Shown here: positions 1 to 64,000 of the stretch, in pieces | How the letters are laid out: every line of letters begins with the position of its first letter | Numbering within the stretch: the stretch's first letter is position 1 | Assembly: GCF_014696315.1 (NCBI RefSeq) | Contig: NZ_JACJPX010000014.1 | Location: forward strand, 1 to 64,000 | Length of the DNA: 64,000 nucleotides | Source of the DNA: Calothrix membranacea FACHB-236 | Lineage (GTDB): Bacteria > Cyanobacteriota > Cyanobacteriia > Cyanobacteriales > Nostocaceae | Direction of reading: 5' to 3' | The notes under the pieces: model-generated | The model's input: the letters and a program-made list of their open reading frames with translations, nothing else | What the model was told of the DNA's origin: nothing | Databases searched by the model: none | Translations under genes and position numbers: made by a program

Positions 1-119
1 CTGCTATTAAACAGATTGGAGCAAGGATTAAAATCTCCGGCGCACAATGGAATGTTGAAAGTGTCAACCAAATTCTTTCTGTTCGTTGTGCTTATCTAAA
101 TGGTTTGCTTGCTATTTGA
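1..119 (+). CDS. Transposase, C-terminal fragment (5' part outside window)
   Basis: Reading from base 3 gives 38 residues ending at TGA 117-119. The segment includes the pattern GAQW, then VNQILSVRCAYLNG. A C-terminal GxxW followed by a leucine/arginine-rich RCAxLNG block is what I associate with ISKra4-family transposases that are common in Nostocales. No DDE residues are visible because the catalytic part lies upstream of the window. It overlaps the artificially extended 3' end of the minus-strand NTPase gene. Family call is tentative; that it is a transposase tail is more secure. Confidence 0.6.
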   Translation, partial: AIKQIGARIKISGAQWNVESVNQILSVRCAYLNGLLAI

Positions 120-146
120 GTTTTTCTGCCAAAACTGGATGCTCCC
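1..146 (+). mobile_element. Right end of an insertion sequence (ISKra4-like), cut by the window edge
   Basis: The first 119 bases encode the last 38 residues of a transposase on the plus strand. After its stop, 27 bases remain before the sequence returns to the reading of the neighbouring TPR gene on the other strand at position 147. Read on the minus strand, the element end starts GGGAGCATCCAGTTTTGG, which looks like an IS terminal repeat. The left end and target duplication are outside the window. The boundary at 146/147 is inferred from where the TPR protein stops looking like a TPR; the ISKra4 family assignment rests only on the transposase tail. Confidence 0.6.
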
Positions 147-2180
147 GTCATCTTTAATTGCCAAGGCTTTTTCATGGTTAGCCAAGGACTCTTCGTATTC
201 TCTTAATTTATATAACCAATGACTGACATCTAAAAAGAGACGACTGCTGAATTCAGGATGAGTATTGGTAGAAATAAGTTCAGCTTGCTCAACTGCCCGA
301 AGTAGTAAATCTTTTCTTTGGCTAGGATAGCTTCTGAGGGCTTTATATAAAAGCCCAGCATATTTACCTAGCCCATCTTTTAACAGATCAACTTGAGTTA
401 AACAAGGTCTTAATGCTGCCTCTATCTCTTCTTTAGAGGGGCCAGTCCCATTTTCATAGTTAATCTCATATTTAGCTGGATCTTCTGCTAACATTACCCA
501 ACTAAATAAAAATCCCAATTTTATGCTTTTCAAAAACTTCTCAGTTGAATCGGGTAATAGACGATAATTTTCTACTGCTAATTCCGTAACAACTGCTGCA
601 AAAGGAATCATTACTACTTCAAGTTGTTTCAGATAGCGAGAAGCAAACAAATGGAAAAGAAATTGACGCTGACCCTCATCTCTCCTGGCAAATAGAGCAT
701 GATAGAGAAATTCAGCAGTGTATTGTCGCCAATCAGCATTTTCATATTTTTCTAGTTCAGGACTATCAGCAGAAACTTCTTGGTTTGCCTTTTGGTCAAA
801 ATATATGGCTAGCAGTTCATGGGTTGCCCGAAATTGTGTTTTATCATCCTGATAAAATGAAAGGCGAAAAATATCACGAGCCACATCATCCAAGCGATAC
901 TGACCTTGAACAAACTCAACAAAGTCACACTTTGTTAGCCAATCAAAACAGTTGCTAGTTGCACAAGCACCAGTTTCAAAGTCTATTCCCTGTTTATGCA
1001 TTAAATACTCAATCAATGACCGATCGAACCAACGACAACAAGCTGCTAATTGCACGATCTGCTTTTGCTTTGCACTCAGTCCTTGCAGTAGTAGTTCAGT
1101 AATCGCTTGGTTACCACGAGAAAAATCAATATCTCTATTGGCTTCTTTCTGTCGTCTAATCCAGTCAAGATAGTAAGGTAACCCTTTAGTTGCTTTATAT
1201 ATTTTCTGAATTTCACTAGGTTTAGTAATACCTATATTTTGAAGAAATTCTTTAGTTTGTTCTTTATTGAATTCATCTATTCGTTGTTCATAAATCAAAT
1301 CCCGATCCTGCTGTAATTTGCGCCAACTTTCTTTCTCTAGTAAGGAACGTCGTCCTGCTACTACAATACGAACAGGATAAGATTTTAAAGTCGTATCTTC
1401 CAATAAATACTGCCACAGCCAAGTGTCAATATCTGACGGTGCTTTTTCATAGGTATCTAGAACTAGCACAATTGAGTGCTTCTGCTTATGAGCTTTCTGT
1501 ATCAAGCCTTGAGCAAAAGCATGAGTTAACTTAGGTATCGGTTCCAGCATTAACTCTTGAAGTTCTTTATCATTCTTTGTTGCTGGATGCTGTTGCAATA
1601 ATTCTTGCATACGGTCTTTACTTGATTTAAGCGCCTGTGGTGCATCTGATAACATTCCTCCGGCCTTAACCGCAGCATCCAGACCCAAACTTAACGCTGT
1701 TCCAGGATCTCCCAAGTAACCTGCACCTGTTGCTAGCAGCATTCCAGTTCCTAGTTCCAGCCAATCTTTAACTGTGTTTTGTTGTTCTTTATCAACTGAT
1801 TTACCTTGAGCTGGTTCAGTTTTAAGCTTATAAAAAGTCTCGTGATATTGCTCATAAAGTGATCTAAAAGGGTCGGGTTTAGGTAAGATATCCCTTCGTA
1901 AAAGTCCCGTAGGTTTAGGTAATAGCTCATAAAGCTTTTCCATTAACTTCAATGGTGTTTCGATACCTGGTGTAAGACCAAAAGACACTACTGCAAAGTC
2001 AGCTTGCGACTCATGCATCTCTTGTAGTTTGTTGGTAAGGGTAGTTTTGCCAACTCCTCCAAACCCATAAACCTGAAACAACAGTGGGTTAGACTCTGGA
2101 AATTCCAACGCCTTAGCAAATTTAGCGAAAAAGTCCTTAGCTTGCTGGCGAGAGATGTAAGGAGGTTTCTGATTGCTCAT
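96..2180 (-). CDS. STAND-type P-loop NTPase with C-terminal TPR, 3'-truncated by an IS
   Basis: A 694-residue protein. It opens almost directly with the nucleotide-binding domain: Walker A GFGGVGKTT at residues 39-47 and a Walker B strand IVLVLDTYE at 237-245, followed by a VVAGRRS segment like the sensor strand of STAND/AAA ATPases. The middle is helical with winged-helix-like leucine-rich stretches. The C-terminus enters a TPR (YEESLANHEKALAIK near residue 670). Such proteins act as signal-responsive ATPase switches; the partner is unknown. Its last ~17 residues are not TPR-like and coincide with the end of the adjacent insertion sequence (position 146), so the native C-terminus, probably with more TPRs, is missing. 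No N-terminal effector domain is visible. It may be a degraded or still functional regulator or defence-type gene. Confidence 0.75.
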   Translation of the reverse strand: MSNQKPPYISRQQAKDFFAKFAKALEFPESNPLLFQVYGFGGVGKTTLTNKLQEMHESQADFAVVSFGLTPGIETPLKLMEKLYELLPKPTGLLRRDILPKPDPFRSLYEQYHETFYKLKTEPAQGKSVDKEQQNTVKDWLELGTGMLLATGAGYLGDPGTALSLGLDAAVKAGGMLSDAPQALKSSKDRMQELLQQHPATKNDKELQELMLEPIPKLTHAFAQGLIQKAHKQKHSIVLVLDTYEKAPSDIDTWLWQYLLEDTTLKSYPVRIVVAGRRSLLEKESWRKLQQDRDLIYEQRIDEFNKEQTKEFLQNIGITKPSEIQKIYKATKGLPYYLDWIRRQKEANRDIDFSRGNQAITELLLQGLSAKQKQIVQLAACCRWFDRSLIEYLMHKQGIDFETGACATSNCFDWLTKCDFVEFVQGQYRLDDVARDIFRLSFYQDDKTQFRATHELLAIYFDQKANQEVSADSPELEKYENADWRQYTAEFLYHALFARRDEGQRQFLFHLFASRYLKQLEVVMIPFAAVVTELAVENYRLLPDSTEKFLKSIKLGFLFSWVMLAEDPAKYEINYENGTGPSKEEIEAALRPCLTQVDLLKDGLGKYAGLLYKALRSYPSQRKDLLLRAVEQAELISTNTHPEFSSRLFLDVSHWLYKLREYEESLANHEKALAIKDDGSIQFWQKNSNSKQTI

Positions 2181-2445
2181 TTAGTCCTAAAAATACTGGA
2201 ATGCTTGTATAAGATTTTAGCCAGTCTCAATCTGATTCAGCATCTAAAATCGCCCGTTTTCAGGAATTGCTTAAAAGCGAGATTGAATAATCGTAATCTT
2301 TAATCTTACATTTGATACCAAACGATCGTCCTTTACCCTTCTTAAGCACAAACTTAATATTCCTCAACAACACCGTTATTTATTTCCGTAATCGCTTACG
2401 CTAAAGCGGTATTTATTAACTATTCGCATATCTCCATACCACTGA

Positions 2446-3834
2446 ATGCTGCTAACGATCGCCACCACACATTACCCAGCAACAGAGTTAGGCTACTTAC
2501 TGCATAAACACCCAAATCGTTGTCAGTCTTTTTCCCTGTCCTTTGGAGAGGCCCATGTTTTCTACCCAGAAGCGCAGCCAGAACGCTGTACGGCGGCGTT
2601 GCTTTTGGATGTCGATCCGGTGAAGTTAGTGCGGGGCAAGGGTGCTAGGCTAGAACAGTATGTGAGTGATCGCCCTTATGTTGCTTCTTCATTTTTAAGT
2701 GTGGCGATCGCGCAAGTATTTAGCACAGCTTTAGCAGGTCGTTGTAAAGATAAACCCGAATTAGCGCAAACTCCCATTCCTCTAATCGCCAAAATCTCTG
2801 TCTTACCCTGTCGCGGTGGTGAAGGTTTTCTGCGAGAACTGTTTGAGCCATTAGGTTATACAGTTAGTGCCCAAGGACACAGCTTAGATGAGGAATTTTC
2901 TGATTGGGGATCTAGCAAATATTTTACAGTCGAACTACGGCACACCCTGACTCTGAGCGATTTATTAAGTCATTTATATGTATTAATTCCTGTATTGGAT
3001 GACGATAAACACTACTGGGTAGGCGATGACGAAATTGAAAAATTGCTGCGTCATGGTGAAGGCTGGTTAACGAAACATCCGGCGCGATCGCAAATTACTA
3101 ACCGTTACCTCAAACGTCAGCAGCGCTTAACTCGTGAAGCCTTAGCGCAATTAGCCGAAGAAGACAATCCTGACCCCGATAGTGCGGAAGAAAGCCATGC
3201 TGAGGAAGAAGCCGCAGTAGAAAAGCCCATTAGCTTAAATCAGCAGCGGATGAATGCTGTGATTGCAGCTTTAAAGCAAAACAACGCGAAGCGAATAATT
3301 GATTTAGGTTGCGGACAAGGAAATTTGCTCAAATTATTACTTAAAGATAGTTATTTTGCCCAAATTACAGGTTTAGATGTTTCCTATAGGTCTTTAGAAA
3401 TTGCTCAAGAAAGATTAGATCGTCTACGCTTACCCCGCAATCAATGGGAACGTTTACAACTAATTCAAGGCGCACTTACCTATCAAGATAAACGTCTCAA
3501 AGGGTATGACGCGGCGACAGTAATTGAGGTAATTGAACATCTCGATTTACCTCGATTAGGCGCATTTGAGCGAGTTTTATTTGAGTTTGCAGAAGTGCAA
3601 ACAATAATAGTCACAACGCCAAATATTGAGTATAACGTTAAGTTTGATAACCTCCCTGCTGGCAAATTGCGGCATAAAGACCACCGCTTTGAATGGACAA
3701 GGTTGGAATTTACAAACTGGGCAAAGCAAGCAGCAGAAAGATTTAGCTATGTTGTGGAATTTCAAGCGATAGGAATGGAAGATATAGAGGTGGGTTCGCC
3801 TACACAAATGGCAATATTTCGACGTAATTCGTAA
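2446..3834 (+). CDS. hen1: 3'-terminal RNA ribose 2'-O-methyltransferase Hen1
   Basis: 462 residues. Residues 1-245 match the bacterial Hen1 N-terminal domain (start MLLTIATTH, conserved LGYLLHKHP). An acidic linker (about 238-260) leads to a class I SAM methyltransferase domain with DLGCGQG at 286-292. The Mn-binding E-E-H-H set of Hen1 enzymes is present as E361, E364, H365 and H413, spaced as in the characterised Clostridium thermocellum enzyme. Known role of the family: it 2'-O-methylates the 3' end of cleaved RNA during repair, so that the sealed junction resists the original ribotoxin. In most bacteria hen1 sits beside pnkp (kinase-phosphatase-ligase); here neither neighbour is pnkp (an IS-damaged NTPase upstream, pfkA downstream). 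Start ATG 2446 fits family length. Confidence 0.93.
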   Translation: MLLTIATTHYPATELGYLLHKHPNRCQSFSLSFGEAHVFYPEAQPERCTAALLLDVDPVKLVRGKGARLEQYVSDRPYVASSFLSVAIAQVFSTALAGRCKDKPELAQTPIPLIAKISVLPCRGGEGFLRELFEPLGYTVSAQGHSLDEEFSDWGSSKYFTVELRHTLTLSDLLSHLYVLIPVLDDDKHYWVGDDEIEKLLRHGEGWLTKHPARSQITNRYLKRQQRLTREALAQLAEEDNPDPDSAEESHAEEEAAVEKPISLNQQRMNAVIAALKQNNAKRIIDLGCGQGNLLKLLLKDSYFAQITGLDVSYRSLEIAQERLDRLRLPRNQWERLQLIQGALTYQDKRLKGYDAATVIEVIEHLDLPRLGAFERVLFEFAEVQTIIVTTPNIEYNVKFDNLPAGKLRHKDHRFEWTRLEFTNWAKQAAERFSYVVEFQAIGMEDIEVGSPTQMAIFRRNS

Positions 3835-4199
3835 TTCGTAGCTAGGTAGGGTCTATTGTCGCCAAGCCTCGCACCGACACCTCATTAATGATTTAATACA
3901 TGGAAATTTTCTTATTAAGAAAAATATAAAAAAGTAAAAAGCTGGAAATTATCTCATACAAAGCTTTACATATTTCGCTTGAATTCCCTTAATTAATTGG
4001 TTTTAAAAATAATCTGATTTTTGTGTTCACAGATAGTTTAATCTACTAAATACGGGTAAGTTGATAAGAAGATTTGTAGGAGTAGAAGTAGATGTATTAT
4101 GCAATAAGCAAATGCACCTAAAATTGCTAAATTTTAATTTCCTTAACCTTGAAATATTCTTGCCGACTTACTGATTTCTTGTGAGAAAAACAAAAAAAT
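3835..4199. other. AT-rich intergenic region between hen1 and pfkA
   Basis: About 365 bases. A short direct repeat of GTAATTC follows the hen1 stop, and the remainder is strongly AT-rich. No gene or clear hairpin was seen; it presumably carries the pfkA promoter. Confidence 0.5.
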
Positions 4200-5279
4200 A
4201 TGGGGAAATCTAAGCGGATTGGCATTCTTACCAGTGGAGGAGATTGTTCTGGTTTGAATGCAGTGATCAGATCTGTAGTTCATTGTGCTTCGGGAAAGGG
4301 TTGGGAAGTATTGGGAATTCGCCAAGCAACTGTAGGATTAATGGCGCGTCCACCCGAATATACAAAACTAGAAATTGAGCAAGTTGACCCACTGTTAACT
4401 GCTGGCGGCACAATGTTAGGAACCACAAATAAAGGCGATCCATTTGCATTTCCGATGCCTGATGGTAGTTTATGCGATCGCTCTGAAGACATCATTGCAG
4501 GTTACCATCAACTTGGTTTAGATGCTTTGATTGGCATTGGTGGTGATGGTAGCTTGGCGATTCTGCGGCGTTTGGCACAACAAGGCGGGATTAATTTAGT
4601 CGGCATTCCGAAAACCATTGATAATGATATTGGCATTACTGAACACGCTGTTGGTTTTGATACAGCAGTAAACATTGCCACAGAAGCACTGGATCGGTTA
4701 CATTTCACCGCCGCGTCTCACAGTCGAGTCATCATTTTAGAAGTGATGGGACGTGATGCCGGACACATTGCTATAGCTGCGGGAATTGCTGGGGGAGCAG
4801 ATGTAATTTTAATTCCCGAAATTCCCTACGACATGGATCAGATTTGCTACAAAATTAAACACCGCCAAGAACAAGGCAAAAATTACTGTTTAATTATTGT
4901 TTCCGAAGCAGTTCGGACTCAAGATGGTGAATGTGTGAGACTGACCAATCGTTCCGGAGAATCTCGCTATGGTGGTATTGGTCAATACTTAGCCGATCAA
5001 ATTAGCGATCGCATTGGTGCAGAAACACGCGTTACAGTTTTAGGACACCTGCAACGAGGTGGAACAGCTTCACCACTAGACCGCTTAGTAGCTGCTGCCT
5101 TTGGGGTAGCTGCGGTCAATCTCATTGATGAAGGTAAATACGATCACATGGTTGCCTGGCAAAATCGCCAAGTTTTTACTATACCAATTGCGGAAGCGAT
5201 CGCTCAATATCGTGCCGTCAATCCAGGAGATACTTTAGTGAAAACTGCCCGTGGTTTAGGTATTTATTTGGGAGATTGA
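4200..5279 (+). CDS. pfkA: 6-phosphofructokinase
   Basis: 359 residues, usual length for a bacterial phosphofructokinase. It phosphorylates fructose 6-phosphate in upper glycolysis. Visible motifs: N-terminal GILTSGGDCSGLNAVIR (phosphate-donor loop), IGIGGDGSLAIL, the catalytic block PKTIDND, and MGRDAGHIA for fructose 6-phosphate binding, then LGHLQRGG near the C-terminus. The glycine in GGDG favours ATP, whereas the lysine in PKTIDND (glycine in E. coli PfkA) is the residue found in PPi-type and group III enzymes, so donor preference should not be assumed. It is monocistronic; a stem-loop lies 25 bases after the stop. Confidence 0.92.
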   Translation: MGKSKRIGILTSGGDCSGLNAVIRSVVHCASGKGWEVLGIRQATVGLMARPPEYTKLEIEQVDPLLTAGGTMLGTTNKGDPFAFPMPDGSLCDRSEDIIAGYHQLGLDALIGIGGDGSLAILRRLAQQGGINLVGIPKTIDNDIGITEHAVGFDTAVNIATEALDRLHFTAASHSRVIILEVMGRDAGHIAIAAGIAGGADVILIPEIPYDMDQICYKIKHRQEQGKNYCLIIVSEAVRTQDGECVRLTNRSGESRYGGIGQYLADQISDRIGAETRVTVLGHLQRGGTASPLDRLVAAAFGVAAVNLIDEGKYDHMVAWQNRQVFTIPIAEAIAQYRAVNPGDTLVKTARGLGIYLGD

Positions 5280-5303
5280 AATAGGAAAAAGTACATAATC
5301 AGT

Positions 5304-5333
5304 AGGTGTGTTATTGTGTAGCGTAACGCACCT
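5304..5333 (+). terminator. Stem-loop downstream of pfkA
   Basis: AGGTGTGTTA and TAACGCACCT pair over 10 bp with one G-U, 25 bases after the pfkA stop, followed by a short T run. It may be a terminator; the same TAACGCACC-type palindrome also occurs as a dispersed cyanobacterial repeat. Confidence 0.45.
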
Positions 5334-5434
5334 TTAATTATTCTACCCACTAGATCAAAAACGATTTGAGTTTGTGTATTTTGCGATCGCTTGTTCTTTC
5401 CAAAGCTTGGACTTTAAATCTATAGCAAGCGTTT

Positions 5435-5785
5435 TTACAAGAGTCTCATACGGATGCGATCATCTTCAATCACGCTGAAATGAGCGGCCCAATCGTTTCG
5501 AGATGCGATCGCAGTCGCAACTTTTTGAGCCACAACTGCGCCAGAAGGAGCTTTAATCCGAGACAAGATAATTCCACTGGTCGCTGGTAACTTTGAACGG
5601 AAGGCGAGTTCACCAAAGTCTTTGTCGAAGGTGAGGAGAATGCGATCTTCGGTTTGAGCGCGGCTCAACACCTCAGTATCGGTAATCCCTGGTGCATCGG
5701 TGCGAATCCACACAACATCGTGCCCTTGTTGCCTAAGGGCTTCTACAGCATCAGATGGGAAGTTCTCGTTGGCAAGAAATCGCAT
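5435..5785 (-). CDS. DUF5615 PIN-like protein, putative toxin
   Basis: 116 residues. N-terminal MRFLANENFPSDAVEALRQQ, then ILLTFDKDFGEL, matches the DUF5615 PIN-like fold with acidic residues (N/E at 7-8, D-x-D near residue 55-57) in the positions expected for a Mg-dependent nuclease. It lies 3 bases downstream of a DUF433 gene on the same strand, the usual DUF433-DUF5615 arrangement, which is annotated as a toxin-antitoxin-like pair. Ribonuclease activity and toxicity are inferred from the family and context only. Confidence 0.8.
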   Translation of the reverse strand: MRFLANENFPSDAVEALRQQGHDVVWIRTDAPGITDTEVLSRAQTEDRILLTFDKDFGELAFRSKLPATSGIILSRIKAPSGAVVAQKVATAIASRNDWAAHFSVIEDDRIRMRLL

Positions 5786-5788
5786 AGG

Positions 5789-6019
5789 CTATGCAGGAAA
5801 GGCGTAGACTTTTTCCGCTTTGAGGGTGGCGCTGGCATAGCTGAGGCAGGCTTGAACATCCTCAAGGGTAATACCAGGGTAATTGCGGAGAATTTCATCG
5901 GTTGTCCAGCCTTGAGCAAGCAAGTCGATAATAAACTCGACAGCAAGGCGAGTCCCTTTGATAATGGGTTTGCCGACAAGGATATTAGGATCAATCGTGA
6001 TTCGAGATTGCCAGTCCAT
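5789..6019 (-). CDS. DUF433 protein, putative antitoxin of the PIN-like partner
   Basis: 76 residues. The sequence RITIDPNILVGKPIIKGTR followed by a DLLAQGWTTDEIL helix is the classic DUF433 signature, a small helix-turn-helix-like domain. It is the first gene of a two-gene unit with the DUF5615 gene, spaced by 3 bases, so the two are almost surely co-translated. By analogy it would bind and neutralise the PIN-like protein and autoregulate the operon; that is inference. Confidence 0.82.
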   Translation of the reverse strand: MDWQSRITIDPNILVGKPIIKGTRLAVEFIIDLLAQGWTTDEILRNYPGITLEDVQACLSYASATLKAEKVYAFPA

Positions 6020-6232
6020 AGGGTTACGTTGAGTGTATTGTCTTCAGTTTACGCTTGCTCTTACCCACCAAATCAAAAACTAGTACACTGCGGCGTAAAT
6101 AAAGCCACGCTTTCAAATTGTCAAAAGTCTTGATATATGAACCTTTTGACTTTTGACTTCCGCGCAGCGATACTAGTTCAGTCTGAGTATTGTGCGATCG
6201 CCTATTCTTTCTCAGAAATAGAATCAGAACAT

Positions 6233-6685
6233 TCAACCTAAAACATACTTCATTACTAAAATCAGGATAGATGCAAGAGCAGAAAATGAAAGTATTAGTT
6301 CAAATTTTTTAAAGTGATTTCCTGTTATTGGTTTTAGATAACTGTGTGGGAATAATGGCTCATCACTATCATCAAAAACATTGGATTCATAAAGACGTAA
6401 GGACTTTTCCACACGCAGTGAAATATTCATTGTGTTGATAAATCCCCTTCTAATATCTATAAGAATCAGCAGATTGCCAATCCAAAATACTAAAATAATA
6501 CAAATAAAAAGAAGTGTTTCAGGTAATGACGGCTTCGATTGCTTTTGCACAATCCATCCTATAAAAACTGTAAACAGAGTTATCGCAGTACTTACAATGC
6601 TGAAAACCCTATTTCGCATTTCTTTTAAGCTTTCTTGTGCTGTAGTTCGCAATGAAAGCAAAATTTGCGTTTTTTCGCTATCCAT
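6233..6685 (-). CDS. Small three-helix membrane protein, function unknown
   Basis: 150 residues from ATG at 6685. This start is preferred over the in-frame ATG 36 bases upstream because AGGAG lies just before it. Three hydrophobic segments are visible: about residues 30-48 (VFSIVSTAITLFTVFIGWIV), 57-76 (a leucine/isoleucine-rich run ending in a WIGNLLILIDI segment) and 128-146. Short charged N-terminus and a polar loop of about 50 residues between the second and third helix. I do not recognise a family. It stands alone between the toxin-antitoxin-like pair and a repeat-rich gap. Confidence 0.6.
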   Translation of the reverse strand: MDSEKTQILLSLRTTAQESLKEMRNRVFSIVSTAITLFTVFIGWIVQKQSKPSLPETLLFICIILVFWIGNLLILIDIRRGFINTMNISLRVEKSLRLYESNVFDDSDEPLFPHSYLKPITGNHFKKFELILSFSALASILILVMKYVLG

Positions 6686-6793
6686 AGGATCTCCTGATAA
6701 ATATTGCATATAATCTTGCAATTGCCTACTTTAACTAAGCAAGCTAATAATTACAAGTATTAAATGTGCTTATGTACAGGAAGGTACATTCTA

Positions 6794-6972
6794 AGCTCGA
6801 CTTTATCCATTTTTATAAAACCCAACACCTAACGCTGAAACCATTGTGGGACGTGAGTTTTAGTTTTTGGACTTGAACACATATCAGTGACATTGAAAAA
6901 GTATTTGCCAAAAAGCCAGGATTTTTGCCGGATCAGGAAAGCCGAGTTTTTAATTTTGGATAAAGTCGAGCT
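6794..6972. mobile_element. MITE-like element or IS remnant with 16-bp terminal inverted repeats
   Basis: AGCTCGACTTTATCCA at 6794-6809 is repeated as its exact reverse complement at 6957-6972. The 179-bp unit holds no ORF. It lies in an otherwise gene-free gap. No clear target duplication was seen at the ends, so it is either a MITE or a deleted IS. Confidence 0.5.
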
Positions 6973-7004
6973 AAGAGGCTATTTATAAAGTAAATATTAA
7001 GTAG

Positions 7005-7049
7005 GGGAGCCACTGCGTTGCGCGGGTTCCCCGCGTTGTAGCAAGTGGC
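7005..7049. repeat. GC-rich interspersed hairpin repeat, copy 1
   Basis: Begins GGGGAGCCACTGC and ends GCAAGTGGC, with an inner CGCGGG/CCCGCG stem. The outer GCCACTGC/GCAAGTGGC arms recur around 29472-29542 and, diverged, at 55282-55350. It is a dispersed palindromic repeat, not a gene. Confidence 0.6.
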
Positions 7050-7051
7050 AT

Positions 7052-7110
7052 TGTGTTACGGCTGTGCTAGGATTTCGGAACTTAAGAGAGTGGTAATTAG
7101 CCGTAACACA
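7052..7110. repeat. 12-bp inverted repeat around a 35-bp spacer
   Basis: TGTGTTACGGCT at 7052-7063 and its exact complement AGCCGTAACACA at 7099-7110. It directly follows the GC-rich repeat and could form a cruciform or be a tiny non-autonomous element. No gene within it. Confidence 0.55.
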
Positions 7111-7168
7111 CTATCTTTCTTTTTATAAATCATCTCTTACGAGTAAATAAGCTCAATTGTTGTCTCTG

Positions 7169-7243
7169 TTAGCCAATTAGTGCTAACTTTTTATTTTCAA
7201 ACTCCTCATTGGTAATAATTCCTGCGTATCTAGCATTTTCAAG
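7169..7243 (-). pseudogene. Orphaned fourth SHOCT repeat behind a nonsense codon
   Basis: Continuing the preceding frame past TAA (7244-7246) gives 24 residues with no further stop until TAA at 7169-7171; the core reads YAGIITNEEFENKK. This aligns with the upstream repeats (CGIITQEEYE, VGILTQGEFE). The stop falls where the repeats have a polar residue, so one CAA-to-TAA change would explain it. Could instead be programmed readthrough, which is less likely. Confidence 0.6.
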
Positions 7244-7705
7244 TTATTTGATTGGATGGCTCAGTTCGGATTTTTGTTTAATTGCTAACTTCTGAATCTC
7301 ATATTCTTCTTGGGTAATAATTCCACAAGCCAAAGCCGCATTGAGTTTAGAAATTTGAACTTCCACTGCTGAGTGAGAAGATTCATGGATTAATTCAGAT
7401 CTCTTCATTTCAAACTCACCTTGAGTTAAAATTCCCACATCAAGGAGGTTCTGAAGTTTTATCAGCTTCTCTTCTGCGTCTGCACACTGATTAAAAGCTT
7501 GCATTAGTCCTTCAATTTCTAACCTTTTCGCGCTGTAGGCAATTTCATCAATGAAACCTTGCTCGTAAGCATCTCTGAGATGCTTGAGTTTAACCTCCAA
7601 AGCACTCTGAGATTCCATAAGCGCTAACTCTACAGCAGATTGAGCTTTTTCACCAGACATAACTTCTAGATCCCGATTATTTTCGTGGTAATTTTTGTTA
7701 GTCAT
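7244..7705 (-). CDS. SHOCT-repeat protein, truncated by an in-frame stop
   Basis: 153 residues, cytoplasmic, helical and charged. Three SHOCT-like repeats of about 40 residues are visible, with cores YEQGFIDEIAY (about residues 47-57), LDVGILTQGEFE (88-99) and LACGIITQEEYE (129-140), each in the pattern L-x-x-G-I/F-I/L-T/D-x-x-E-F/Y. SHOCT modules are short C-terminal helical hairpins thought to mediate oligomerisation or nucleic-acid and membrane association; no partner domain exists here. AAGGG lies before the ATG. A fourth repeat lies in frame just past the TAA at 7244-7246, so the protein appears to have been shortened. Confidence 0.6.
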   Translation of the reverse strand: MTNKNYHENNRDLEVMSGEKAQSAVELALMESQSALEVKLKHLRDAYEQGFIDEIAYSAKRLEIEGLMQAFNQCADAEEKLIKLQNLLDVGILTQGEFEMKRSELIHESSHSAVEVQISKLNAALACGIITQEEYEIQKLAIKQKSELSHPIK

Positions 7706-8018
7706 ATTTCGCCCTTATAAATCTTGATGTATAAGCAGATTCTCATACCAATCCAAATAATGTTTGCGACCGATAAATATTTCTAAAGACACAATATTGT
7801 TGTGTCCTTACCTATTTGTCATATCTTGTTCAAATTGGTATCAAGTTTGCCTATTTTAGAATTCCCTGAATTTAATCTGCACTAACAATAAAGTTAAGAA
7901 TTCCGATTACTTACATACTCAGACTTGATTGCTAAATTTGCTTAATATTACAAAATTCCGCAAAATCAACGACGACAATAAACTAACTTAACTTATCAAA
8001 TAGCTATCATCATCAAAA
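7706..8018. other. Intergenic region between the SHOCT gene and mutL
   Basis: 313 bases, AT-rich. Holds one small palindrome (GACACAA, 5-base loop, TTGTGTC) near 7787-7805 and two copies of a CCAATC/CCAATTTG-like segment. No gene seen. Confidence 0.45.
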
Positions 8019-9722
8019 TTAAATTCCATGACTCTTACCAATCACCCAATTACGCCGGAAAAAGCGCGCTAAAGCAGATTCTTCTAATGATAAATAAATA
8101 GGTCTTCCGTGGGGACAGGTGCGCGGATTGCGAGTGCGTTGCCATTGATCTAAAAGTGTTTGCATCTCTGGCAAACTCATCGGTGTACCATTGCGTATAG
8201 CGCTGCGACAAGCAACAGCAACTTGCGCCGCTTGTAAATCACCACCTAAACTCAGTTCTAAAATTGCATCGGCACAATCTTCTCGCTGCTGCAACATTGC
8301 AGGGACATTGCGAACTGCCCAAAGTTGTTCGCCAAAGGTTTCTATATCTAAACCAATGCGTTGTAATTGTGCTACTTGTTTTGGCGTTAATTGATAGAGA
8401 ATAATTGCCGGTTCAACAGGTATCATTTGCCAGTTATCGCATAATTGCTCATATAAAACTCGCTCATGAGCAATATGCTGTTCTACTAACCAAACTCCCT
8501 CAGAATGTTCCACCACAATATAAGTATTGCTAACTTGAGCAACAGCTTTTAAAGAATAGGGATTACTCAATCCTGAGTGCTGAGTATTATCCTCATCTTT
8601 GGGATTTTTCGGATTAAAATTGTAGCCACCTTTAGCTTCTGCGGCTTTGAGTAATTTACTCACGCGGGTGATATGAACCGCTTCTTTAATATTGGCAGAA
8701 CTTAGACGAAGTGCTTGCTCAATTCCTTGGGTAACTTGTTCTTGCCAATAACCAATTTCATTAAGATAAATTTCTGTTTTCGCTGGGTTACGATTCCAGT
8801 TAATTTGGTCTGGAGAAATATCAAGATGTAAGAAACAAACTGGATAGCGATCGCGTGGTAATGTGCGATGAAATGCTGCTAAAATTGTCTGCTCTAGTTC
8901 TGCTGACTTTACCATCCGGCCGTTAATGGCTACACGTACCCAATCTGGACGATGACGATGACAGCGATCGGGTAATCCTACCACTAATGTCAGTTCTGAG
9001 TGCTGAGTTCTGAGTTCTGAGTTAGCTGGATGGGGTATTGCTAGTTTGACTTCTTGGAAGTCGGCTTCTTTAACTTGGGGTATGAACTGCGGTATTAATT
9101 TTTTGCTAGTGCTAGCCGGATAAATCGTAAACCAATCACGGTCATTTTGTTGCACTTGCCAGGTAATTTGGGGATGACAAAGGGCAATTTGCTGAATTGT
9201 GGTTTGCACGGCTTTCATTTGCTGTGCAACTACTGGTAACCCCTGACGACGCGCTATACAATTGGCAAATAAATTTGAGACTGTCACCACTGTACCAGGT
9301 GCGATCGCAGCGACTTCTACTTGCTCAACTTTCCCACCATCACTATAAACAACTCGCCATCCCCAATTCTCACCTGCTGGACGACTCAAAATTTCTAGGT
9401 TTGACAAATTTGTCAAACTGTGAAGTGCTTCTCCCCGAAACCCTAAACTGCTAATTTTCCATAAATCTGCACAAGTATAAATTTTACTGGTGCTGTGGGT
9501 TGCTGCGGCTTTTTGCAAATCATCTAAGTTCATTCCGCAACCGTTATCGGCTACGCGCACTCGCCACTGTTGAGGCCATAGAGAAACAACAATTCTCGTC
9601 GCACCTGCATCCAAGGAATTTTCTACTAATTCCCGCACGACAGAAGCTAAAGAGTCGATCACCTCTCCAGCTGTAATTAGATATACAACTTCTGTGGGTA
9701 AAGCGTGAATAGTAGATGTCAT
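8019..9722 (-). CDS. mutL: DNA mismatch repair protein MutL
   Basis: 567 residues. N-terminal GHKL ATPase: VRELVENSLDAGATRI (ATP/Mg), VADNGCGM, THSTSKI and SLGFRGEALHSL are all present. The C-terminal dimerisation/endonuclease domain is visible: EQHIAHERVLYE (in place of the usual DQHAxxExxxxE), ACRSAIRNG, CPHGRP and a final ARFFRR. MutL couples MutS recognition to strand incision. The first aspartate of the metal-binding motif is glutamate here and Ala is Ile, which may alter nicking. A linker segment around residues 232-242 (positions 8997-9030) is made of GAGTTCT-type heptamer repeat DNA, as found between genes elsewhere in this window. Ordinary length for cyanobacteria; start ATG 9722 is well supported. 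Confidence 0.93.
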   Translation of the reverse strand: MTSTIHALPTEVVYLITAGEVIDSLASVVRELVENSLDAGATRIVVSLWPQQWRVRVADNGCGMNLDDLQKAAATHSTSKIYTCADLWKISSLGFRGEALHSLTNLSNLEILSRPAGENWGWRVVYSDGGKVEQVEVAAIAPGTVVTVSNLFANCIARRQGLPVVAQQMKAVQTTIQQIALCHPQITWQVQQNDRDWFTIYPASTSKKLIPQFIPQVKEADFQEVKLAIPHPANSELRTQHSELTLVVGLPDRCHRHRPDWVRVAINGRMVKSAELEQTILAAFHRTLPRDRYPVCFLHLDISPDQINWNRNPAKTEIYLNEIGYWQEQVTQGIEQALRLSSANIKEAVHITRVSKLLKAAEAKGGYNFNPKNPKDEDNTQHSGLSNPYSLKAVAQVSNTYIVVEHSEGVWLVEQHIAHERVLYEQLCDNWQMIPVEPAIILYQLTPKQVAQLQRIGLDIETFGEQLWAVRNVPAMLQQREDCADAILELSLGGDLQAAQVAVACRSAIRNGTPMSLPEMQTLLDQWQRTRNPRTCPHGRPIYLSLEESALARFFRRNWVIGKSHGI

Positions 9723-9818
9723 AAATTACAGTGTAGGCGAAAAGCCAGCACTGAATACAATAAGCAATTTTGTTTACCCTTCAACAAAATTTTTATTAAT
9801 TTTAAAGCCATGTTGTTC

Positions 9819-9851
9819 AGATCCCCGACTTTTTGAAAAAGTCGGGGATCT
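9819..9851 (-). terminator. Strong perfect hairpin between the deaminase-like gene and mutL
   Basis: AGATCCCCGACTTTTT pairs with AAAAAGTCGGGGATCT almost without a loop. It lies 36 bases after the stop of the deaminase-like gene and upstream of mutL, both on the minus strand, so it can separate their transcripts. The same palindrome type is a common dispersed repeat in Nostocales. Confidence 0.6.
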
Positions 9852-9886
9852 ATGACTATTGGGCAAATCCAAAACTGGCTGCGGAA

Positions 9887-10930
9887 TTATTCTCTCATTG
9901 CCAAAACTTTCGGAGGTTCCGGTTTCAGCAAGTCATTTAATAGAGATGCAGGACGTTCGCCATGAGGCCAAGCAAAAGCATGACGGAATGCGGCATCCTG
10001 ACAAGCTTGCAACTGTTTAAAGTTAATAATGTCGTATGTCAAAAGATTTTCATACTCAAATGGCAGACGCACATTATGCAAACCAGCGTTATCAGTACAA
10101 ATTGCAATGTCTACGCCAGCTTCAAAACATCGGTCAAAAACTAACTTTAGTTGACGGATATCCTGTAAAGTACCAGTTTTGATGTAAGTTGTGGGGCAAA
10201 CTTCCAAACACTGTCCTCTTTGCGCCAACTCTGGGAGTAGCTCAGGATACAGTAGGGGAATTTGAATACCGTGTCCAATCCGCTTCAGATAGGGCAAAAG
10301 TTCGGTGTAACAGCCTGCAGTAGTTTCGTAAAGATGCCCTGTGGTATTAATACCTAAAGAACAGGCATAATCATACAGATTCATCCATTCTTCTAAACGT
10401 TCAGCATAGTGGCTATCACCCCCGGCGATATCTACCGCACAAACATACTGTTTGCTTTGCGCCGCCAAATCAACAATTGCCTTATTCACCTCATAAGGTA
10501 GGCGCGAGTGCATACAAAGAATTTGGCTAGTCACAATGGGATATTCTTCCAACTGACTGGCTTTACCCACAACCTCGACAATTTCTGCCATCTTGTCAAT
10601 TCTTTCGGATTGACTTAAATGTTCAGGTGTCCGTAAATAGGGGGTGTAACGTAGTTCCAAATAAGCCAGGTTCTCAAATATATAAGCACCCCGTAACAAT
10701 CGGTAGATAAAATAAGGCAAAGTTTCTACAGTCTGTACACTTTCTACCAAAGTGTGTAATTCTAAATACTCGTCTAAGGTATTACGAGGTTTGGTATAAA
10801 ACTCTTCAAATTCTGGATAGTTCGCAAAGCGGGAAATTAACTCAGACGTATGTCTCTCGAAATATCGCCATAACACACGAGGTACAACCGAACCGCCCAG
10901 ATGCCGATGCAATTCAGCGTATAAAGCCAT
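9887..10930 (-). CDS. Adenosine deaminase-like amidohydrolase
   Basis: 347 residues, the usual length of the metallo-dependent adenosine/AMP deaminase family. N-terminal ELHRHLGGS gives the Zn-binding H8 and H10. Later motifs are GHLYE (family: HAGE, keeping His and the catalytic Glu), RIGHGI, EVCPTTY (family: ECPTSN) and ICTDNAG (family: NTDDP, so the second aspartate is asparagine). The Zn-site and proton-transfer residues are thus present, but two substrate-contact positions differ from true adenosine deaminase. It may deaminate another purine or related ring compound. It is monocistronic, flanked by a strong hairpin downstream. Confidence 0.8.
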   Translation of the reverse strand: MALYAELHRHLGGSVVPRVLWRYFERHTSELISRFANYPEFEEFYTKPRNTLDEYLELHTLVESVQTVETLPYFIYRLLRGAYIFENLAYLELRYTPYLRTPEHLSQSERIDKMAEIVEVVGKASQLEEYPIVTSQILCMHSRLPYEVNKAIVDLAAQSKQYVCAVDIAGGDSHYAERLEEWMNLYDYACSLGINTTGHLYETTAGCYTELLPYLKRIGHGIQIPLLYPELLPELAQRGQCLEVCPTTYIKTGTLQDIRQLKLVFDRCFEAGVDIAICTDNAGLHNVRLPFEYENLLTYDIINFKQLQACQDAAFRHAFAWPHGERPASLLNDLLKPEPPKVLAMRE

Positions 10931-11040
10931 ATTGGTGTTTTCCGGAGAAATTTTACTAATCTTAACAAGAACTTCGGGAAAAAAAATCTATACCTTTAGA
11001 GAGATTGTATAAAGTTTTGGAGATGGGGAATTGGTAATGG

Positions 11041-11165
11041 GTGTTTCTCCCTCGTCTACCTCATCTACCTCATCCCCCACCCTGCGGGAAGCCCTTCGGG
11101 TTCAGCAGTTGCTTCAAGTCGGGAAACCCGCCCAACGCAATGCTTCACCGCTACGCGTCTACATC
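11041..11165. repeat. GC-rich interspersed repeats between two minus-strand genes
   Basis: A CTCATCTACCTCATC tandem followed by CCACCCTGCGGG, GCCCTTCGGG and CGCTACGCGTCTACATC blocks. Similar blocks occur at about 29715-29775. Non-coding repeat DNA of the type scattered through Nostocales genomes; it inflates ORFs on both strands. Confidence 0.5.
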
Positions 11166-11181
11166 TCCCAATAGGTACTCA

Positions 11182-13713
11182 CTACTCACAACTCAGGACT
11201 TTTATTCTAGCGATTGTTTGTAATAATTCGTTGCTAGTACAAGGTTTAGATAAAAATGCACTAACACCCATATCAGTAACTTCCTTGATGTTCTGATGAG
11301 ATAAAAGTCCACTCAAAGCAATAATTTTGACATGGGGATTAATTTTTTGTAATCTGCGAATTGCGATCGCACCATCCATTAATGGCATCATCATATCTAA
11401 CAACACTACACTGATTTGCTGCTGATGTTGAGCATAAATTGCTACTGCTTCAATGCCATTACTAGCAGTTAACACCTGATAATTATTTTTTTCTAAGGAT
11501 GATTTGGTAATTTCTAGAATTGCAGCTTCGTCATCCACTAGCAAAATTAATTCGCCATTTCCTTTTGGTGCTGCAATTTCGGGGGTATGCAGAGATTGAG
11601 TGCGATCGCTCAATGCTGGTAAATATACTTTAAACTCTGTGCCTTGTTTAACTTCGCTATTTACATTTACAAAACCGTCGTGGTTTTTAATAATACCTAT
11701 GGCTGTAGAAAGTCCTAACCCTGTACCCTTACCCACCTCTTTTGTGGTAAAAAAGGGTTCAAAAATTCGCTCTTGAATTTCTGGTGGTATTCCTGTACCT
11801 GTATCGCTAACAGAAATGGCAATATAAGCACCTATTTGAGCATCGATATTAATTTGGGTTGATTTCTCATCAATCACCACATTTTCTGCCGAAATCTTTA
11901 AGATACCACCTTCAAGCATGGCATCACGAGCATTAACTACCAAATTCATTAGCAATTGATGCAATTCGGTGGTATTACCAGACACATACCAAAGATTCGC
12001 GGGTAAATTTACTTCACAGGTAATCGATTTAGGAAATGTTTGTTGGACAATTTGCTCAATTTCCTGTATCAAAAGTGTAACTTGCACAATTGTCTTTTTG
12101 CCTTCAATACCTCGAGCAAAGGACAACACTTGCTTGAGCAAATTAGCGCCACGTTTGACATTACTTTCTAGCGTTTGCAGAATGCGTTGACTCTGTTGGT
12201 CAGGTAATTTCATCCGCAATAGCTCAACTGACATTAACACAGGGGAGAGAACATTGTTAAGGTCATGGGCAATCCCACCTGCTAGAGTACCAATACTTTC
12301 TAACCGTTGCGATCGCAAAAGCTGTGCTTCTAGTTGTTTCTTTTGGGTAATTTCTGTACTGACGCTGAGAATCGATTTTGGTTGATTGTGAGTATCCCGC
12401 ATGAGTGTCCAGCGGCTTTCAACAATAATTTCCTTTCCCTGTTTTGTAAGTTGCTGCAATTCACCGCGCCATTCACCTGTACGCAGCACCGTCAAAAACG
12501 CATCTTGTAGTTGTGGTGAACTAGCTTTGTACAACAAATCAACAACATTTGCACCCAAAGCTTCCTCAACCTTCCAGCCGTAAATACGTTGAGCACCTTG
12601 ATTCCAAAATAATATTTGGTTGTGGATATTTCTGACTACAATCGCATCAGTTGCAACATCTAAAAGTGCAGCTTGTTCGCGAATTTTCTGTTCTGCTTGT
12701 TGGCGCTTGGTAATATCTCGCGTTACCGCCAAATGCAAAAATGTACCATCAGCTTCGTTACGTAGCGGTACAGCATGAGTTTCCAACCAACGACGAGTAC
12801 CTCTACTTCCCACAATCTCGTATTCTAAAGTCCCTTTTTGTCCTTGACAAACACGTTCATGTAGAAATTCAAAGGCTTCCCTGTATTCTGGTGAGATAGT
12901 TGCAGCAACTGGCTGTCCAATCACAGTTTCTGCACTTTCTAGCTCCAACATTGCCAATCCAGAAGCATTGATTTCTAATAACTTACCATCCCTAGCAATT
13001 AACTTGAGACACTCTGGTTCTGCATCAATAATTGCTCGCAGTCGATTCTCACTTTGGCGTAAATTTAATTCTGTTTGCTGAAGTCGCTTGATGTAACGCC
13101 ATAACAAGTCATATAACAAAGCCACCAATAATAAATCTATGACAGCAGCTAATATAAATGTCGCCATTGACTTACGGGAAGTCTTTTGTAACTGCTGAGT
13201 TCGCTGTTGTAATATTTTTTGCTCGGCTGCTAAAGAGTCGTGAATAAATTTAGGGATATCATTGCTCAGTGTCTCTTGTTGGTGAGACAACACTAATTGT
13301 TTCGCCGCATCAAACCCTTGGTTTTGCAAAACAACAACTTCTGCTTGCAAGATGTTGAGTCTGTCAGTAATTTTTTGTTCTAGTGCAGCAATCCACTGAT
13401 GATTTGGATGCGATTGAGTTAGCTGTTTAAGACTTTGAATTTGACTATTAATTTCTTGGCGTGCTTGCAGATAAATAGCTAAATTATTTGCTTCTATAGT
13501 TATTAAGTAACTACGCTGTGCCGTTTCAGCATTGTTTAGCGTTGTCAGTAGCGTTTGTACCTGAGTAATAATTTCTTGGGAAGATGTTACTAATTGCCGA
13601 TTCTGTACCAGTTGCATCGTTGTGCTATGGGAAACTACAGCATTCGTAAACAAAACCGCCAAGACTAGAATAAATACTGCTCTCAGCTTCTGAATGACAG
13701 ACCATTTCATCAT
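11182..13713 (-). CDS. CHASE3-PAS-PAS hybrid histidine kinase with C-terminal receiver
   Basis: 843 residues. A membrane helix at about 11-28, a periplasmic CHASE3-like helical domain (40-175), a second membrane helix (183-203), two PAS/PAC units (222-340 and 345-460), a HisKA dimerisation domain with H483 in GGIAHDLNN, and an HATPase domain (NLVVNARDAM; DTGTGIPPE; GKGTGLGLS). A receiver domain follows, with VDDEA at 726-730 and phospho-acceptor D773 in LLDMMMP. The pattern is that of a membrane stress sensor with an internal phosphorelay; its output partner is not adjacent. The signal is unknown. It stands alone with long flanking intergenic DNA. Confidence 0.9.
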   Translation of the reverse strand: MMKWSVIQKLRAVFILVLAVLFTNAVVSHSTTMQLVQNRQLVTSSQEIITQVQTLLTTLNNAETAQRSYLITIEANNLAIYLQARQEINSQIQSLKQLTQSHPNHQWIAALEQKITDRLNILQAEVVVLQNQGFDAAKQLVLSHQQETLSNDIPKFIHDSLAAEQKILQQRTQQLQKTSRKSMATFILAAVIDLLLVALLYDLLWRYIKRLQQTELNLRQSENRLRAIIDAEPECLKLIARDGKLLEINASGLAMLELESAETVIGQPVAATISPEYREAFEFLHERVCQGQKGTLEYEIVGSRGTRRWLETHAVPLRNEADGTFLHLAVTRDITKRQQAEQKIREQAALLDVATDAIVVRNIHNQILFWNQGAQRIYGWKVEEALGANVVDLLYKASSPQLQDAFLTVLRTGEWRGELQQLTKQGKEIIVESRWTLMRDTHNQPKSILSVSTEITQKKQLEAQLLRSQRLESIGTLAGGIAHDLNNVLSPVLMSVELLRMKLPDQQSQRILQTLESNVKRGANLLKQVLSFARGIEGKKTIVQVTLLIQEIEQIVQQTFPKSITCEVNLPANLWYVSGNTTELHQLLMNLVVNARDAMLEGGILKISAENVVIDEKSTQINIDAQIGAYIAISVSDTGTGIPPEIQERIFEPFFTTKEVGKGTGLGLSTAIGIIKNHDGFVNVNSEVKQGTEFKVYLPALSDRTQSLHTPEIAAPKGNGELILLVDDEAAILEITKSSLEKNNYQVLTASNGIEAVAIYAQHQQQISVVLLDMMMPLMDGAIAIRRLQKINPHVKIIALSGLLSHQNIKEVTDMGVSAFLSKPCTSNELLQTIARIKVLSCE

Positions 13714-15867
<2,154 letters not shown>

Positions 15868-15894
15868 CACTAGTTATAAGTCGTTCGTCATTAG

Positions 15895-15933
15895 CAAATG
15901 ACAAATGACAATTGACAATTGACAATTGACAAA
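15895..15933. repeat. Degenerate heptamer tandem repeat (TGACAAT type)
   Basis: About five units of ATGACAA/TTGACAA in a row between purA and rplY. A short tandemly repeated repetitive sequence as typical of filamentous cyanobacteria. Confidence 0.8.
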
Positions 15934-15951
15934 TTACCACTAACAACTTGT

Positions 15952-16251
15952 ATGAGCCTCACAGTCGAATCTAAAACCAGACCAGAAGGCAGCAAGCCTA
16001 AAGCTTTGCGTCGTTCTGGATTAATCCCTGCTAATTTATACGGTCACAAAGGTGCCGAATCAATTTCTTTAGTAGTTGAAGCGAAAACCGTTGAGCGCTT
16101 GCTCAAGCACGCTATTGTCAACAAAACAGAAGTTGAACTCACAATTCCTGAGCTTGAGTGGAGTGGTAAAACTATAGTTCGGGAAGTTCAAAGCCATCCT
16201 GCAAAAGGCACAACCTACCACGTCAGCTTTTTTGCTACTCCTCAAAGCTAA
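15952..16251 (+). CDS. rplY: 50S ribosomal protein L25 (bL25)
   Basis: 99 residues from ATG 15952 ([13 protein letters not shown]). The in-frame extension upstream to 15919 is repeat DNA and was dropped. The L25 core is visible: [15 protein letters not shown] (5S rRNA-binding loop), then a beta-barrel with LELEWSGK-like and [13 protein letters not shown] strands. It is the short form without the CTC C-terminal domain. It binds 5S rRNA in the large subunit. A clear terminator follows. Confidence 0.92.
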
Positions 16252-16309
16252 TTGCGGAAGATATTTCATCTTTTTTGCTACCTAAATTTTGTGATAATTG
16301 CTGATAATG

Positions 16310-16334
16310 CCAGGGGTAAAACCCTGGTTTTTTG
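16310..16334 (+). terminator. Rho-independent terminator after rplY
   Basis: CCAGGG, short A-rich loop, CCCTGG, then TTTTTT. Located 58 bases after the rplY stop. Confidence 0.88.
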
Positions 16335-16423
16335 TTAAGCTATCAGCGGCAACAGAAGAATGAAGTATGAAAAACCACATCTATCAAGGATATGGTTTTT
16401 AAGTATTGGGCATTTGGTGCTTG

Positions 16424-16550
16424 TCAACAGTCAACAGTCAACAGTCAACAGTCAACAGTCAACAGTCAAAGACTATTGATTATTTCTTCCTTATCCCCAG
16501 TCCCCAGTTCCCGATTACCCATTCCCCATTCCCCATTCCCCATTCCCCAA
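16424..16550. repeat. Two heptamer tandem arrays (TCAACAG and ATTCCCC units)
   Basis: Six exact TCAACAG units at 16424-16465, then about four ATTCCCC units ending near 16550, just before the start of the kinase gene. They create a false 50-residue N-terminal extension of that ORF. Confidence 0.85.
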
Positions 16551-16555
16551 CAAAT

Positions 16556-18097
16556 ATGACAGAAGCAACTCTTCCAGCCTTAATTCAGCAAATGTTGCAG
16601 CCAGGATTTTATCCTCATGCAGTTTCAGAACCTATTCAACTGATTCAAACTCATGTTTCCTATGTGCTGCTAACTGGTGATTATGTCTATAAATTGAAAA
16701 AGCCTGTAAATTTTGGCTTTTTAAACTACTCCACCTTAGAAAAGCGGCAACATTTTTGCCAAGAGGAATTGCGGTTAAATCAGCGTGGTGCAGGTGAATT
16801 GTATTTAGAAGTCTTACCGCTGACTCTAGAAGGTGAGCAATACCATCTGGGAGGAACAGGTGAGGCTGTAGAATATGCGCTGAAGATGCACCAGTTTCCC
16901 CAAGATGCGCTATTTAGCAGCCTATTTGAGCAAGGGAAATTAAATGAGGCACACCTAGAAGAATTAGGGCGGATAGTAGCTCAATATCATGCCAAAACTG
17001 AGACTAATGATTATATTCGCAGTTTTGGTGAAGTCGCCCAAGTGCGGGAGGCGTTTGATGAAAATTACGAGCAAACCGAGAAATATATCGGTGGGCCTCA
17101 AACTCAGGTACAGTTTGACGAAACTAAAGCATACACTGAGCGTTTTTTTGCAGAACGCGGAGAATTATTTGCCAGCAGAATTAAAAATAACTATATTCGC
17201 GAATGTCATGGCGATTTACACCTGAGAAATATTGCTTTATGGCATGATCAAATTCTGCTGTTCGACTGCATTGAATTTAATGAACCCTTCCGCTTTGTGG
17301 ATGTCATGTTTGATATTGCTTATGCGGTTATGGATTTAGAAGCACAGCAGCGAAAAGACCTAAGTAATGCTTATTTAAATACTTATGTAGAACAGACTGG
17401 CGATTGGGAAGGGTTACAGATTCTACCCATATATTTAATTCGTCAGTCTTATGTTAGAGCAAAAGTCACTTCATTTTTGCTGGACGACCCAGCGGTACCA
17501 GCGGCGGTAAAGGAACAAGCGACAAAAACCGCAGCAATATATTATCAACTAGCGTGGGAGTATACTAAACCCAAACAAGGGCAACTGATTATGATGTCGG
17601 GTTTGTCTGGTTCTGGTAAAAGTACCACAGCACGGTCTTTAGCCCGTGAAATCGGAGCAATTCACCTGCGCTCAGATGCAGTGCGAAAACACTTAGCGGG
17701 AATTCCCCTGATGGAACGAGGCGGGGATGAAATCTATACACCCGAAATGACTCAGAAAACTTATGCACGGCTACTGGAATTAGGGCTTATACTTGCTAAT
17801 CAAGGTTTTTCCGTAATTTTGGATGCCAAATATGACCGACAACAGTTACGTCAAGCAGCAATTACCCAAGCCGAAAAACACCAAATTCCTCTCCAGATTA
17901 TTCAATGCACAGCGCCTCTAGAAGTTGTGCAAGAGCGTCTGCTTAAGCGTACTGGGGATATTGCTGATGCTACCGCCGATTTACTAGCATCCCAAATTAA
18001 ACAATTTGAAGCATTCACTGAGACAGAAAAACCCTACCTTAAGATTTTGGATACAACTCAGCCACAACAGGCACAATTAAAAGAAATTATTCACTAA
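16556..18097 (+). CDS. Fusion of an aminoglycoside-phosphotransferase-like domain and a P-loop kinase
   Basis: 513 residues from ATG 16556; the ORF upstream of this is repeat-derived. Residues 1-320 resemble the APH/choline kinase fold: YVYKLKKPVNFGFL (ATP-binding lysine), then ECHGDLHLRNI (catalytic loop with Asp and Asn) and LFDCIEFNEPFRFVDVMFD (metal-binding Asp). The second half is a small-molecule P-loop kinase with Walker A GLSGSGKST and LRSDAVRKHL, like gluconate or shikimate kinases. Such bifunctional proteins (COG2187 plus COG0645) are widespread but their substrates are unknown; antibiotic resistance should not be assumed. Followed 16 bases later by a membrane protein gene, perhaps one transcript. 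Confidence 0.85.
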   Translation: MTEATLPALIQQMLQPGFYPHAVSEPIQLIQTHVSYVLLTGDYVYKLKKPVNFGFLNYSTLEKRQHFCQEELRLNQRGAGELYLEVLPLTLEGEQYHLGGTGEAVEYALKMHQFPQDALFSSLFEQGKLNEAHLEELGRIVAQYHAKTETNDYIRSFGEVAQVREAFDENYEQTEKYIGGPQTQVQFDETKAYTERFFAERGELFASRIKNNYIRECHGDLHLRNIALWHDQILLFDCIEFNEPFRFVDVMFDIAYAVMDLEAQQRKDLSNAYLNTYVEQTGDWEGLQILPIYLIRQSYVRAKVTSFLLDDPAVPAAVKEQATKTAAIYYQLAWEYTKPKQGQLIMMSGLSGSGKSTTARSLAREIGAIHLRSDAVRKHLAGIPLMERGGDEIYTPEMTQKTYARLLELGLILANQGFSVILDAKYDRQQLRQAAITQAEKHQIPLQIIQCTAPLEVVQERLLKRTGDIADATADLLASQIKQFEAFTETEKPYLKILDTTQPQQAQLKEIIH

Positions 18098-18113
18098 TAG
18101 CCTGGTTTATCTC

Positions 18114-18614
18114 ATGGCACAGAAAAAAGACTTCTTTAACATTTCGCCAAGCTTCCTATCACAACTGATATTTGGCTTAATTTTAGCCTTGATATTAAGG
18201 ATGACAGGGTCTTCAGTCGCCCTCAGCATCTTTTTAGGAATAATTGGCGGTTTTTCCTTAGGCTGGATCACCTCAGCAGGCAAGAGTAGTGCCAAACCCC
18301 AGTCTGTAGACTCTTCTGAGGGTATTGATGCTGCATTGAAATATTGGCTATTGTTCTTGGCTGGCTTTAGTTGGTTAGGGTATCAAGCACCAATGAGTAT
18401 CTTATTAGGGGCATTAGGTGCTTTAGGTGGCGGCTGGATGATTGCTTGGTGGGGAAGTAAGGAAGAAACTAGAACTCAGTTACCACTTGAACCCACAGAA
18501 GAAACTGAGGACGAACAACCCAGCCTCAGAAGCAATGTCAAGCGCATTAGAAAAACTACCCGACGTTTCCGCCGTACACCAGGAGGTATCAATTTAAAAT
18601 TTTGGGAACGGTAA
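18114..18614 (+). CDS. Conserved cyanobacterial-type membrane protein, function unknown
   Basis: 166 residues. Four hydrophobic segments: about 16-32, 35-53, 77-91 and 94-113, with glycine-rich turns (IFLGIIGGFSLGW; LLGALGALGGGW). The cytosolic C-terminal tail is acidic (TEETEDEQ) and then strongly basic (KRIRKTTRRFRRTPGG), which could contact nucleic acid or phospholipid head groups. I do not recognise a named family. It begins 16 bases after the kinase fusion gene. Confidence 0.65.
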   Translation: MAQKKDFFNISPSFLSQLIFGLILALILRMTGSSVALSIFLGIIGGFSLGWITSAGKSSAKPQSVDSSEGIDAALKYWLLFLAGFSWLGYQAPMSILLGALGALGGGWMIAWWGSKEETRTQLPLEPTEETEDEQPSLRSNVKRIRKTTRRFRRTPGGINLKFWER

Positions 18615-18661
18615 AATTTGGTAATTGGTCAAGTGTCAAGGGTCAACAGTCAAAGGTCATT

Positions 18662-18698
18662 TTTTCCCATTACCAATTACCAATTACCAATTACCAAT
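18662..18698. repeat. Heptamer tandem repeat (ATTACCA units)
   Basis: About four to five ATTACCA units immediately before the YdcF start, creating a false upstream ORF extension. Confidence 0.8.
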
Positions 18699-19490
18699 AT
18701 GTTCTTATATCTCTCCAAGTTGTTACCGCTATTTTTCTACCCGTTGGGATTAGCTTCCATCAGCTTGGTAGTAGCATTGATAACACTATGGAAACGGCCG
18801 CGTACGGCTGCGATCGCCATTGCTTTATCCCTATTTTTGTTGCTATTTTGCAGCAATGCTTGGATATCTCATTTACTAGTGCGATCGCTAGAATGGCAAA
18901 ATACTGCAACTACCCAAATACCAAATGCCGAGGCTATTGTGGTTTTGGGTGGTGCGACTAAATCAGCTTTTTGGCCCCGTCCTGGTGCTGATTTAAACGA
19001 ACAAGGCGATCGCGTGATTTATGGCGCTCAACTATATCGCCAACAAAAAGCCCCGATAATTATCCTCAGCGGTGGCCGCATTGATTGGCGTGGTAGTGGT
19101 ACGTCTGAATCGGCCGATATGGCAAATATTCTCACTTCCCTGGGAATACCTACTACTGCTATTGTGCAAGAACCAGAATCCCTCAATACTTATCAAAATG
19201 CCGTGAATGTCAAAAAAATACTGCAATCACGTAACATTAAGCGAGTATTGTTAGTCACTTCGGCAATGCATATGCCGCGATCGCTCAAAATTTTTCAGCG
19301 TCAAGGAATTGATGCGATCCCAGCACCTACTGATTTTCTTGTCAGTGAAGGCGAAATGCAAGAACTGGGTAATAGCCCTAAATCCGCTATCTTGAATTTA
19401 CTACCTGATACTAGTAACTTAAACAACTTTACGAGTGCTTTAAAAGAATACGTTGGGCTGTTTATATATGGTTTGCGCGGTTGGCTCTAG
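18699..19490 (+). CDS. YdcF/DUF218 family membrane-anchored protein
   Basis: 263 residues from ATG 18699; the sequence before that is ATTACCA repeat. Two N-terminal membrane helices (about 5-30 and 38-55), then the DUF218 Rossmann-like domain: AIVVLGGAT, IILSGGR, the SESADMANIL segment, ESLNTYQNAVNV and VLLVTSAMHMPRSL, which carry the family's conserved Gly, Glu, Asn and His. Relatives include E. coli YdcF, ElyC and SanA, linked to envelope maintenance and lipid-carrier recycling. Role here is unknown; ElyC-like envelope function is plausible. Confidence 0.85.
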   Translation: MFLYLSKLLPLFFYPLGLASISLVVALITLWKRPRTAAIAIALSLFLLLFCSNAWISHLLVRSLEWQNTATTQIPNAEAIVVLGGATKSAFWPRPGADLNEQGDRVIYGAQLYRQQKAPIIILSGGRIDWRGSGTSESADMANILTSLGIPTTAIVQEPESLNTYQNAVNVKKILQSRNIKRVLLVTSAMHMPRSLKIFQRQGIDAIPAPTDFLVSEGEMQELGNSPKSAILNLLPDTSNLNNFTSALKEYVGLFIYGLRGWL

Positions 19491-19784
19491 ACAGTGCTAA
19501 GTTCTGAGTGAAAGTACTACTGTGAGTGCCAGCAGTTCAATTTTCAATCGCTATAATTTCAATAGTCGCAAGGCTTTAATTTTTCCATCTGATTTAAAGG
19601 TCACAAATACCACAACTCTTATGTGAATACTCTGTTACTAATGTGAAAAATCATTGCGACAAATGACTCGCTCTAAAGCTTAGTAAATAAATCTTTCACA
19701 ATCCAAAATGCTATAAATTTTAGCTTTTGACCTTAGACCCTTGACTCTGATCAAATTTCTCAGGAATCAGCACTCCCTGATATT

Positions 19785-20006
19785 ATGTCTAAAAATTTAC
19801 CTTATATTATTCCTGCGACTCCCAGCGAAGTTGATGAAACCTTTGCTGCTTATCAAACAACTCACCAGTTCTACCATGAAGTTAGGGAGCGCTCAGAATT
19901 TCGGCGGCATTGTGAGTGGTATTATACAACAGCAATGCAACACCGTCAAGAACTAGAAAGAATGCGCGGCGAACTGAATATTTTTCGATGGTTTCGCCGC
20001 TCCTGA
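19785..20006 (+). CDS. Small conserved-looking hypothetical protein
   Basis: 73 residues, no signal peptide or membrane helix, rich in aromatic and charged residues (YQTTHQFYHEVRERSEF, CEWYYTTA). Ends in a basic FRWFRRS tail. Likely cytosolic and helical. It lies tail-to-tail with ftrV, 5 bases apart. No family is recognised; coding status rests on composition and the tight convergent packing. Confidence 0.55.
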   Translation: MSKNLPYIIPATPSEVDETFAAYQTTHQFYHEVRERSEFRRHCEWYYTTAMQHRQELERMRGELNIFRWFRRS

Positions 20007-20011
20007 AGGAT

Positions 20012-20284
20012 TTATATGATTTCTAATTCATTCTCGCGTAAGTGAGCTTTAAATCTTTTACTAAACTGGACTAAGATTGGCAGATTAGCACTTACAGGTC
20101 TACCTTGCCATTGGGTGACAATAGCTACAATCTCACCGTCTGAGCCTTTAAGGTCAAAACCCTGACCGCGATGTTCAGGATGGTGGTAAACTACTACCGA
20201 TTCTTTAACACGAACGCGATCGCCAACTTTCATAGCAACATTTACACCTAGCTTTTCCTGTTCCACAAGTATCTCCACAGCCAT
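20012..20284 (-). CDS. ftrV: Ferredoxin-thioredoxin reductase, variable chain
   Basis: 90 residues as written. The core VGDRVRVKESVVVYHHPEH, followed by FDLKGSDGEIVAIVTQWQGRP and a final ENELEII, is the SH3-like variable (alpha) subunit of FTR. It stabilises the catalytic 4Fe-4S subunit that passes electrons from ferredoxin to thioredoxin in the light. Known cyanobacterial chains are about 74 residues and start M(N/K)VGDRVRV; that corresponds to the internal ATG at 20233, which is probably the better start, though AAGGG abuts the upstream ATG. ftrC is not in the window. Confidence 0.9.
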   Translation of the reverse strand: MAVEILVEQEKLGVNVAMKVGDRVRVKESVVVYHHPEHRGQGFDLKGSDGEIVAIVTQWQGRPVSANLPILVQFSKRFKAHLRENELEII

Positions 20285-20738
20285 CCCTTACTGAATTAGC
20301 TTTTTTGAAAAATAGACTGCTGGCAACAGTCACGCTTCAGATCACATCTGTACAGACTGGCTGTTGAATGCCTCCGTAACTGCTATACGAACAAAGCCTG
20401 CCCGTGCAGGCTTTGCTGTTGATCAATTAGCAACATCAGGTTTACCTAATGCTTTAGCAACAGGTCTGATCCTTTGATTTTGAGTTAGCTTGTCATCCTA
20501 CAACTTGTTAAACAAACTCTGCAAAGAGCTTGCCAAAAACGAGGGTTACCCAAAAGGCTGTCTGATGATGAGAAAAGTCTACACCATGATTGCCTGCTCA
20601 GTGAAGTTGTTCACTTATAGGGGTGTCTCAGACGCGTTTTATTGAGGATGATATGCCTCACGGGGAAATAAAACCCGTTTTAGCTGTTATTGTGCGCTTT
20701 AATGCCAAGTCTCATTCTACAACAAGTTGGCGTTGTGA
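20285..20738. other. Gene-free region with hairpins upstream of ftrV
   Basis: No ORF of note. CAAAGCCTGC-4-GCAGGCTTTG is a perfect 10-bp hairpin at 20392-20415. A weaker ACGGG/CCCGT stem followed by TTTTA lies at 20660-20682. Less repeat-like than other gaps in the window, so a non-coding RNA is possible, but I do not recognise one. Confidence 0.4.
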
Positions 20739-20781
20739 ATGGGGATTGGGGACTGGGGACTGGGGACTGGGGACTGGGGAA
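20739..20781. repeat. Heptamer tandem repeat (GGACTGG units)
   Basis: About five GGACTGG/GGATTGG units, followed by three ATGACCA/ATGACAA units, between the gap and the PP2C stop. Confidence 0.8.
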
Positions 20782-20813
20782 TTGACCAATGACCAATGAC
20801 AAATGACAAAGAC

Positions 20814-22727
20814 CTATTTAGGACATACTTGTTGCACGCTTGGGGGAAGTTGGCGACACATTTGTTGGAATGTTTGTGGTTGGAATTGGGATAAAAGGAA
20901 TAAGCCGATAGTTGTTCCACCCAAAAGTAACAGTAATAATCCGCCAACTAATAGCGCGGGTTTGCCTCGGTTGGGTTTTTCTACTTGTGTAGGGGTGGCT
21001 TCTTCGGCGGTGATGTCCAAATCTACCAGGACTGGTGAAGTTTCTGGGATGGCGGCTTCGGATGGTTCTGCTTCGATGATTTCTACTTGTGGTTGTTTGT
21101 AAGTCAAAGATACCAAGTATTCTCGAGAAATACCATACAGGGTCATGACTACAGATGCATTGTCATGACCATTTTTCTGGTTAGCTAAGTTAATCCAGCG
21201 TTGGAGAGCATCTTCAAGAGCTAGTTTTCCAGTTAACACTGGTACTGCGTATTGTTGCCAGTATTGTTCTACCCAGTTATTGTCACTTAAACCATCGGAA
21301 CACAATAGCAAGATGCCATCTTCTTCCAAAATGAAGCGCCTGATTTCCACCCGTAGAGATTCAGCGTCTCTAGCCCCCAAGGCTTGGGTAAGAGCAGTTG
21401 CATCTGGTCTCATTAAAGCTTGACGATAAAAATTGCGAGCAAAGCGGACTTCCCGCGCTGCGACATCATCATCTACTGTCAGGATTTGGCAATAATTACG
21501 GGTAATCCAATAAGCACGACTATCGCCAACACTAGCTAGGTAAAGTTCATGGGCATTTTTAGATTCCTTACCAGATGTAGTCTGTACTCGCTGCGGCACT
21601 TGCAATGCCATCACGAGGGTTGTAGCCATGCGTTCTCTACCTTGGCGGTTTTGCTCGTCGTTACGGGCACAAATAACGTTATTGACTATCCGTAAGCAGG
21701 CTTCTAGTTGCTCTGCAAACAAGTCTGGCTTGACAATTTCACTCTCTTGTGAAGCATCTGCTAATAAGGCACGGATTTGCAATTTTAAGGATTGTACTGC
21801 TAATTGACTAGCTACCTCACCACCTTGATGACCGCCAATACCATCACAAACAATTGATAACTGTGGTACTAGGAATTCTTCTAAGTCGTTAGCATTGGCA
21901 GGGTAGCAAGCGTCTTCATTGCGCGTCATTTGCATCCCAGCATCGGTTGCACCCAATACTTCCACGTTGAATGGCAAATCTGCTGCGGCTGAAAGTAATA
22001 AACCATTGAGTTGATTGGTAATTGCTTCCAAATCAACTTCATATCCACACATCTGCTTGACGATGTTCTGTAACTTTTCGGCTATTGCTGGTTTTGCCGA
22101 TGCTACCAAAGGCTGCCAAAATCGCCCTAAATCTTGCAAACTAACTAAATTATCTTGTGTTTGGTGAAGTTCTAACAGGCGGACACACCAACCTTGCACC
22201 CGTAGGTTGTTTAACATCAGTAAACTGTTGGCAACTTCTAATTCTGATAAAGGTTTCCACAATTGGAGAATTTGCCACAGCCAATAAACTTGTCTGACTG
22301 CTGTTGCTTGTTCCCATGCATCTGCGATCGCAGGATAAATAGTGCCATTTTCTGCGATCGGCACGTTTTCCAGTAACAAGATATGATTTCCACTGCCCTC
22401 AAATTCTGAAATATATCCGTAAGGTTGTGGGATATGCAATCGCTCATAATATAACCGCAGATAAGCAAGCACTTCATTTGGCAATTCTTCTGGGATGTCT
22501 GGTAGTAACCCCGGTTGCGTATCTAACCAAACTTGCTGTGTAATAACCTCATATCTATCTGCCACCGTTGTTCCAGATGGGATTTTGGCAGCTTTAGGGC
22601 CAGTTACCCAAAGATAGCGATGAACCAAAGGAGTCTGACAATTAGCACAAACACGACTCCCCAAAGAATTTATAGGGTTAGTACAGTCTGGATTGATGCA
22701 ATAAATGACCCGTTGAGTAGAAATCAT
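20814..22727 (-). CDS. PP2C-type protein phosphatase with N-terminal zinc ribbon and C-terminal membrane anchor
   Basis: 637 residues. Two CxxC-like pairs at the N-terminus (CINPDC, CANC, residues 10-33) form a zinc ribbon. A regulatory region (about 50-250) looks like a degenerate kinase-like or partner-binding domain. The PP2C domain spans about 255-530: CDGIGGHQGGE (metal-binding Asp), RMATTLVMAL, LASVGDSRAYWI, LLCSDGLSDN and GHDNASVVM are all intact. A proline/glutamate-rich linker leads to a single membrane helix near the C-terminus (GGLLLLLLGGTTIGLFLL). It would dephosphorylate Ser/Thr-phosphoproteins at the membrane, opposing Hanks-type kinases, none of which is adjacent. Confidence 0.9.
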   Translation of the reverse strand: MISTQRVIYCINPDCTNPINSLGSRVCANCQTPLVHRYLWVTGPKAAKIPSGTTVADRYEVITQQVWLDTQPGLLPDIPEELPNEVLAYLRLYYERLHIPQPYGYISEFEGSGNHILLLENVPIAENGTIYPAIADAWEQATAVRQVYWLWQILQLWKPLSELEVANSLLMLNNLRVQGWCVRLLELHQTQDNLVSLQDLGRFWQPLVASAKPAIAEKLQNIVKQMCGYEVDLEAITNQLNGLLLSAAADLPFNVEVLGATDAGMQMTRNEDACYPANANDLEEFLVPQLSIVCDGIGGHQGGEVASQLAVQSLKLQIRALLADASQESEIVKPDLFAEQLEACLRIVNNVICARNDEQNRQGRERMATTLVMALQVPQRVQTTSGKESKNAHELYLASVGDSRAYWITRNYCQILTVDDDVAAREVRFARNFYRQALMRPDATALTQALGARDAESLRVEIRRFILEEDGILLLCSDGLSDNNWVEQYWQQYAVPVLTGKLALEDALQRWINLANQKNGHDNASVVMTLYGISREYLVSLTYKQPQVEIIEAEPSEAAIPETSPVLVDLDITAEEATPTQVEKPNRGKPALLVGGLLLLLLGGTTIGLFLLSQFQPQTFQQMCRQLPPSVQQVCPK

Positions 22728-22961
22728 AATGGTATAAATTTAGGAAACAAATTAACTCATGAATTTCGATTACATATTGCAGTCAAATACTTAAGGGCTA
22801 GAATAGACTGGATTTTTGTACCTCTGGCTACATGTTGTTACGGAAATTAATCAAAATTGATGGTTAAAATACCATATTTTGTCTTTTGGAAACAGCCAGC
22901 CTCTAGGTGGATCTAATAGGAGAAATACATTTACGCAAATGTAACGTCTTAGGATGACGCT

Positions 22962-23396
22962 ATGCCAAGTTATACCGTAATCTGGCTCTTAGCAGGAGCA
23001 GTTTTATGTTTAATGGAACTGTTCTTGCCGTCTGCTTTTGTCGCTTTCATGATGGGAATTAGCGCTTTTATTGTGGCGCTACTGTCTCAATTCATCCTGC
23101 GAACTGTATGGCTGCAAGTTATAGCCTGGCTGTTGCTGTCCACATTACTAGTTGTGGGTTCTCGCAGGTTTTTACAACCACGACGACGTAAATCAAACAT
23201 CCAAGATGCAATTACAGCTGAAACTCTAACAGAAATTCCGCCTGGGAAAACAGGCCGGGTTCTATACGAAGGAAATTCTTGGCAAGCAAGATGTGACGAT
23301 GACAAACTCAGCGTTGCATCTCATCAAAGAGTTTATATTGTCCGCAGAGAAGGCACCACTTTGATTGTGATGCCGGAACATTTGTTGCATTCGTAG
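22962..23396 (+). CDS. NfeD-family membrane protein
   Basis: 144 residues. Two or three hydrophobic helices in the first 65 residues (VIWLLAGAVLCLMELFL, GISAFIVALLSQFIL, VIAWLLLSTLLVVG), then a basic linker and an OB-fold C-terminal domain (GKTGRVLYEGNSWQAR, ...VYIVRREGTTLIV), the NfeD1b layout without a protease domain. Its gene is followed 124 bases later by an SPFH-domain gene, the classical NfeD-stomatin pairing, which implies a membrane microdomain role. Confidence 0.88.
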   Translation: MPSYTVIWLLAGAVLCLMELFLPSAFVAFMMGISAFIVALLSQFILRTVWLQVIAWLLLSTLLVVGSRRFLQPRRRKSNIQDAITAETLTEIPPGKTGRVLYEGNSWQARCDDDKLSVASHQRVYIVRREGTTLIVMPEHLLHS

Positions 23397-23407
23397 TTGG
23401 GCATGGG

Positions 23408-23500
23408 GCATTGGGTAATTGGTAATTGGTAATTGGTAATTAGAATTTCTCCCTTTGTCCCCAATCCCAAGTCCCCAGTCCCCAATCCCCAATCCCTACA
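23408..23500. repeat. Heptamer tandem arrays between nfeD-like and SPFH genes
   Basis: TAATTGG units at about 23413-23440, then AGTCCCC/AATCCCC units at about 23460-23500. They produce a spurious N-terminal extension of the SPFH ORF. Confidence 0.8.
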
Positions 23501-23520
23501 GAAAAATTAGGAGAATTATT

Positions 23521-24495
23521 ATGGAACAGTTCTTGTTACTGATATTTTTGGCACTTGGAGGTTCTGCTTTAGCAGGTTCAGTCAAGGTTATTAATCAAGG
23601 TGATGAAGCCTTAGTAGAAAAATTGGGTAGCTACAACAAAAAGCTAGGCCCTGGGCTAAACTTTGTTACTCCTTTCCTCGATAAGATTGTCTACAAGCAA
23701 ACTATCCGCGAAAAAGTCTTAGATATTCCGCCACAACAGTGTATTACCCGTGACAACGTTTCCATCACAGTTGATGCTGTAGTTTACTGGCGCATCATGG
23801 ATATGGAAAGGGCTTATTACAAAGTAGAAAATCTCCAGTCGGCGATGGTGAATTTGGTTCTCACTCAAATTCGTTCAGAGATGGGACAACTAGAGTTAGA
23901 TGAAACCTTTACCGCCCGTTCTCAAATTAATGAACTTCTCTTGCGGGATTTAGATATTGCTACAGATCCTTGGGGTGTGAAAGTCACGAGGGTAGAACTG
24001 CGAGATATTATCCCCTCTAAAGCGGTGCAAGAATCGATGGAATTACAGATGTCAGCTGAACGGCGCAAACGGGCATCGATTTTAACATCGGAAGGCGATC
24101 GCGAATCTGCTGTTAATAGCGCTAGAGGTAAAGCCGATGCCCAACTTTTAGACGCAGAAGCCCGTCAAAAAGCTGTAATTTTACAAGCAGAAGCCGAACA
24201 AAAAGCGATCGTTCTCAGGGCGCAAGCTGAACGTCAACAACAAGTCCTCAAAGCCCAAGCTATTGCTGAGTCGGCAGAGATTATCGCTCAAAAAATCAAA
24301 AACAACCCCGACGTTCAAAAATCTTTGGAAGTTTTATTTGCTTTAGGTTATCTCGACATGGGAGCAACAATTGGCAAAAGTGATAGCAGCAAGGTCATGT
24401 TTATCGACCCACGCAGTATTCCCGCTACCTTAGAGGGTATAAAGTCCATTATTGGTGATGGGCAAGAGATATCGGGGATGAATCATCGGGGATGA
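23521..24495 (+). CDS. SPFH/band 7 domain protein (stomatin-like, paraslipin)
   Basis: 324 residues from ATG 23521, preceded by AGGAG. One N-terminal hydrophobic helix ([16 protein letters not shown]), then the SPFH domain ([14 protein letters not shown]... GLNFVTPF... VDAVVYWRI) and a long Ala/Glu/Gln-rich coiled coil (about 190-260, with [16 protein letters not shown]-like heptads). It ends with a small conserved C-terminal region. Such proteins oligomerise into rings on the membrane and organise microdomains or FtsH-type protease access. Pairs with the preceding NfeD gene. Confidence 0.9.
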
Positions 24496-24496
24496 G

Positions 24497-24576
24497 GCAA
24501 GGGAGCAGGGAGCAGGGAGCAGGGGATACCCAATGCCCTATGCCCCATGCCCCATGCCCCATGCCCCATTGCCAAA
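24497..24576. repeat. Heptamer tandem arrays (GGGAGCA and ATGCCCC units)
   Basis: Three GGGAGCA units followed by about five ATGCCCC/ATGCCCT units in the convergent gap between the SPFH and outer-membrane genes. Confidence 0.8.
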
Positions 24577-24578
24577 TT

Positions 24579-26432
24579 TCAAATTCCCCAAATGAGGCTA
24601 AAACCAAAATTTGTACCGTCGGGTTCTGCGTTTAAAGTGCCTAAGCCACTTTGCCCAATGGCGTTAGTTGCAAAAATATCTAATCCAAAGCGTGAACTTG
24701 GTAAGAAGCGCAAGCCTGTAGCCCAAGTGCTTCTTTTGCCATCTAAAACAGGGGTAAATTCTCCAATCAATTGCAGCCAATTTGCGATCGCTTGGTTAAT
24801 TCCTATTCCTACCCCTATACGCCTAGTTGATCCAAAAAATGCTCCCTTGGGATTAATGGAAATGGCTGTTTGGGAATTGAGTTGATAGTTGATAGGCAAC
24901 TCTACGTATAAAGTTCCGTTGAGGCCACCTGATTGTAATTCTGTCTCACTGATCCCTGCAAGTTTAGCGCTGAGGGTAATACCATCTCCTCGTGCTTGAT
25001 CGAAAAACTTGAGTTTCATTGCACCACCGATTTTGATTCCTGTCCCAGATATGTCTTGTTCAGAAAAGCGATCGCTTGAGGCGAATTGATCAACACTCAG
25101 TTCTAACTGTGAATCATCTGTTAAGCCGTAAGCGAGGGTAAAACTAGAACTACCACGTGTACCTAACCCGCCTCTAAATTGGAAATTCCCAGTTGGTAGA
25201 GTACTCGCCGTTGAAAGTGTCAACCCATCAAATAGTAATGTGCGTTGCCTATGGCCGGCGAAGCCATCGCGGTAGGAAAGTGTGGTGGGAAAAGTATTAC
25301 TAAAATTCGCTGCATACCCTTGCCCAAAATCAATAACGTGCTTGAAGCGAACGCCCAATAATAAATCATCACCATCAGGAATAAAGCTCAACAAGCCTGT
25401 GGTCGGTGTTGCACCATAACTGTTGGTAGCATAAACTTCTGCCCCCATTTTAGGATTAAGCGCATAATCTATACCGACCGTCCACACTAATTTCCTAGTA
25501 ATGGAGCGGTCTTTGGCAATAAAAGTATTACCTCCTGGCCCTAAGGGAGTTTGTATATTGGCAAACAAGTTAACTCTTCTGGAAGTTTGCCAGCTAAACC
25601 CTGTGCCAATATTGAAAAAAGTCCCAAAAAAATCTCCATCCGCAACTTTTTCTGGAAAGAAAACAACTCCTGGAGTGAAATGTAGTTGCAGATTTGGAGA
25701 TGCTTTGTAGGTAATTGGCAATTGCAAAGCACCAATAGGCGTTACAACAACAAATTGTTTGTTTGGACTATTATTAAAAACACCAGCATTCGCAGATATA
25801 TTTAATAGCTGAAACGTGCCTGCAACACCAACAGCCCAACGATTTTGGTTGAGAATTTGATATTTTAACTTAGTGCCATAACTAACGGTAGTAAAGTAAG
25901 TGCATCCGCTTCTAACTGGGCATTGTAAATAATCATCAAAAATATCGCCTGTAAAACCTATCTGGAATTTGTCTGTAATTCCCCAGTCAATAGCCAACTG
26001 ATAAGTTTGCAAACCTGTGCCCGAAACAGAATTATCTGTTGGTAAAACTTGCAGAAAACCACCTTCCAACTGAACTGCACCTTTTGGTAATTGATTAGCT
26101 GTTTCCAAGTTATGCAATTGAGTTGGCGGTGCTTGTAATGGGGAAAGCGGCACCGCAGGCTGCACATTCTGAGTAGAATTTTCACTCATGAGCCACAAAA
26201 AATTTGCGTCTCGCTGTTTTTGTAATTTCTCTGGTGCAATATCTGGAAAAGCAATTAGCGGTACTTGTCCCTGCAAATCCTTGGCTTCAGTACTGACAAG
26301 CGATCGCGCTTGCGGAACTTCTTCTGTGATCGCTTCTAGAGGATAACTAGAGGTTCCCCCCTCAGATGCATAACTGAGACTTGGATCAGTCAGAAACAGC
26401 AAACCACAGGAAAGGATTTTGATTTTATGCAT
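24579..26432 (-). CDS. Predicted outer-membrane beta-barrel protein
   Basis: 617 residues. N-terminal signal peptide (MHKIKILSCGLLFLTDPSLSYA, cleavage likely after SYA). Residues 23-110 are proline- and glutamine-rich and probably periplasmic. From about 115 onwards the sequence alternates short amphipathic beta strands (LQTYQLAIDWGITDKFQIGF, TYKASPNLQLHFTPGVVF, FNIGTGFSWQTSR) and ends in aromatic FGFSLIWGI, typical of barrel insertion signals. It probably spans the outer membrane as a porin or transport pore of unknown cargo. I cannot assign a family. Confidence 0.7.
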   Translation of the reverse strand: MHKIKILSCGLLFLTDPSLSYASEGGTSSYPLEAITEEVPQARSLVSTEAKDLQGQVPLIAFPDIAPEKLQKQRDANFLWLMSENSTQNVQPAVPLSPLQAPPTQLHNLETANQLPKGAVQLEGGFLQVLPTDNSVSGTGLQTYQLAIDWGITDKFQIGFTGDIFDDYLQCPVRSGCTYFTTVSYGTKLKYQILNQNRWAVGVAGTFQLLNISANAGVFNNSPNKQFVVVTPIGALQLPITYKASPNLQLHFTPGVVFFPEKVADGDFFGTFFNIGTGFSWQTSRRVNLFANIQTPLGPGGNTFIAKDRSITRKLVWTVGIDYALNPKMGAEVYATNSYGATPTTGLLSFIPDGDDLLLGVRFKHVIDFGQGYAANFSNTFPTTLSYRDGFAGHRQRTLLFDGLTLSTASTLPTGNFQFRGGLGTRGSSSFTLAYGLTDDSQLELSVDQFASSDRFSEQDISGTGIKIGGAMKLKFFDQARGDGITLSAKLAGISETELQSGGLNGTLYVELPINYQLNSQTAISINPKGAFFGSTRRIGVGIGINQAIANWLQLIGEFTPVLDGKRSTWATGLRFLPSSRFGLDIFATNAIGQSGLGTLNAEPDGTNFGFSLIWGI

Positions 26433-26658
26433 ATTTTTTCTGGGGCGATCGCTCTAATTCCAGATAAGAAACAGTATAAAAAAAATTCCGTTTCCTTGAG
26501 AGCGACATGAAAATCCCTGCCAGAGAGGTTTCTCGTTCTCAGTGTATTACTAAATGCCCAGCAAATATCACATTTCTATAGGATGAGGGAGGTTAAGGGG
26601 ACAAGGAGACAAGGGAATAATAGCAATTACCAATTACCCATTACCTATTCCCCATTCC

Positions 26659-27063
26659 CTACTCACTCACCTCAGCCGCTTGATTACTTTGGCATTGGGT
26701 ACACAGACCAAAAAACTCAAGCGTGTGGTAAAAAATTTTAAACTTATGCTTTTCTTGTAACTTCTCTTCCAAATCATGAACTGGGCATTGATTAATCGGA
26801 ATAGAGATACCGCATTGCAAACAAGTAAGATGATGTTTATCTTGTTGCGCTAGGCTATAGAGGGCTTCACCATTTGCCAAAGTCCTGATTTGTACCAAAC
26901 CTTCCATTTTTAAGGCTTCTAAAGAGCGGTAAACAGTTGCTAATCCCATACTCTGATTACGATTACGTAATTCTACGTAAATATCCTGCGCGGAAATACC
27001 TTGTTTGATGTTTTTCAACAGGTTCAAAATTTTATCCTGACTGCGGGTGCGTATGGCTCTCAT
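26659..27063 (-). CDS. zur: Fur-family zinc regulator Zur (FurB type)
   Basis: 134 residues from ATG 27063 (MRAIRTRSQ); an in-frame TTG two codons earlier is less likely. The winged helix includes GISAQDIYVELRNRNQSMGLATVYRSLEAL, and the metal-binding half has HHLTCLQCG and FGLCTQCQ, the two CxxC pairs of the structural zinc site. The sequence resembles Anabaena FurB (Zur) rather than FurA or the PerR-type FurC. It represses zinc-uptake and zinc-sparing genes when zinc is plentiful and FurB also binds DNA protectively. It is transcribed away from purS, sharing a 145-base intergenic region. Confidence 0.85.
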   Translation of the reverse strand: MRAIRTRSQDKILNLLKNIKQGISAQDIYVELRNRNQSMGLATVYRSLEALKMEGLVQIRTLANGEALYSLAQQDKHHLTCLQCGISIPINQCPVHDLEEKLQEKHKFKIFYHTLEFFGLCTQCQSNQAAEVSE

Positions 27064-27208
27064 AGACAATTATTTGAATTTGCCGCTGTGGTTGAAGCCT
27101 TCATACTGGCTAACTGATAAATTAACTGTAGTCGCTTCCTAATCTTATTTTCACTCAGTTGGAACAGAAAGTTATAGTATAGCGATCGCAGCATTCAGCG
27201 TTAAGCCC

Positions 27209-27487
27209 GTGCAAAGGAAGTATTTAGCTAAAATTTTCGTGACACTTCGTCCTTCGGTTTTAGACCCAGCTGGTGTGGCTGTACAATCTGGCCTCAAACA
27301 AATGGGATACGACAACGTAGAACAGGTGCGGATTGGTAAGTACATTGAATTGACCATCACCTCAACCCAAGAGGCTAAAGCCCGCCAAGACCTCAATAAC
27401 ATCTGTGACCAAATGCTAGCCAATCCGGTAATTGAAAATTATCGCTTTGAATTAATCGAAGTCGAAACGCAGACGGGAGTATTTTAG
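27209..27487 (+). CDS. purS: Phosphoribosylformylglycinamidine synthase, PurS subunit
   Basis: 92 residues from GTG 27209. The sequence KIFVTLRPSVLDPAGVAVQSGL, then VRIGKYIEL, is the PurS signature. It bridges PurQ and PurL in FGAM synthesis (fourth step of purine synthesis). purQ follows after a 140-base repeat-rich spacer; purL is not present here. Confidence 0.94.
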   Translation: MQRKYLAKIFVTLRPSVLDPAGVAVQSGLKQMGYDNVEQVRIGKYIELTITSTQEAKARQDLNNICDQMLANPVIENYRFELIEVETQTGVF

Positions 27488-27562
27488 GGTTTAGGTAATT
27501 GGTAATTGGTATTTGGTGTTTAAGACAGGAAATGCCAAATGCCAAATGACAAAGCGCAAAGT

Positions 27563-27587
27563 CTGAGCGGAGGAAACCTCCGCTCAG
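27563..27587. repeat. Palindromic repeat CTGAGCGGAGG hairpin
   Basis: 11-bp arms CTGAGCGGAGG/CCTCCGCTCAG with an AAA loop between purS and purQ. Similar GGAGG-x-CCTCC cores occur near 29606 and 49233. It may attenuate the transcript but is most simply an interspersed repeat. Confidence 0.6.
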
Positions 27588-27627
27588 AACTTTGTAAGAA
27601 TGACAAATGACAAATAACAAATAACAA

Positions 27628-28305
27628 ATGACAAAATTTGGCGTTGTTGTTTTTCCCGGTTCTAATTGCGATCGCGATGTTGCTTATGTCACTAGAGATG
27701 TACTACAGCAACCGACTCGCATGGTTTGGCATCAAGAGACGGATATTGCTGATTTAGATGTGATTGTCATCCCTGGTGGCTTTAGTTACGGGGATTATTT
27801 ACGTTGTGGTGCGATCGCTCGTTTTTCACCTGTAATGCAGCAGGTTGTTGAACACGCCCAAAAGGGTAAATATGTCTTAGGTATTTGCAATGGATTTCAA
27901 GTATTAACTGAAGCAGGATTACTGCCAGGTATATTAACCAGAAATCAGGATTTGCATTTTATCTGCGATCGCCTCCCTCTCACTGTTGAGCGTACCAATT
28001 TGCTTTGGACGCAGGCTTATGCACCTGATGAGATTATCACTGTACCTGTTGCCCACGGGGAGGGTCGATTCTATGCTGATGCAGCTACTCTCCAAGAATT
28101 GGAAGATAACGGGCAAGTTGTTTTCCGCTACGCAGGCGAGAACCCCAACGGTTCATTGAATAACATTGCTGGGATTTGTAATCGCCAAGGCAACGTTTTA
28201 GGGATGATGCCACACCCTGAGCGAGCCTCTGACCCAGTTTTGGGTGGTAATGATGGTTTACGGATGTTTCAAGGCTTACTAGATAAAGTAGCTGCGATCG
28301 CCTAA
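27628..28305 (+). CDS. purQ: Phosphoribosylformylglycinamidine synthase, glutaminase subunit PurQ
   Basis: 225 residues. Class I glutamine amidotransferase: nucleophile C87 in [10 protein letters not shown], and catalytic His and Glu in MMPHPERA near the C-terminus. Start [14 protein letters not shown] and [17 protein letters not shown] are conserved PurQ blocks. It releases ammonia from glutamine for PurL. Co-oriented with purS and probably in one operon despite the repeat-filled spacer. Confidence 0.96.
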
Positions 28306-28687
28306 AGTCAGTAGGGTCATCACAATATTTGTGCCCTCAAAATCATCTCTACCCAAAAAAAATTACAATCTGCTACTAAATCTTGTGGGGTGGGCATCTT
28401 GCCCGCCTCATTATGTAATACCAATTTTAAAAAAGAATGTGACAGTTTGCAGGGGAACGGCAATGCCATTCCCTCTAGAATATATTGATGTGTCGTAAAT
28501 ATTATTTGAATTGGTATAATTTGTATATTTCAAAGCTGATTATTGAAGTATTTTTGCAATTTCCAACATATTTAAACAGATATCTAAACCAAATTTTTGT
28601 TAAATTTTTAATTCGATAATACTATTTACTTATTTATCTTCCTACTCAGCACTTAGATTATCCCAGGTCGCATAATTAATATTGAAT
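28306..28687. other. Intergenic region with dispersed GC-rich palindromes
   Basis: About 380 bases. GGTGGGCATCTTGCCCGCC and an imperfect GGGAACGGCA/TGCCATTCCC hairpin lie near 28388-28482; the rest is AT-rich. These resemble dispersed repeats. No gene seen. Confidence 0.5.
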
Positions 28688-29059
28688 ATGGTTGATCCCT
28701 ACGACTTTGAAGATGACAATTTTGTTTATGACGCAGAGGCGTTATTTCCCCAAAAACGCATTAGCCAAATGACAGAGGGCGAAAAGCTACATCGTTTCAA
28801 CCGTTTTTTTGACAGTAGCAGCCGGGCTATTTTACAAGATTGTCTGTTTCGCATTCTCAATCATGAAGATGGTACTGGCACATTGCAAATTCTTTGCCCC
28901 AATGAAGTTGTGCAGCAACGCCTTGGCAAGAAAAAACGCAAAATCACCAATAACATCAACACTTGCTGGAACCATATTAAATGGTTTGCGTTATGTGTTG
29001 AGCAGAACGGTGAAATGCATTGTCAAACCTTTGACCTAAATGGCGATTTAGTTCACTGA
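28688..29059 (+). CDS. Conserved-looking hypothetical protein
   Basis: 123 residues from ATG 28688 (the in-frame TTG two codons earlier is ignored). Very acidic N-terminus (YDFEDDNFVYDAEALF), a middle rich in Arg/Lys with KKKRKITNNI, and a C-terminal FALCVEQNGEMHCQTF stretch with two cysteines. Soluble. The mix of acidic head and basic core could indicate protein or RNA binding, but no known family is recognised. It lies 58 bases upstream of the Trp-rich protein gene. Confidence 0.6.
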   Translation: MVDPYDFEDDNFVYDAEALFPQKRISQMTEGEKLHRFNRFFDSSSRAILQDCLFRILNHEDGTGTLQILCPNEVVQQRLGKKKRKITNNINTCWNHIKWFALCVEQNGEMHCQTFDLNGDLVH

Positions 29060-29117
29060 AGCCTGACGGTTAAAGTGTGAAGTGAGAAGTATAAATTTAA
29101 CAAACAATAAATAAAAT

Positions 29118-29375
29118 ATGCCTAAAAAACAGAAATTTCCTTACCTTTTGGGTTCTAAGTGGACAGCCCAGCAAAAAGTAGATGGTTGGCGACATTTCCA
29201 AGTTGTTAATCGCAAAAATCAGGGTAAATGGGTTTATGCAGAATTAGTTGCAGCTTGTGACCCAAACGTCCGTTTTTGGATGAATGCCAAATTATTACAA
29301 GATAACTCTCAGTGGCAACCTGGCTGGCAACCTTTAAAAGAAATCAACCAAATTGAAGAAACTGAGGTGTCTTGA
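29118..29375 (+). CDS. Trp-rich protein, TIGR02450 family
   Basis: 85 residues with seven tryptophans. The pattern LLGSKWTAQQKVDGWRHFQV, then KWVYAELVAACD and RFWMNAKLL, matches the TIGR02450 conserved Trp-rich family (often DUF-annotated in cyanobacteria and other bacteria). Function is unknown; it appears cytosolic. A MITE-like insert follows 41 bases downstream. Confidence 0.85.
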   Translation: MPKKQKFPYLLGSKWTAQQKVDGWRHFQVVNRKNQGKWVYAELVAACDPNVRFWMNAKLLQDNSQWQPGWQPLKEINQIEETEVS

Positions 29376-29416
29376 ATAAGGGTTTGGTAATGGGTAATTG
29401 GTAATGGGTAATGAGT

Positions 29417-29680
29417 TAGGACTTACGCAACTGGCACAGTGTTCCTCTGGCTTAAGAGTCAAGAGTCAAGAGGAGCCACTGCGGTCTTCTCCCAAGGGGA
29501 GACGCTAAAAGCGATGGGGTTTCCCCAAGTAGAGCAAGTGGCGTTCAAGGGTCAAAAATTGAGGTTTTTTGGACTCTTGACATTTGAACGCCAGTTCACT
29601 CAACGGAGGGAACCTCCGCACGTGACTGGCTCCCCTAGACAAACCTACACGAAAAAAATATGACAATTGCGTAAGTCCTA
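29417..29680. mobile_element. MITE-like element with 14-bp terminal inverted repeats and TA ends
   Basis: TAGGACTTACGCAA at 29417-29430 is mirrored exactly by TTGCGTAAGTCCTA at 29667-29680; similarity extends to about 20 bp with two mismatches. The terminal TA is what IS630/Tc1-type insertion would leave. The 264-bp unit carries a GC-rich hairpin repeat inside and no transposase. Confidence 0.7.
29472..29542. repeat. GC-rich interspersed hairpin repeat, copy 2 (inside the MITE-like element)
   Basis: Starts GGAGCCACTGCGGTC and ends GCAAGTGGC. Shares TCTTCTCCCAAGGGGAGA-type inner stem with the copy at 55282-55350 and outer arms with the copy at 7005-7049. Confidence 0.65.
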
Positions 29681-30501
29681 TGGGTAATTGGTAATGGGGA
29701 TTTTTCCCCTCATCTCCCACCCTGCGGGTTCGCCGTTAGGCGTTCTCGCAGAGTAGCCGCTACGCATCTACATCCACCTCATCCCCAATCCCGAGTCCCC
29801 AGTCCCCAATCCCCAATCCCTTTATCTAGCCAAACAGTGAACGTTTAAAAATTTAATAATTTGTTGCATATTAAAAATCACTTGCATCAACAATAGCTGC
29901 GGCCAAATCTAATGACTTGAAAGTTTGTCGCTAAAAAAGCAAGATTTTCCTGAATATCTTAGAATTTCAGCCTCACTTCGCCCTTAGCGTTCCCTGGCTT
30001 CATAGGCTAACCCACAGCTAGGAAGATAATTCATGTAATTTAGCCAGCAGCCTCTAGCCTGTGAGCGTTTTTAGTATGTATAGAGACTTTTTTGATATCT
30101 CTTCCTGGAAAGGATGAATCTCGATATTCCCCACTGACATTAAGTATTTATGCCTCTCATCTGCAGAGAGTAGCATAAGCAAAATCAATGGAAAGCATAG
30201 ATAATAGCCCATTTATATCTTTTGTCTTTTGTTACTAATTTTATAAAAATAAAACATAAATAACTAAAATAAAGCCATAAATAGGTTTTTATAGATTTTT
30301 GTAAGATTTAAGCATTAAAAATAATTTAAATATCCTTAAATATGTCTATATCTTCTATTTTCATATTTAAAGCCCCTTTATTTTCTCTGTAGTTTGGACA
30401 ATAATGACAGGACAAGACCTCACGCATCGCCATTTCAGGCTAGGTGAAGGCAAATGTTTCAGCCAAGAGTTTGAAAATAAACTATTAAGAGGCAAATAAA
30501 A
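29681..30501. other. Long leader region upstream of chlL
   Basis: Repeat blocks (CCACCCTGCGGG, CGCTACGCATCTACATC, AGTCCCC heptamers) fill 29690-29820. The remaining 680 bases are AT-rich and hold no ORF; they are likely the chlL promoter and a long 5' leader. No known riboswitch motif was recognised. Confidence 0.5.
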
Positions 30502-31368
30502 GTGAAACTAGCAGTTTATGGAAAAGGTGGAATCGGCAAATCCACAACTAGCTGTAACATATCAGTCGCCCTAGCAAAACGCGGCAAGAAAGTACTGCAA
30601 ATTGGCTGCGATCCTAAACACGATAGTACTTTTACGCTCACCGGATTTTTGATTCCGACTATTATTGATACTCTGCAAGAAAAAGACTATCACTACGAAG
30701 ATGTCTGGCCGGAAGATGTAATTTACAAAGGCTACGGTGGAGTTGATTGCGTGGAAGCAGGTGGCCCACCAGCAGGAGCCGGCTGTGGTGGATATGTGGT
30801 CGGTGAGACCGTGAAATTACTGAAAGAACTTAACGCTTTTGATGAGTATGACGTAATTTTATTTGATGTACTTGGTGACGTTGTGTGCGGCGGTTTTGCA
30901 GCGCCACTCAACTATGCTGATTACTGCATGATTGTGACCGACAACGGCTTTGATGCTTTGTTCGCCGCCAATCGGATTGCTGCTTCCGTGAGAGAGAAAG
31001 CTAGAACTCACCCACTGCGTTTAGCTGGTTTAATTGGGAATCGCACTTCCAAGCGCGATTTGATTGAAAAATATGTAGAAGCAGTACCAATGCCAGTTTT
31101 GGAAGTTCTACCTTTAATAGAAGATATTCGAGTTTCTCGTGTTAAAGGTAAAACTTTGTTTGAAATGGCAGAATCCGACCCTTCTTTAAGCTACGTTTGC
31201 GACTACTATCTCAACATTGCCGACCAAATTCTCGCACGTCCAGAAGGGGTGGTACCAAATGATGCCCAAGACCGTGAATTGTTCTCTTTATTATCAGATT
31301 TTTATCTAAATCCGAATAAACCCCAGGTGCGTAATCCGGAAGAGGAATTAGACTTGATGATTGTATAA
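30502..31368 (+). CDS. chlL: Light-independent protochlorophyllide reductase, iron protein ChlL
   Basis: 288 residues from GTG 30502, preceded by AAGAGG. NifH-like: Walker A GKGGIGKS at 7-14, the two 4Fe-4S cysteines in AGAGCGG and DVVCGG, and the switch regions [11 protein letters not shown] and [10 protein letters not shown]. As a homodimer it passes electrons with ATP hydrolysis to ChlN-ChlB so chlorophyll can be made in the dark. It is the first gene of chlL-DUF5331-chlN; chlB is not here, as usual in cyanobacteria. Confidence 0.97.
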
Positions 31369-31399
31369 ATCATCAAAATTCCAGGATGGGGAAAATAGT

Positions 31400-32098
31400 A
31401 TGGCTTTTTTTCATAGCTTTACAGATTCATTAAAGCAAAAATGGTTGGAGTTTTTCCAGGCTAATCGTGACTGGATTACTCTACATATGGAAGTGGAATC
31501 AGTGTACACCCCCGATGGAGGGAAGCGACCACCTTCTTACCTCATCCTGGGAGTTGCCAACGCGTTAGAGCCAAAACTAGCGCAGTTAATGCTACCCTTC
31601 TCCAAACTTAATCCTGACGCTGACACTTTAATTGAAGTACTGGATTTGCATTTTGACCCGGACATGGCTCTTGGTAATCGTGTAAATCCTAGGGATTTAG
31701 ATAATTATCACTATCAAGCTGCTGCTGTCGCTGAAGAAAGCGCCCATCATCAGACAGAGAATAATTCTCAAAGCAATGGGTTTGCTAATGTAGCAGTTGC
31801 TCAAGAATTTACGATTGTGAGTGGGCTAAACGGGAATAACTCACAAACATCTGCTGATGAAGATGAATTTGGCGATATTTCCTTCGAGACAACATCATCA
31901 GAAATCAAGCTTGATGACCAAATACTGGAAGATTTAGAGTCACCAGATGAGAACGCCTTCAGTGACGTGTTATCAGATGTTTGGGGTGACGAAACATCGC
32001 TACAGAAGGGTGATGCAAGTAATGACTTTTTAGGGGAAGAACTGCCAGCTGGCGTTTTCGATGATTCAGAAATTGCCCGTCTCTTCCCCAACGCTTAA
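31400..32098 (+). CDS. DUF5331 protein between chlL and chlN
   Basis: 232 residues from ATG 31400 (preceded by GGATGGGG); the frame-open extension before it is not needed. Residues 1-110 form a conserved-looking domain (DSLKQKWLEFFQANRDWI, then GGKRPPSYLILGVANALEP and FDPDMALGNRVNPRDLD). The second half is acidic and Ser-rich and probably disordered. Proteins of this family sit between chlL and chlN in many cyanobacteria, which suggests a link to dark chlorophyll synthesis; the role is unknown. Confidence 0.82.
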   Translation: MAFFHSFTDSLKQKWLEFFQANRDWITLHMEVESVYTPDGGKRPPSYLILGVANALEPKLAQLMLPFSKLNPDADTLIEVLDLHFDPDMALGNRVNPRDLDNYHYQAAAVAEESAHHQTENNSQSNGFANVAVAQEFTIVSGLNGNNSQTSADEDEFGDISFETTSSEIKLDDQILEDLESPDENAFSDVLSDVWGDETSLQKGDASNDFLGEELPAGVFDDSEIARLFPNA

Positions 32099-32228
32099 TT
32101 TTTTAGCGTTCCTGTTGAATTTAGGGTCTGCTGGCTGGTGCTATGTACCACATATCACAGGAGTTTGGGGGAAGAATAGTTCTTTCCCCACATACCTGCC
32201 CTATGTTCACCTGCCTTGTTCGCTTTAA

Positions 32229-33656
<1,428 letters not shown>

Positions 33657-33774
33657 AATTTAAATTTTAATCAACAATACTGAGTTACAAGTGCTGAGTC
33701 CTGAATACTTTCTACTTCACTCAGTACTCCGCACTTAAGGCTCAGAACTAAAAAGGTAACACTATCTATTTAAG

Positions 33775-33799
33775 GGTGAACATTAAGTTCACCTTTTTT
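33775..33799 (+). terminator. Rho-independent terminator of the chlL-chlN operon
   Basis: GGTGAAC, five-base loop, GTTCACC, then TTTTTT. A textbook intrinsic terminator, 118 bases after chlN. Confidence 0.9.
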
Positions 33800-33900
33800 C
33801 TTGAGAATACTGGCTAAACTTTCATCCTTCATCCTTCTCTTTCGGAGATGCTTCGCGTAGCTTGCTCCCCCGCAGGGTTACATCCTTTAGACTTCACCCT

Positions 33901-34137
33901 TTAAAGGGCAGCTTCATCGCGTTTACAATCAACAACAATCTCAAAGGCAGTGTTTGGTATTACCTGGCGCAAGTGTCGCAAATATCCATCAGCATCAGAA
34001 CGGCTGCGGAATCGAGCCACAATCACTGGATCTGTATTGGGCACAATACGAGTGATTGCCCAAGTATTGAGGCGTTGTCTATAACCTTTAGGTTGATTTT
34101 CTGCTGTAGAAGCTTGATATTCGGTATTTTGTGGCAT
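33901..34137 (-). CDS. Small conserved-looking hypothetical protein
   Basis: 78 residues. After a polar N-terminus, the sequence RLNTWAITRIVPNTDPVIVARFRSRSDADGYLRHLRQ, with VVDCKRDE at the end, suggests a small alpha/beta (ferredoxin-like or SPOR-like) domain. Start ATG 34137 has AAGGA about 12 bases upstream. It converges with the chlL-chlN operon. Function unknown. Confidence 0.6.
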   Translation of the reverse strand: MPQNTEYQASTAENQPKGYRQRLNTWAITRIVPNTDPVIVARFRSRSDADGYLRHLRQVIPNTAFEIVVDCKRDEAAL

Positions 34138-34169
34138 GATCTAAATTATCCTTTAGGAGCTAAGTTAGG

Positions 34170-34212
34170 GGCGTTAGTAAGTCTCTTGGCGGGGATGGAC
34201 TAACGCCTTTTT
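34170..34212 (+). terminator. Intrinsic-terminator-like hairpin with no upstream plus-strand gene
   Basis: GGCGTTAGT, 20-base loop, ACTAACGCC, then TTTTT. It points along the plus strand, but the nearest gene (33901-34137) runs the other way. It may end an antisense or small RNA. Confidence 0.6.
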
Positions 34213-34753
34213 AATGAGCAATGCACCCTTAGTAATACATTATTTTTGTGTTGTCAACACCTGGTACTAAGCAGTGCAGGTAGCAAATTTCCTATTTCTA
34301 GTATGAAATTTTACTTCTATAATTAAATGCTCTACTAAGCTTGCTATTTTCACTGCAATTAGGAGCGGGTGTACTTAGTTTTAAGATTACTCTATTAATG
34401 GTGTAATGCAAAAAAATTATTTTTTTTCTGTGCAAGTTTTGAGTAAAAAATTATTTTGCCAGCACAACGATTAACGGAACCAGGTTTGTTAAGATTTAGC
34501 CCTAACTAAATCGATTTGTTGCTCGGCTTGCAATCTGGACAGCTTTGACAGCGATTTCGGGGTTGACAATTCAGTATATAACAATTGAATATATACTGGG
34601 CAAGTTGTGCAATTTTTATCTGTGGGGTATGACCCCTTAAGCCACTTGCAATTAAAAAATATTCCCGTCAAAAAATTCAAAGATGATGCTTTAACAGAGT
34701 GTAATACACACTACAAAATATAGGATTAAATTTAAACCTGATAATTTATAAAA
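34213..34753. other. AT-rich intergenic region upstream of the ATP-grasp gene
   Basis: About 540 bases. The only notable structure is a dyad CAGTATAT-10-ATATACTG near 34572-34597, operator-like. The 63-residue ORF here is unconvincing. No short peptide precursor gene with its own ribosome site was found upstream of the ligase. Confidence 0.4.
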
Positions 34754-35743
34754 ATGAAGACACCATTTGTTGTCACAATAATTCAAAAAGTTGTTGAGCA
34801 AATTGGAGCAGTATTAGTATTAGACCCAGAATGTAAATATGTCGGTCACATTACTTTTAAAAATGGTAAGAAAACTGTTTTTCGCTCTACTCATTTCAGT
34901 ATAAATGGTTTTGGAGCAGCAGAGCTAGCAAAGGATAAAGGCTCCTCTAGTTTTTTTCTTAATCATTTTGGCTATAAAGTTCCTGAAGGTAAAACTTTTT
35001 TTGATGAGAAACTATGCAAACAAATTGATACCTTAAGAAATATAGATGATGGTTTTAACTATGCTAAATATCTAGGATTACCTGTAATAGTTAAACCTCT
35101 TAATCTCAGCCAAGGTAGATTAGTAACTAAGGTTTATAATAAGCGAGAATACTATCAAGTAGCAAAAAAAATCTTACAAATCACTCCCGGCTTCATTGTT
35201 GAGCGCTTCCATATTGGCAATGACTACAGAATTGTAGTCTTAGATAAAGAAGTGATGATTGCTTATCAGAGAATTCCTTTATTTATTGCGGGAGATGGAG
35301 AATCTACTATTTTAGAGCTTTTGCATCAAAAGCAAGCGATTCTAAATCAAAATTACAGAAAAATTATTGATTTTGAAGATTTTAGAATTGCTCAAAAATT
35401 AAAAAGGCAAAAATTAACCTTTGAGAGTGTACTTCCCCCAGGTAATATTGTTTATCTTTTAGATAATGCAAATTTATCAAGTGGCGGAGATGCTGTAGAT
35501 TTAAGCGACAGTATTCATCCTGATTTTAAAAAATTGGCAATTAATATTGCTAAAGATATGGGTTTAAGGTTGGCAGGAGTGGATATTATTGCTAGCGATA
35601 TCACAATGCCAATGGTGGATTATACCATTATCGAAGTTAATGGCTCTCCGGGATTGCTCAATTATGCTTCGTTGGGTGAATTGCAAACCCGGAGAGTCGA
35701 AAATTTATATCTTAAAGTTCTGCTGACAATTGAGAATGAATGA
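34754..35743 (+). CDS. ATP-grasp ligase resembling the cyanophycin-synthetase ATP-grasp domain
   Basis: 329 residues, a stand-alone ATP-grasp fold. Visible: YLGLPVIVKPLNLSQGRLV (ATP-binding lysine), FIVERFHIGNDYRIVVL (lid strand), GDGESTILELL, NLSSGGDAVDLSDSIHPD (matching the NLSTGGxAxDxTD block of cyanophycin synthetase), and IIEVNGSPGLLNYASLGE with the Mg-binding E and N. Such enzymes join a carboxylate to an amine using ATP; substrate here is unknown. There is no Mur-ligase half as in CphA. It is isolated by 0.6 kb and 1.2 kb of non-coding DNA and is very AT-rich, consistent with acquired DNA. Confidence 0.8.
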   Translation: MKTPFVVTIIQKVVEQIGAVLVLDPECKYVGHITFKNGKKTVFRSTHFSINGFGAAELAKDKGSSSFFLNHFGYKVPEGKTFFDEKLCKQIDTLRNIDDGFNYAKYLGLPVIVKPLNLSQGRLVTKVYNKREYYQVAKKILQITPGFIVERFHIGNDYRIVVLDKEVMIAYQRIPLFIAGDGESTILELLHQKQAILNQNYRKIIDFEDFRIAQKLKRQKLTFESVLPPGNIVYLLDNANLSSGGDAVDLSDSIHPDFKKLAINIAKDMGLRLAGVDIIASDITMPMVDYTIIEVNGSPGLLNYASLGELQTRRVENLYLKVLLTIENE

Positions 35744-35868
35744 AGGGATTGGGGATTAGGTTTAAAAGCATAAAGTTATTGCAGTAGAAAATGCAAATTA
35801 AAAATATAAATTAGGTGCGTTTATATTTGCGGAATAAGCTGAAGCGATCGCACTTGTAAACAAAGAAT

Positions 35869-35904
35869 CCCCTCAAGTCCTGAAAATCCAGGTTGTTTGA
35901 GGGG
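35869..35904 (+). terminator. Long hairpin downstream of the ATP-grasp gene
   Basis: CCCCTCAA pairs with TTGAGGGG, with an inner CCTG/CAGG stem. Located about 125 bases after the stop. No T-tract beyond two bases, so terminator function is uncertain; strand is chosen by context. Confidence 0.5.
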
Positions 35905-36929
35905 TTCAAATGTTGCAGCAAAAAGTGAATTACTCTTCAGTAAACAGGGTTTAGGTTAAAATTTCAATAATTTTAGGTTAAGTTTCCGTAAAGAATCTAT
36001 CAAAGATTCGTGAAGCCTACAATAAAAATCAGCCATCCCACAGTTGAAATATATGGCAGTAGGCGGATTCAGAGGAATCTTTGACTCATTAATAATATTG
36101 AGAAAATGATTCTCACACGAAAATTTATAGCTGACTAGAGGGTTTTCTCCCCTCATGGCTGTTGGGGACTGGGGACTGGGGCCCCTACGACCGCAGGGAG
36201 TGGGGATTAGGGGTAATGGGGATTGGGAAAAAGCAGGGGAGCAGGGGGAAAAATAACAAACACCAATTACCAATTACCAATTACCAATTACCAATTACCA
36301 ATTACCAATTACCAATTACCCATTACCAATTACCCATTACCAAATAACAAACAAGAGATAATTCGCGATCGCACCCTCTTCCTAAAATGCGATGCCTACG
36401 GCGGGCTACGCCTACGCGAATTTCACCAATCATTACTGCCAAATTTATTTCTACACCCTTATCTAACTTTCTGCCTTTAGCCTCTTTAAGGCAGATATGA
36501 GAGATGCACTTGATTTTCAGGATGTGTCTAAATGGATTATCTAATAGATCAAAACATAAATAGTTAGCAAAAAATACAAAATCACTATTTTTATGCTTGT
36601 TAATTTTTTCTAAAGAAAATTGGGAACATCAGTTCCTTACTAACATTCTTTGTGATTACATATAATTCGGAAAATTTTTTAACGCCTATAAACGTGGAGC
36701 TAGCCTTGGGTAAAGTATAGAAGTTCTATTTCTATTTGTAGCAAGCTTGTAAAACTGTAAGTAGATTAATTTTGAATTTTGAACTTTGAATTTTGAATTC
36801 CCCATAGGGGTTGAGTGCTATGTATGGTAAAAAATTGTGAATTTTTAATTTTAAATTCCTGTCAGGCAAGGGTGATATTTTTTGTGTTATAAAACTCACA
36901 GCAATTTATCTTAGAGCAAAAAATACTCT
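35905..36929. other. Repeat-rich intergenic kilobase before the dynamin/SrfB-like cluster
   Basis: Contains GGACTGG heptamers near 36160-36185, a long CCAATTA array (36263-36342), a GCCTACGGCGGGCTACGCC palindromic repeat near 36393, and then about 450 AT-rich bases. No gene seen. Confidence 0.5.
36263..36342. repeat. Heptamer tandem array (CCAATTA units, about 11 copies)
   Basis: Nearly exact seven-base units in a row, the last few changed to CCCATTA. It is the longest such array in the window. Confidence 0.9.
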
Positions 36930-39464
36930 ATGGAAACAGAACAACTGGAGCGTTTTAAAGAGTATGGCGAATTCATCCTCCAGAAATTAGACTCTGTACC
37001 TGAATATCCCTCCAAGCAAGAAGATTGGGTACCAGCTAGTCTTGATGAGAGTCTGTTTCGCCTGCGGGAAGCTGCTCAAAAAACTGTAGAACTGGCTACC
37101 TCTCCTGTCAAAATTGGGGTGATGGGTGAATTTAGCAGTGGGAAAACTTTGCTGCTAGGTAGCTTAATTGGCTACGCTGACGCTTTACCAGTGAGTGAAA
37201 ATCCAACGACAGGGAATGTTACAGCGATACATATCATTCCTCAGGAAGGCTTTGCGACTACCCAGCTAGGCAATTTTACCGTAGAGTACCTGGATGATGA
37301 AGGTGTGCATGATTGTCTGCGGTTTATGTTGGGTGAAGCCAACCGTCGCACAATTGCTGCTGGACTTCCACCTGCGCTGTTGTCGAAGTTGAAGGAACCC
37401 AAAGATATTCTCAACTGGTGTGAGGAAACCTGGAAAAGTAGCAATAATTTAGAGTTACGTTATCTGCTGCGTGAGTTAGTGACGTTTATCCGCGCTTATC
37501 TATCTTACGGTGAGGCGATGTGTGGTGGATGCTACCAAATTAATGCTACCACTGCCCGTGAAGGGTTGCAGTTACTCGAGCAGCCAATGGCGATTCAAAC
37601 CCTCAGCTTTGATGATTTACCACCCGCTCATATTAAATTACCAAGTCCACCGCAAAGATTAGCCTCAAAGTTATTACAGAATAGTTTCCCACTGATTCGC
37701 CGTGTAGATATTGAAGTGAAAATCTCACGGGAAATTTGGGACGTTACGGGTGCTTCAGAATTTATTTTATTGGACTTTCCAGGGTTGGGTGCTTCTAATT
37801 CGGGAACGCGAGACACATTTTTATCCCTGCGAGAATTAGCTGAGGTGCAGACAATTCTCGTATTGCTAAATGGGAAATCTCCTGGAAGCGATCGCGCCAA
37901 TAAAATCTTTACCATGATGCAGCAGCAGCGACCAGGACAAGACCTCAAGGATTTGATTCTGGTGGGTGTGGGACGCTTTGATCAACTTCCCTTGGAAAGT
38001 GAAGGTGGGGAAAGGGAACTCGATCAACTGATTAACGATAGCGCCGATCATCATCCCTTACAGGAAAGCAGCGTTTTTCAGAAACTTAAAGTTTTACAAA
38101 CAACTATTGACGCAGCCAGCGCCTTTACTACTCAAAAAGACCGTATCGTTTTACTATCACCACTTTTAGGCCTAGCAGATTTAGCAAAGCGTTCTACCTC
38201 AGTAAAAGCAGGTTCGCCAGAGTTTTTAGCTAACCTTGACTATCCCAATTATTTAGACCGTTCCAAGCATCTACAAGAAAAATGGGGACGTTTAAGCGAT
38301 CGCTTATTAACAACTGATGCGCGTAATTATCTTGGCAGACAACTGGGTTACTTTGCTCAAGATGGGGGTATTAGTAAGCTGCGAGAATTAATTCAAAAAC
38401 ACGTCGCTACCCACGGACTGAAGCAGTTGTATGAAGATACAAAACGCGCTGCGGAAGTTGTGCGTCAGCAACAAGATAATCTCAAAAATATTCTCCACGA
38501 AATTCACGAACAAGGAATACCCACAGGAGACAGTCCCGCTTTTTTGGAATTACGGGAAGCAATTGAAAATTTAGATAAAAGCTATAGAAATTTCCAAAAA
38601 GATTTAGGAAAAGAACCACTCAAAGATAGACGCAGTGTTGCTGTTAGCGATGTGGTGAAAGATGAATTAACTTTTAGAATCCTCAGTTGGAGTCAATGGA
38701 CTTTACTGTTCAACAAAGTTAATAATGGTACAATCGCCCTCACCGAATCTAAAGGTGCAGCTGGGAAGTTATTTGAGCGGGGAAACCGAGTTAATATTAC
38801 AATTCCCACCAAAAGCGACGATTTTTATCCCATCTTTGCCAAGACGATTCAAGAAGTAGAAGAATTTGCGCGCGATCGCATTAGTCAAGCAATTGGAGAT
38901 TTGCTGACCAAATTATCAAATTACGTCGCGAAGGAACGCGAATTTCTGCAAACAAATATCAACCCAGAGATGGAATCAGATATTGAATCAAAATTTGGTA
39001 TCGAAGAAGCGGAACTTTTTTATAAACTACTGTTAGGCTGTGACCCTAATCAATGGCAAGAAGCAATCATTTCTGAGATTCATAATCAAGAAAAATCAAT
39101 TTCACCGGAAATGATATTTCCCTTAGCGCGTCAAGATGAAAAACATAATATAGGGCAAATTTTTGATTGGGCCCCTGAACGCAATGGTGCGCCTAAAGCA
39201 AACAATCATCAACTTTTTGTCCTACGTCTCAGAGATGAAATTACTGCTAGCGCCAGTTTGCATCTTGTGCAATATGTCAGTGAAGTGAATCAAAAAGTGA
39301 ACGCTGAATTACAAGGAATTTTGGATCAAATTATTCCTAGTTTGCAAAATATTTCTAAAAAAGAAAATTTACTTAGACATATTGCTGCTGGCGATACACC
39401 ATCACAATCATCTATTCCCACTTGGCTACAAATTCTCGCTGATGTCTCAGCCAAAAATTGGTAA
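36930..39464 (+). CDS. Dynamin-like GTPase
   Basis: 844 residues. GTPase motifs: G1 GEFSSGKT at 66-73, a conserved TT at 93-94 in NPTTGNVTA (G2) and G3 DFPGLG at 282-287; a VGRFDQLP segment (347-354) stands where G4 is expected but lacks the usual T/NKxD. G1 to G3 spacing is long because of a helical insert (about 120-265). The C-terminal half (about 480-840) is helical with coiled-coil character, as in bacterial dynamin-like proteins. No transmembrane helix is evident. It is the first of three co-oriented genes with an SrfB-like ATPase and an unknown protein; a SrfC-like role in a tripartite complex is inferred from that context. Confidence 0.8.
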   Translation: METEQLERFKEYGEFILQKLDSVPEYPSKQEDWVPASLDESLFRLREAAQKTVELATSPVKIGVMGEFSSGKTLLLGSLIGYADALPVSENPTTGNVTAIHIIPQEGFATTQLGNFTVEYLDDEGVHDCLRFMLGEANRRTIAAGLPPALLSKLKEPKDILNWCEETWKSSNNLELRYLLRELVTFIRAYLSYGEAMCGGCYQINATTAREGLQLLEQPMAIQTLSFDDLPPAHIKLPSPPQRLASKLLQNSFPLIRRVDIEVKISREIWDVTGASEFILLDFPGLGASNSGTRDTFLSLRELAEVQTILVLLNGKSPGSDRANKIFTMMQQQRPGQDLKDLILVGVGRFDQLPLESEGGERELDQLINDSADHHPLQESSVFQKLKVLQTTIDAASAFTTQKDRIVLLSPLLGLADLAKRSTSVKAGSPEFLANLDYPNYLDRSKHLQEKWGRLSDRLLTTDARNYLGRQLGYFAQDGGISKLRELIQKHVATHGLKQLYEDTKRAAEVVRQQQDNLKNILHEIHEQGIPTGDSPAFLELREAIENLDKSYRNFQKDLGKEPLKDRRSVAVSDVVKDELTFRILSWSQWTLLFNKVNNGTIALTESKGAAGKLFERGNRVNITIPTKSDDFYPIFAKTIQEVEEFARDRISQAIGDLLTKLSNYVAKEREFLQTNINPEMESDIESKFGIEEAELFYKLLLGCDPNQWQEAIISEIHNQEKSISPEMIFPLARQDEKHNIGQIFDWAPERNGAPKANNHQLFVLRLRDEITASASLHLVQYVSEVNQKVNAELQGILDQIIPSLQNISKKENLLRHIAAGDTPSQSSIPTWLQILADVSAKNW

Positions 39465-39664
39465 ATATCCTTCTTAATTCTCTGTCTTCTTATTCTCTCT
39501 CTTCCTGTACTTCGTGTCTTCTCTGCGAGACGCTTCGCGAATGCGGTTCGTTTATCAAGACTTTTGAAACGAACCACAAAGGACGCAAAGGACGCAAAGT
39601 AAAAAGACAAGAAGAAGATATTCAGCGAACCTCTGCGTTTCAAATTATACCTTCAACAAATCCT

Positions 39665-42625
39665 ATGAACTCCTCCCAACTAAATAGCGAACAACAAAAA
39701 AGATTTCCCGGATGGTTAGCTGTCGATTTTGGTACATCCAACTCTACCGTTACCCTTTTCGATCCCATTGAAGTACCCATCGCTGAAGTATTACCCAGAG
39801 AACAGGAAATGCGACTGCGCGATCGCATGGCGCAATGGCTGAATTCTCCGGCGGGAATTGCTTTACCCGATGTCAGTGCTAGCGATTGGGATAAATTTAT
39901 TGCTGATATTAGTAAAAATCTGGAAATCGAACCTAGCCGCTTAAGTGAAGTGTTTGAAAGTGATAATAGAGAACGATTTTTAGAAGCAATTCGCCAAATT
40001 GAACTATGTTTAGGTACAAGCGATCGCTTTCGGCGTGCTGTTAGTAAAAAGCTTTATCAGATATATCATGAAGTCTTCCGCGTTCCTACCCTAGAATCGC
40101 AAAATCTCATTCCAGTTGTTCTAGATATTGATCGTCGCAGTACCGAAATTAAAAGTGAGTTAGAAATTTCACGATTATCGGCCTTACAACTGAAAATGGG
40201 AAGGGAAGCTAGCGACAACAGAAAAAAAGCGATCGCCCAAGGAACTAGTAGTGTTTTAAAAGAAATTATCAGCCGATTTCATCACTCGCCCAAACGCTAT
40301 TTTGGACAGGATCGTTCTTTCCCAGTAATTTTAGATGAAAACGAAGAAACCATCAATGTTAACCAATTAATTCAAGCAGCTTGGGGACATTTAATTGAGT
40401 TAACCGAAGACTACCGCCAACGCGCTAGACGCAGATTTTCTGAAGGGGGATTTCTCTCTGCAGTTGTTACCTATCCTACTGTCGCACCGCCTGTTGTGCG
40501 TAAGGAAGTTAAGGAATTAGTTGAACAATTAGGATTAGATGATGTTCAAACTGCTTATGATGAAGCCGTTTCTGTAGCTATATTTTTTCTGTGGCGAGAA
40601 TTTGGTGGGAATCTCAATATTGGGATTGAATCTTTCAAGACTCGTTGTCGCCAAGAAGGAAATAAATGGTCACAAAATGTTCTGGTTTTAGATATTGGTG
40701 GTGGAACTACAGATTTAGCTTTAATTGAATTAACTTTAGAAGATAAAACGCCTTTCTTTGCTGATAATGAAGACCGAGGATTAGGTGGACGCTATTATAA
40801 ACTGACACCGAAACTATTAGGTTCATCTGGGCATTTACAGCTAGGTGGCGAATTAATCACCCTGCGAATCTTCCGACTTTTGAAAGTTGCGATCGCTGAC
40901 TTTTTGTTAACAGCAGTTGCTACAGGTAATTTAACCAGTGACAAGCTAGAAGATTTAATTAATTCCGAATTAAATGAACGGTTTATTGAAAACGGGCAAT
41001 TCAAAAGCGGTAGCATTTTAAAATGCTTGGATAAAGAAAATCCCGAAGGTGACGCTGCTTATAAAGATGCTTTAGATACTGCGGAAAAAGTCTTACCTAC
41101 CCGTTGGCAACAAGCACCGCAACGTCTGCAAACATTTTATACCCTCTGGGATCATGCCGAAACTGCCAAAATCAAACTCGGACAAAAGACCCCAGAAGAC
41201 GGTTCAATTTTGACCTTCAGCCTTTCTGAACAAGAAATTTATGAATTACTAGTTCAAAGTGCTATTAAATACCAAGCAAAAGATACTAGTAGTATCTGCG
41301 TTACCATCGATAGTCAGCAATTTGATCGCGCCGCATCATCAGCCATCAAAGAAGCGATCGGTATAGCCAAAGGATTGATGGATAGTCGCTTACGTCCAGA
41401 AGATGCCAAAGTAGACTCATGGAATTCCCACAAAGTAGATTGGTTGATTTTATCCGGTAAAACTTGCAACCTCGACTTGGTACAGCGCCACATCTACCAA
41501 GAATTTAGTAAATCTCCTTACTTCGTTTGGAACCCGGAACGCATTACCTTTGTGTTGGAATTTACTAAATTAGCTACCTCTGCTGGTGCTTGTTATGCCG
41601 AGAAATTACGGAGACTACGTTTTGATCCCGAAGAATCAAAAGGATTACTCCGTAAAGGTGCAAACCAACTAGAAATTGATGTCAAAAATCTGTTTTATTA
41701 TTTACCTTGCAACTTTAAACGCAAAACTCAAAGTAACGAACTGCTGACAATCTTTAAAGCTGGACAAGAACTTTATCAACTAGGCGCTGATGAAAGCGTT
41801 GCTAAAGTTCGGACTGAGTGGCAAGGTATACAGTTAACAAATATTATTTACCGTCAAGATTATGAAGATGGTGATTTGCGGCTGTGGGGTAGCTTTGATG
41901 GCAAAACTTTGATGGAAAAATTGGGATTATCAGAAGCAGACTTCCTGAAAAAAATTAAAGTCCAATTTGAAATTGACCAAACCTTACAATTTAGTGTCTT
42001 ACTTTGTCAAGGAAACCCTCATTATTTAATTGATGTTTCTGGTATTGATGTTAATTCTGTAATCTCTGCCGCTTCAGGAACTTCAGGCTTATTTGCTGAT
42101 GGTAAATTAAAGTGGAATATTGCTGTAGAAAGACCTAATAAAGACTTAAATGATGGTGATATTGCCATCAATGTAATTGAGTCAGCAACAGTAGATCAAC
42201 CAGATGCTTATCATCTTGTATTTGAAGCTGATAAAGATGTTAGTAAATCTCTACAAGAATTCCATTATTTGCGTGATGGTTCACCAGAACCAGGAACCGG
42301 ATTAATCAGTAATCCTCTACCTCCCTTCCCCAAAAATGGACAACACACCTTCTATGTTGTGCAGACAGATGCACAAACCAATACGAAAAAATGGATACGT
42401 ATTGGCGCATTAAGTAAACCCGATTTTGCTACAGATTACCCTTGCCAATATCGGGTCAGCATAGACAATCATGGGATTTTACGAATGCACGCAGGTGAAG
42501 TAACTTACTGGACATCAAGTGATCAAAAATGTCTTAAACAAGAAGGTTGTGTTTACCGTGCTGAACTGGAATTACAACCCAACGAAGTTGATAAAGAACG
42601 CGATCCATTTTGCGGAATTCATTAA
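39665..42625 (+). CDS. SrfB-like actin/Hsp70-fold ATPase
   Basis: 986 residues from ATG 39665. The open frame before this (from 39458) encodes repeat DNA (GGACGCAAA units), so it is excluded. Actin-fold ATPase motifs: phosphate 1 VDFGTSNSTV (residues 20-29), phosphate 2 LDIGGGTTDLAL (342-353) and the adenosine motif LILSGKT (594-600). The approximately 250-residue insertions and the final beta-rich region (about 700-986, with CQYRVSIDNHG) are beyond normal Hsp70. This architecture and length match the 'virulence factor SrfB' family. It follows the dynamin-like gene by 200 bases and precedes an unknown gene, suggesting one ATPase/GTPase machine. Confidence 0.8.
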   Translation: MNSSQLNSEQQKRFPGWLAVDFGTSNSTVTLFDPIEVPIAEVLPREQEMRLRDRMAQWLNSPAGIALPDVSASDWDKFIADISKNLEIEPSRLSEVFESDNRERFLEAIRQIELCLGTSDRFRRAVSKKLYQIYHEVFRVPTLESQNLIPVVLDIDRRSTEIKSELEISRLSALQLKMGREASDNRKKAIAQGTSSVLKEIISRFHHSPKRYFGQDRSFPVILDENEETINVNQLIQAAWGHLIELTEDYRQRARRRFSEGGFLSAVVTYPTVAPPVVRKEVKELVEQLGLDDVQTAYDEAVSVAIFFLWREFGGNLNIGIESFKTRCRQEGNKWSQNVLVLDIGGGTTDLALIELTLEDKTPFFADNEDRGLGGRYYKLTPKLLGSSGHLQLGGELITLRIFRLLKVAIADFLLTAVATGNLTSDKLEDLINSELNERFIENGQFKSGSILKCLDKENPEGDAAYKDALDTAEKVLPTRWQQAPQRLQTFYTLWDHAETAKIKLGQKTPEDGSILTFSLSEQEIYELLVQSAIKYQAKDTSSICVTIDSQQFDRAASSAIKEAIGIAKGLMDSRLRPEDAKVDSWNSHKVDWLILSGKTCNLDLVQRHIYQEFSKSPYFVWNPERITFVLEFTKLATSAGACYAEKLRRLRFDPEESKGLLRKGANQLEIDVKNLFYYLPCNFKRKTQSNELLTIFKAGQELYQLGADESVAKVRTEWQGIQLTNIIYRQDYEDGDLRLWGSFDGKTLMEKLGLSEADFLKKIKVQFEIDQTLQFSVLLCQGNPHYLIDVSGIDVNSVISAASGTSGLFADGKLKWNIAVERPNKDLNDGDIAINVIESATVDQPDAYHLVFEADKDVSKSLQEFHYLRDGSPEPGTGLISNPLPPFPKNGQHTFYVVQTDAQTNTKKWIRIGALSKPDFATDYPCQYRVSIDNHGILRMHAGEVTYWTSSDQKCLKQEGCVYRAELELQPNEVDKERDPFCGIH

Positions 42626-42850
42626 ATTGAAGCATGAAGGATGAAATTACTAGCAATCTGTTTGATGTTGGGAAATAAATCTTGATTTATGCACCAACAA
42701 TTTAGACTGCTGAATTCGTCGTAGAATGATAAAAAATCTTTCGCTCCTGTTCTATCCTGAATATCTGATTTTTCATACTACCCTTCGGAAACGCTAACGG
42801 CGGACATCCTTTATACTTCATCCTTGCTAGTAAAACTGGAGACGAAATTC

Positions 42851-43945
42851 ATGCAGCACCTACGTCAGCTATTGGCAATAGAAAACTCCCAATTAGCCCA
42901 ATTATTAAGGTTTAGCCTGTACGGAATCGAAGCATCTTTAAAGCAAGCACAAAAAGAATTACCTAGCGATCCAGGGGCTAAATTATGCGACGAGTTGCTG
43001 CAAGAAATTCGTAGCCTTTTGCAAACTAAATATCAAAAATCTTCAGATTTAAACTCTAATAATGAATTAAAACTAAGTCGCATCAAAGAAGCTTTTAATA
43101 CAGATAAAGAACTCAAATTATATTTAGGAAATTTTCAATTACAAAGCCAAACAGATTCAGAATTATGGAACGAGATACAACGCAAATTACTACGAGTTCC
43201 TGAAGATTTGGCGACAGCTTGGCGACAACGTGCCTTGACTTTGGCTCAAGAAGTTGGTGCAGTAGAAGATAATTCCAATCTCTACACCCTACCCTTCATC
43301 AGAGACGAAATTATTTACCCTGGATTGAGTGGTACTATCCAAGCTCAAGGCTTATATTTATCTCAGAAATTACTGCCAAATTCGGAAATTATTCAAAATA
43401 ACGAATCCAGCGATTTAAATCTACTAGCTGGTTATTTGCTGCTTTGTATAAAATTTATCGAAATTGACCCGGATTTACACCACGCCTTAAAAAGCATATT
43501 TAGCTTTGATATTATTTCCTTACACTCCAAGCCAGAACAGCAAACCCAATATATTGAAGCATTAACAGGCCGCTTTCAGCGTACTCAAAAAGCTGTAGAA
43601 AATGCTGATCCAGTCTTAACTCTACGTGCTTGGATTGACATTGACGAAGCCATACACTCTTTAGTATTTGTTCCGCCAAGCGATCGCTATTCTTGGTGGG
43701 GTAACCTACAACAAGAATCTCGCCGGATGCTGAAAAAATTTGTCGATCAGGCGATCAATGCAGGTAACGAAGTCAGAATACGCCAATTATCAGGGCTTTA
43801 CGCCGATATATGTGCCTTAACTAAAGATGACTTACAACTCGATTGTGGCGGTAATCCTGGCGAAGTTCTGGCTTGTCTGCGAGTCTACGTGCGAATTAAT
43901 CAAGAAGAGTTACCAGGGCGTGTAATATTTCGCTCATCACGCTAG
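42851..43945 (+). CDS. Unrecognised protein, third gene of the dynamin/SrfB-like cluster
   Basis: 364 residues from ATG 42851 (MQHLRQLLAIENSQ), chosen over the TTG at 42824 because GGAG lies 10 bases ahead. Mostly helical and soluble; no signal peptide or membrane helix. The C-terminal part (about 240-364) contains RFQRTQKAVENADPVLTLRAW and a final VYVRINQEELPGRVIF. No known family recognised. It is co-oriented with the two large ATPase genes (225-base gap) and by position could be the SrfA-like adaptor of the set; this is inference. Confidence 0.65.
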   Translation: MQHLRQLLAIENSQLAQLLRFSLYGIEASLKQAQKELPSDPGAKLCDELLQEIRSLLQTKYQKSSDLNSNNELKLSRIKEAFNTDKELKLYLGNFQLQSQTDSELWNEIQRKLLRVPEDLATAWRQRALTLAQEVGAVEDNSNLYTLPFIRDEIIYPGLSGTIQAQGLYLSQKLLPNSEIIQNNESSDLNLLAGYLLLCIKFIEIDPDLHHALKSIFSFDIISLHSKPEQQTQYIEALTGRFQRTQKAVENADPVLTLRAWIDIDEAIHSLVFVPPSDRYSWWGNLQQESRRMLKKFVDQAINAGNEVRIRQLSGLYADICALTKDDLQLDCGGNPGEVLACLRVYVRINQEELPGRVIFRSSR

Positions 43946-44194
43946 TTTTTGGCTATTTTTGGCTAAATTCACTACCAATTTCTGGATTTAAGAGAAGCAA
44001 AACTGAACAATTAATGTCCAGCTTTGCTTACAAGTTAGAAATGCAAAAGCTTGCATTTTCTACAACTATCGAAAGAATGATATTTATCTGAATGTATTGC
44101 AACTGCGATCGCAGTCTGAATGAGTCTTGATGTCAACACAAGCCAGACGACTCTACACATCGCAGTCTTAAGAGAACATCAAGCCAAGCTGAAT

Positions 44195-44374
44195 CTAGAG
44201 GATACCCCAGAAGTGTAAAACTCCTTGGCCCGAAAAAACTTCTACTAGAATCGCTGCTATAAAACCAATCATTGCAAAACGACCATTCCAGTTTTCACTC
44301 TGAGGAGTGAAGCCCCAGCGTAAAGCGTTAGGATCTTCAGAAACTGTAGGTGTAGGATTCTTCGTGCCTGTCAT
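44195..44374 (-). CDS. High-light-inducible protein (Hli/SCP, single-helix chlorophyll-binding)
   Basis: 59 residues from ATG 44374, with GGAG 8 bases before it (a GTG further upstream is weaker). One membrane helix with the chlorophyll-binding core [16 protein letters not shown], the ExxNxRxAM motif of the Lhc/Hli family, and a short hydrophobic C-terminus. These proteins dimerise in the thylakoid and quench or store chlorophyll under high light. A strong HLR1 element sits just upstream. Confidence 0.92.
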
Positions 44375-44415
44375 AAATAACACTCCGAGCTTTTATGTGG
44401 TGACAGTTGTGACTG

Positions 44416-44433
44416 CCTGTAAAGTAATGTAAC
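44416..44433 (-). promoter_or_regulatory. HLR1 (RpaB) box upstream of the hli gene
   Basis: On the minus strand the sequence is GTTACATT-AC-TTTACAGG, matching the HLR1 direct repeat (G/T)TTACA(T/A)(T/A)NN(G/T)TTACA(T/A)(T/A) except for the last two bases. It lies 42 bases before the hli start, the usual place for control by the response regulator RpaB. Confidence 0.7.
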
Positions 44434-44588
44434 AGTTTTTTGTAGAAATGCAACATTTTCTTGACAAACTAACGATAAATATAATTTGCACTCAACCATA
44501 AACTGTGTGCATAAGTAGCTTTTATTGTTTTCCGCATCCAGAAGAATTTTTATACTTAAAATAAGATTTTCGCGATCGTCAGAAAATC

Positions 44589-45404
44589 ATGTTTAAAAGT
44601 CCACTCCGTTATCCAGGCGGTAAATCAAAAGCAATAAATCAAATAATTGAATACTTACCAGACAATTTTTCTGAATTTAGAGAACCATTTGTAGGTGGTG
44701 GTTCTGTATTCATTTACTTAAAGCAAAAATTCCCCAATCTCAAAATTTGGATTAACGATTTAAACCGCGAATTATTTCTATTTTGGAAATTTGCTCAATC
44801 TGATATTTCTGATTTAGTTAAAGAAATTCGTCATATTAAAAATAAATATACAGATGGTAGATTATTATTTACAAAATTAACAACCGTAGATATTAACCAG
44901 CTATCTGATTTTGAAAGAGCAGTTCGCTTTTTCGTTCTCAATAGAATTACATTTAGTGGAACTGTAGAATCTGGTGGTTACTCTCAAGAAGCTTTCCATA
45001 AACGCTTTACTAATTCATCGATAGACCGTCTGGAAAAATTAGAAAGCATTTTATCAAACGATATTCTTATTACTAATTTAGATTACAGCGAATTATTATA
45101 TGCACCAGGCGAGAAAGTATTTCTATTTTTAGATCCGCCCTATTTTATAGCTACCAAATCTAAGCTTTATGGCAAAGGCGGTAACTTACATACATCTTTT
45201 GAGCATCAAAAATTTGCAGAAATATTAAAACAATGCCATCACGATTGGTTAATTACCTATGACGATTCGCCACCAATTCGAGAAAATTTTCAATGGGCGA
45301 ATATTTTTGAGTGGGAATTGCAGTATGGGATGAATAATTATAAACAGAGTAATGCTGCTAAAGGGAAAGAGTTATTTATTACTAACTATAAAATTTCCTC
45401 GTAG
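44589..45404 (+). CDS. D12-class DNA adenine N6-methyltransferase (Dam-like), orphan
   Basis: 271 residues. N-terminal PLRYPGGKSKAINQI (SAM-binding entry), motif I FREPFVGGGSVF and catalytic motif IV DPPYF are intact, with the FVLNRITFSG segment of the alpha group. Dam-like enzymes of this class usually methylate GATC. There is no restriction endonuclease next door, so it is an orphan methylase, comparable to DmtA of Anabaena. GATC lies within GCGATCGC octamers, so HIP1 sites could be its main substrates; target specificity is not proven here. Confidence 0.88.
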   Translation: MFKSPLRYPGGKSKAINQIIEYLPDNFSEFREPFVGGGSVFIYLKQKFPNLKIWINDLNRELFLFWKFAQSDISDLVKEIRHIKNKYTDGRLLFTKLTTVDINQLSDFERAVRFFVLNRITFSGTVESGGYSQEAFHKRFTNSSIDRLEKLESILSNDILITNLDYSELLYAPGEKVFLFLDPPYFIATKSKLYGKGGNLHTSFEHQKFAEILKQCHHDWLITYDDSPPIRENFQWANIFEWELQYGMNNYKQSNAAKGKELFITNYKISS

Positions 45405-45609
45405 CTATAAATTAAACTCTTTCTATATAGGAAGCCGATTTGATTTCTGGAAAAATCTCAGATTGCTTACGGATGCGTTACGCTACGTGAACTATTCTCT
45501 CTATATCAACCATTAAATTGCTGACTATAAACTGTTTCCCGTTTTCCGGTAGGATAGCTCCCAGACACTTCAATAAAAGCTCAACCCTACCACACGCAAA
45601 CAGAATTGT

Positions 45610-46686
45610 ATGACAACTTCTCCCATTTCCACGCCAGAAATCTCACCTAGCTGGTATATCCTGCTGCAACAATTAATCGATGGTGAATCTTTATCCCGCA
45701 CTCAAGCTGCGGAATTGATGCAAGGCTGGCTAAGTGAATCTGTTCCGCCTGAATTATCGGGAGCAATTTTAACAGCACTGAACTTTAAAGGTGTTTCTGC
45801 TGACGAATTAACAGGTATGGCGGAAGTACTCCAATCTCAATCAAAGTTAGGGACTGGGAAAATTGATTCTTTCCAATCTCCAACTCCTCTAATTGATACC
45901 TGTGGTACTGGTGGAGATGGTTCGTCAACTTTTAATATTTCCACTGCGGTTGCTTTTGTGGCTGCTGCCTATGGTGTACCTGTGGCTAAACATGGTAACC
46001 GTTCGGCATCAAGCCTCACAGGAAGCGCTGATGTATTAGAAGCTTTGGGTGTAAATCTTGGTGCTGCTAGCGAAAAAGTCCAAGCCGCAGTTCAAGAAGT
46101 GGGGATCACTTTTCTGTTTGCCCCTGGTTGGCATCCCGCACTCAAAGCTGTGGCGACATTGCGGCGGACTCTCAAGGTAAGGACTGTTTTTAACTTACTT
46201 GGGCCTTTAGTCAATCCTTTAAATCCGACTGGGCAAGTGGTAGGGCTATTTACTCCTAAACTATTGGCAACAGTTGCCCAAGCCTTACAAAAGTTGGGTA
46301 AACAAAAGGCAATTGTTGTACATGGAAGAGAAAGATTAGATGAAGCGGGGTTAGGAGATATAACCGATTTGGCAGTTTTATCTAATGGTGAAGTGCAGTT
46401 AACTACTATTAATCCCGAAGAGGTGGGTTTAACACCTGCATCAATAGGCACACTCAGAGGTGGAGATGTGCAAGAAAATGCGGAGATTTTAAAAGCAGTT
46501 CTACAAGGTAAGGGAACTCAGGCGCAACAGGATGCTGTAGCGTTAAATACTTCATTGGCGCTACAAGTGGCAGGTGCGATCCCACTGCTAGATCATGCCC
46601 AAGGAATTAAGCTAGCTAAGGAGATCCTAAATAGTGGCGCTCCTTGGGTGAAATTGGAGCAGTTAGTCCATTTTCTGAAGAATTAA
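45610..46686 (+). CDS. trpD: Anthranilate phosphoribosyltransferase
   Basis: 358 residues. Motifs: [17 protein letters not shown] (PRPP-binding), [21 protein letters not shown], and [18 protein letters not shown]. It transfers phosphoribose to anthranilate in tryptophan synthesis; the other trp genes are elsewhere, as is normal for cyanobacteria. Its 3' end overlaps by 71 bases the end of a convergent lipoprotein gene. Confidence 0.95.
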
Positions 46687-47683
46687 TATCCGCATGAGAT
46701 TGTGGACGAAATTCCACGACATTGCGCTTGATGGTGACATCATAATTGCCAAAAAAGTCGTGTCCTAGCAGTCCAGTTTCTAAATCTGAGCCTGCGATCG
46801 CCACGGCTACTTTATTCACGCTTACCCCAGCGGCTGCCATTGAACTAACATAGCCAATAGTAAATTCTACTTGCTTAGAACTAGCTGTGTTGGCTTTGGT
46901 TCTACCTACTGGTACTACACCCAAAGCATTAGCCATGTTTTGGGTAATTACAGTTCCACTAGCCCCTGTATCCACAATCATCTCGAATTTGCGATCGCCA
47001 TTGAAGGTAACTTCAATAATTGGTGTTCCCCCAATGCGGCGCTTGATTGGGGCCGTAAAGACAGCTTGATCGTCAGCAATTTGTGCAGATGGCATCAGCA
47101 CAGATTGCACTGCAGGCTGTGATTTTGCCACCAGTGGGGATAAAGGTTGAGTGGGCTGAGGCGTGTTTTTTTTCGCAGATGGTACTACAACCACTACTCT
47201 TTGAGGTGCCTTTTGCGGTGGTTGTACTGCAACTGGCGCTAGAGCTTTTGGTGTGGCTTTATCCAAAGCGTACTGAATTTGGCGCTGGTATTCCGAGATT
47301 TTGATTTGCGCGACCGTGAAATTAGGGCTTTCTTGCTGCACATTTTTCATCAGCGCGATCGCATCCTGAAACTGAGTTGCTACCAACTTCCAATCATCAG
47401 GAGATTGGGCAGACTGGCTAATCGTCATCGCACCTGCGGCTTTGTCCAGCGCCAATTCAAAAGAATTTAATTGAACAGCAGGTTCAGACGGTGGCTGTGG
47501 TTCTGGGTTGGATAAAGGTGAAGCTTCGACAAAAGGTGATGCTGCTATCTTGTCCGCAAGCTGAGGTTGCTCTTGGTCAACAGTCGCAGTAGTCTGTTTG
47601 TCCTTACTACAGGCAACACCCAAAACCGCTAGCGCACTTGTGAAAACAATCAGGGTTGCACGGGATAAAAAAGACTGAAGCAT
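46616..47683 (-). CDS. Secreted lipoprotein with a retropepsin-like aspartyl protease domain
   Basis: 355 residues. Signal peptide with a lipobox (VLGVAC, Cys near residue 26). A low-complexity Pro/Gln/Ala-rich region and a helical segment (about 70-140) precede the C-terminal single-domain aspartyl protease: [15 protein letters not shown] (active-site D-T-G) and a later [11 protein letters not shown] flap-like segment. The retropepsin family includes clan AA proteases exported in bacteria; substrates are unknown. It converges with trpD with a 71-base overlap. Confidence 0.85.
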
Positions 47684-47990
47684 AATTAACTTCGATTTTA
47701 CCTGCCTGAAGGGTAGGAAATCTACCTCTTTTGCGGGAAAGTTGAGATTGGGGGATTAGGGGTAATGGAAGGGGGATGATGGAGACAAGCAGGATAACTA
47801 TTAATCACCAAACTTTCTGTTCTCTAACCAACATCAAATGACAAATTTTGTTTCTCGCTAATTTGCCTCACTCATGGGATAATTAACATTCGCAGCTTAC
47901 TAGGGACTAAAGAATAGGTCTAAGACTAGCAAAATTTTCCTAATCCCTAGCTCCTTGCCCCTAGCTCCTAACCCCTAATCATGATTGCCT
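47684..47990. other. Intergenic region between the lipoprotein gene and carA
   Basis: About 300 bases with short AGGGGTAATGG and CCTAGCTCC-type heptamer repeats; divergent promoters for both genes must lie here. No other structure recognised. Confidence 0.4.
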
Positions 47991-49154
47991 ATGCCCCTGT
48001 CTGACACAATCCCGGCTTTACTTGTCCTAGCGGATGGCACCGCTTATCGCGGTTGGTCTTTTGGTGCTACAGGAACCACAATTGGGGAAGTGGTATTTAA
48101 CACTGGCATGACTGGGTATCAAGAAGTGTTGACTGACCCTAGTTATTGTGGACAAATTGTCATTTTTACCTATCCTGAATTGGGTAACACTGGTGTTAAT
48201 CCCGAAGATGAGGAATCAGCTAGACCGCAGGTGCGAGGTGCGATCGCCCGCAATATTTGCCACCGCCCAAGCAACTGGCGCTCGACACAATCTTTGCCTG
48301 ACTACTTGAAACAGCACCAAATCCCCGGTATCTATGGACTTGATACCCGCGCCCTCACCCGTAAAATTCGGATGTATGGAGCCATGAATGGTGGTATTTC
48401 CACATCTATTTTGGATGAGGCGGAGTTATTAGAACAGGTACAGGCAGCCCCAACTATGCAAGGGCTAAATCTGGTGCGTGAAGTCACGACCCGAAAGGTT
48501 TATGAATGGTCAGACCCCACTATCCCCGCTTGGGAATTTAACTCCAATGCCTCTGAGAGAAACGGAGACACCTTTACGGTTGTCGCCCTTGACTTTGGAG
48601 TGAAGCGGAATATCTTGCGTCGTTTAGCAAGTTATGGTTGTCAAGTAATTGTTGTGCCCGCGAATACAGCACCAGAGGAAATTCTCAAATATAATCCAGA
48701 TGGTATCTTTCTTTCCAACGGGCCGGGCGATCCAGCAGCAGTCACAGAAGGAATTGAAACTACCAAGGCATTGCTAGGCGCTCAAAAACCCATCTTTGGC
48801 ATTTGTATGGGACATCAAATTTTGGGTCATGCCTTGGGAGCAGAAACCTTTAAACTCAAGTTTGGGCATCGGGGATTAAATCAACCTGCGGGTTTACAGC
48901 AACGGGTAGAAATTACCAGCCAGAACCACAGTTTTGCCATTAACCCAGATTCTTTACCAGAAGCAGTGGTAGAAATCAGCCACCTAAACTTGAACGATCG
49001 CACTGTTGCTGGTGTACGTCACAAGTCTTTGCCCGTTTTCTCGGTGCAATACCACCCCGAAGCTAGTCCAGGCCCTCACGATGCTGATTACTTGTTTGAG
49101 GACTTTGTCAAAGCAATGCGAGAAGCACGTCAATCGCAGGGGGCTAGGAATTAG
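47991..49154 (+). CDS. carA: Carbamoyl-phosphate synthase small subunit
   Basis: 387 residues from ATG 47991 (a TTG two codons earlier is unlikely). N-terminal CPSase domain: [40 protein letters not shown]-terminal class I glutaminase: [11 protein letters not shown], nucleophile in [10 protein letters not shown], and catalytic His-x-Glu in [13 protein letters not shown]. It feeds ammonia to CarB for arginine and pyrimidine synthesis. carB is not in the window, as usual for cyanobacteria. Confidence 0.96.
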
Positions 49155-49219
49155 GGACTGGGAACTGGGGAATAGGAATTTTAAATTTTAGATTTTGCGT
49201 TCGCGTAGCGTGTCGAAGA

Positions 49220-49259
49220 CAAAAGTTGCAAGGAGGGTTTCCCTCCGTAGCAAACTTTT
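49220..49259. repeat. Palindromic repeat (AAAAGTTGC... hairpin)
   Basis: AAAAGTTGC-AGGAGGG-TTT-CCCTCC-GCAAACTTTT-like arms form a hairpin between carA and the STAS gene. Same GGAGG/CCTCC class as at 27563 and 29606. Confidence 0.6.
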
Positions 49260-49433
49260 CAAGACTGATTTTAGATTTAAACTCAATCCAAAATCGCAAA
49301 TCCAAAATCCAAAATTGATTTGCCCCATGCCCTAAGTCATCAGGTTGTAGACAACTTGCACTAAAACCATTTATACTGGAGCGTTCACTTTCACCATGAG
49401 GAGGGAGTTATTGCTGAGCAACTGAATCTAACT

Positions 49434-49778
49434 GTGAGCCTAAGGGGTACTCGTGAAGCCCGGGATAACTATCAGCTATTCCGCCTCACAGGTTTATTAG
49501 ATGCCTTTTCTGAGCCGACATTTCGTAAGGTACTTGGTGGCAAAATTGATGAGGGCCCAAAGCACATTATCTTGGATCTCTCACAGATTGACTTTGTTGA
49601 TAGCTCTGGCTTAGGTGCTTTGGTGCAGCTAGCCAAGCAGGCCCAAAACCTTACTGGCACCTTGCAGATTGTCACTAATGCCCGTGTAACTCAAACGGTC
49701 AAGCTGGTTCGCTTAGAGAAGTTTCTCTCCCTGCAACTAAATGTTGAAGCGGCTCTAGAAAACATCAAGTCTTCTTGA
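49434..49778 (+). CDS. STAS-domain anti-sigma factor antagonist
   Basis: 114 residues as counted from GTG 49434. STAS core: FRLTGLLDAFSEPTFRKVL, then DLSQIDFVDSSGLGALVQL, with phospho-acceptor serine S-S in DSSGLG. Single-domain SpoIIAA-like proteins bind a partner kinase or anti-sigma factor; their phosphorylation switches binding. A perfect AGGAGGG at 49399-49405 is 28 bases before this GTG, too far; an in-frame ATT at 49410 is well placed instead, which would add MIAEQLNLT. The start is therefore uncertain. Located between carA and mrnC; its partner gene is not nearby. Confidence 0.88.
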   Translation: MSLRGTREARDNYQLFRLTGLLDAFSEPTFRKVLGGKIDEGPKHIILDLSQIDFVDSSGLGALVQLAKQAQNLTGTLQIVTNARVTQTVKLVRLEKFLSLQLNVEAALENIKSS

Positions 49779-49802
49779 TTGCTTGACCACTAAAACCAAT
49801 CT

Positions 49803-49830
49803 AGCTATCCGATGTTTTATCTGGATAGCT
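49803..49830 (+). terminator. Intrinsic terminator after the STAS gene
   Basis: AGCTATCC, 12-base loop, GGATAGCT, then TAATTTTT. Located 24 bases after the stop. Confidence 0.75.
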
Positions 49831-50031
49831 TAATTTTTGTCGGAACTGACAAGCTATAGTTATCTGGTTCTCAAGGAGACATAAAAGATAGCTAATCTGA
49901 AATAAAATGTCAAATTCTAAACAAAAAAATCAAACTTTAGTCAGTAATTTTGGTAGTGTATATGATGCTGAGTATGTAAAAACGTATTAATGATGTCCGC
50001 CAAATGTAGCCTAGTAAGGAATGAATAACTT

Positions 50032-50511
50032 GTGAAGCCGGAGCAAGAAGAGCTATTAGATGGACAAAATGAACCTCCAATTAAGAATTCATTTTGGACG
50101 CAAGCACTCTTGGTAAGCACAGGGCAAATCCCCCAACAAATGACGCACTCACAAGTGCAACAAATTTCTCCTGCGGCATTAGCGTACCTGGGAGACGCAA
50201 TCTATGAATTATATGTTAGAATGTGTTATCTAATGCCATTGCAGCGACCAGATACTTACCATCGTCTGGTAGTGGCACAGGTGAGAGCAGAAAAACAAGC
50301 GCTACATTTGCGATCGCTCATTCCTCATTTAAAGGAAATTGAATTAGATATTGTCCGAAGAGGTCGCAACGCCGCCGCAGGACGCTCTAAGCGAGTTGAT
50401 CCCGAAATTTACCAGCAAGCAACTAGTCTAGAAACTTTAATTGGCTACCTTTATCTGACTGATTTCCAACGATTAACCGAACTGTTGCAAACACTCGAGC
50501 TAGAAAAATAG
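50032..50511 (+). CDS. mrnC: Mini-ribonuclease 3
   Basis: 159 residues from GTG 50032; an in-frame stop just upstream leaves this or the internal ATG 50140. Catalytic block SPAALAYLGDAIYELYVRMCYL with D and E in the positions used by RNase III-family enzymes, and VRRGRNA..., ATSLETLIGYLYL later. It lacks the dsRNA-binding domain of RNase III. Mini-III matures 23S rRNA. It precedes rlmB, another rRNA gene, consistent with a shared role. Confidence 0.9.
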   Translation: MKPEQEELLDGQNEPPIKNSFWTQALLVSTGQIPQQMTHSQVQQISPAALAYLGDAIYELYVRMCYLMPLQRPDTYHRLVVAQVRAEKQALHLRSLIPHLKEIELDIVRRGRNAAAGRSKRVDPEIYQQATSLETLIGYLYLTDFQRLTELLQTLELEK

Positions 50512-50607
50512 TGGGCAATTAATGTCACAAATGTAAAATCCAGTAGAGTTAGTTTCGGTCAGTCAGGGAATCGTTATGCCCACCTAAAAGTTATCCCAAA
50601 CACTCAT

Positions 50608-51576
50608 ATGTCGAATAAACCAAAAAAAATTAACACGGTTAGCGAACCAAATCGCGTTGCTCCCCCTGTGAAAGTTAAAGGGAAGCGGATTCTGGCTAAT
50701 CCGATTCGCAATTCCAGAAAGATTGATGGTAAGCCTGTATCTACTGGATCGCAGCAAAATCGCAACTTCGTACCGTCATCCCCCCAACCCAAAGCGATCG
50801 CCGAAGATAGCGACATTATATATGGCCGTCATCCAGTATTAAGTGCTTTGGAAAACCAAAGAGGTCTTAACCGGATCTGGATTACTACCCGGTTACGCTA
50901 CGATCCCCGCTTTCATCACCTGCTCCTACAAGCCAAGGATAATGGTGCAGTTATTGATGAAGTAGAACCAAAGCGCTTAGACCAAATTACCGACGGAGCC
51001 AATCACCAAGGTGTAGCAGCGCAAATTTCCCCCTACAGCTACATTGAATTGCCCGATCTGATCGCACAAGCAAAATCCGCCATCGATCCCGTGATCATCG
51101 TTGCGGATGGGATCACAGATCCACACAACTTGGGTGCAATTATTCGGACTGCAGAAGCTATAGGCGCACAGGGTTTAGTTATTCCCCAACGACGCGCCGC
51201 CGGCATCACTTCTACAGTGGTAAAAGTAGCAGCAGGCGCTTTAGAAAGCTTCCCAGTCGCTCGCGTTGTCAATCTCAGCCGTGCGATGGAAGAACTCAAA
51301 GAAGCTGGTTTTTGGGTTTATGGTACAGCCGCAAGCGGTAGCGAACCCCTGCATACAGTCAGTTTTAGCGGGCCCATTGTTTTAGTAATTGGCTCCGAGG
51401 GTGAAGGATTGAGTATGCTAATTCAAAAGTCTTGCGATGTCTTAGTATCAATTCCCCTACAGGGTAAAACCCCTAGCCTTAATGCTTCAGTAGCAGCAGG
51501 TATGGCGCTTTATGAAATTTATCGCCAGCGCTCGTTAAACACTCTTTACTTAGACAAATTGCACAAACCTCTTTAA
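50608..51576 (+). CDS. rlmB: 23S rRNA (guanosine-2'-O-)-methyltransferase RlmB (TrmH family)
   Basis: 322 residues. A basic Pro/Lys-rich N-terminal tail of about 60 residues, then [12 protein letters not shown] and the SpoU/TrmH catalytic domain: [19 protein letters not shown] (motif 1), [12 protein letters not shown] (motif 2) and [18 protein letters not shown] (motif 3). It forms a trefoil knot and methylates G2251 of 23S rRNA in E. coli; the same target is assumed here. Downstream of mrnC by about 100 bases. Confidence 0.92.
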
Positions 51577-51674
51577 AAATTAAGAGTAACAGAGTATAAA
51601 GAAATGTAAAGTAAAAACAAGACAGCAAAATACCGTTTAATATCCAATACCTCATTCATAAATTGGCAACTACC

Positions 51675-51977
51675 ATGAAAACCATTTGGGATGACCTAAA
51701 GGAAACGTTGATTAGTACAGTCAACAATCTTGGCTTGGCTTGGTGGGTAGAGATTGTGACACAGAATCCCCGTTGCACATACTACTTTGGCCCGTTTTTG
51801 AACTCTGTGGATGCCAATGTTGCCGTTAAGGGCTATCTAGAAGATTTAGAAGCAGAAGGGGCGCAGGGAATCAGCGTCAATGTTAAGCGTTGCAAACCTG
51901 ATTCTTTGACAATTGCTGACGACTTGGGGGAAAGGATTGACCGTAAAGTAAAGCCTGCCTTTAGCGGTCAATATTAG
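51675..51977 (+). CDS. DUF1816 protein
   Basis: 100 residues from ATG 51675 (the TTG at 51663 is not needed). Pattern WWVEIVTQNPRCTYYFGPF, then VKGYLEDLEAEGAQGI, is the DUF1816 domain. Cyanobacteria carry several such small proteins, one form being CpcD-like linker-associated; the role of this stand-alone form is unknown. Follows rlmB. Confidence 0.88.
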   Translation: MKTIWDDLKETLISTVNNLGLAWWVEIVTQNPRCTYYFGPFLNSVDANVAVKGYLEDLEAEGAQGISVNVKRCKPDSLTIADDLGERIDRKVKPAFSGQY

Positions 51978-52025
51978 ATTAGGCAACCATTGAGTATTCC
52001 CAGTGCTGAATCCTGAGTAGAACCT

Positions 52026-52049
52026 ACGCAACAAAAAATTGCGTTTTCT
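52026..52049 (+). terminator. Terminator-like hairpin after DUF1816 gene
   Basis: ACGCAA, A-rich loop, TTGCGT, then TTTCTCT, about 50 bases after the stop. Short stem, moderate support. Confidence 0.55.
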
Positions 52050-52336
52050 CTAAAGTTTTGATTGGCTGGCGACAAGTCCTTGATAAACAGAATGCTTAAT
52101 ACTTCTTAGCTTGACTATAAAGCTCTGCGATCGCTCTCAGCTTAGCCACAGGGCTGTACAGCACTTTCAATCAAGCACTGGTCAATAGTTAAAAAATTTC
52201 CCTATTTAGACTATTGACCTCAAAAAACAATGATAGCAACACAATTATTGATTTATGTAGAAAAAAGCCACTTGAAATCCGATTAATTCAGCGCAAACGA
52301 ATTAATTTAGAGAATAATTAATTTAAATTGAGAATG

Positions 52337-52367
52337 ACCCAAAGAAGTTAACCAAACCTCTTTGGGT
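52337..52367 (-). terminator. Hairpin downstream of the alpha/beta hydrolase gene
   Basis: ACCCAAAGA and TCTTTGGGT pair over 9 bp, with a 13-base loop, 42 bases past the hydrolase stop. Confidence 0.55.
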
Positions 52368-52408
52368 TAAATAATCTAGTTACAAAAATTACTGCTTCCC
52401 ATTGATGG

Positions 52409-53266
52409 TTAATCAGCAAAAATTTTTTGAGCATTTATTTCTAGCCAGTTGTCAATATCTGCTAATACCTGATCTGGTATTTCCCAAGGGAACAGGTGGG
52501 CAGTATTAGGGTAAGATTGCCATTGACAATTTTTGAGATGGCGAGCAGTTTCTAAACTAGCATCAACCGTGATGTGGCGGTCTTGAGCACCAGCCAGTAC
52601 TAAAGTAGGGCATTCAATTTGCCATAAGTCTGTCAGTCTGTTGTAACCAGAACGAATGGCAGTAAATAGGGCATTAGTAGCAGCCCCAGATGTTTGTAAA
52701 TAAGCAGGTACAGCGTCTTTAGCAATGTAACTGTATGCTTTGGGTGTATGTTGTTGAATCAGGTAACGAAACAGCGATCGCTGTCCAAAAGTATCAATAT
52801 TCCACTGCCAACTAGGTTTAATACAGTTTAAAATTCCTGCAACACCAGTATAAACATTATCTTGCCAAGTTATCGGTGGATGATTACCACGAGGTCTGGC
52901 AGCCGTAGCTACTAAAATCAGCCCAGTTACACGCTGTGGTAGGCGCAATGCTAATTCAATTGCCAAAATACCGCCAAGTGACCACCCCAGTACTAAACAT
53001 TTTTCAATCTGAAAGCGGTCTAGTAAAGCTTCTAAGTCAGCTAAATGGTCTTGCATATTAAAATTACTCTTGAAGCGACTTTTGCCATATCCACGCAAAT
53101 CAGGGGCAAAAGTTTGGTAGCGCTGCGATAGGTGATTTGTAAATACAGCCATACTGCGACCAGAACCAGGATGGCCATGTAAAGCCAAAATGGGGAAGCC
53201 TTGACCTTGAACGTAGACATTCAACTTTGCAGCACCAGCCGTAGAATAACTATGGCGATCGCCCAT
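52409..53266 (-). CDS. Alpha/beta hydrolase
   Basis: 285 residues. Oxyanion-hole HGHPGSG, nucleophile elbow GWSLGG (Ser), conserved Asp in LAGAQDRHITV, and catalytic His in NTAHLFPWE. N-terminal LNVYVQGQGFPILALHG is typical of haloalkane dehalogenase/epoxide hydrolase-like and peroxidase-like groups. No signal peptide. Substrate is unknown; no neighbours suggest a pathway. Confidence 0.85.
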   Translation of the reverse strand: MGDRHSYSTAGAAKLNVYVQGQGFPILALHGHPGSGRSMAVFTNHLSQRYQTFAPDLRGYGKSRFKSNFNMQDHLADLEALLDRFQIEKCLVLGWSLGGILAIELALRLPQRVTGLILVATAARPRGNHPPITWQDNVYTGVAGILNCIKPSWQWNIDTFGQRSLFRYLIQQHTPKAYSYIAKDAVPAYLQTSGAATNALFTAIRSGYNRLTDLWQIECPTLVLAGAQDRHITVDASLETARHLKNCQWQSYPNTAHLFPWEIPDQVLADIDNWLEINAQKIFAD

Positions 53267-53360
53267 TACGTCCTGTTCTCCTGACTACCAAACAAAATAT
53301 ATTGCTTTTAATTGTTACATACCAATAGAAGCCAGGATTTGAGGAATATTTTGTCTAATA

Positions 53361-53951
53361 TCAAAGCAATTTTTCTTGATAACCGCCAGCGTAGGTAATC
53401 ACACACATTTGTCTATATGTGGCGTGAATCCCAAAAGCTACCCCTGCGACTTTAAAAGCCGAGTTAAACATATTTTGGCGATGACCGCGATCGCGTACCC
53501 CATCGTCAATAATTAACTGCATAATGATATCCTGTGGTACATGAGAACCATAGCTAATGTTTTCTGCTGCGGTGATTTGCCAATGACCATAGCGGTTGAT
53601 GCGAGTCAAGGGATCACTACCATCGCTACCATAGTGACCTGTTATACCTTTTTCGCCTTGATCCTTGACGTGATCTCTCGCAGCTAAAGACATACCTCTT
53701 GATGGACTTAATGCTCCCACAGGACGAGCTGACTTGAGAAATGCGATCGCCTCATTAACTGCTTTGACTCCTTCTTGAGTCTGCAAATAAACCCGTTCAG
53801 ATATCAGGACTTGCTTACCATCAAACCGCTGTCGCCAATTTTCCAAAACTTGAAGATATGCAGTTGGGTTTGTCCGCACTTTATTCATTTCTGCTATTAC
53901 TTCTCGTTCTAAAGGCGATAGAGAAATACTATTTGCAATATCAGATTTCAT
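53361..53951 (-). CDS. CAP-domain (SCP-like) protein, cytosolic-type copy
   Basis: 196 residues, no signal peptide. SCP/CAP domain: [24 protein letters not shown] with [19 protein letters not shown] and GHRQNMFN, which carry the His/Glu cleft residues of the family. It is about 80% alike by eye to the downstream copy (54703-53996) in the domain, so the two arose by duplication. CAP proteins bind sterols or lipids or act as proteases in other organisms; role unknown here. Confidence 0.85.
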
Positions 53952-53995
53952 TGGTTAGGAATCAAGATTTACGGGTTAATTAGCTTTTTCATCCT

Positions 53996-54703
53996 TCATC
54001 CTTTTTCTTGATAACCACCAGCGTACTCAATTACGCAGATTGTTCTATATTTTTTGTGAGAACCATAAGCCACACCAGCAACCTTGAAGTTACCGTTAAA
54101 GATATTTTTACGATGACCGCGATCGCGTACACCATCATCAATAATTAACTGCATGACAATATCTTGGGCTGTATTTGGGCCATAACTAATATTTTCGCCT
54201 GCGGTAGTTTGCCATTTACCGTAGCGATTAATGCGAGTCACAGGGTTGCTACCATCACTACCATCATGACCTGTTACTCCTTTAGGGCCTTGGTCTTTAA
54301 CATGATCCTTCGCACCCAAAGACATACCCTTAGATGGTCTTAATGCTCCCACAGGACGGGCTGATTTGAGAAATGCGATCGCCTCATCAACAGCTTTTAC
54401 CCCTTCTTGTGTGATCAAATAAGTATTATTAGAGATTTTGACTTTGTTTCCTTGGAAGCGCTTTCTATAGTTTTGGATGATGGGAATATAAGATTTAGGA
54501 TTTATCCTCACCTTGTTAGTTTCATCAATTACCTGTCGTTCTAAGGGTGAAAGATAAGTTGCTTTAGCTAACAAAGTTGAATTAGTTGGTTGAACTACAG
54601 CCTGGGGAGATTTGGCTACTGACTGGTTAGTGGGTAGCAGTTGTTGATAACAGCTAGCGATTAAAGTTAGGGGCAAAAATAGCCAAAATCCAGCGCGACT
54701 CAT
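53996..54703 (-). CDS. CAP-domain protein, exported lipoprotein-like copy
   Basis: 235 residues from ATG 54703, preceded by GAGAGG; the open frame further upstream is not coding. Signal peptide with lipobox-like LTLIASC, then a low-complexity linker (about 30-65) and the CAP domain: [17 protein letters not shown] with [19 protein letters not shown] and GHRKNIFN. It is the upstream member of a tandem pair with the 196-residue copy; only this one is exported. Confidence 0.85.
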
Positions 54704-55477
54704 GAATTGCCTCTCTAGAATAATTTTCTTTTTTAGGGTGTCTCTACTTGTATTTAGATACACTACAAGTAAATAAAGTTTCCTAACTTTCAAGTAATTT
54801 GTTGATCCAGAAAATTTTTCACAATTGAAACTATAAAATCTCCAATTGTCATAAATACTCGCAAAGAAAAGCGCAGAGTTACGCACAAATAGTACAGACA
54901 ACTCTCTTATACTTGGCGTAAACCTCTGCGTTGTACAATTCTCACTCAACAGTATGTTGTAACCTTTATAACAATAAACGTAAAGGGTAAGTACACTATC
55001 TGTTAGGGCAAAACAAAGTTCTGCCCTGATATGGGAATTTTGATGTGACTAGAACACACCGTAAAGCTACGGTATATACCAGATTTATGTATCACCGAAA
55101 GTCTTTCAGGAGATTGCCCTAGATGTTCCTAGTGTTAAGGCATATTGTAGGAATTAAGCTCATCTCACCCATACAAGGGAGTGGGATTTCGCGGGCATAG
55201 GAAAAGCTACCAATACCCAATGCCCAATAAGCTGTTAAGCATTAATATGCACATTGAGTCTGCAGGGGGGCAGGGAGCAGGTGAGCCAGCGCGGTCTTCT
55301 CCCAAGGGGAGAGGCTAGCGCCAAGGGGGTTTCCCCCATGAGCGACTGGCGAATCCAAAGGAGAGCAAGGGAGAGGGTTTGCAGCTTTTACCAGCAAAAA
55401 CAATGATGCAATTTAAATGACGATTAGCTTACCCCAGGCCTATTGTGGTTTCTACCGTACAAGAAAATTAGTCCTTC
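54704..55477. other. Intergenic region with hairpins and a GC-rich repeat
   Basis: About 770 bases. An ACCGTA-4-TACGGT hairpin lies near 55059-55074, GGGAGCAGG heptamers near 55265-55280, and the GC-rich repeat copy 3 at 55282-55350. No gene recognised. Confidence 0.45.
55282..55350. repeat. GC-rich interspersed hairpin repeat, copy 3
   Basis: Contains TCTTCTCCCAAGGGGAGA as in the copy at 29472-29542, and ends GCGACTGGC, paralleling GCAAGTGGC. Dispersed palindromic repeat. Confidence 0.65.
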
Positions 55478-56236
55478 TCACGTAGCATTAGCTAATAAGC
55501 TCTCGATGTTGGATAACTGCACTACTCCCGAGAAATTATTACTATTCATGATAAAGAAGGGTGTGCCACCAATTCCCAATTTTTCAGCTAGTTGAATATC
55601 TTTCCTGATGGCTTGTTCCGCAATAGAGTTGGCACCGAAGGCATCTGCTTGAAATTTTTCTACATCTAGATTCAAAGATTTGGCTGTAGAAAGATATAAC
55701 TCCTCACCTAGTTTCTGTTGATGAGTAAATAAAGCATCATGATATTCCCAAAATTTTCCCTGTTGATATGCTGCCCAAGCTGCTTTAGCTGCTGGTAAAG
55801 CTTGATCATGAATTGGCATCAGAGGAAAATGTTTGTAAACTAATGTAAATTTATCTGGATACTTGGCTAGTAACTGCTTGAGGGTTTTATGAGCTTCGGC
55901 ACAGTAGGGACATTGAAAGTCAGAAAATTCTACCAACACTATTTTGGATTGTAACGAGCCAATAGTAGGCGACTCAGCAATTACTAATTGAGTATTTGTT
56001 TTTAAATCCTGTAAAAATGCTTGTCGTGTTTGCTGTAACTTCTGTTGCTGTTGCTGCTCGAATATTTGGACAGATTCTATAATTACCTCTGGGTGTTCAC
56101 GGAGTATTTGTAATACCTGTTGTTCTAGTTTGGGATTGACGGAACTAGCTGCTGCTGCAGGAAATGACCAGCCTAAAACCAAACATAAGAAGCCGATTAA
56201 TAACCATTTACGCATATACTTAAGTAATTGGTGCAT
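55478..56236 (-). CDS. Exported DsbA-family thiol-disulfide oxidoreductase
   Basis: 252 residues. Signal peptide (about residues 1-30, AAAA-x cut), a helical, Gln-rich segment (35-85), then a DsbA/thioredoxin fold: VEFSDFQCPYC with C109 and C112, and the cis-proline loop GGTPFF near residue 225. It probably oxidises or isomerises disulfides in the periplasm or thylakoid lumen. A VKOR partner is not adjacent. The second ATG (M8) is an alternative start. Confidence 0.88.
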   Translation of the reverse strand: MHQLLKYMRKWLLIGFLCLVLGWSFPAAAASSVNPKLEQQVLQILREHPEVIIESVQIFEQQQQQKLQQTRQAFLQDLKTNTQLVIAESPTIGSLQSKIVLVEFSDFQCPYCAEAHKTLKQLLAKYPDKFTLVYKHFPLMPIHDQALPAAKAAWAAYQQGKFWEYHDALFTHQQKLGEELYLSTAKSLNLDVEKFQADAFGANSIAEQAIRKDIQLAEKLGIGGTPFFIMNSNNFSGVVQLSNIESLLANAT

Positions 56237-56829
56237 ATTACCACGCTTGAATCAATTCATTGCATTTGGGCAATCTTATCATCGTAATTTGTAATTCATC
56301 ATACTTGCTTCTTGCAAGCAGCAAGATAAGTAGGTCGGCGTAAATAATTATTGTGGTAATAAGGCAGAGGGCAAGGGGCAGGGAGCAGGGGGAGAAAGAG
56401 TTTGAGCCTTGTTTACTTTTCTTTACATAGCTTGGTTTTATTGCACCGACTTACTTACTTAATTGATAATTAAGAAATAAAAACCTATGTTACGAAAAAT
56501 TTTTAAATTTAACTATTAATTAGCATTTTGTTAGTCTTGGAGACCTTTGCCTGGATTACTCAAAAATGTTTGCTCAAGAATTTTAAATATGCAAATATAA
56601 TAAAATTTAAACGCTTTTACACCCATAATATTGGGCATAAATTCACTATTTTGTGCATTAACAAATATCTTGTTTTAGCCCTGATTCCATAGCCATTTAG
56701 ATAAATAGCGTAGATATTTTTGTGGCTCATTGCCGAAAAAGCATCGAACAATCAATCTTAATACGATAGAATCTATACCTTATATTTAGGATCTCCGATC
56801 AATGTGCCAGCCTATATAAGAATTTATCT
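56237..56829. other. AT-rich intergenic region between the DsbA-like and kinase genes
   Basis: About 590 bases; a GGGCAAGGGGCAGGGAGCAG heptamer-like tract near 56368-56393, otherwise AT-rich. No gene recognised; divergent promoters are expected here. Confidence 0.4.
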
Positions 56830-59800
56830 ATGGTTGCTGAATTTGATTACAAAATTTTGATTGTGGACGATGCTCAAGATGATCGGGTGATTTATCATCG
56901 CTATTTAAATAGAGAAACCCGCTATAAATATCAGATCCTAGAAGCAGAATCAGTTACTGAAGCACTGGAACTGTATGATCGCAATTTACCCGATCTCGTA
57001 GTGTTAGATTATCAGCTACCAGATGATGATGGCATGGTATTTCTGCGGGAATGGCAAAACCGATATAACAATACCGTAGTGCCAGTGGTGATGTTGACGG
57101 CATATGAGAATGCAACAGCCGCAGTGGAAGCAATGAAACTGGGTATCCAAGACTATTGGATTAAAAGCCATTTAACGGCAGACTTGTTTTGCCAAGGAGT
57201 TCGCACAGTTTTGGAACAGATACAATTAAAACGGCAACTCCTTTTCCAGCAAGAACAACAACGCCTAGTTAACAGTATTGCACTTCGCATTCGTCAGTCT
57301 CTTCAACTTCAGGATGTTTTGCAAACTACAGTTGAGGAAGTGCGTCAATTGCTCCAGGTAGATCGCACTTTAATCTACAAGTTTGGCCCAGGTATGACAG
57401 GTATAGTCACCAATGAATCAGTTTTACCTCAGTGGACAGCTTGCTTAGATGCTGAAATTGAAGAGACTTGTTTTCAACAAAGTAGCGCAGACAAATACGA
57501 TCAAGGTTGGTTGTGGGCTGTCTCGGATATTACTCAAGCTGGCTTAACTGACTGTCATCGGCAACTGTTAGAAAATTTTCAAGTAAAATCCAACTTGGTA
57601 GTGCCTATTTTGTTAGCTGTAGGCAATGGACATAGCAATGATACAGATCAAGAATCCACTAGCCAACATCAGCTATGGGGATTGCTCATCGCTCATCAAT
57701 GCGATCGCCCACGTTATTGGCAAAATTCCGAAATCTTTTTGCTTAGTCAGCTAAGTGTACAACTAGCGATCGCTATCCAGCAATCGGAAATGTACGAACG
57801 AGTGCAGGCTCAATTGTATGCACAACTACAGGCTGAATTGCAGGAACGGCAACGGGTTGCCGCAGAGTTTCGCACTCTGGTAGAGTCTGCTTCCGATATC
57901 ATTTTTCGCATTGATAACGATTTGCGCTATCTCTATATCAACCCCGCTATTGAGCGGATTGTCCCCCAAGCTAGCAGCAATTGGTTGGGGAAAACTCTAG
58001 AAGATTTGGGGATTGATTCCGAGATGATCGCTCTATGGCGCGAACTTCTCAATCGCATAATTAATACCAGATCTGAAGCTACTATCGAACATCCCTTTCC
58101 TTTATCAAACTCAGAAACTTGGTGCCAAACTCGCATTGTGCCGGAACTAAATCAAGCAGGCAAAGTGCAATCATTTTTATGTATTGCCCGCGATATTAGC
58201 GATCGCAAACGCAGCGAAGCGGCTTTGCAGTTGCAAGCACAAATCCTTGAGCAGATACATGATGCGGTGATTAGCACAGATTTAAACGGCATCATTCACA
58301 GCTGGAATCGTGGTGCAGAAGAACTGTTTGGCTATACAGCTAAAGAAGTGATAGGGCAAAATGTCTCCATGCTCTACCCAGATGCAATAGAACTGCAAAC
58401 GAAAGTACTAAAGCCGTTATTGGTAAAAGATTATCATGACCTAGAATTGCAGTGTCGTGCAAAATCTGGAACCTGGATGGATTTGAGTTTGCGTCTTTCT
58501 GTGATTCGGAATCAGCAGGGTGAAATTATTCGCCTCATTGGTTGCTCCAACGATATTAGCGATCGCAAAAATATGGAGCAAGAATTACAGTTATTGAACC
58601 GAGAGTTAGAATCCAGAGTACGTAAACGCACTGCACAGTTACAAGAGAGTCAGCAGTTTATCCAAAGCATCACCGACAATATTCCCAATGTACTTTACAT
58701 CTACGACCTTGAACAAAGACGTAGTATTTACACCAATCGAGAAGTTGTCAAAACTCTAGGCTACTCGTCCGAAGACATATCCACAATGGGATCATCTTTC
58801 CTGACTCAGCTCATGCATCCCGAGGATGTAGCAAATGCGTCCACTTATTTTCAAAGCTTACGTAGTGCTGGCGATGGCGAACGGCGAGTGTTCGAGTATC
58901 GTCTACGGGATATTTACGGCAGATGGCGCTGGTTTCTCAGCCATGACACACCTTTTCGGCGGGGAGAAGATGGGCAAGTACAGCAAATTATTGGTATTGC
59001 CCAAGACATGACCGATCGTAAGCAAATAGAGGAGCAATTGCGGTACAGCGAAACCCAACTGAGAATGGTTCAGCGCATAGCCAGGCTTGGTAGTTGGGAA
59101 TTTGACCTCCAAACTAGAGAAATTACTTGGTCAGAAGAAGTTGTTCGGAATTTTGGACGTAATCCTGATGATGGCACTCCCACCTACGAAGAATTGCAGC
59201 AACTTATACATCCAGACGATCGCGATCGCCACAATTTACTAGTGCAAAGGGCAATTGAGCAGGCACAACCCTATAGTATGGAGTTTTGTCTTTACTGCCC
59301 TGATGGTAGTCTGCGTTACTTACAAGCACGTGGAGAAGCCATTTGCAATGACAACGGTGAGGTAGTGAAGCTAATAGGCACTTCGCTAGATATTACTGAG
59401 CGCAGACAAGCCGAAGAACAACTACGAAATCTTTCTGAGCGGCTGACTATGGCCATACAATCAGGGGGTTTTGGCATCTGGGAATATAATCTTCCCCAAG
59501 ATAAATTAATTTGGGATAACCGGATGTTTGAAATCTACGGTGTCAACCCTAGTAATTTCTCTGGTAACTTCGATGCTTGGGTCAGCTGTCTACATCCAGA
59601 TGATCGTGTGCAAAAGCTGAAAATCATTCAAGAAGTTTTAGAAAAAGGTTATGAATATAACACCGAGTTCCGAATCGTGCAGCCGGGAGGCAAAATTCGC
59701 TTTATCAAAGCTTATGGAATGATCCAAGTCAATGAGCAACAGGAAATAGTCAAAGTTATTGGTATTAACGATGACATTACCGACCTGAAGCAGGCAGAAA

Positions 59801-61479
59801 TAGCCTTAAAAGATAGCGAACGTCGTTATTCCACCTTAGCCGCTGCCGTTCCAGTGGCAATTTTGCGGTTTGATGTAGCTGGGAACTGTTTTTATGTTAA
59901 TGATCGCTGGAGCGATCTCACAGGTAGACCAAGGGAAGCAGCTTTAGGGATGGAATGGACAAAAATCTTGTACCAGCAAGACAGCGATCGCCTACTAACC
60001 GAATGGTCACAATGGGCTGTTACCGCAGAGGGACTTTACCATAATGAAGGTAAAATGGTGCGGCCAGATGGTAGCGAGGTCTGGTTTTATGTGCAAGCAG
60101 TAGCCGAAACTAATTCTGATGGTGCTGTAATTGGCTATATTGGCACATTAACCGATATCACAGCGCGCAGACAAGCCGAAGAAAAATTGCAACAGGTGAA
60201 TGAACGCTTAACACTGACTAATGCCGAACTTTATCGGGCTACTCGACTCAAAGATGAGTTTCTGGCAAACATGAGTCATGAATTACGAACGCCTTTGAAT
60301 GCAATTTTAGGGATGTCCCAAGGGTTACAAGATGAGATTTTGGGAATTCTCAACGATCGCCAAAAATCCGCGATTGATAGTATTGAACGTAGCGGTCAAC
60401 ATTTGTTAGCACTGATTAACGACATTCTCGATTTAGCAAAAGTCGAATCTGGCAAATTAGAATTGCAACTCGCTCCAGTAGCGATCGCCTATATTTGTAC
60501 ATCTAGTTTGTCTTTTGTTCAACAACAAGCGATCGCTAAAAATATTCAACTCTCTATTGAAGCACCGTCTGGTTTGCCTGATATTGTTGTTGATGAATTA
60601 CGAATTCGTCAGGTTTTGATTAATTTACTCAGCAATGCTGTCAAATTCACTCCCAATGGCGGCAGTGTGAAATTGACTGTGAGACAGGAACAGTCCCAAA
60701 ACCAAAATTTACTTTGCTTTTCGGTGATTGATACCGGGATTGGCATTGCTCCAGAAAATGTCTCCAAACTCTTCCAACCCTTCACTCAAATAGATAGTCG
60801 ATTAAACCGTCTGCATCCAGGTACAGGATTGGGCTTATCATTGGTGCGCCGTTTAATCCAATTGCATCAAGGCTCTATCACTGTCACCAGTGAATTAGGA
60901 GAGGGAAGTTGCTTTACTGTTTATTTACCCTATCGCGTAATTGCTACCCAAGCGATCGCTCAACCATTAGTTGAATCTGAATCTAGTGTTAATCAATCGC
61001 TGTCAGCAGATTTGAATCAGACACAGCCTTTATCAGCAACCACAAGCTTGAACCAGTTGATTATTCCCCTTATATCCCCAGATAAGGTAACCTCAAAGGC
61101 TTTAATTTTGCTGGTTGAGGATCAAGAAGTTAATGCTCTCAGCATTTCTAGCTATTTAGAAGGTCGAGGATATCATTGGCTTTGGGCCGCTAATGGGCAA
61201 CAAGCGATTACCCTAGCCACTACCCACCATCCAGATCTGATATTGATGGATATTCAGATGCCAGAAATGGATGGATTAGAAGCGATATCTCGCATTCGAG
61301 ATGATCCACAATTAGCTAATATTCCCATCATTGCCTTAACAGCCTTAGCCATGCCAGGCGATGAAGAAAAGTGTTTACTGGCTGGAGCCGATTTATATCT
61401 CACTAAACCAATCAAACTCAAGCAACTGATTGCTATTATTCAAAAATTATTAAGTGATCGGGTAATGGGTAATGGGTAA
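56830..61479 (+). CDS. Multi-PAS hybrid histidine kinase with a putative dual-Cys cyanobacteriochrome GAF domain
   Basis: 1549 residues. N-terminal receiver (about 7-125; D60 in VVLDYQLP). GAF domain (about 148-318) with LVVPI and WGLLIAHQC, the signature of phytochrome-related GAFs. Cysteine C242 with adjacent H243 sits where cyanobacteriochromes bind bilin, and C214 in ETCF is 28 residues earlier, the DXCF position. Six PAS/PAC units follow (about 346-1125). HisKA with H1150 in MSHELRTPLNAIL, an HATPase with LSNAVKFTPNGG, DTGIGIA and GTGLGLS, and a C-terminal receiver with D1474 in LMDIQMPE. It reads as a soluble light- and redox-type sensor feeding a phosphorelay. Its output is not in the window. 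Confidence 0.9.
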   Translation: MVAEFDYKILIVDDAQDDRVIYHRYLNRETRYKYQILEAESVTEALELYDRNLPDLVVLDYQLPDDDGMVFLREWQNRYNNTVVPVVMLTAYENATAAVEAMKLGIQDYWIKSHLTADLFCQGVRTVLEQIQLKRQLLFQQEQQRLVNSIALRIRQSLQLQDVLQTTVEEVRQLLQVDRTLIYKFGPGMTGIVTNESVLPQWTACLDAEIEETCFQQSSADKYDQGWLWAVSDITQAGLTDCHRQLLENFQVKSNLVVPILLAVGNGHSNDTDQESTSQHQLWGLLIAHQCDRPRYWQNSEIFLLSQLSVQLAIAIQQSEMYERVQAQLYAQLQAELQERQRVAAEFRTLVESASDIIFRIDNDLRYLYINPAIERIVPQASSNWLGKTLEDLGIDSEMIALWRELLNRIINTRSEATIEHPFPLSNSETWCQTRIVPELNQAGKVQSFLCIARDISDRKRSEAALQLQAQILEQIHDAVISTDLNGIIHSWNRGAEELFGYTAKEVIGQNVSMLYPDAIELQTKVLKPLLVKDYHDLELQCRAKSGTWMDLSLRLSVIRNQQGEIIRLIGCSNDISDRKNMEQELQLLNRELESRVRKRTAQLQESQQFIQSITDNIPNVLYIYDLEQRRSIYTNREVVKTLGYSSEDISTMGSSFLTQLMHPEDVANASTYFQSLRSAGDGERRVFEYRLRDIYGRWRWFLSHDTPFRRGEDGQVQQIIGIAQDMTDRKQIEEQLRYSETQLRMVQRIARLGSWEFDLQTREITWSEEVVRNFGRNPDDGTPTYEELQQLIHPDDRDRHNLLVQRAIEQAQPYSMEFCLYCPDGSLRYLQARGEAICNDNGEVVKLIGTSLDITERRQAEEQLRNLSERLTMAIQSGGFGIWEYNLPQDKLIWDNRMFEIYGVNPSNFSGNFDAWVSCLHPDDRVQKLKIIQEVLEKGYEYNTEFRIVQPGGKIRFIKAYGMIQVNEQQEIVKVIGINDDITDLKQAEIALKDSERRYSTLAAAVPVAILRFDVAGNCFYVNDRWSDLTGRPREAALGMEWTKILYQQDSDRLLTEWSQWAVTAEGLYHNEGKMVRPDGSEVWFYVQAVAETNSDGAVIGYIGTLTDITARRQAEEKLQQVNERLTLTNAELYRATRLKDEFLANMSHELRTPLNAILGMSQGLQDEILGILNDRQKSAIDSIERSGQHLLALINDILDLAKVESGKLELQLAPVAIAYICTSSLSFVQQQAIAKNIQLSIEAPSGLPDIVVDELRIRQVLINLLSNAVKFTPNGGSVKLTVRQEQSQNQNLLCFSVIDTGIGIAPENVSKLFQPFTQIDSRLNRLHPGTGLGLSLVRRLIQLHQGSITVTSELGEGSCFTVYLPYRVIATQAIAQPLVESESSVNQSLSADLNQTQPLSATTSLNQLIIPLISPDKVTSKALILLVEDQEVNALSISSYLEGRGYHWLWAANGQQAITLATTHHPDLILMDIQMPEMDGLEAISRIRDDPQLANIPIIALTALAMPGDEEKCLLAGADLYLTKPIKLKQLIAIIQKLLSDRVMGNG

Positions 61480-61504
61480 TGGGAAAAATACCAAACCCCA
61501 ATAT

Positions 61505-63742
61505 TCAAACATTATCACCATCTAAAATGCGGATATCTAAAGTACCGGGAGAACCGAGATTTGTGGGTAGGAGTCGGGCATAAATGCGATCGCTAATTTT
61601 GCTCCAAAGACCACGAGGATATGGGCTATAGTCACTACTATCAGCGCTACCTGGAAGTACAATAACGCTTTCCAGACCGTTGTAGTCATCGCCATATTGC
61701 TGAATTGTGGTACGTGCTTTTTGGTAAATCTTCAACATTTCTGCTGTTGGCCCTAGTTGCCCAATCAGATTCTTTAAAGAAGGCGCACCAGGAAGGGTAC
61801 TAGCAACTTTTCCCCAAGCACTTTGTAACGTATCCCAAAAAGTTTTTGATAGTTGTTCTTTGTACTCTGGAATTAACTGCTGCACGATTACTTGCTGTTC
61901 CGTAGATAATTCCTCATATTTGGTTCCCGCTTGAATTGCCCAAGAAAGGCTCTGAACCGTGTCTCTTTCTATACCTCTAGCTACAAATCGAGCATTGAGA
62001 GCTGCGATCGCATCTGCTTGTTTACCTTTTAACGGTGCTAATAAAAATGTCTCCGATTCACCTGGTGCATGAGCAAAGTATTTCATTGAAAATACATGAG
62101 TGGGAATTGAATAATCACCAGGGGGCAATTCTATGCTGATTTTGCCATTATTTAACACCGTGTAAAATTTTTCCAAATTAGTTTCTAAGGGTGTAAATTC
62201 TTCGCCTGGAAGCTGAGGCACTGTGGGATAAGCATCTTGTAAGCTAGTCTTAATTGGGAGTTCTGCATCAATGACAGCAGGTAGTTGTTTAGCTACCTGT
62301 GATAACACAGCTTCTTGAATAACAGAATTTCCAGTATCAGGAACATCAGGTATCTGTGAATTAATTCCCGCAATCTGAGCAATTTTATGAGTTTTTATAG
62401 GGAATTTTGTTTCTAGAGATTTATTTAACTTCACGCCCTTTAACTGAGCAGCAAAATTCAAATGACTTAAGACACGAGCGATTACAGGTTTGTTGGGAGA
62501 AAAGCTCTGATTACCAAAAGATATAGGAGTAAAGGTGAGAGATTGAGCATTATTAATAGTAGAGATTCCTACAATATTATGTAGGGGAAATGTAACTAAA
62601 TTCTTTGGTTCTCTGTTATCAGGCTCTACAGAATTTTGATTATCTAACTCTACAGGTTCCTGTTGAGGATTATTAATTTCCGGTGGTTTTGTGGTAGTAC
62701 TAGGTTGGAGAATTTCTGGTGATTTTTCGGGAATAATTGGTTGGAGAATTTCTGGTTTAATATCTCTGTTTATTGGTTCAGTTCTACTGCTACAAAATTG
62801 GCTGCAATCTGTATTCTCATCTGCTTGTTTTAATTCCTGATTGATAGCTTTTTGTACTTGAGCCATTCCTGAATTGATTGCCGTCTGTCCTATGGAACCA
62901 ATAATTTCAGGCATAGCAGATTTCCATACCATTTCACTAATTGATAATGGCAGTGATGCTATTATGCCTAAGGCATCATTAATTTCTCCAGCAAAATCAA
63001 AAGTATTGCTAACAATATTATCTAATTTGCAAACTTTACAACTCAGGCTAGTTTCTGAATTATTGCTAGAATCAGCAATTAATGAATTTTTAGCAGATTG
63101 TGCGCGATTATATTTAAGATATTTTTTGGCAGATACTCTGCTACTTTTATATATAACTTGATAAATTTCTTCTGTATCTGAAGCATTTCTATAAATTAAT
63201 TGAGCTTTTTTATCTGTAATAAATTTAACTAATATCCATTCTTGATCAGAAAGATTAATTTCTATATCCTGGCTATTAGGCTGAAATTTAAATAACCAAT
63301 ATCCTGTTTGACAATTGCTGAGATTAATGGGCTGAAAGTTAATAGATTCCAAATAGGGTTTTTTGCCAGTTGCATTGATAACTTTAGTAATTTGACAAGC
63401 ATTGGAAGTGGTTGCAGCCATTTCATAAATTTGCGGACTGGTTTCACTAAATTTGACTACACTGCTCACAAAGCTCTGATTTGGCGAAGTATTTTGAGCT
63501 TGCAGGCTAGGCAAATAAGGAGCATTAAAAATATGATTATTTGATACTCTAATATTTGTAGATTCATTAATAAAACGTGGCATTGCTGCATTAGCAGAAT
63601 TATCTCCTAACAGGTAACCAGTAGGAGAATTTATACTGAAAATACCACAGACAAAAAGAGCGATCGCTCTTTTACAGAAAGTACTACCCAGCACTGTAAA
63701 AAAGCTAATTAACCCAATTATCCATAATTTAATTCGACCCAT
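61505..63742 (-). CDS. Large secreted protein of unknown function
   Basis: 745 residues. N-terminal hydrophobic signal (about 5-38, with a second hydrophobic run). Residues 40-230 are Asn/Ser-rich with short beta strands. The middle (about 320-400) is Pro/Glu/Asn-rich with repeated PEILQP and PPEI motifs, a flexible linker. A C-terminal half includes GKISIELPPGDYSIPTHVFSMKYFAH and LNARFVARGIERDTVQSL, which looks like a folded domain. Likely exported to periplasm or cell surface. No known family is recognised. Start ATG 63742 is plausible. Confidence 0.6.
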   Translation of the reverse strand: MGRIKLWIIGLISFFTVLGSTFCKRAIALFVCGIFSINSPTGYLLGDNSANAAMPRFINESTNIRVSNNHIFNAPYLPSLQAQNTSPNQSFVSSVVKFSETSPQIYEMAATTSNACQITKVINATGKKPYLESINFQPINLSNCQTGYWLFKFQPNSQDIEINLSDQEWILVKFITDKKAQLIYRNASDTEEIYQVIYKSSRVSAKKYLKYNRAQSAKNSLIADSSNNSETSLSCKVCKLDNIVSNTFDFAGEINDALGIIASLPLSISEMVWKSAMPEIIGSIGQTAINSGMAQVQKAINQELKQADENTDCSQFCSSRTEPINRDIKPEILQPIIPEKSPEILQPSTTTKPPEINNPQQEPVELDNQNSVEPDNREPKNLVTFPLHNIVGISTINNAQSLTFTPISFGNQSFSPNKPVIARVLSHLNFAAQLKGVKLNKSLETKFPIKTHKIAQIAGINSQIPDVPDTGNSVIQEAVLSQVAKQLPAVIDAELPIKTSLQDAYPTVPQLPGEEFTPLETNLEKFYTVLNNGKISIELPPGDYSIPTHVFSMKYFAHAPGESETFLLAPLKGKQADAIAALNARFVARGIERDTVQSLSWAIQAGTKYEELSTEQQVIVQQLIPEYKEQLSKTFWDTLQSAWGKVASTLPGAPSLKNLIGQLGPTAEMLKIYQKARTTIQQYGDDYNGLESVIVLPGSADSSDYSPYPRGLWSKISDRIYARLLPTNLGSPGTLDIRILDGDNV

Positions 63743-64000
63743 AATTTACCTCTTAAGTATCACAAAAAGCTTAATTATTCAGTATTAGGTTGATAATCGC
63801 AAAATCGTAGCAATAAATATATTTGGTTTCATAGAAGCTAAGGTAGCCAACAGCGCTTTTTCATTGGGAGCTGATCCAAATTCTTTCCCAAGCCTATCAA
63901 TGAGGGGTGAAACCTCTCATACTGGTAATTATTAACTCTAGATATAAAATCTACTTCAGTATATACACATAAAAAGCGATCGCCACAGTATGAACTTGGC
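63743..64000. other. Window end, no gene recognised
   Basis: 258 bases, AT-rich with one GCGATCGC. Probably the upstream region of the secreted protein gene and of the next gene beyond the window. Confidence 0.4.

Follow-up and report, generated by a model that had tools for sequence, protein, structure and literature searches.

A conserved three-gene module in the Nostoc family pairs a dynamin-like protein with an SrfB-related ATPase and an orphan protein

Three adjacent genes of Calothrix membranacea FACHB-236 form a conserved module and not a chance arrangement, as their order and strand recur in 63 of 65 named relatives. Because nearly all Nostoc relatives examined keep the genes together, and because losses tend to affect them jointly, their products probably constitute a single, previously undescribed cellular machine, and not a toxin or mobile defence island. 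We put the probability at roughly 45% that this machine is membrane-associated and nucleotide-driven, with a chaperone-like ATPase serving a membrane dynamin. No published description of the trio was found in the literature searched, which agrees with an earlier note on this DNA to which the role in a phototroph seemed undescribed.

The genes lie co-oriented within 7 kb of the window (the whole 64,000-nucleotide stretch analysed), at the coordinates and in the shared orientation given by the earlier note. Gene 1 (dyn; 36930-39464, plus strand) encodes a dynamin-like protein of 844 aa. Gene 2 (39665-42625, plus strand) encodes a 986-aa ATPase of the ASKHA (Hsp70/actin) superfamily, related to SrfB by its PF07520 match. 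Gene 3 (42851-43945, plus strand) encodes an orphan of 364 aa, predicted to be mostly helical. Gene 2 starts at ATG 39665 and gene 3 at ATG 42851, in reading frames already open from TTG 39458 and TTG 42824, respectively; gaps of 200 and 225 bases separate the three genes. Both flanks had been described as repeat-rich and gene-poor. This holds upstream, where a 1,186-base gap contains an ACCAATT array (11.7 copies; 36262-36343). It does not hold downstream, where no tandem array was seen in the 643-base gap and a 59-codon ORF occupies 44198-44374 of the minus strand; from its translation, we take this ORF to resemble a high-light-inducible protein.

Conservation of the trio as a unit extends across the family. 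Gene 3 was present in 209 of 217 family genomes. The remaining eight comprised five lacking all three genes, two cut by contig ends, and one with dyn alone. Among the 65 named relatives, the two exceptions to the shared order and strand were a locus cut by its contig (L058) and one without gene 3 in its stretch (L052). Genes standing apart and independently distributed had been named as the pattern that would speak against the proposal; the outcome was mostly the opposite, with one genome (G403, 89% complete) carrying dyn without detectable partners. Gene 3 stood apart from genes 1 and 2 in two further genomes (G174 and G415). In the rest of the order, gene 2 was patchy (18 of ~317 genomes). 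Pairwise distances of the three proteins agreed (r 0.90-0.98), a congruence that plain vertical descent also gives. The dN/dS values of the trio (0.03-0.13) were comparable to those of trpD, carA and dam nearby. In 42 of the 65 named loci, dam lies downstream of gene 3 at a distance of no more than 9 kb, and many loci have trpD and carA farther along; the setting is an ordinary chromosomal one.

The dynamin assignment of gene 1 was borne out. Dynamin_N (Pfam) scored 29.0 bits against a cut-off of 27 and matched all 26 aligned relatives at E<=1. The G1/P-loop GEFSSGKT (residues 66-73; 37125-37148, plus strand) was identical in 24 of 26 rows of alignment A5, the remaining two differing by a single conservative substitution apiece, and G3 was found as DFPGLG (residues 282-287; 37773-37790, plus strand). 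Structure prediction gave a G domain and a long helical stalk, and the closest PDB folds were SynDLP (nearest), BDLP and mitofusin. The model was middling (pTM 0.49, with the G domain partly at pLDDT <50), and its TM-scores to dynamins were low (<=0.30 over the query) with large rmsd. On the predicted structure, gene 1 has a dynamin fold. The textbook G4 motif is N/TKxD. Among the 20 of 26 rows listed, the expected place (residues ~344-356) held VGVGRF[ND]QLP instead. GTP specificity is unsure because this apparent G4 is unusual. Gene 1 thus resembles SynDLP (Slr0869, Synechocystis) and BDLP1 (Nostoc punctiforme) in its predicted architecture, but differs from them in its G4 and in being linked to genes for an ATPase and an orphan; moreover, none of the solved dynamins was retrieved by a sequence profile of 15 close relatives (A3) at E<=1.

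Gene 2 retained intact ASKHA motifs, and all those listed by the earlier note were found. The phosphate-1 motif DFGTSNS (39725-39745, within VDFGTSNS) was invariant in alignments A2 and A6. It was followed on the same plus strand by HSPKRYFG (40283-40306), invariant in A6 and resembling the Hsp70 catalytic-lysine region; phosphate-2 motif DIGGGTTD (40691-40714), then LLGSSGHLQLGGE; the adenosine-type motif LSGKT (41450-41464, within LILSGKT); and the C-terminal tail RDPFCGIH (42599-42622). A tail of the form RDPFxGxH occurred in 28 of 28 rows of A6; two divergent members depart from it, L194 ending in RDPFSGKQ and L206 in RNPFCGLH. Many relatives carry an additional N-terminal domain (~130-190 aa) at the site of the 200-base gap (39465-39664), absent from the window copy. 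It was present in 24 of 65 named relatives and, among genomes from deep branches of the family, in 24 of the 25 that gave a match; the domain alone (L206 piece) had no Pfam match.

The best-scoring Pfam family for gene 2 was SrfB (PF07520). The window copy scored 24.3 bits, and 26.7 bits when the genome was scanned, both below the cut-off of 27.1. The claim that gene 2 is an SrfB protein therefore stands as to relatedness, while membership is weak and borderline on sequence scores. PF07520 matched 28 of 28 A6 rows at E<=1 (best 3.7e-6), more than any other family, and passed its cut-off in 6 of 386 genomes, two of the six doing so only once adjacent pieces were included. These matches raise the possibility that the trio is a cyanobacterial branch of srfABC with reversed order, in which dyn would correspond to SrfC, gene 2 to SrfB and gene 3 to SrfA, with a shared cytoplasmic job. 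A report on the system places srfABC in three proteobacterial classes (alpha, beta and gamma), enterobacteria being the most frequent carriers, with SrfA, SrfB and SrfC ORFs of 1395, 3021 and 2682 bp whose products form a heteromeric complex (PMC6950479). These published sizes parallel those at most of our loci (gene 3 ~360-450 aa, gene 2 986-1176 aa, gene 1 844-887 aa), so the two systems resemble each other as three-protein units. Compared through Pfam profiles, they diverge: gene 1 was not hit by PF10139 (SrfC) at E<=1, gene 3 had no family, and the listed SrfB matches lay between about positions 507 and 626 of the 992 in the profile, covering only ~70-120 of them. The identity put forward by the earlier note is unproven because SrfC does not match gene 1, and we consider it doubtful.

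Gene 3 is, as first described, an unrecognised protein. Pfam gave it no family above cut-off, NCBIfam yielded nothing at E<=1 and PHROGs nothing at E<=0.01, and its best PADLOC match had an E of 0.038. A fold search with its AF2 model (pLDDT 76, pTM 0.65) returned no match.

The Hsp70 subtype of gene 2 is weakly suggested by its motifs and by matches that are themselves weak. Pfam HSP70 scored 13.3 bits (cut-off 20.6), the best hit of a PDB profile search was an Hsp70 at E 0.021, and hhalign to one Hsp70 aligned 69 columns with probability 73. Like Hsp70-GrpE systems, the trio has ASKHA motifs and, in G725, a nearby GrpE-domain gene; unlike Hsp70, gene 2 lacks a recognised substrate-binding domain and in some relatives bears the N-terminal domain. 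Because MreB_Mbl matches more A6 rows than HSP70 (22 vs 13 of 28), gene 2 could instead form filaments of the actin/MreB type, in which case the trio would serve the cytoskeleton or cell division in filamentous cyanobacteria. The MreB_Mbl matches (best E 0.005) and those to FtsA (6 of 28) were, however, all sub-threshold, and SrfB ranked first. LGGE and HSPKRYFG, which to our eye look Hsp70-like, and the GrpE neighbour also argue against a filament, and we regard this reading as quite unlikely.

An anti-phage or conflict system, in which the dynamin acts at the membrane upon infection and the ATPase and gene 3 serve as sensor or regulator, is very unlikely. Precedent exists in the bacterial dynamin DynA, which delays lysis after phage infection (PMC9950537). 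In PADLOC, gene 1 matched only LeoA, over residues 5-102 rather than full length (23.2 bits, E 7.8e-6), and the best match of gene 2 had an E of 0.015. LeoA/LeoBC-like dynamins adjoin the trio in G725, and the patchiness outside the family would also fit. In the LeoA/LeoB/LeoC system the partners are further dynamins, unlike in the trio, and the main text of the Leo paper uses neither "Hsp70" nor "DnaK" (PMC4159319). Near-universality in the family, the core-like dN/dS and the dam, trpD and carA neighbourhood speak against the anti-phage reading, and no relative was found in plasmid, phage or viral (IMG/VR) collections. The earlier suggestion of defence or contact-dependent killing accordingly lacks support. 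The absence of plasmid, phage and viral relatives, together with dN/dS of 0.03-0.13, indicates a constrained chromosomal system, and a mobile defence island was rejected.

Our preferred reading, a membrane machine, builds on the gene 1 fold with its G1 and G3 motifs, the gene 2 ASKHA motifs, and the finding that all three genes are conserved and for the most part occur or disappear together. We infer a physical complex in which the dynamin-like protein would bind membrane and assemble there. The Hsp70/SrfB-type ATPase may act on this assembly or its cargo through an ATP cycle of loading, remodelling or uncoating, much as Hsc70 uncoats clathrin coats. Gene 3 would be the adaptor or regulator tying the two, perhaps via the RDPFxGxH tail. 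Three divergent members have adjoining vWA, PP2C or GrpE/Hsp70/Leo-dynamin genes, the PP2C and GrpE/Hsp70 neighbourhoods in one genome each. A bolder, unlikely version by analogy is that an Hsp70-type ATPase, working through the adaptor, both builds a dynamin coat and removes it. This would be a prokaryotic counterpart of uncoating by Hsc70, fixed in the Nostoc family and sporadic across its order. The proteobacterial SrfABC complex would then be a remote branch, its work in membrane remodelling masked by the name "toxin", and vWA, PP2C and GrpE would be regulatory.

For the membrane machine, the likely role is upkeep or repair of the envelope or thylakoid membrane in cyanobacteria. The module occurs in almost every sampled Nostoc-family genome with dN/dS values like those of its core-gene neighbours, and the literature searched gave it no function. 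For bacterial dynamins, most of which have no clear cellular role, it would supply an ATPase partner of their own and a system open to genetic tests in organisms that are easy to work with. The trio would also offer a route to the role of SrfB-type proteins outside pathogens.

The three genes lie in one orientation at 36930–43945 of the window (forward strand), and their ORFs encode a dynamin-like protein of 844 residues (gene 1, 36930–39464), a SrfB-related ASKHA ATPase of 986 residues (gene 2, 39665–42625), and an orphan protein of 364 residues (gene 3, 42851–43945). All of the sequence motifs listed for the trio in the earlier note were found in these proteins. The contig is part of a genome of 8.81 Mb. 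By gene 2, its closest named relatives are Nostoc linckia FACHB-104 (99% identity) and Nostoc carneum NIES-2107 (98%), and we therefore refer to its family as the Nostoc family.

The flanks had been described as repeat-rich and gene-poor. The upstream gap indeed bears repeats. In the gap downstream lies a short ORF of 59 codons (44198–44374, minus strand), which by eye reads like a high-light-inducible (HLIP/SCP) protein. The 7-base unit ACCAATT occurs upstream of the trio in 11.7 tandem copies (36262–36343). Also upstream is an ATP-grasp protein (34754–35743; RimK, 48.5 bits) that is similar to a portion of cyanophycin synthetase (E 1.5e-48 in NCBIfam, with a score far under the cut-off). Downstream lies a D12-class adenine methylase gene (dam, 44589–45404; Pfam MethyltransfD12, 142.8 bits), and in 42 of the 65 named loci such a methylase follows gene 3 at a distance of up to 9 kb.

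Gene 1 is above the Pfam Dynamin_N cut-off (29.0 vs 27 bits). Its AlphaFold2 model (pLDDT 73.8, pTM 0.49; G domain partly below 50) matches SynDLP, BDLP, mitofusins, IniA and Drp1, although the TM-scores are low and the rmsd is large. At E ≤ 1, no solved dynamin was retrieved by a sequence profile built from 15 close relatives. G1 and G3 are conserved, and the G4 region reads VGVGRF[ND]QLP among the 20 rows listed of the 26 aligned. For gene 3, no profile family scored above cut-off, and a fold search with the predicted structure gave no match.

The best family for gene 2 is SrfB (PF07520), with the window copy scoring under the cut-off and the match lying around DIGGGTTD (profile positions about 508–626). 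This cut-off was exceeded in 6 of 386 cyanobacterial genomes, in two of them only after neighbouring pieces were added. At E ≤ 1, SrfB matched all 28 rows in an alignment of gene 2 relatives, MreB_Mbl 22 and HSP70 13, in each case weakly. The motif succession DFGTSN, HSPKRYFG, DEAVS, DIGGGTTD, LQLGGE, LSGKT is presumably that of Hsp70-type ATPases. The C-terminal end RDPFxGxH is identical in 28 of 28 rows and altered in two divergent members (RDPFSGKQ in locus L194, RNPFCGLH in L206).

Many gene 2 relatives carry an additional N-terminal domain of about 130–190 residues. It was present, always in frame, in 24 of the 65 named loci and in 24 of the 25 matching genomes from deep branches of the family, the exception (G542) having only a C-terminal gene 2 fragment. 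Outside the family it is in frame in G560. In G566 it is encoded in a separate, overlapping frame. Among 88 genomes matched by a broad gene 2 profile, 66 show the domain and 20 do not, including the window's; of the two copies in G466 only one bears it, and G634 was too fragmentary to score. The domain is present in G399, from the same genus as the window's genome. The window has 200 bases at its place, in which tblastn found no domain remnant. It would appear that the domain is ancestral and that the window's branch can do without it.

The genes largely share one fate. Of 217 family genomes, 209 have gene 3; for those of high quality the figure is 201 of 206. Five of the eight genomes without it (G412, G419, G534, G535, G545) also lack a gene 2 match, and the first four lack a gene 1 match as well; the sole gene 1 match in G545 scores 21.7 bits and covers the first 100 residues. 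The G534 assembly is only 88% complete. Two others, G405 and G542, retain gene 1 and a gene 2 fragment, the contig ending at the place of the remainder. G403 (assembly 89% complete) has the only partnerless gene 1 seen (L207, 4380–6977, minus strand), intact and followed by unrelated genes, with genes 2 and 3 undetected; its neighbours are, by eye, presumably FtsH-like and phycobilisome-like. In G334 (L129, about 7700–11500, minus strand), genes 1 and 2 are reduced to pieces with stops and gene 3 was matched in three pieces. This genome is 4.9 Mb, and its genus mates G415 and G416 are 7.8–7.9 Mb with strong gene 3 matches; the decay of genes 1 and 2 could reflect genome reduction.

Across the phylum, close gene 2 queries matched 43 of 386 genomes, every one in the family. 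Across the order, the broad profile matched 88 of 388: 70 in the family, with G412 the one family miss among the non-matching genomes listed, and 18 of about 317 outside it, spread over eight families. Among these matches, G334, G634 and G676 are fragmentary and G463 is split over two contigs.

In the named loci, gene 1 lies upstream of gene 2 in 64 of 65 (gap 119–1973 bases, median 626) and gene 3 downstream in 63 (28–356, median 138); L058 is cut by its contig and L052 has no gene 3 in its stretch. The deep-branching family set comprised 21 stretches with intact gene 2 (L126–L128, L156–L173), leaving out the broken L129 and L174 and a close relative, L175. The full trio is in order in 16 of these, with an additional gene separating genes 2 and 3 in L127, L165, L166 and L168. 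Gene 1 lies outside the stretch for L156 (6.7 kb away), L158 (4.4 kb) and L171 (about 360 kb). Gene 3 is absent from the stretches L128 and L160, yet both genomes have a gene 3 match. Outside the family, 16 stretches (L154, L186–L197, L199–L201) represented 16 of the 18 genomes, with G634 and G808 left out. The order held in 15; the stretch L188 stops short of gene 3. L200 carries genes 1 and 2 as pieces, L196 has a split gene 2, and L154 has one gene, which by eye looks metal-transporter-like, between genes 2 and 3. With starts placed by homology, the gap between genes 1 and 2 is about 2–35 bases in L166, L168, L169, L192, L195 and L196, and that between genes 2 and 3 is 5–20 bases in L164, L195 and L196.

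Pairwise distances across 33 loci correlated strongly (genes 1 and 2, r 0.977; 1 and 3, 0.899; 2 and 3, 0.915; reached in 0 of 2000 permutations), as would also be expected from vertical descent alone. The gene 2 tree, built by a careful method with long branches flagged, and the gene 1 tree, built by a quick one, have their main groups in common. In them, the family forms two large clades with outside genomes between them. Some family genomes hold two clusters from different gene 2 tree positions: G430 has one copy from each large clade (L169, L168), and the second copy of G466 (L198) takes a third position. dN/dS was 0.03–0.13 for the trio against four relatives, and 0.045–0.110 for trpD, carA and dam against three of those four.

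Among divergent members, a vWA-domain gene is immediately upstream of the trio in G603 and G566. Directly before it in G725 (L204, 4188–13448) are genes for an Hsp70-TPR protein, a thioredoxin, a ferredoxin, two Dynamin_N proteins matching LeoA/LeoBC (PADLOC), and a GrpE-domain protein, possibly a second dynamin-chaperone module; a PP2C protein lies downstream. Another Dynamin_N protein is close by in G764. These are observations in single genomes, and the pattern is suggestive only. Other outside loci have ordinary neighbours (e.g. sigma factor, UbiA, amylase, WD40).

The trio may be related to the proteobacterial SrfABC system. SrfA, SrfB and SrfC are reported to form a complex, and their sizes parallel genes 3, 2 and 1, respectively (PMC6950479), but the SrfC profile (PF10139) does not match gene 1, and gene 2 is borderline for SrfB. 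Among the titles and opening lines of abstracts retrieved from openly accessible literature on SrfB, SrfC and dynamins, also in combination with Hsp70, GrpE, heterocysts and cyanobacteria, none describes the trio; most subscription papers lie outside this scope. The reading with most support is that of a dynamin acting at the membrane, which an ASKHA ATPase and an adaptor serve. The set of parts, their folds or motifs and the largely shared fate of the genes are shown here, and from them we infer chaperone action, a complex and a membrane role: gene 1 would act on the membrane, gene 2 would serve it in a chaperone-like manner, and gene 3 may be the adaptor within their complex.
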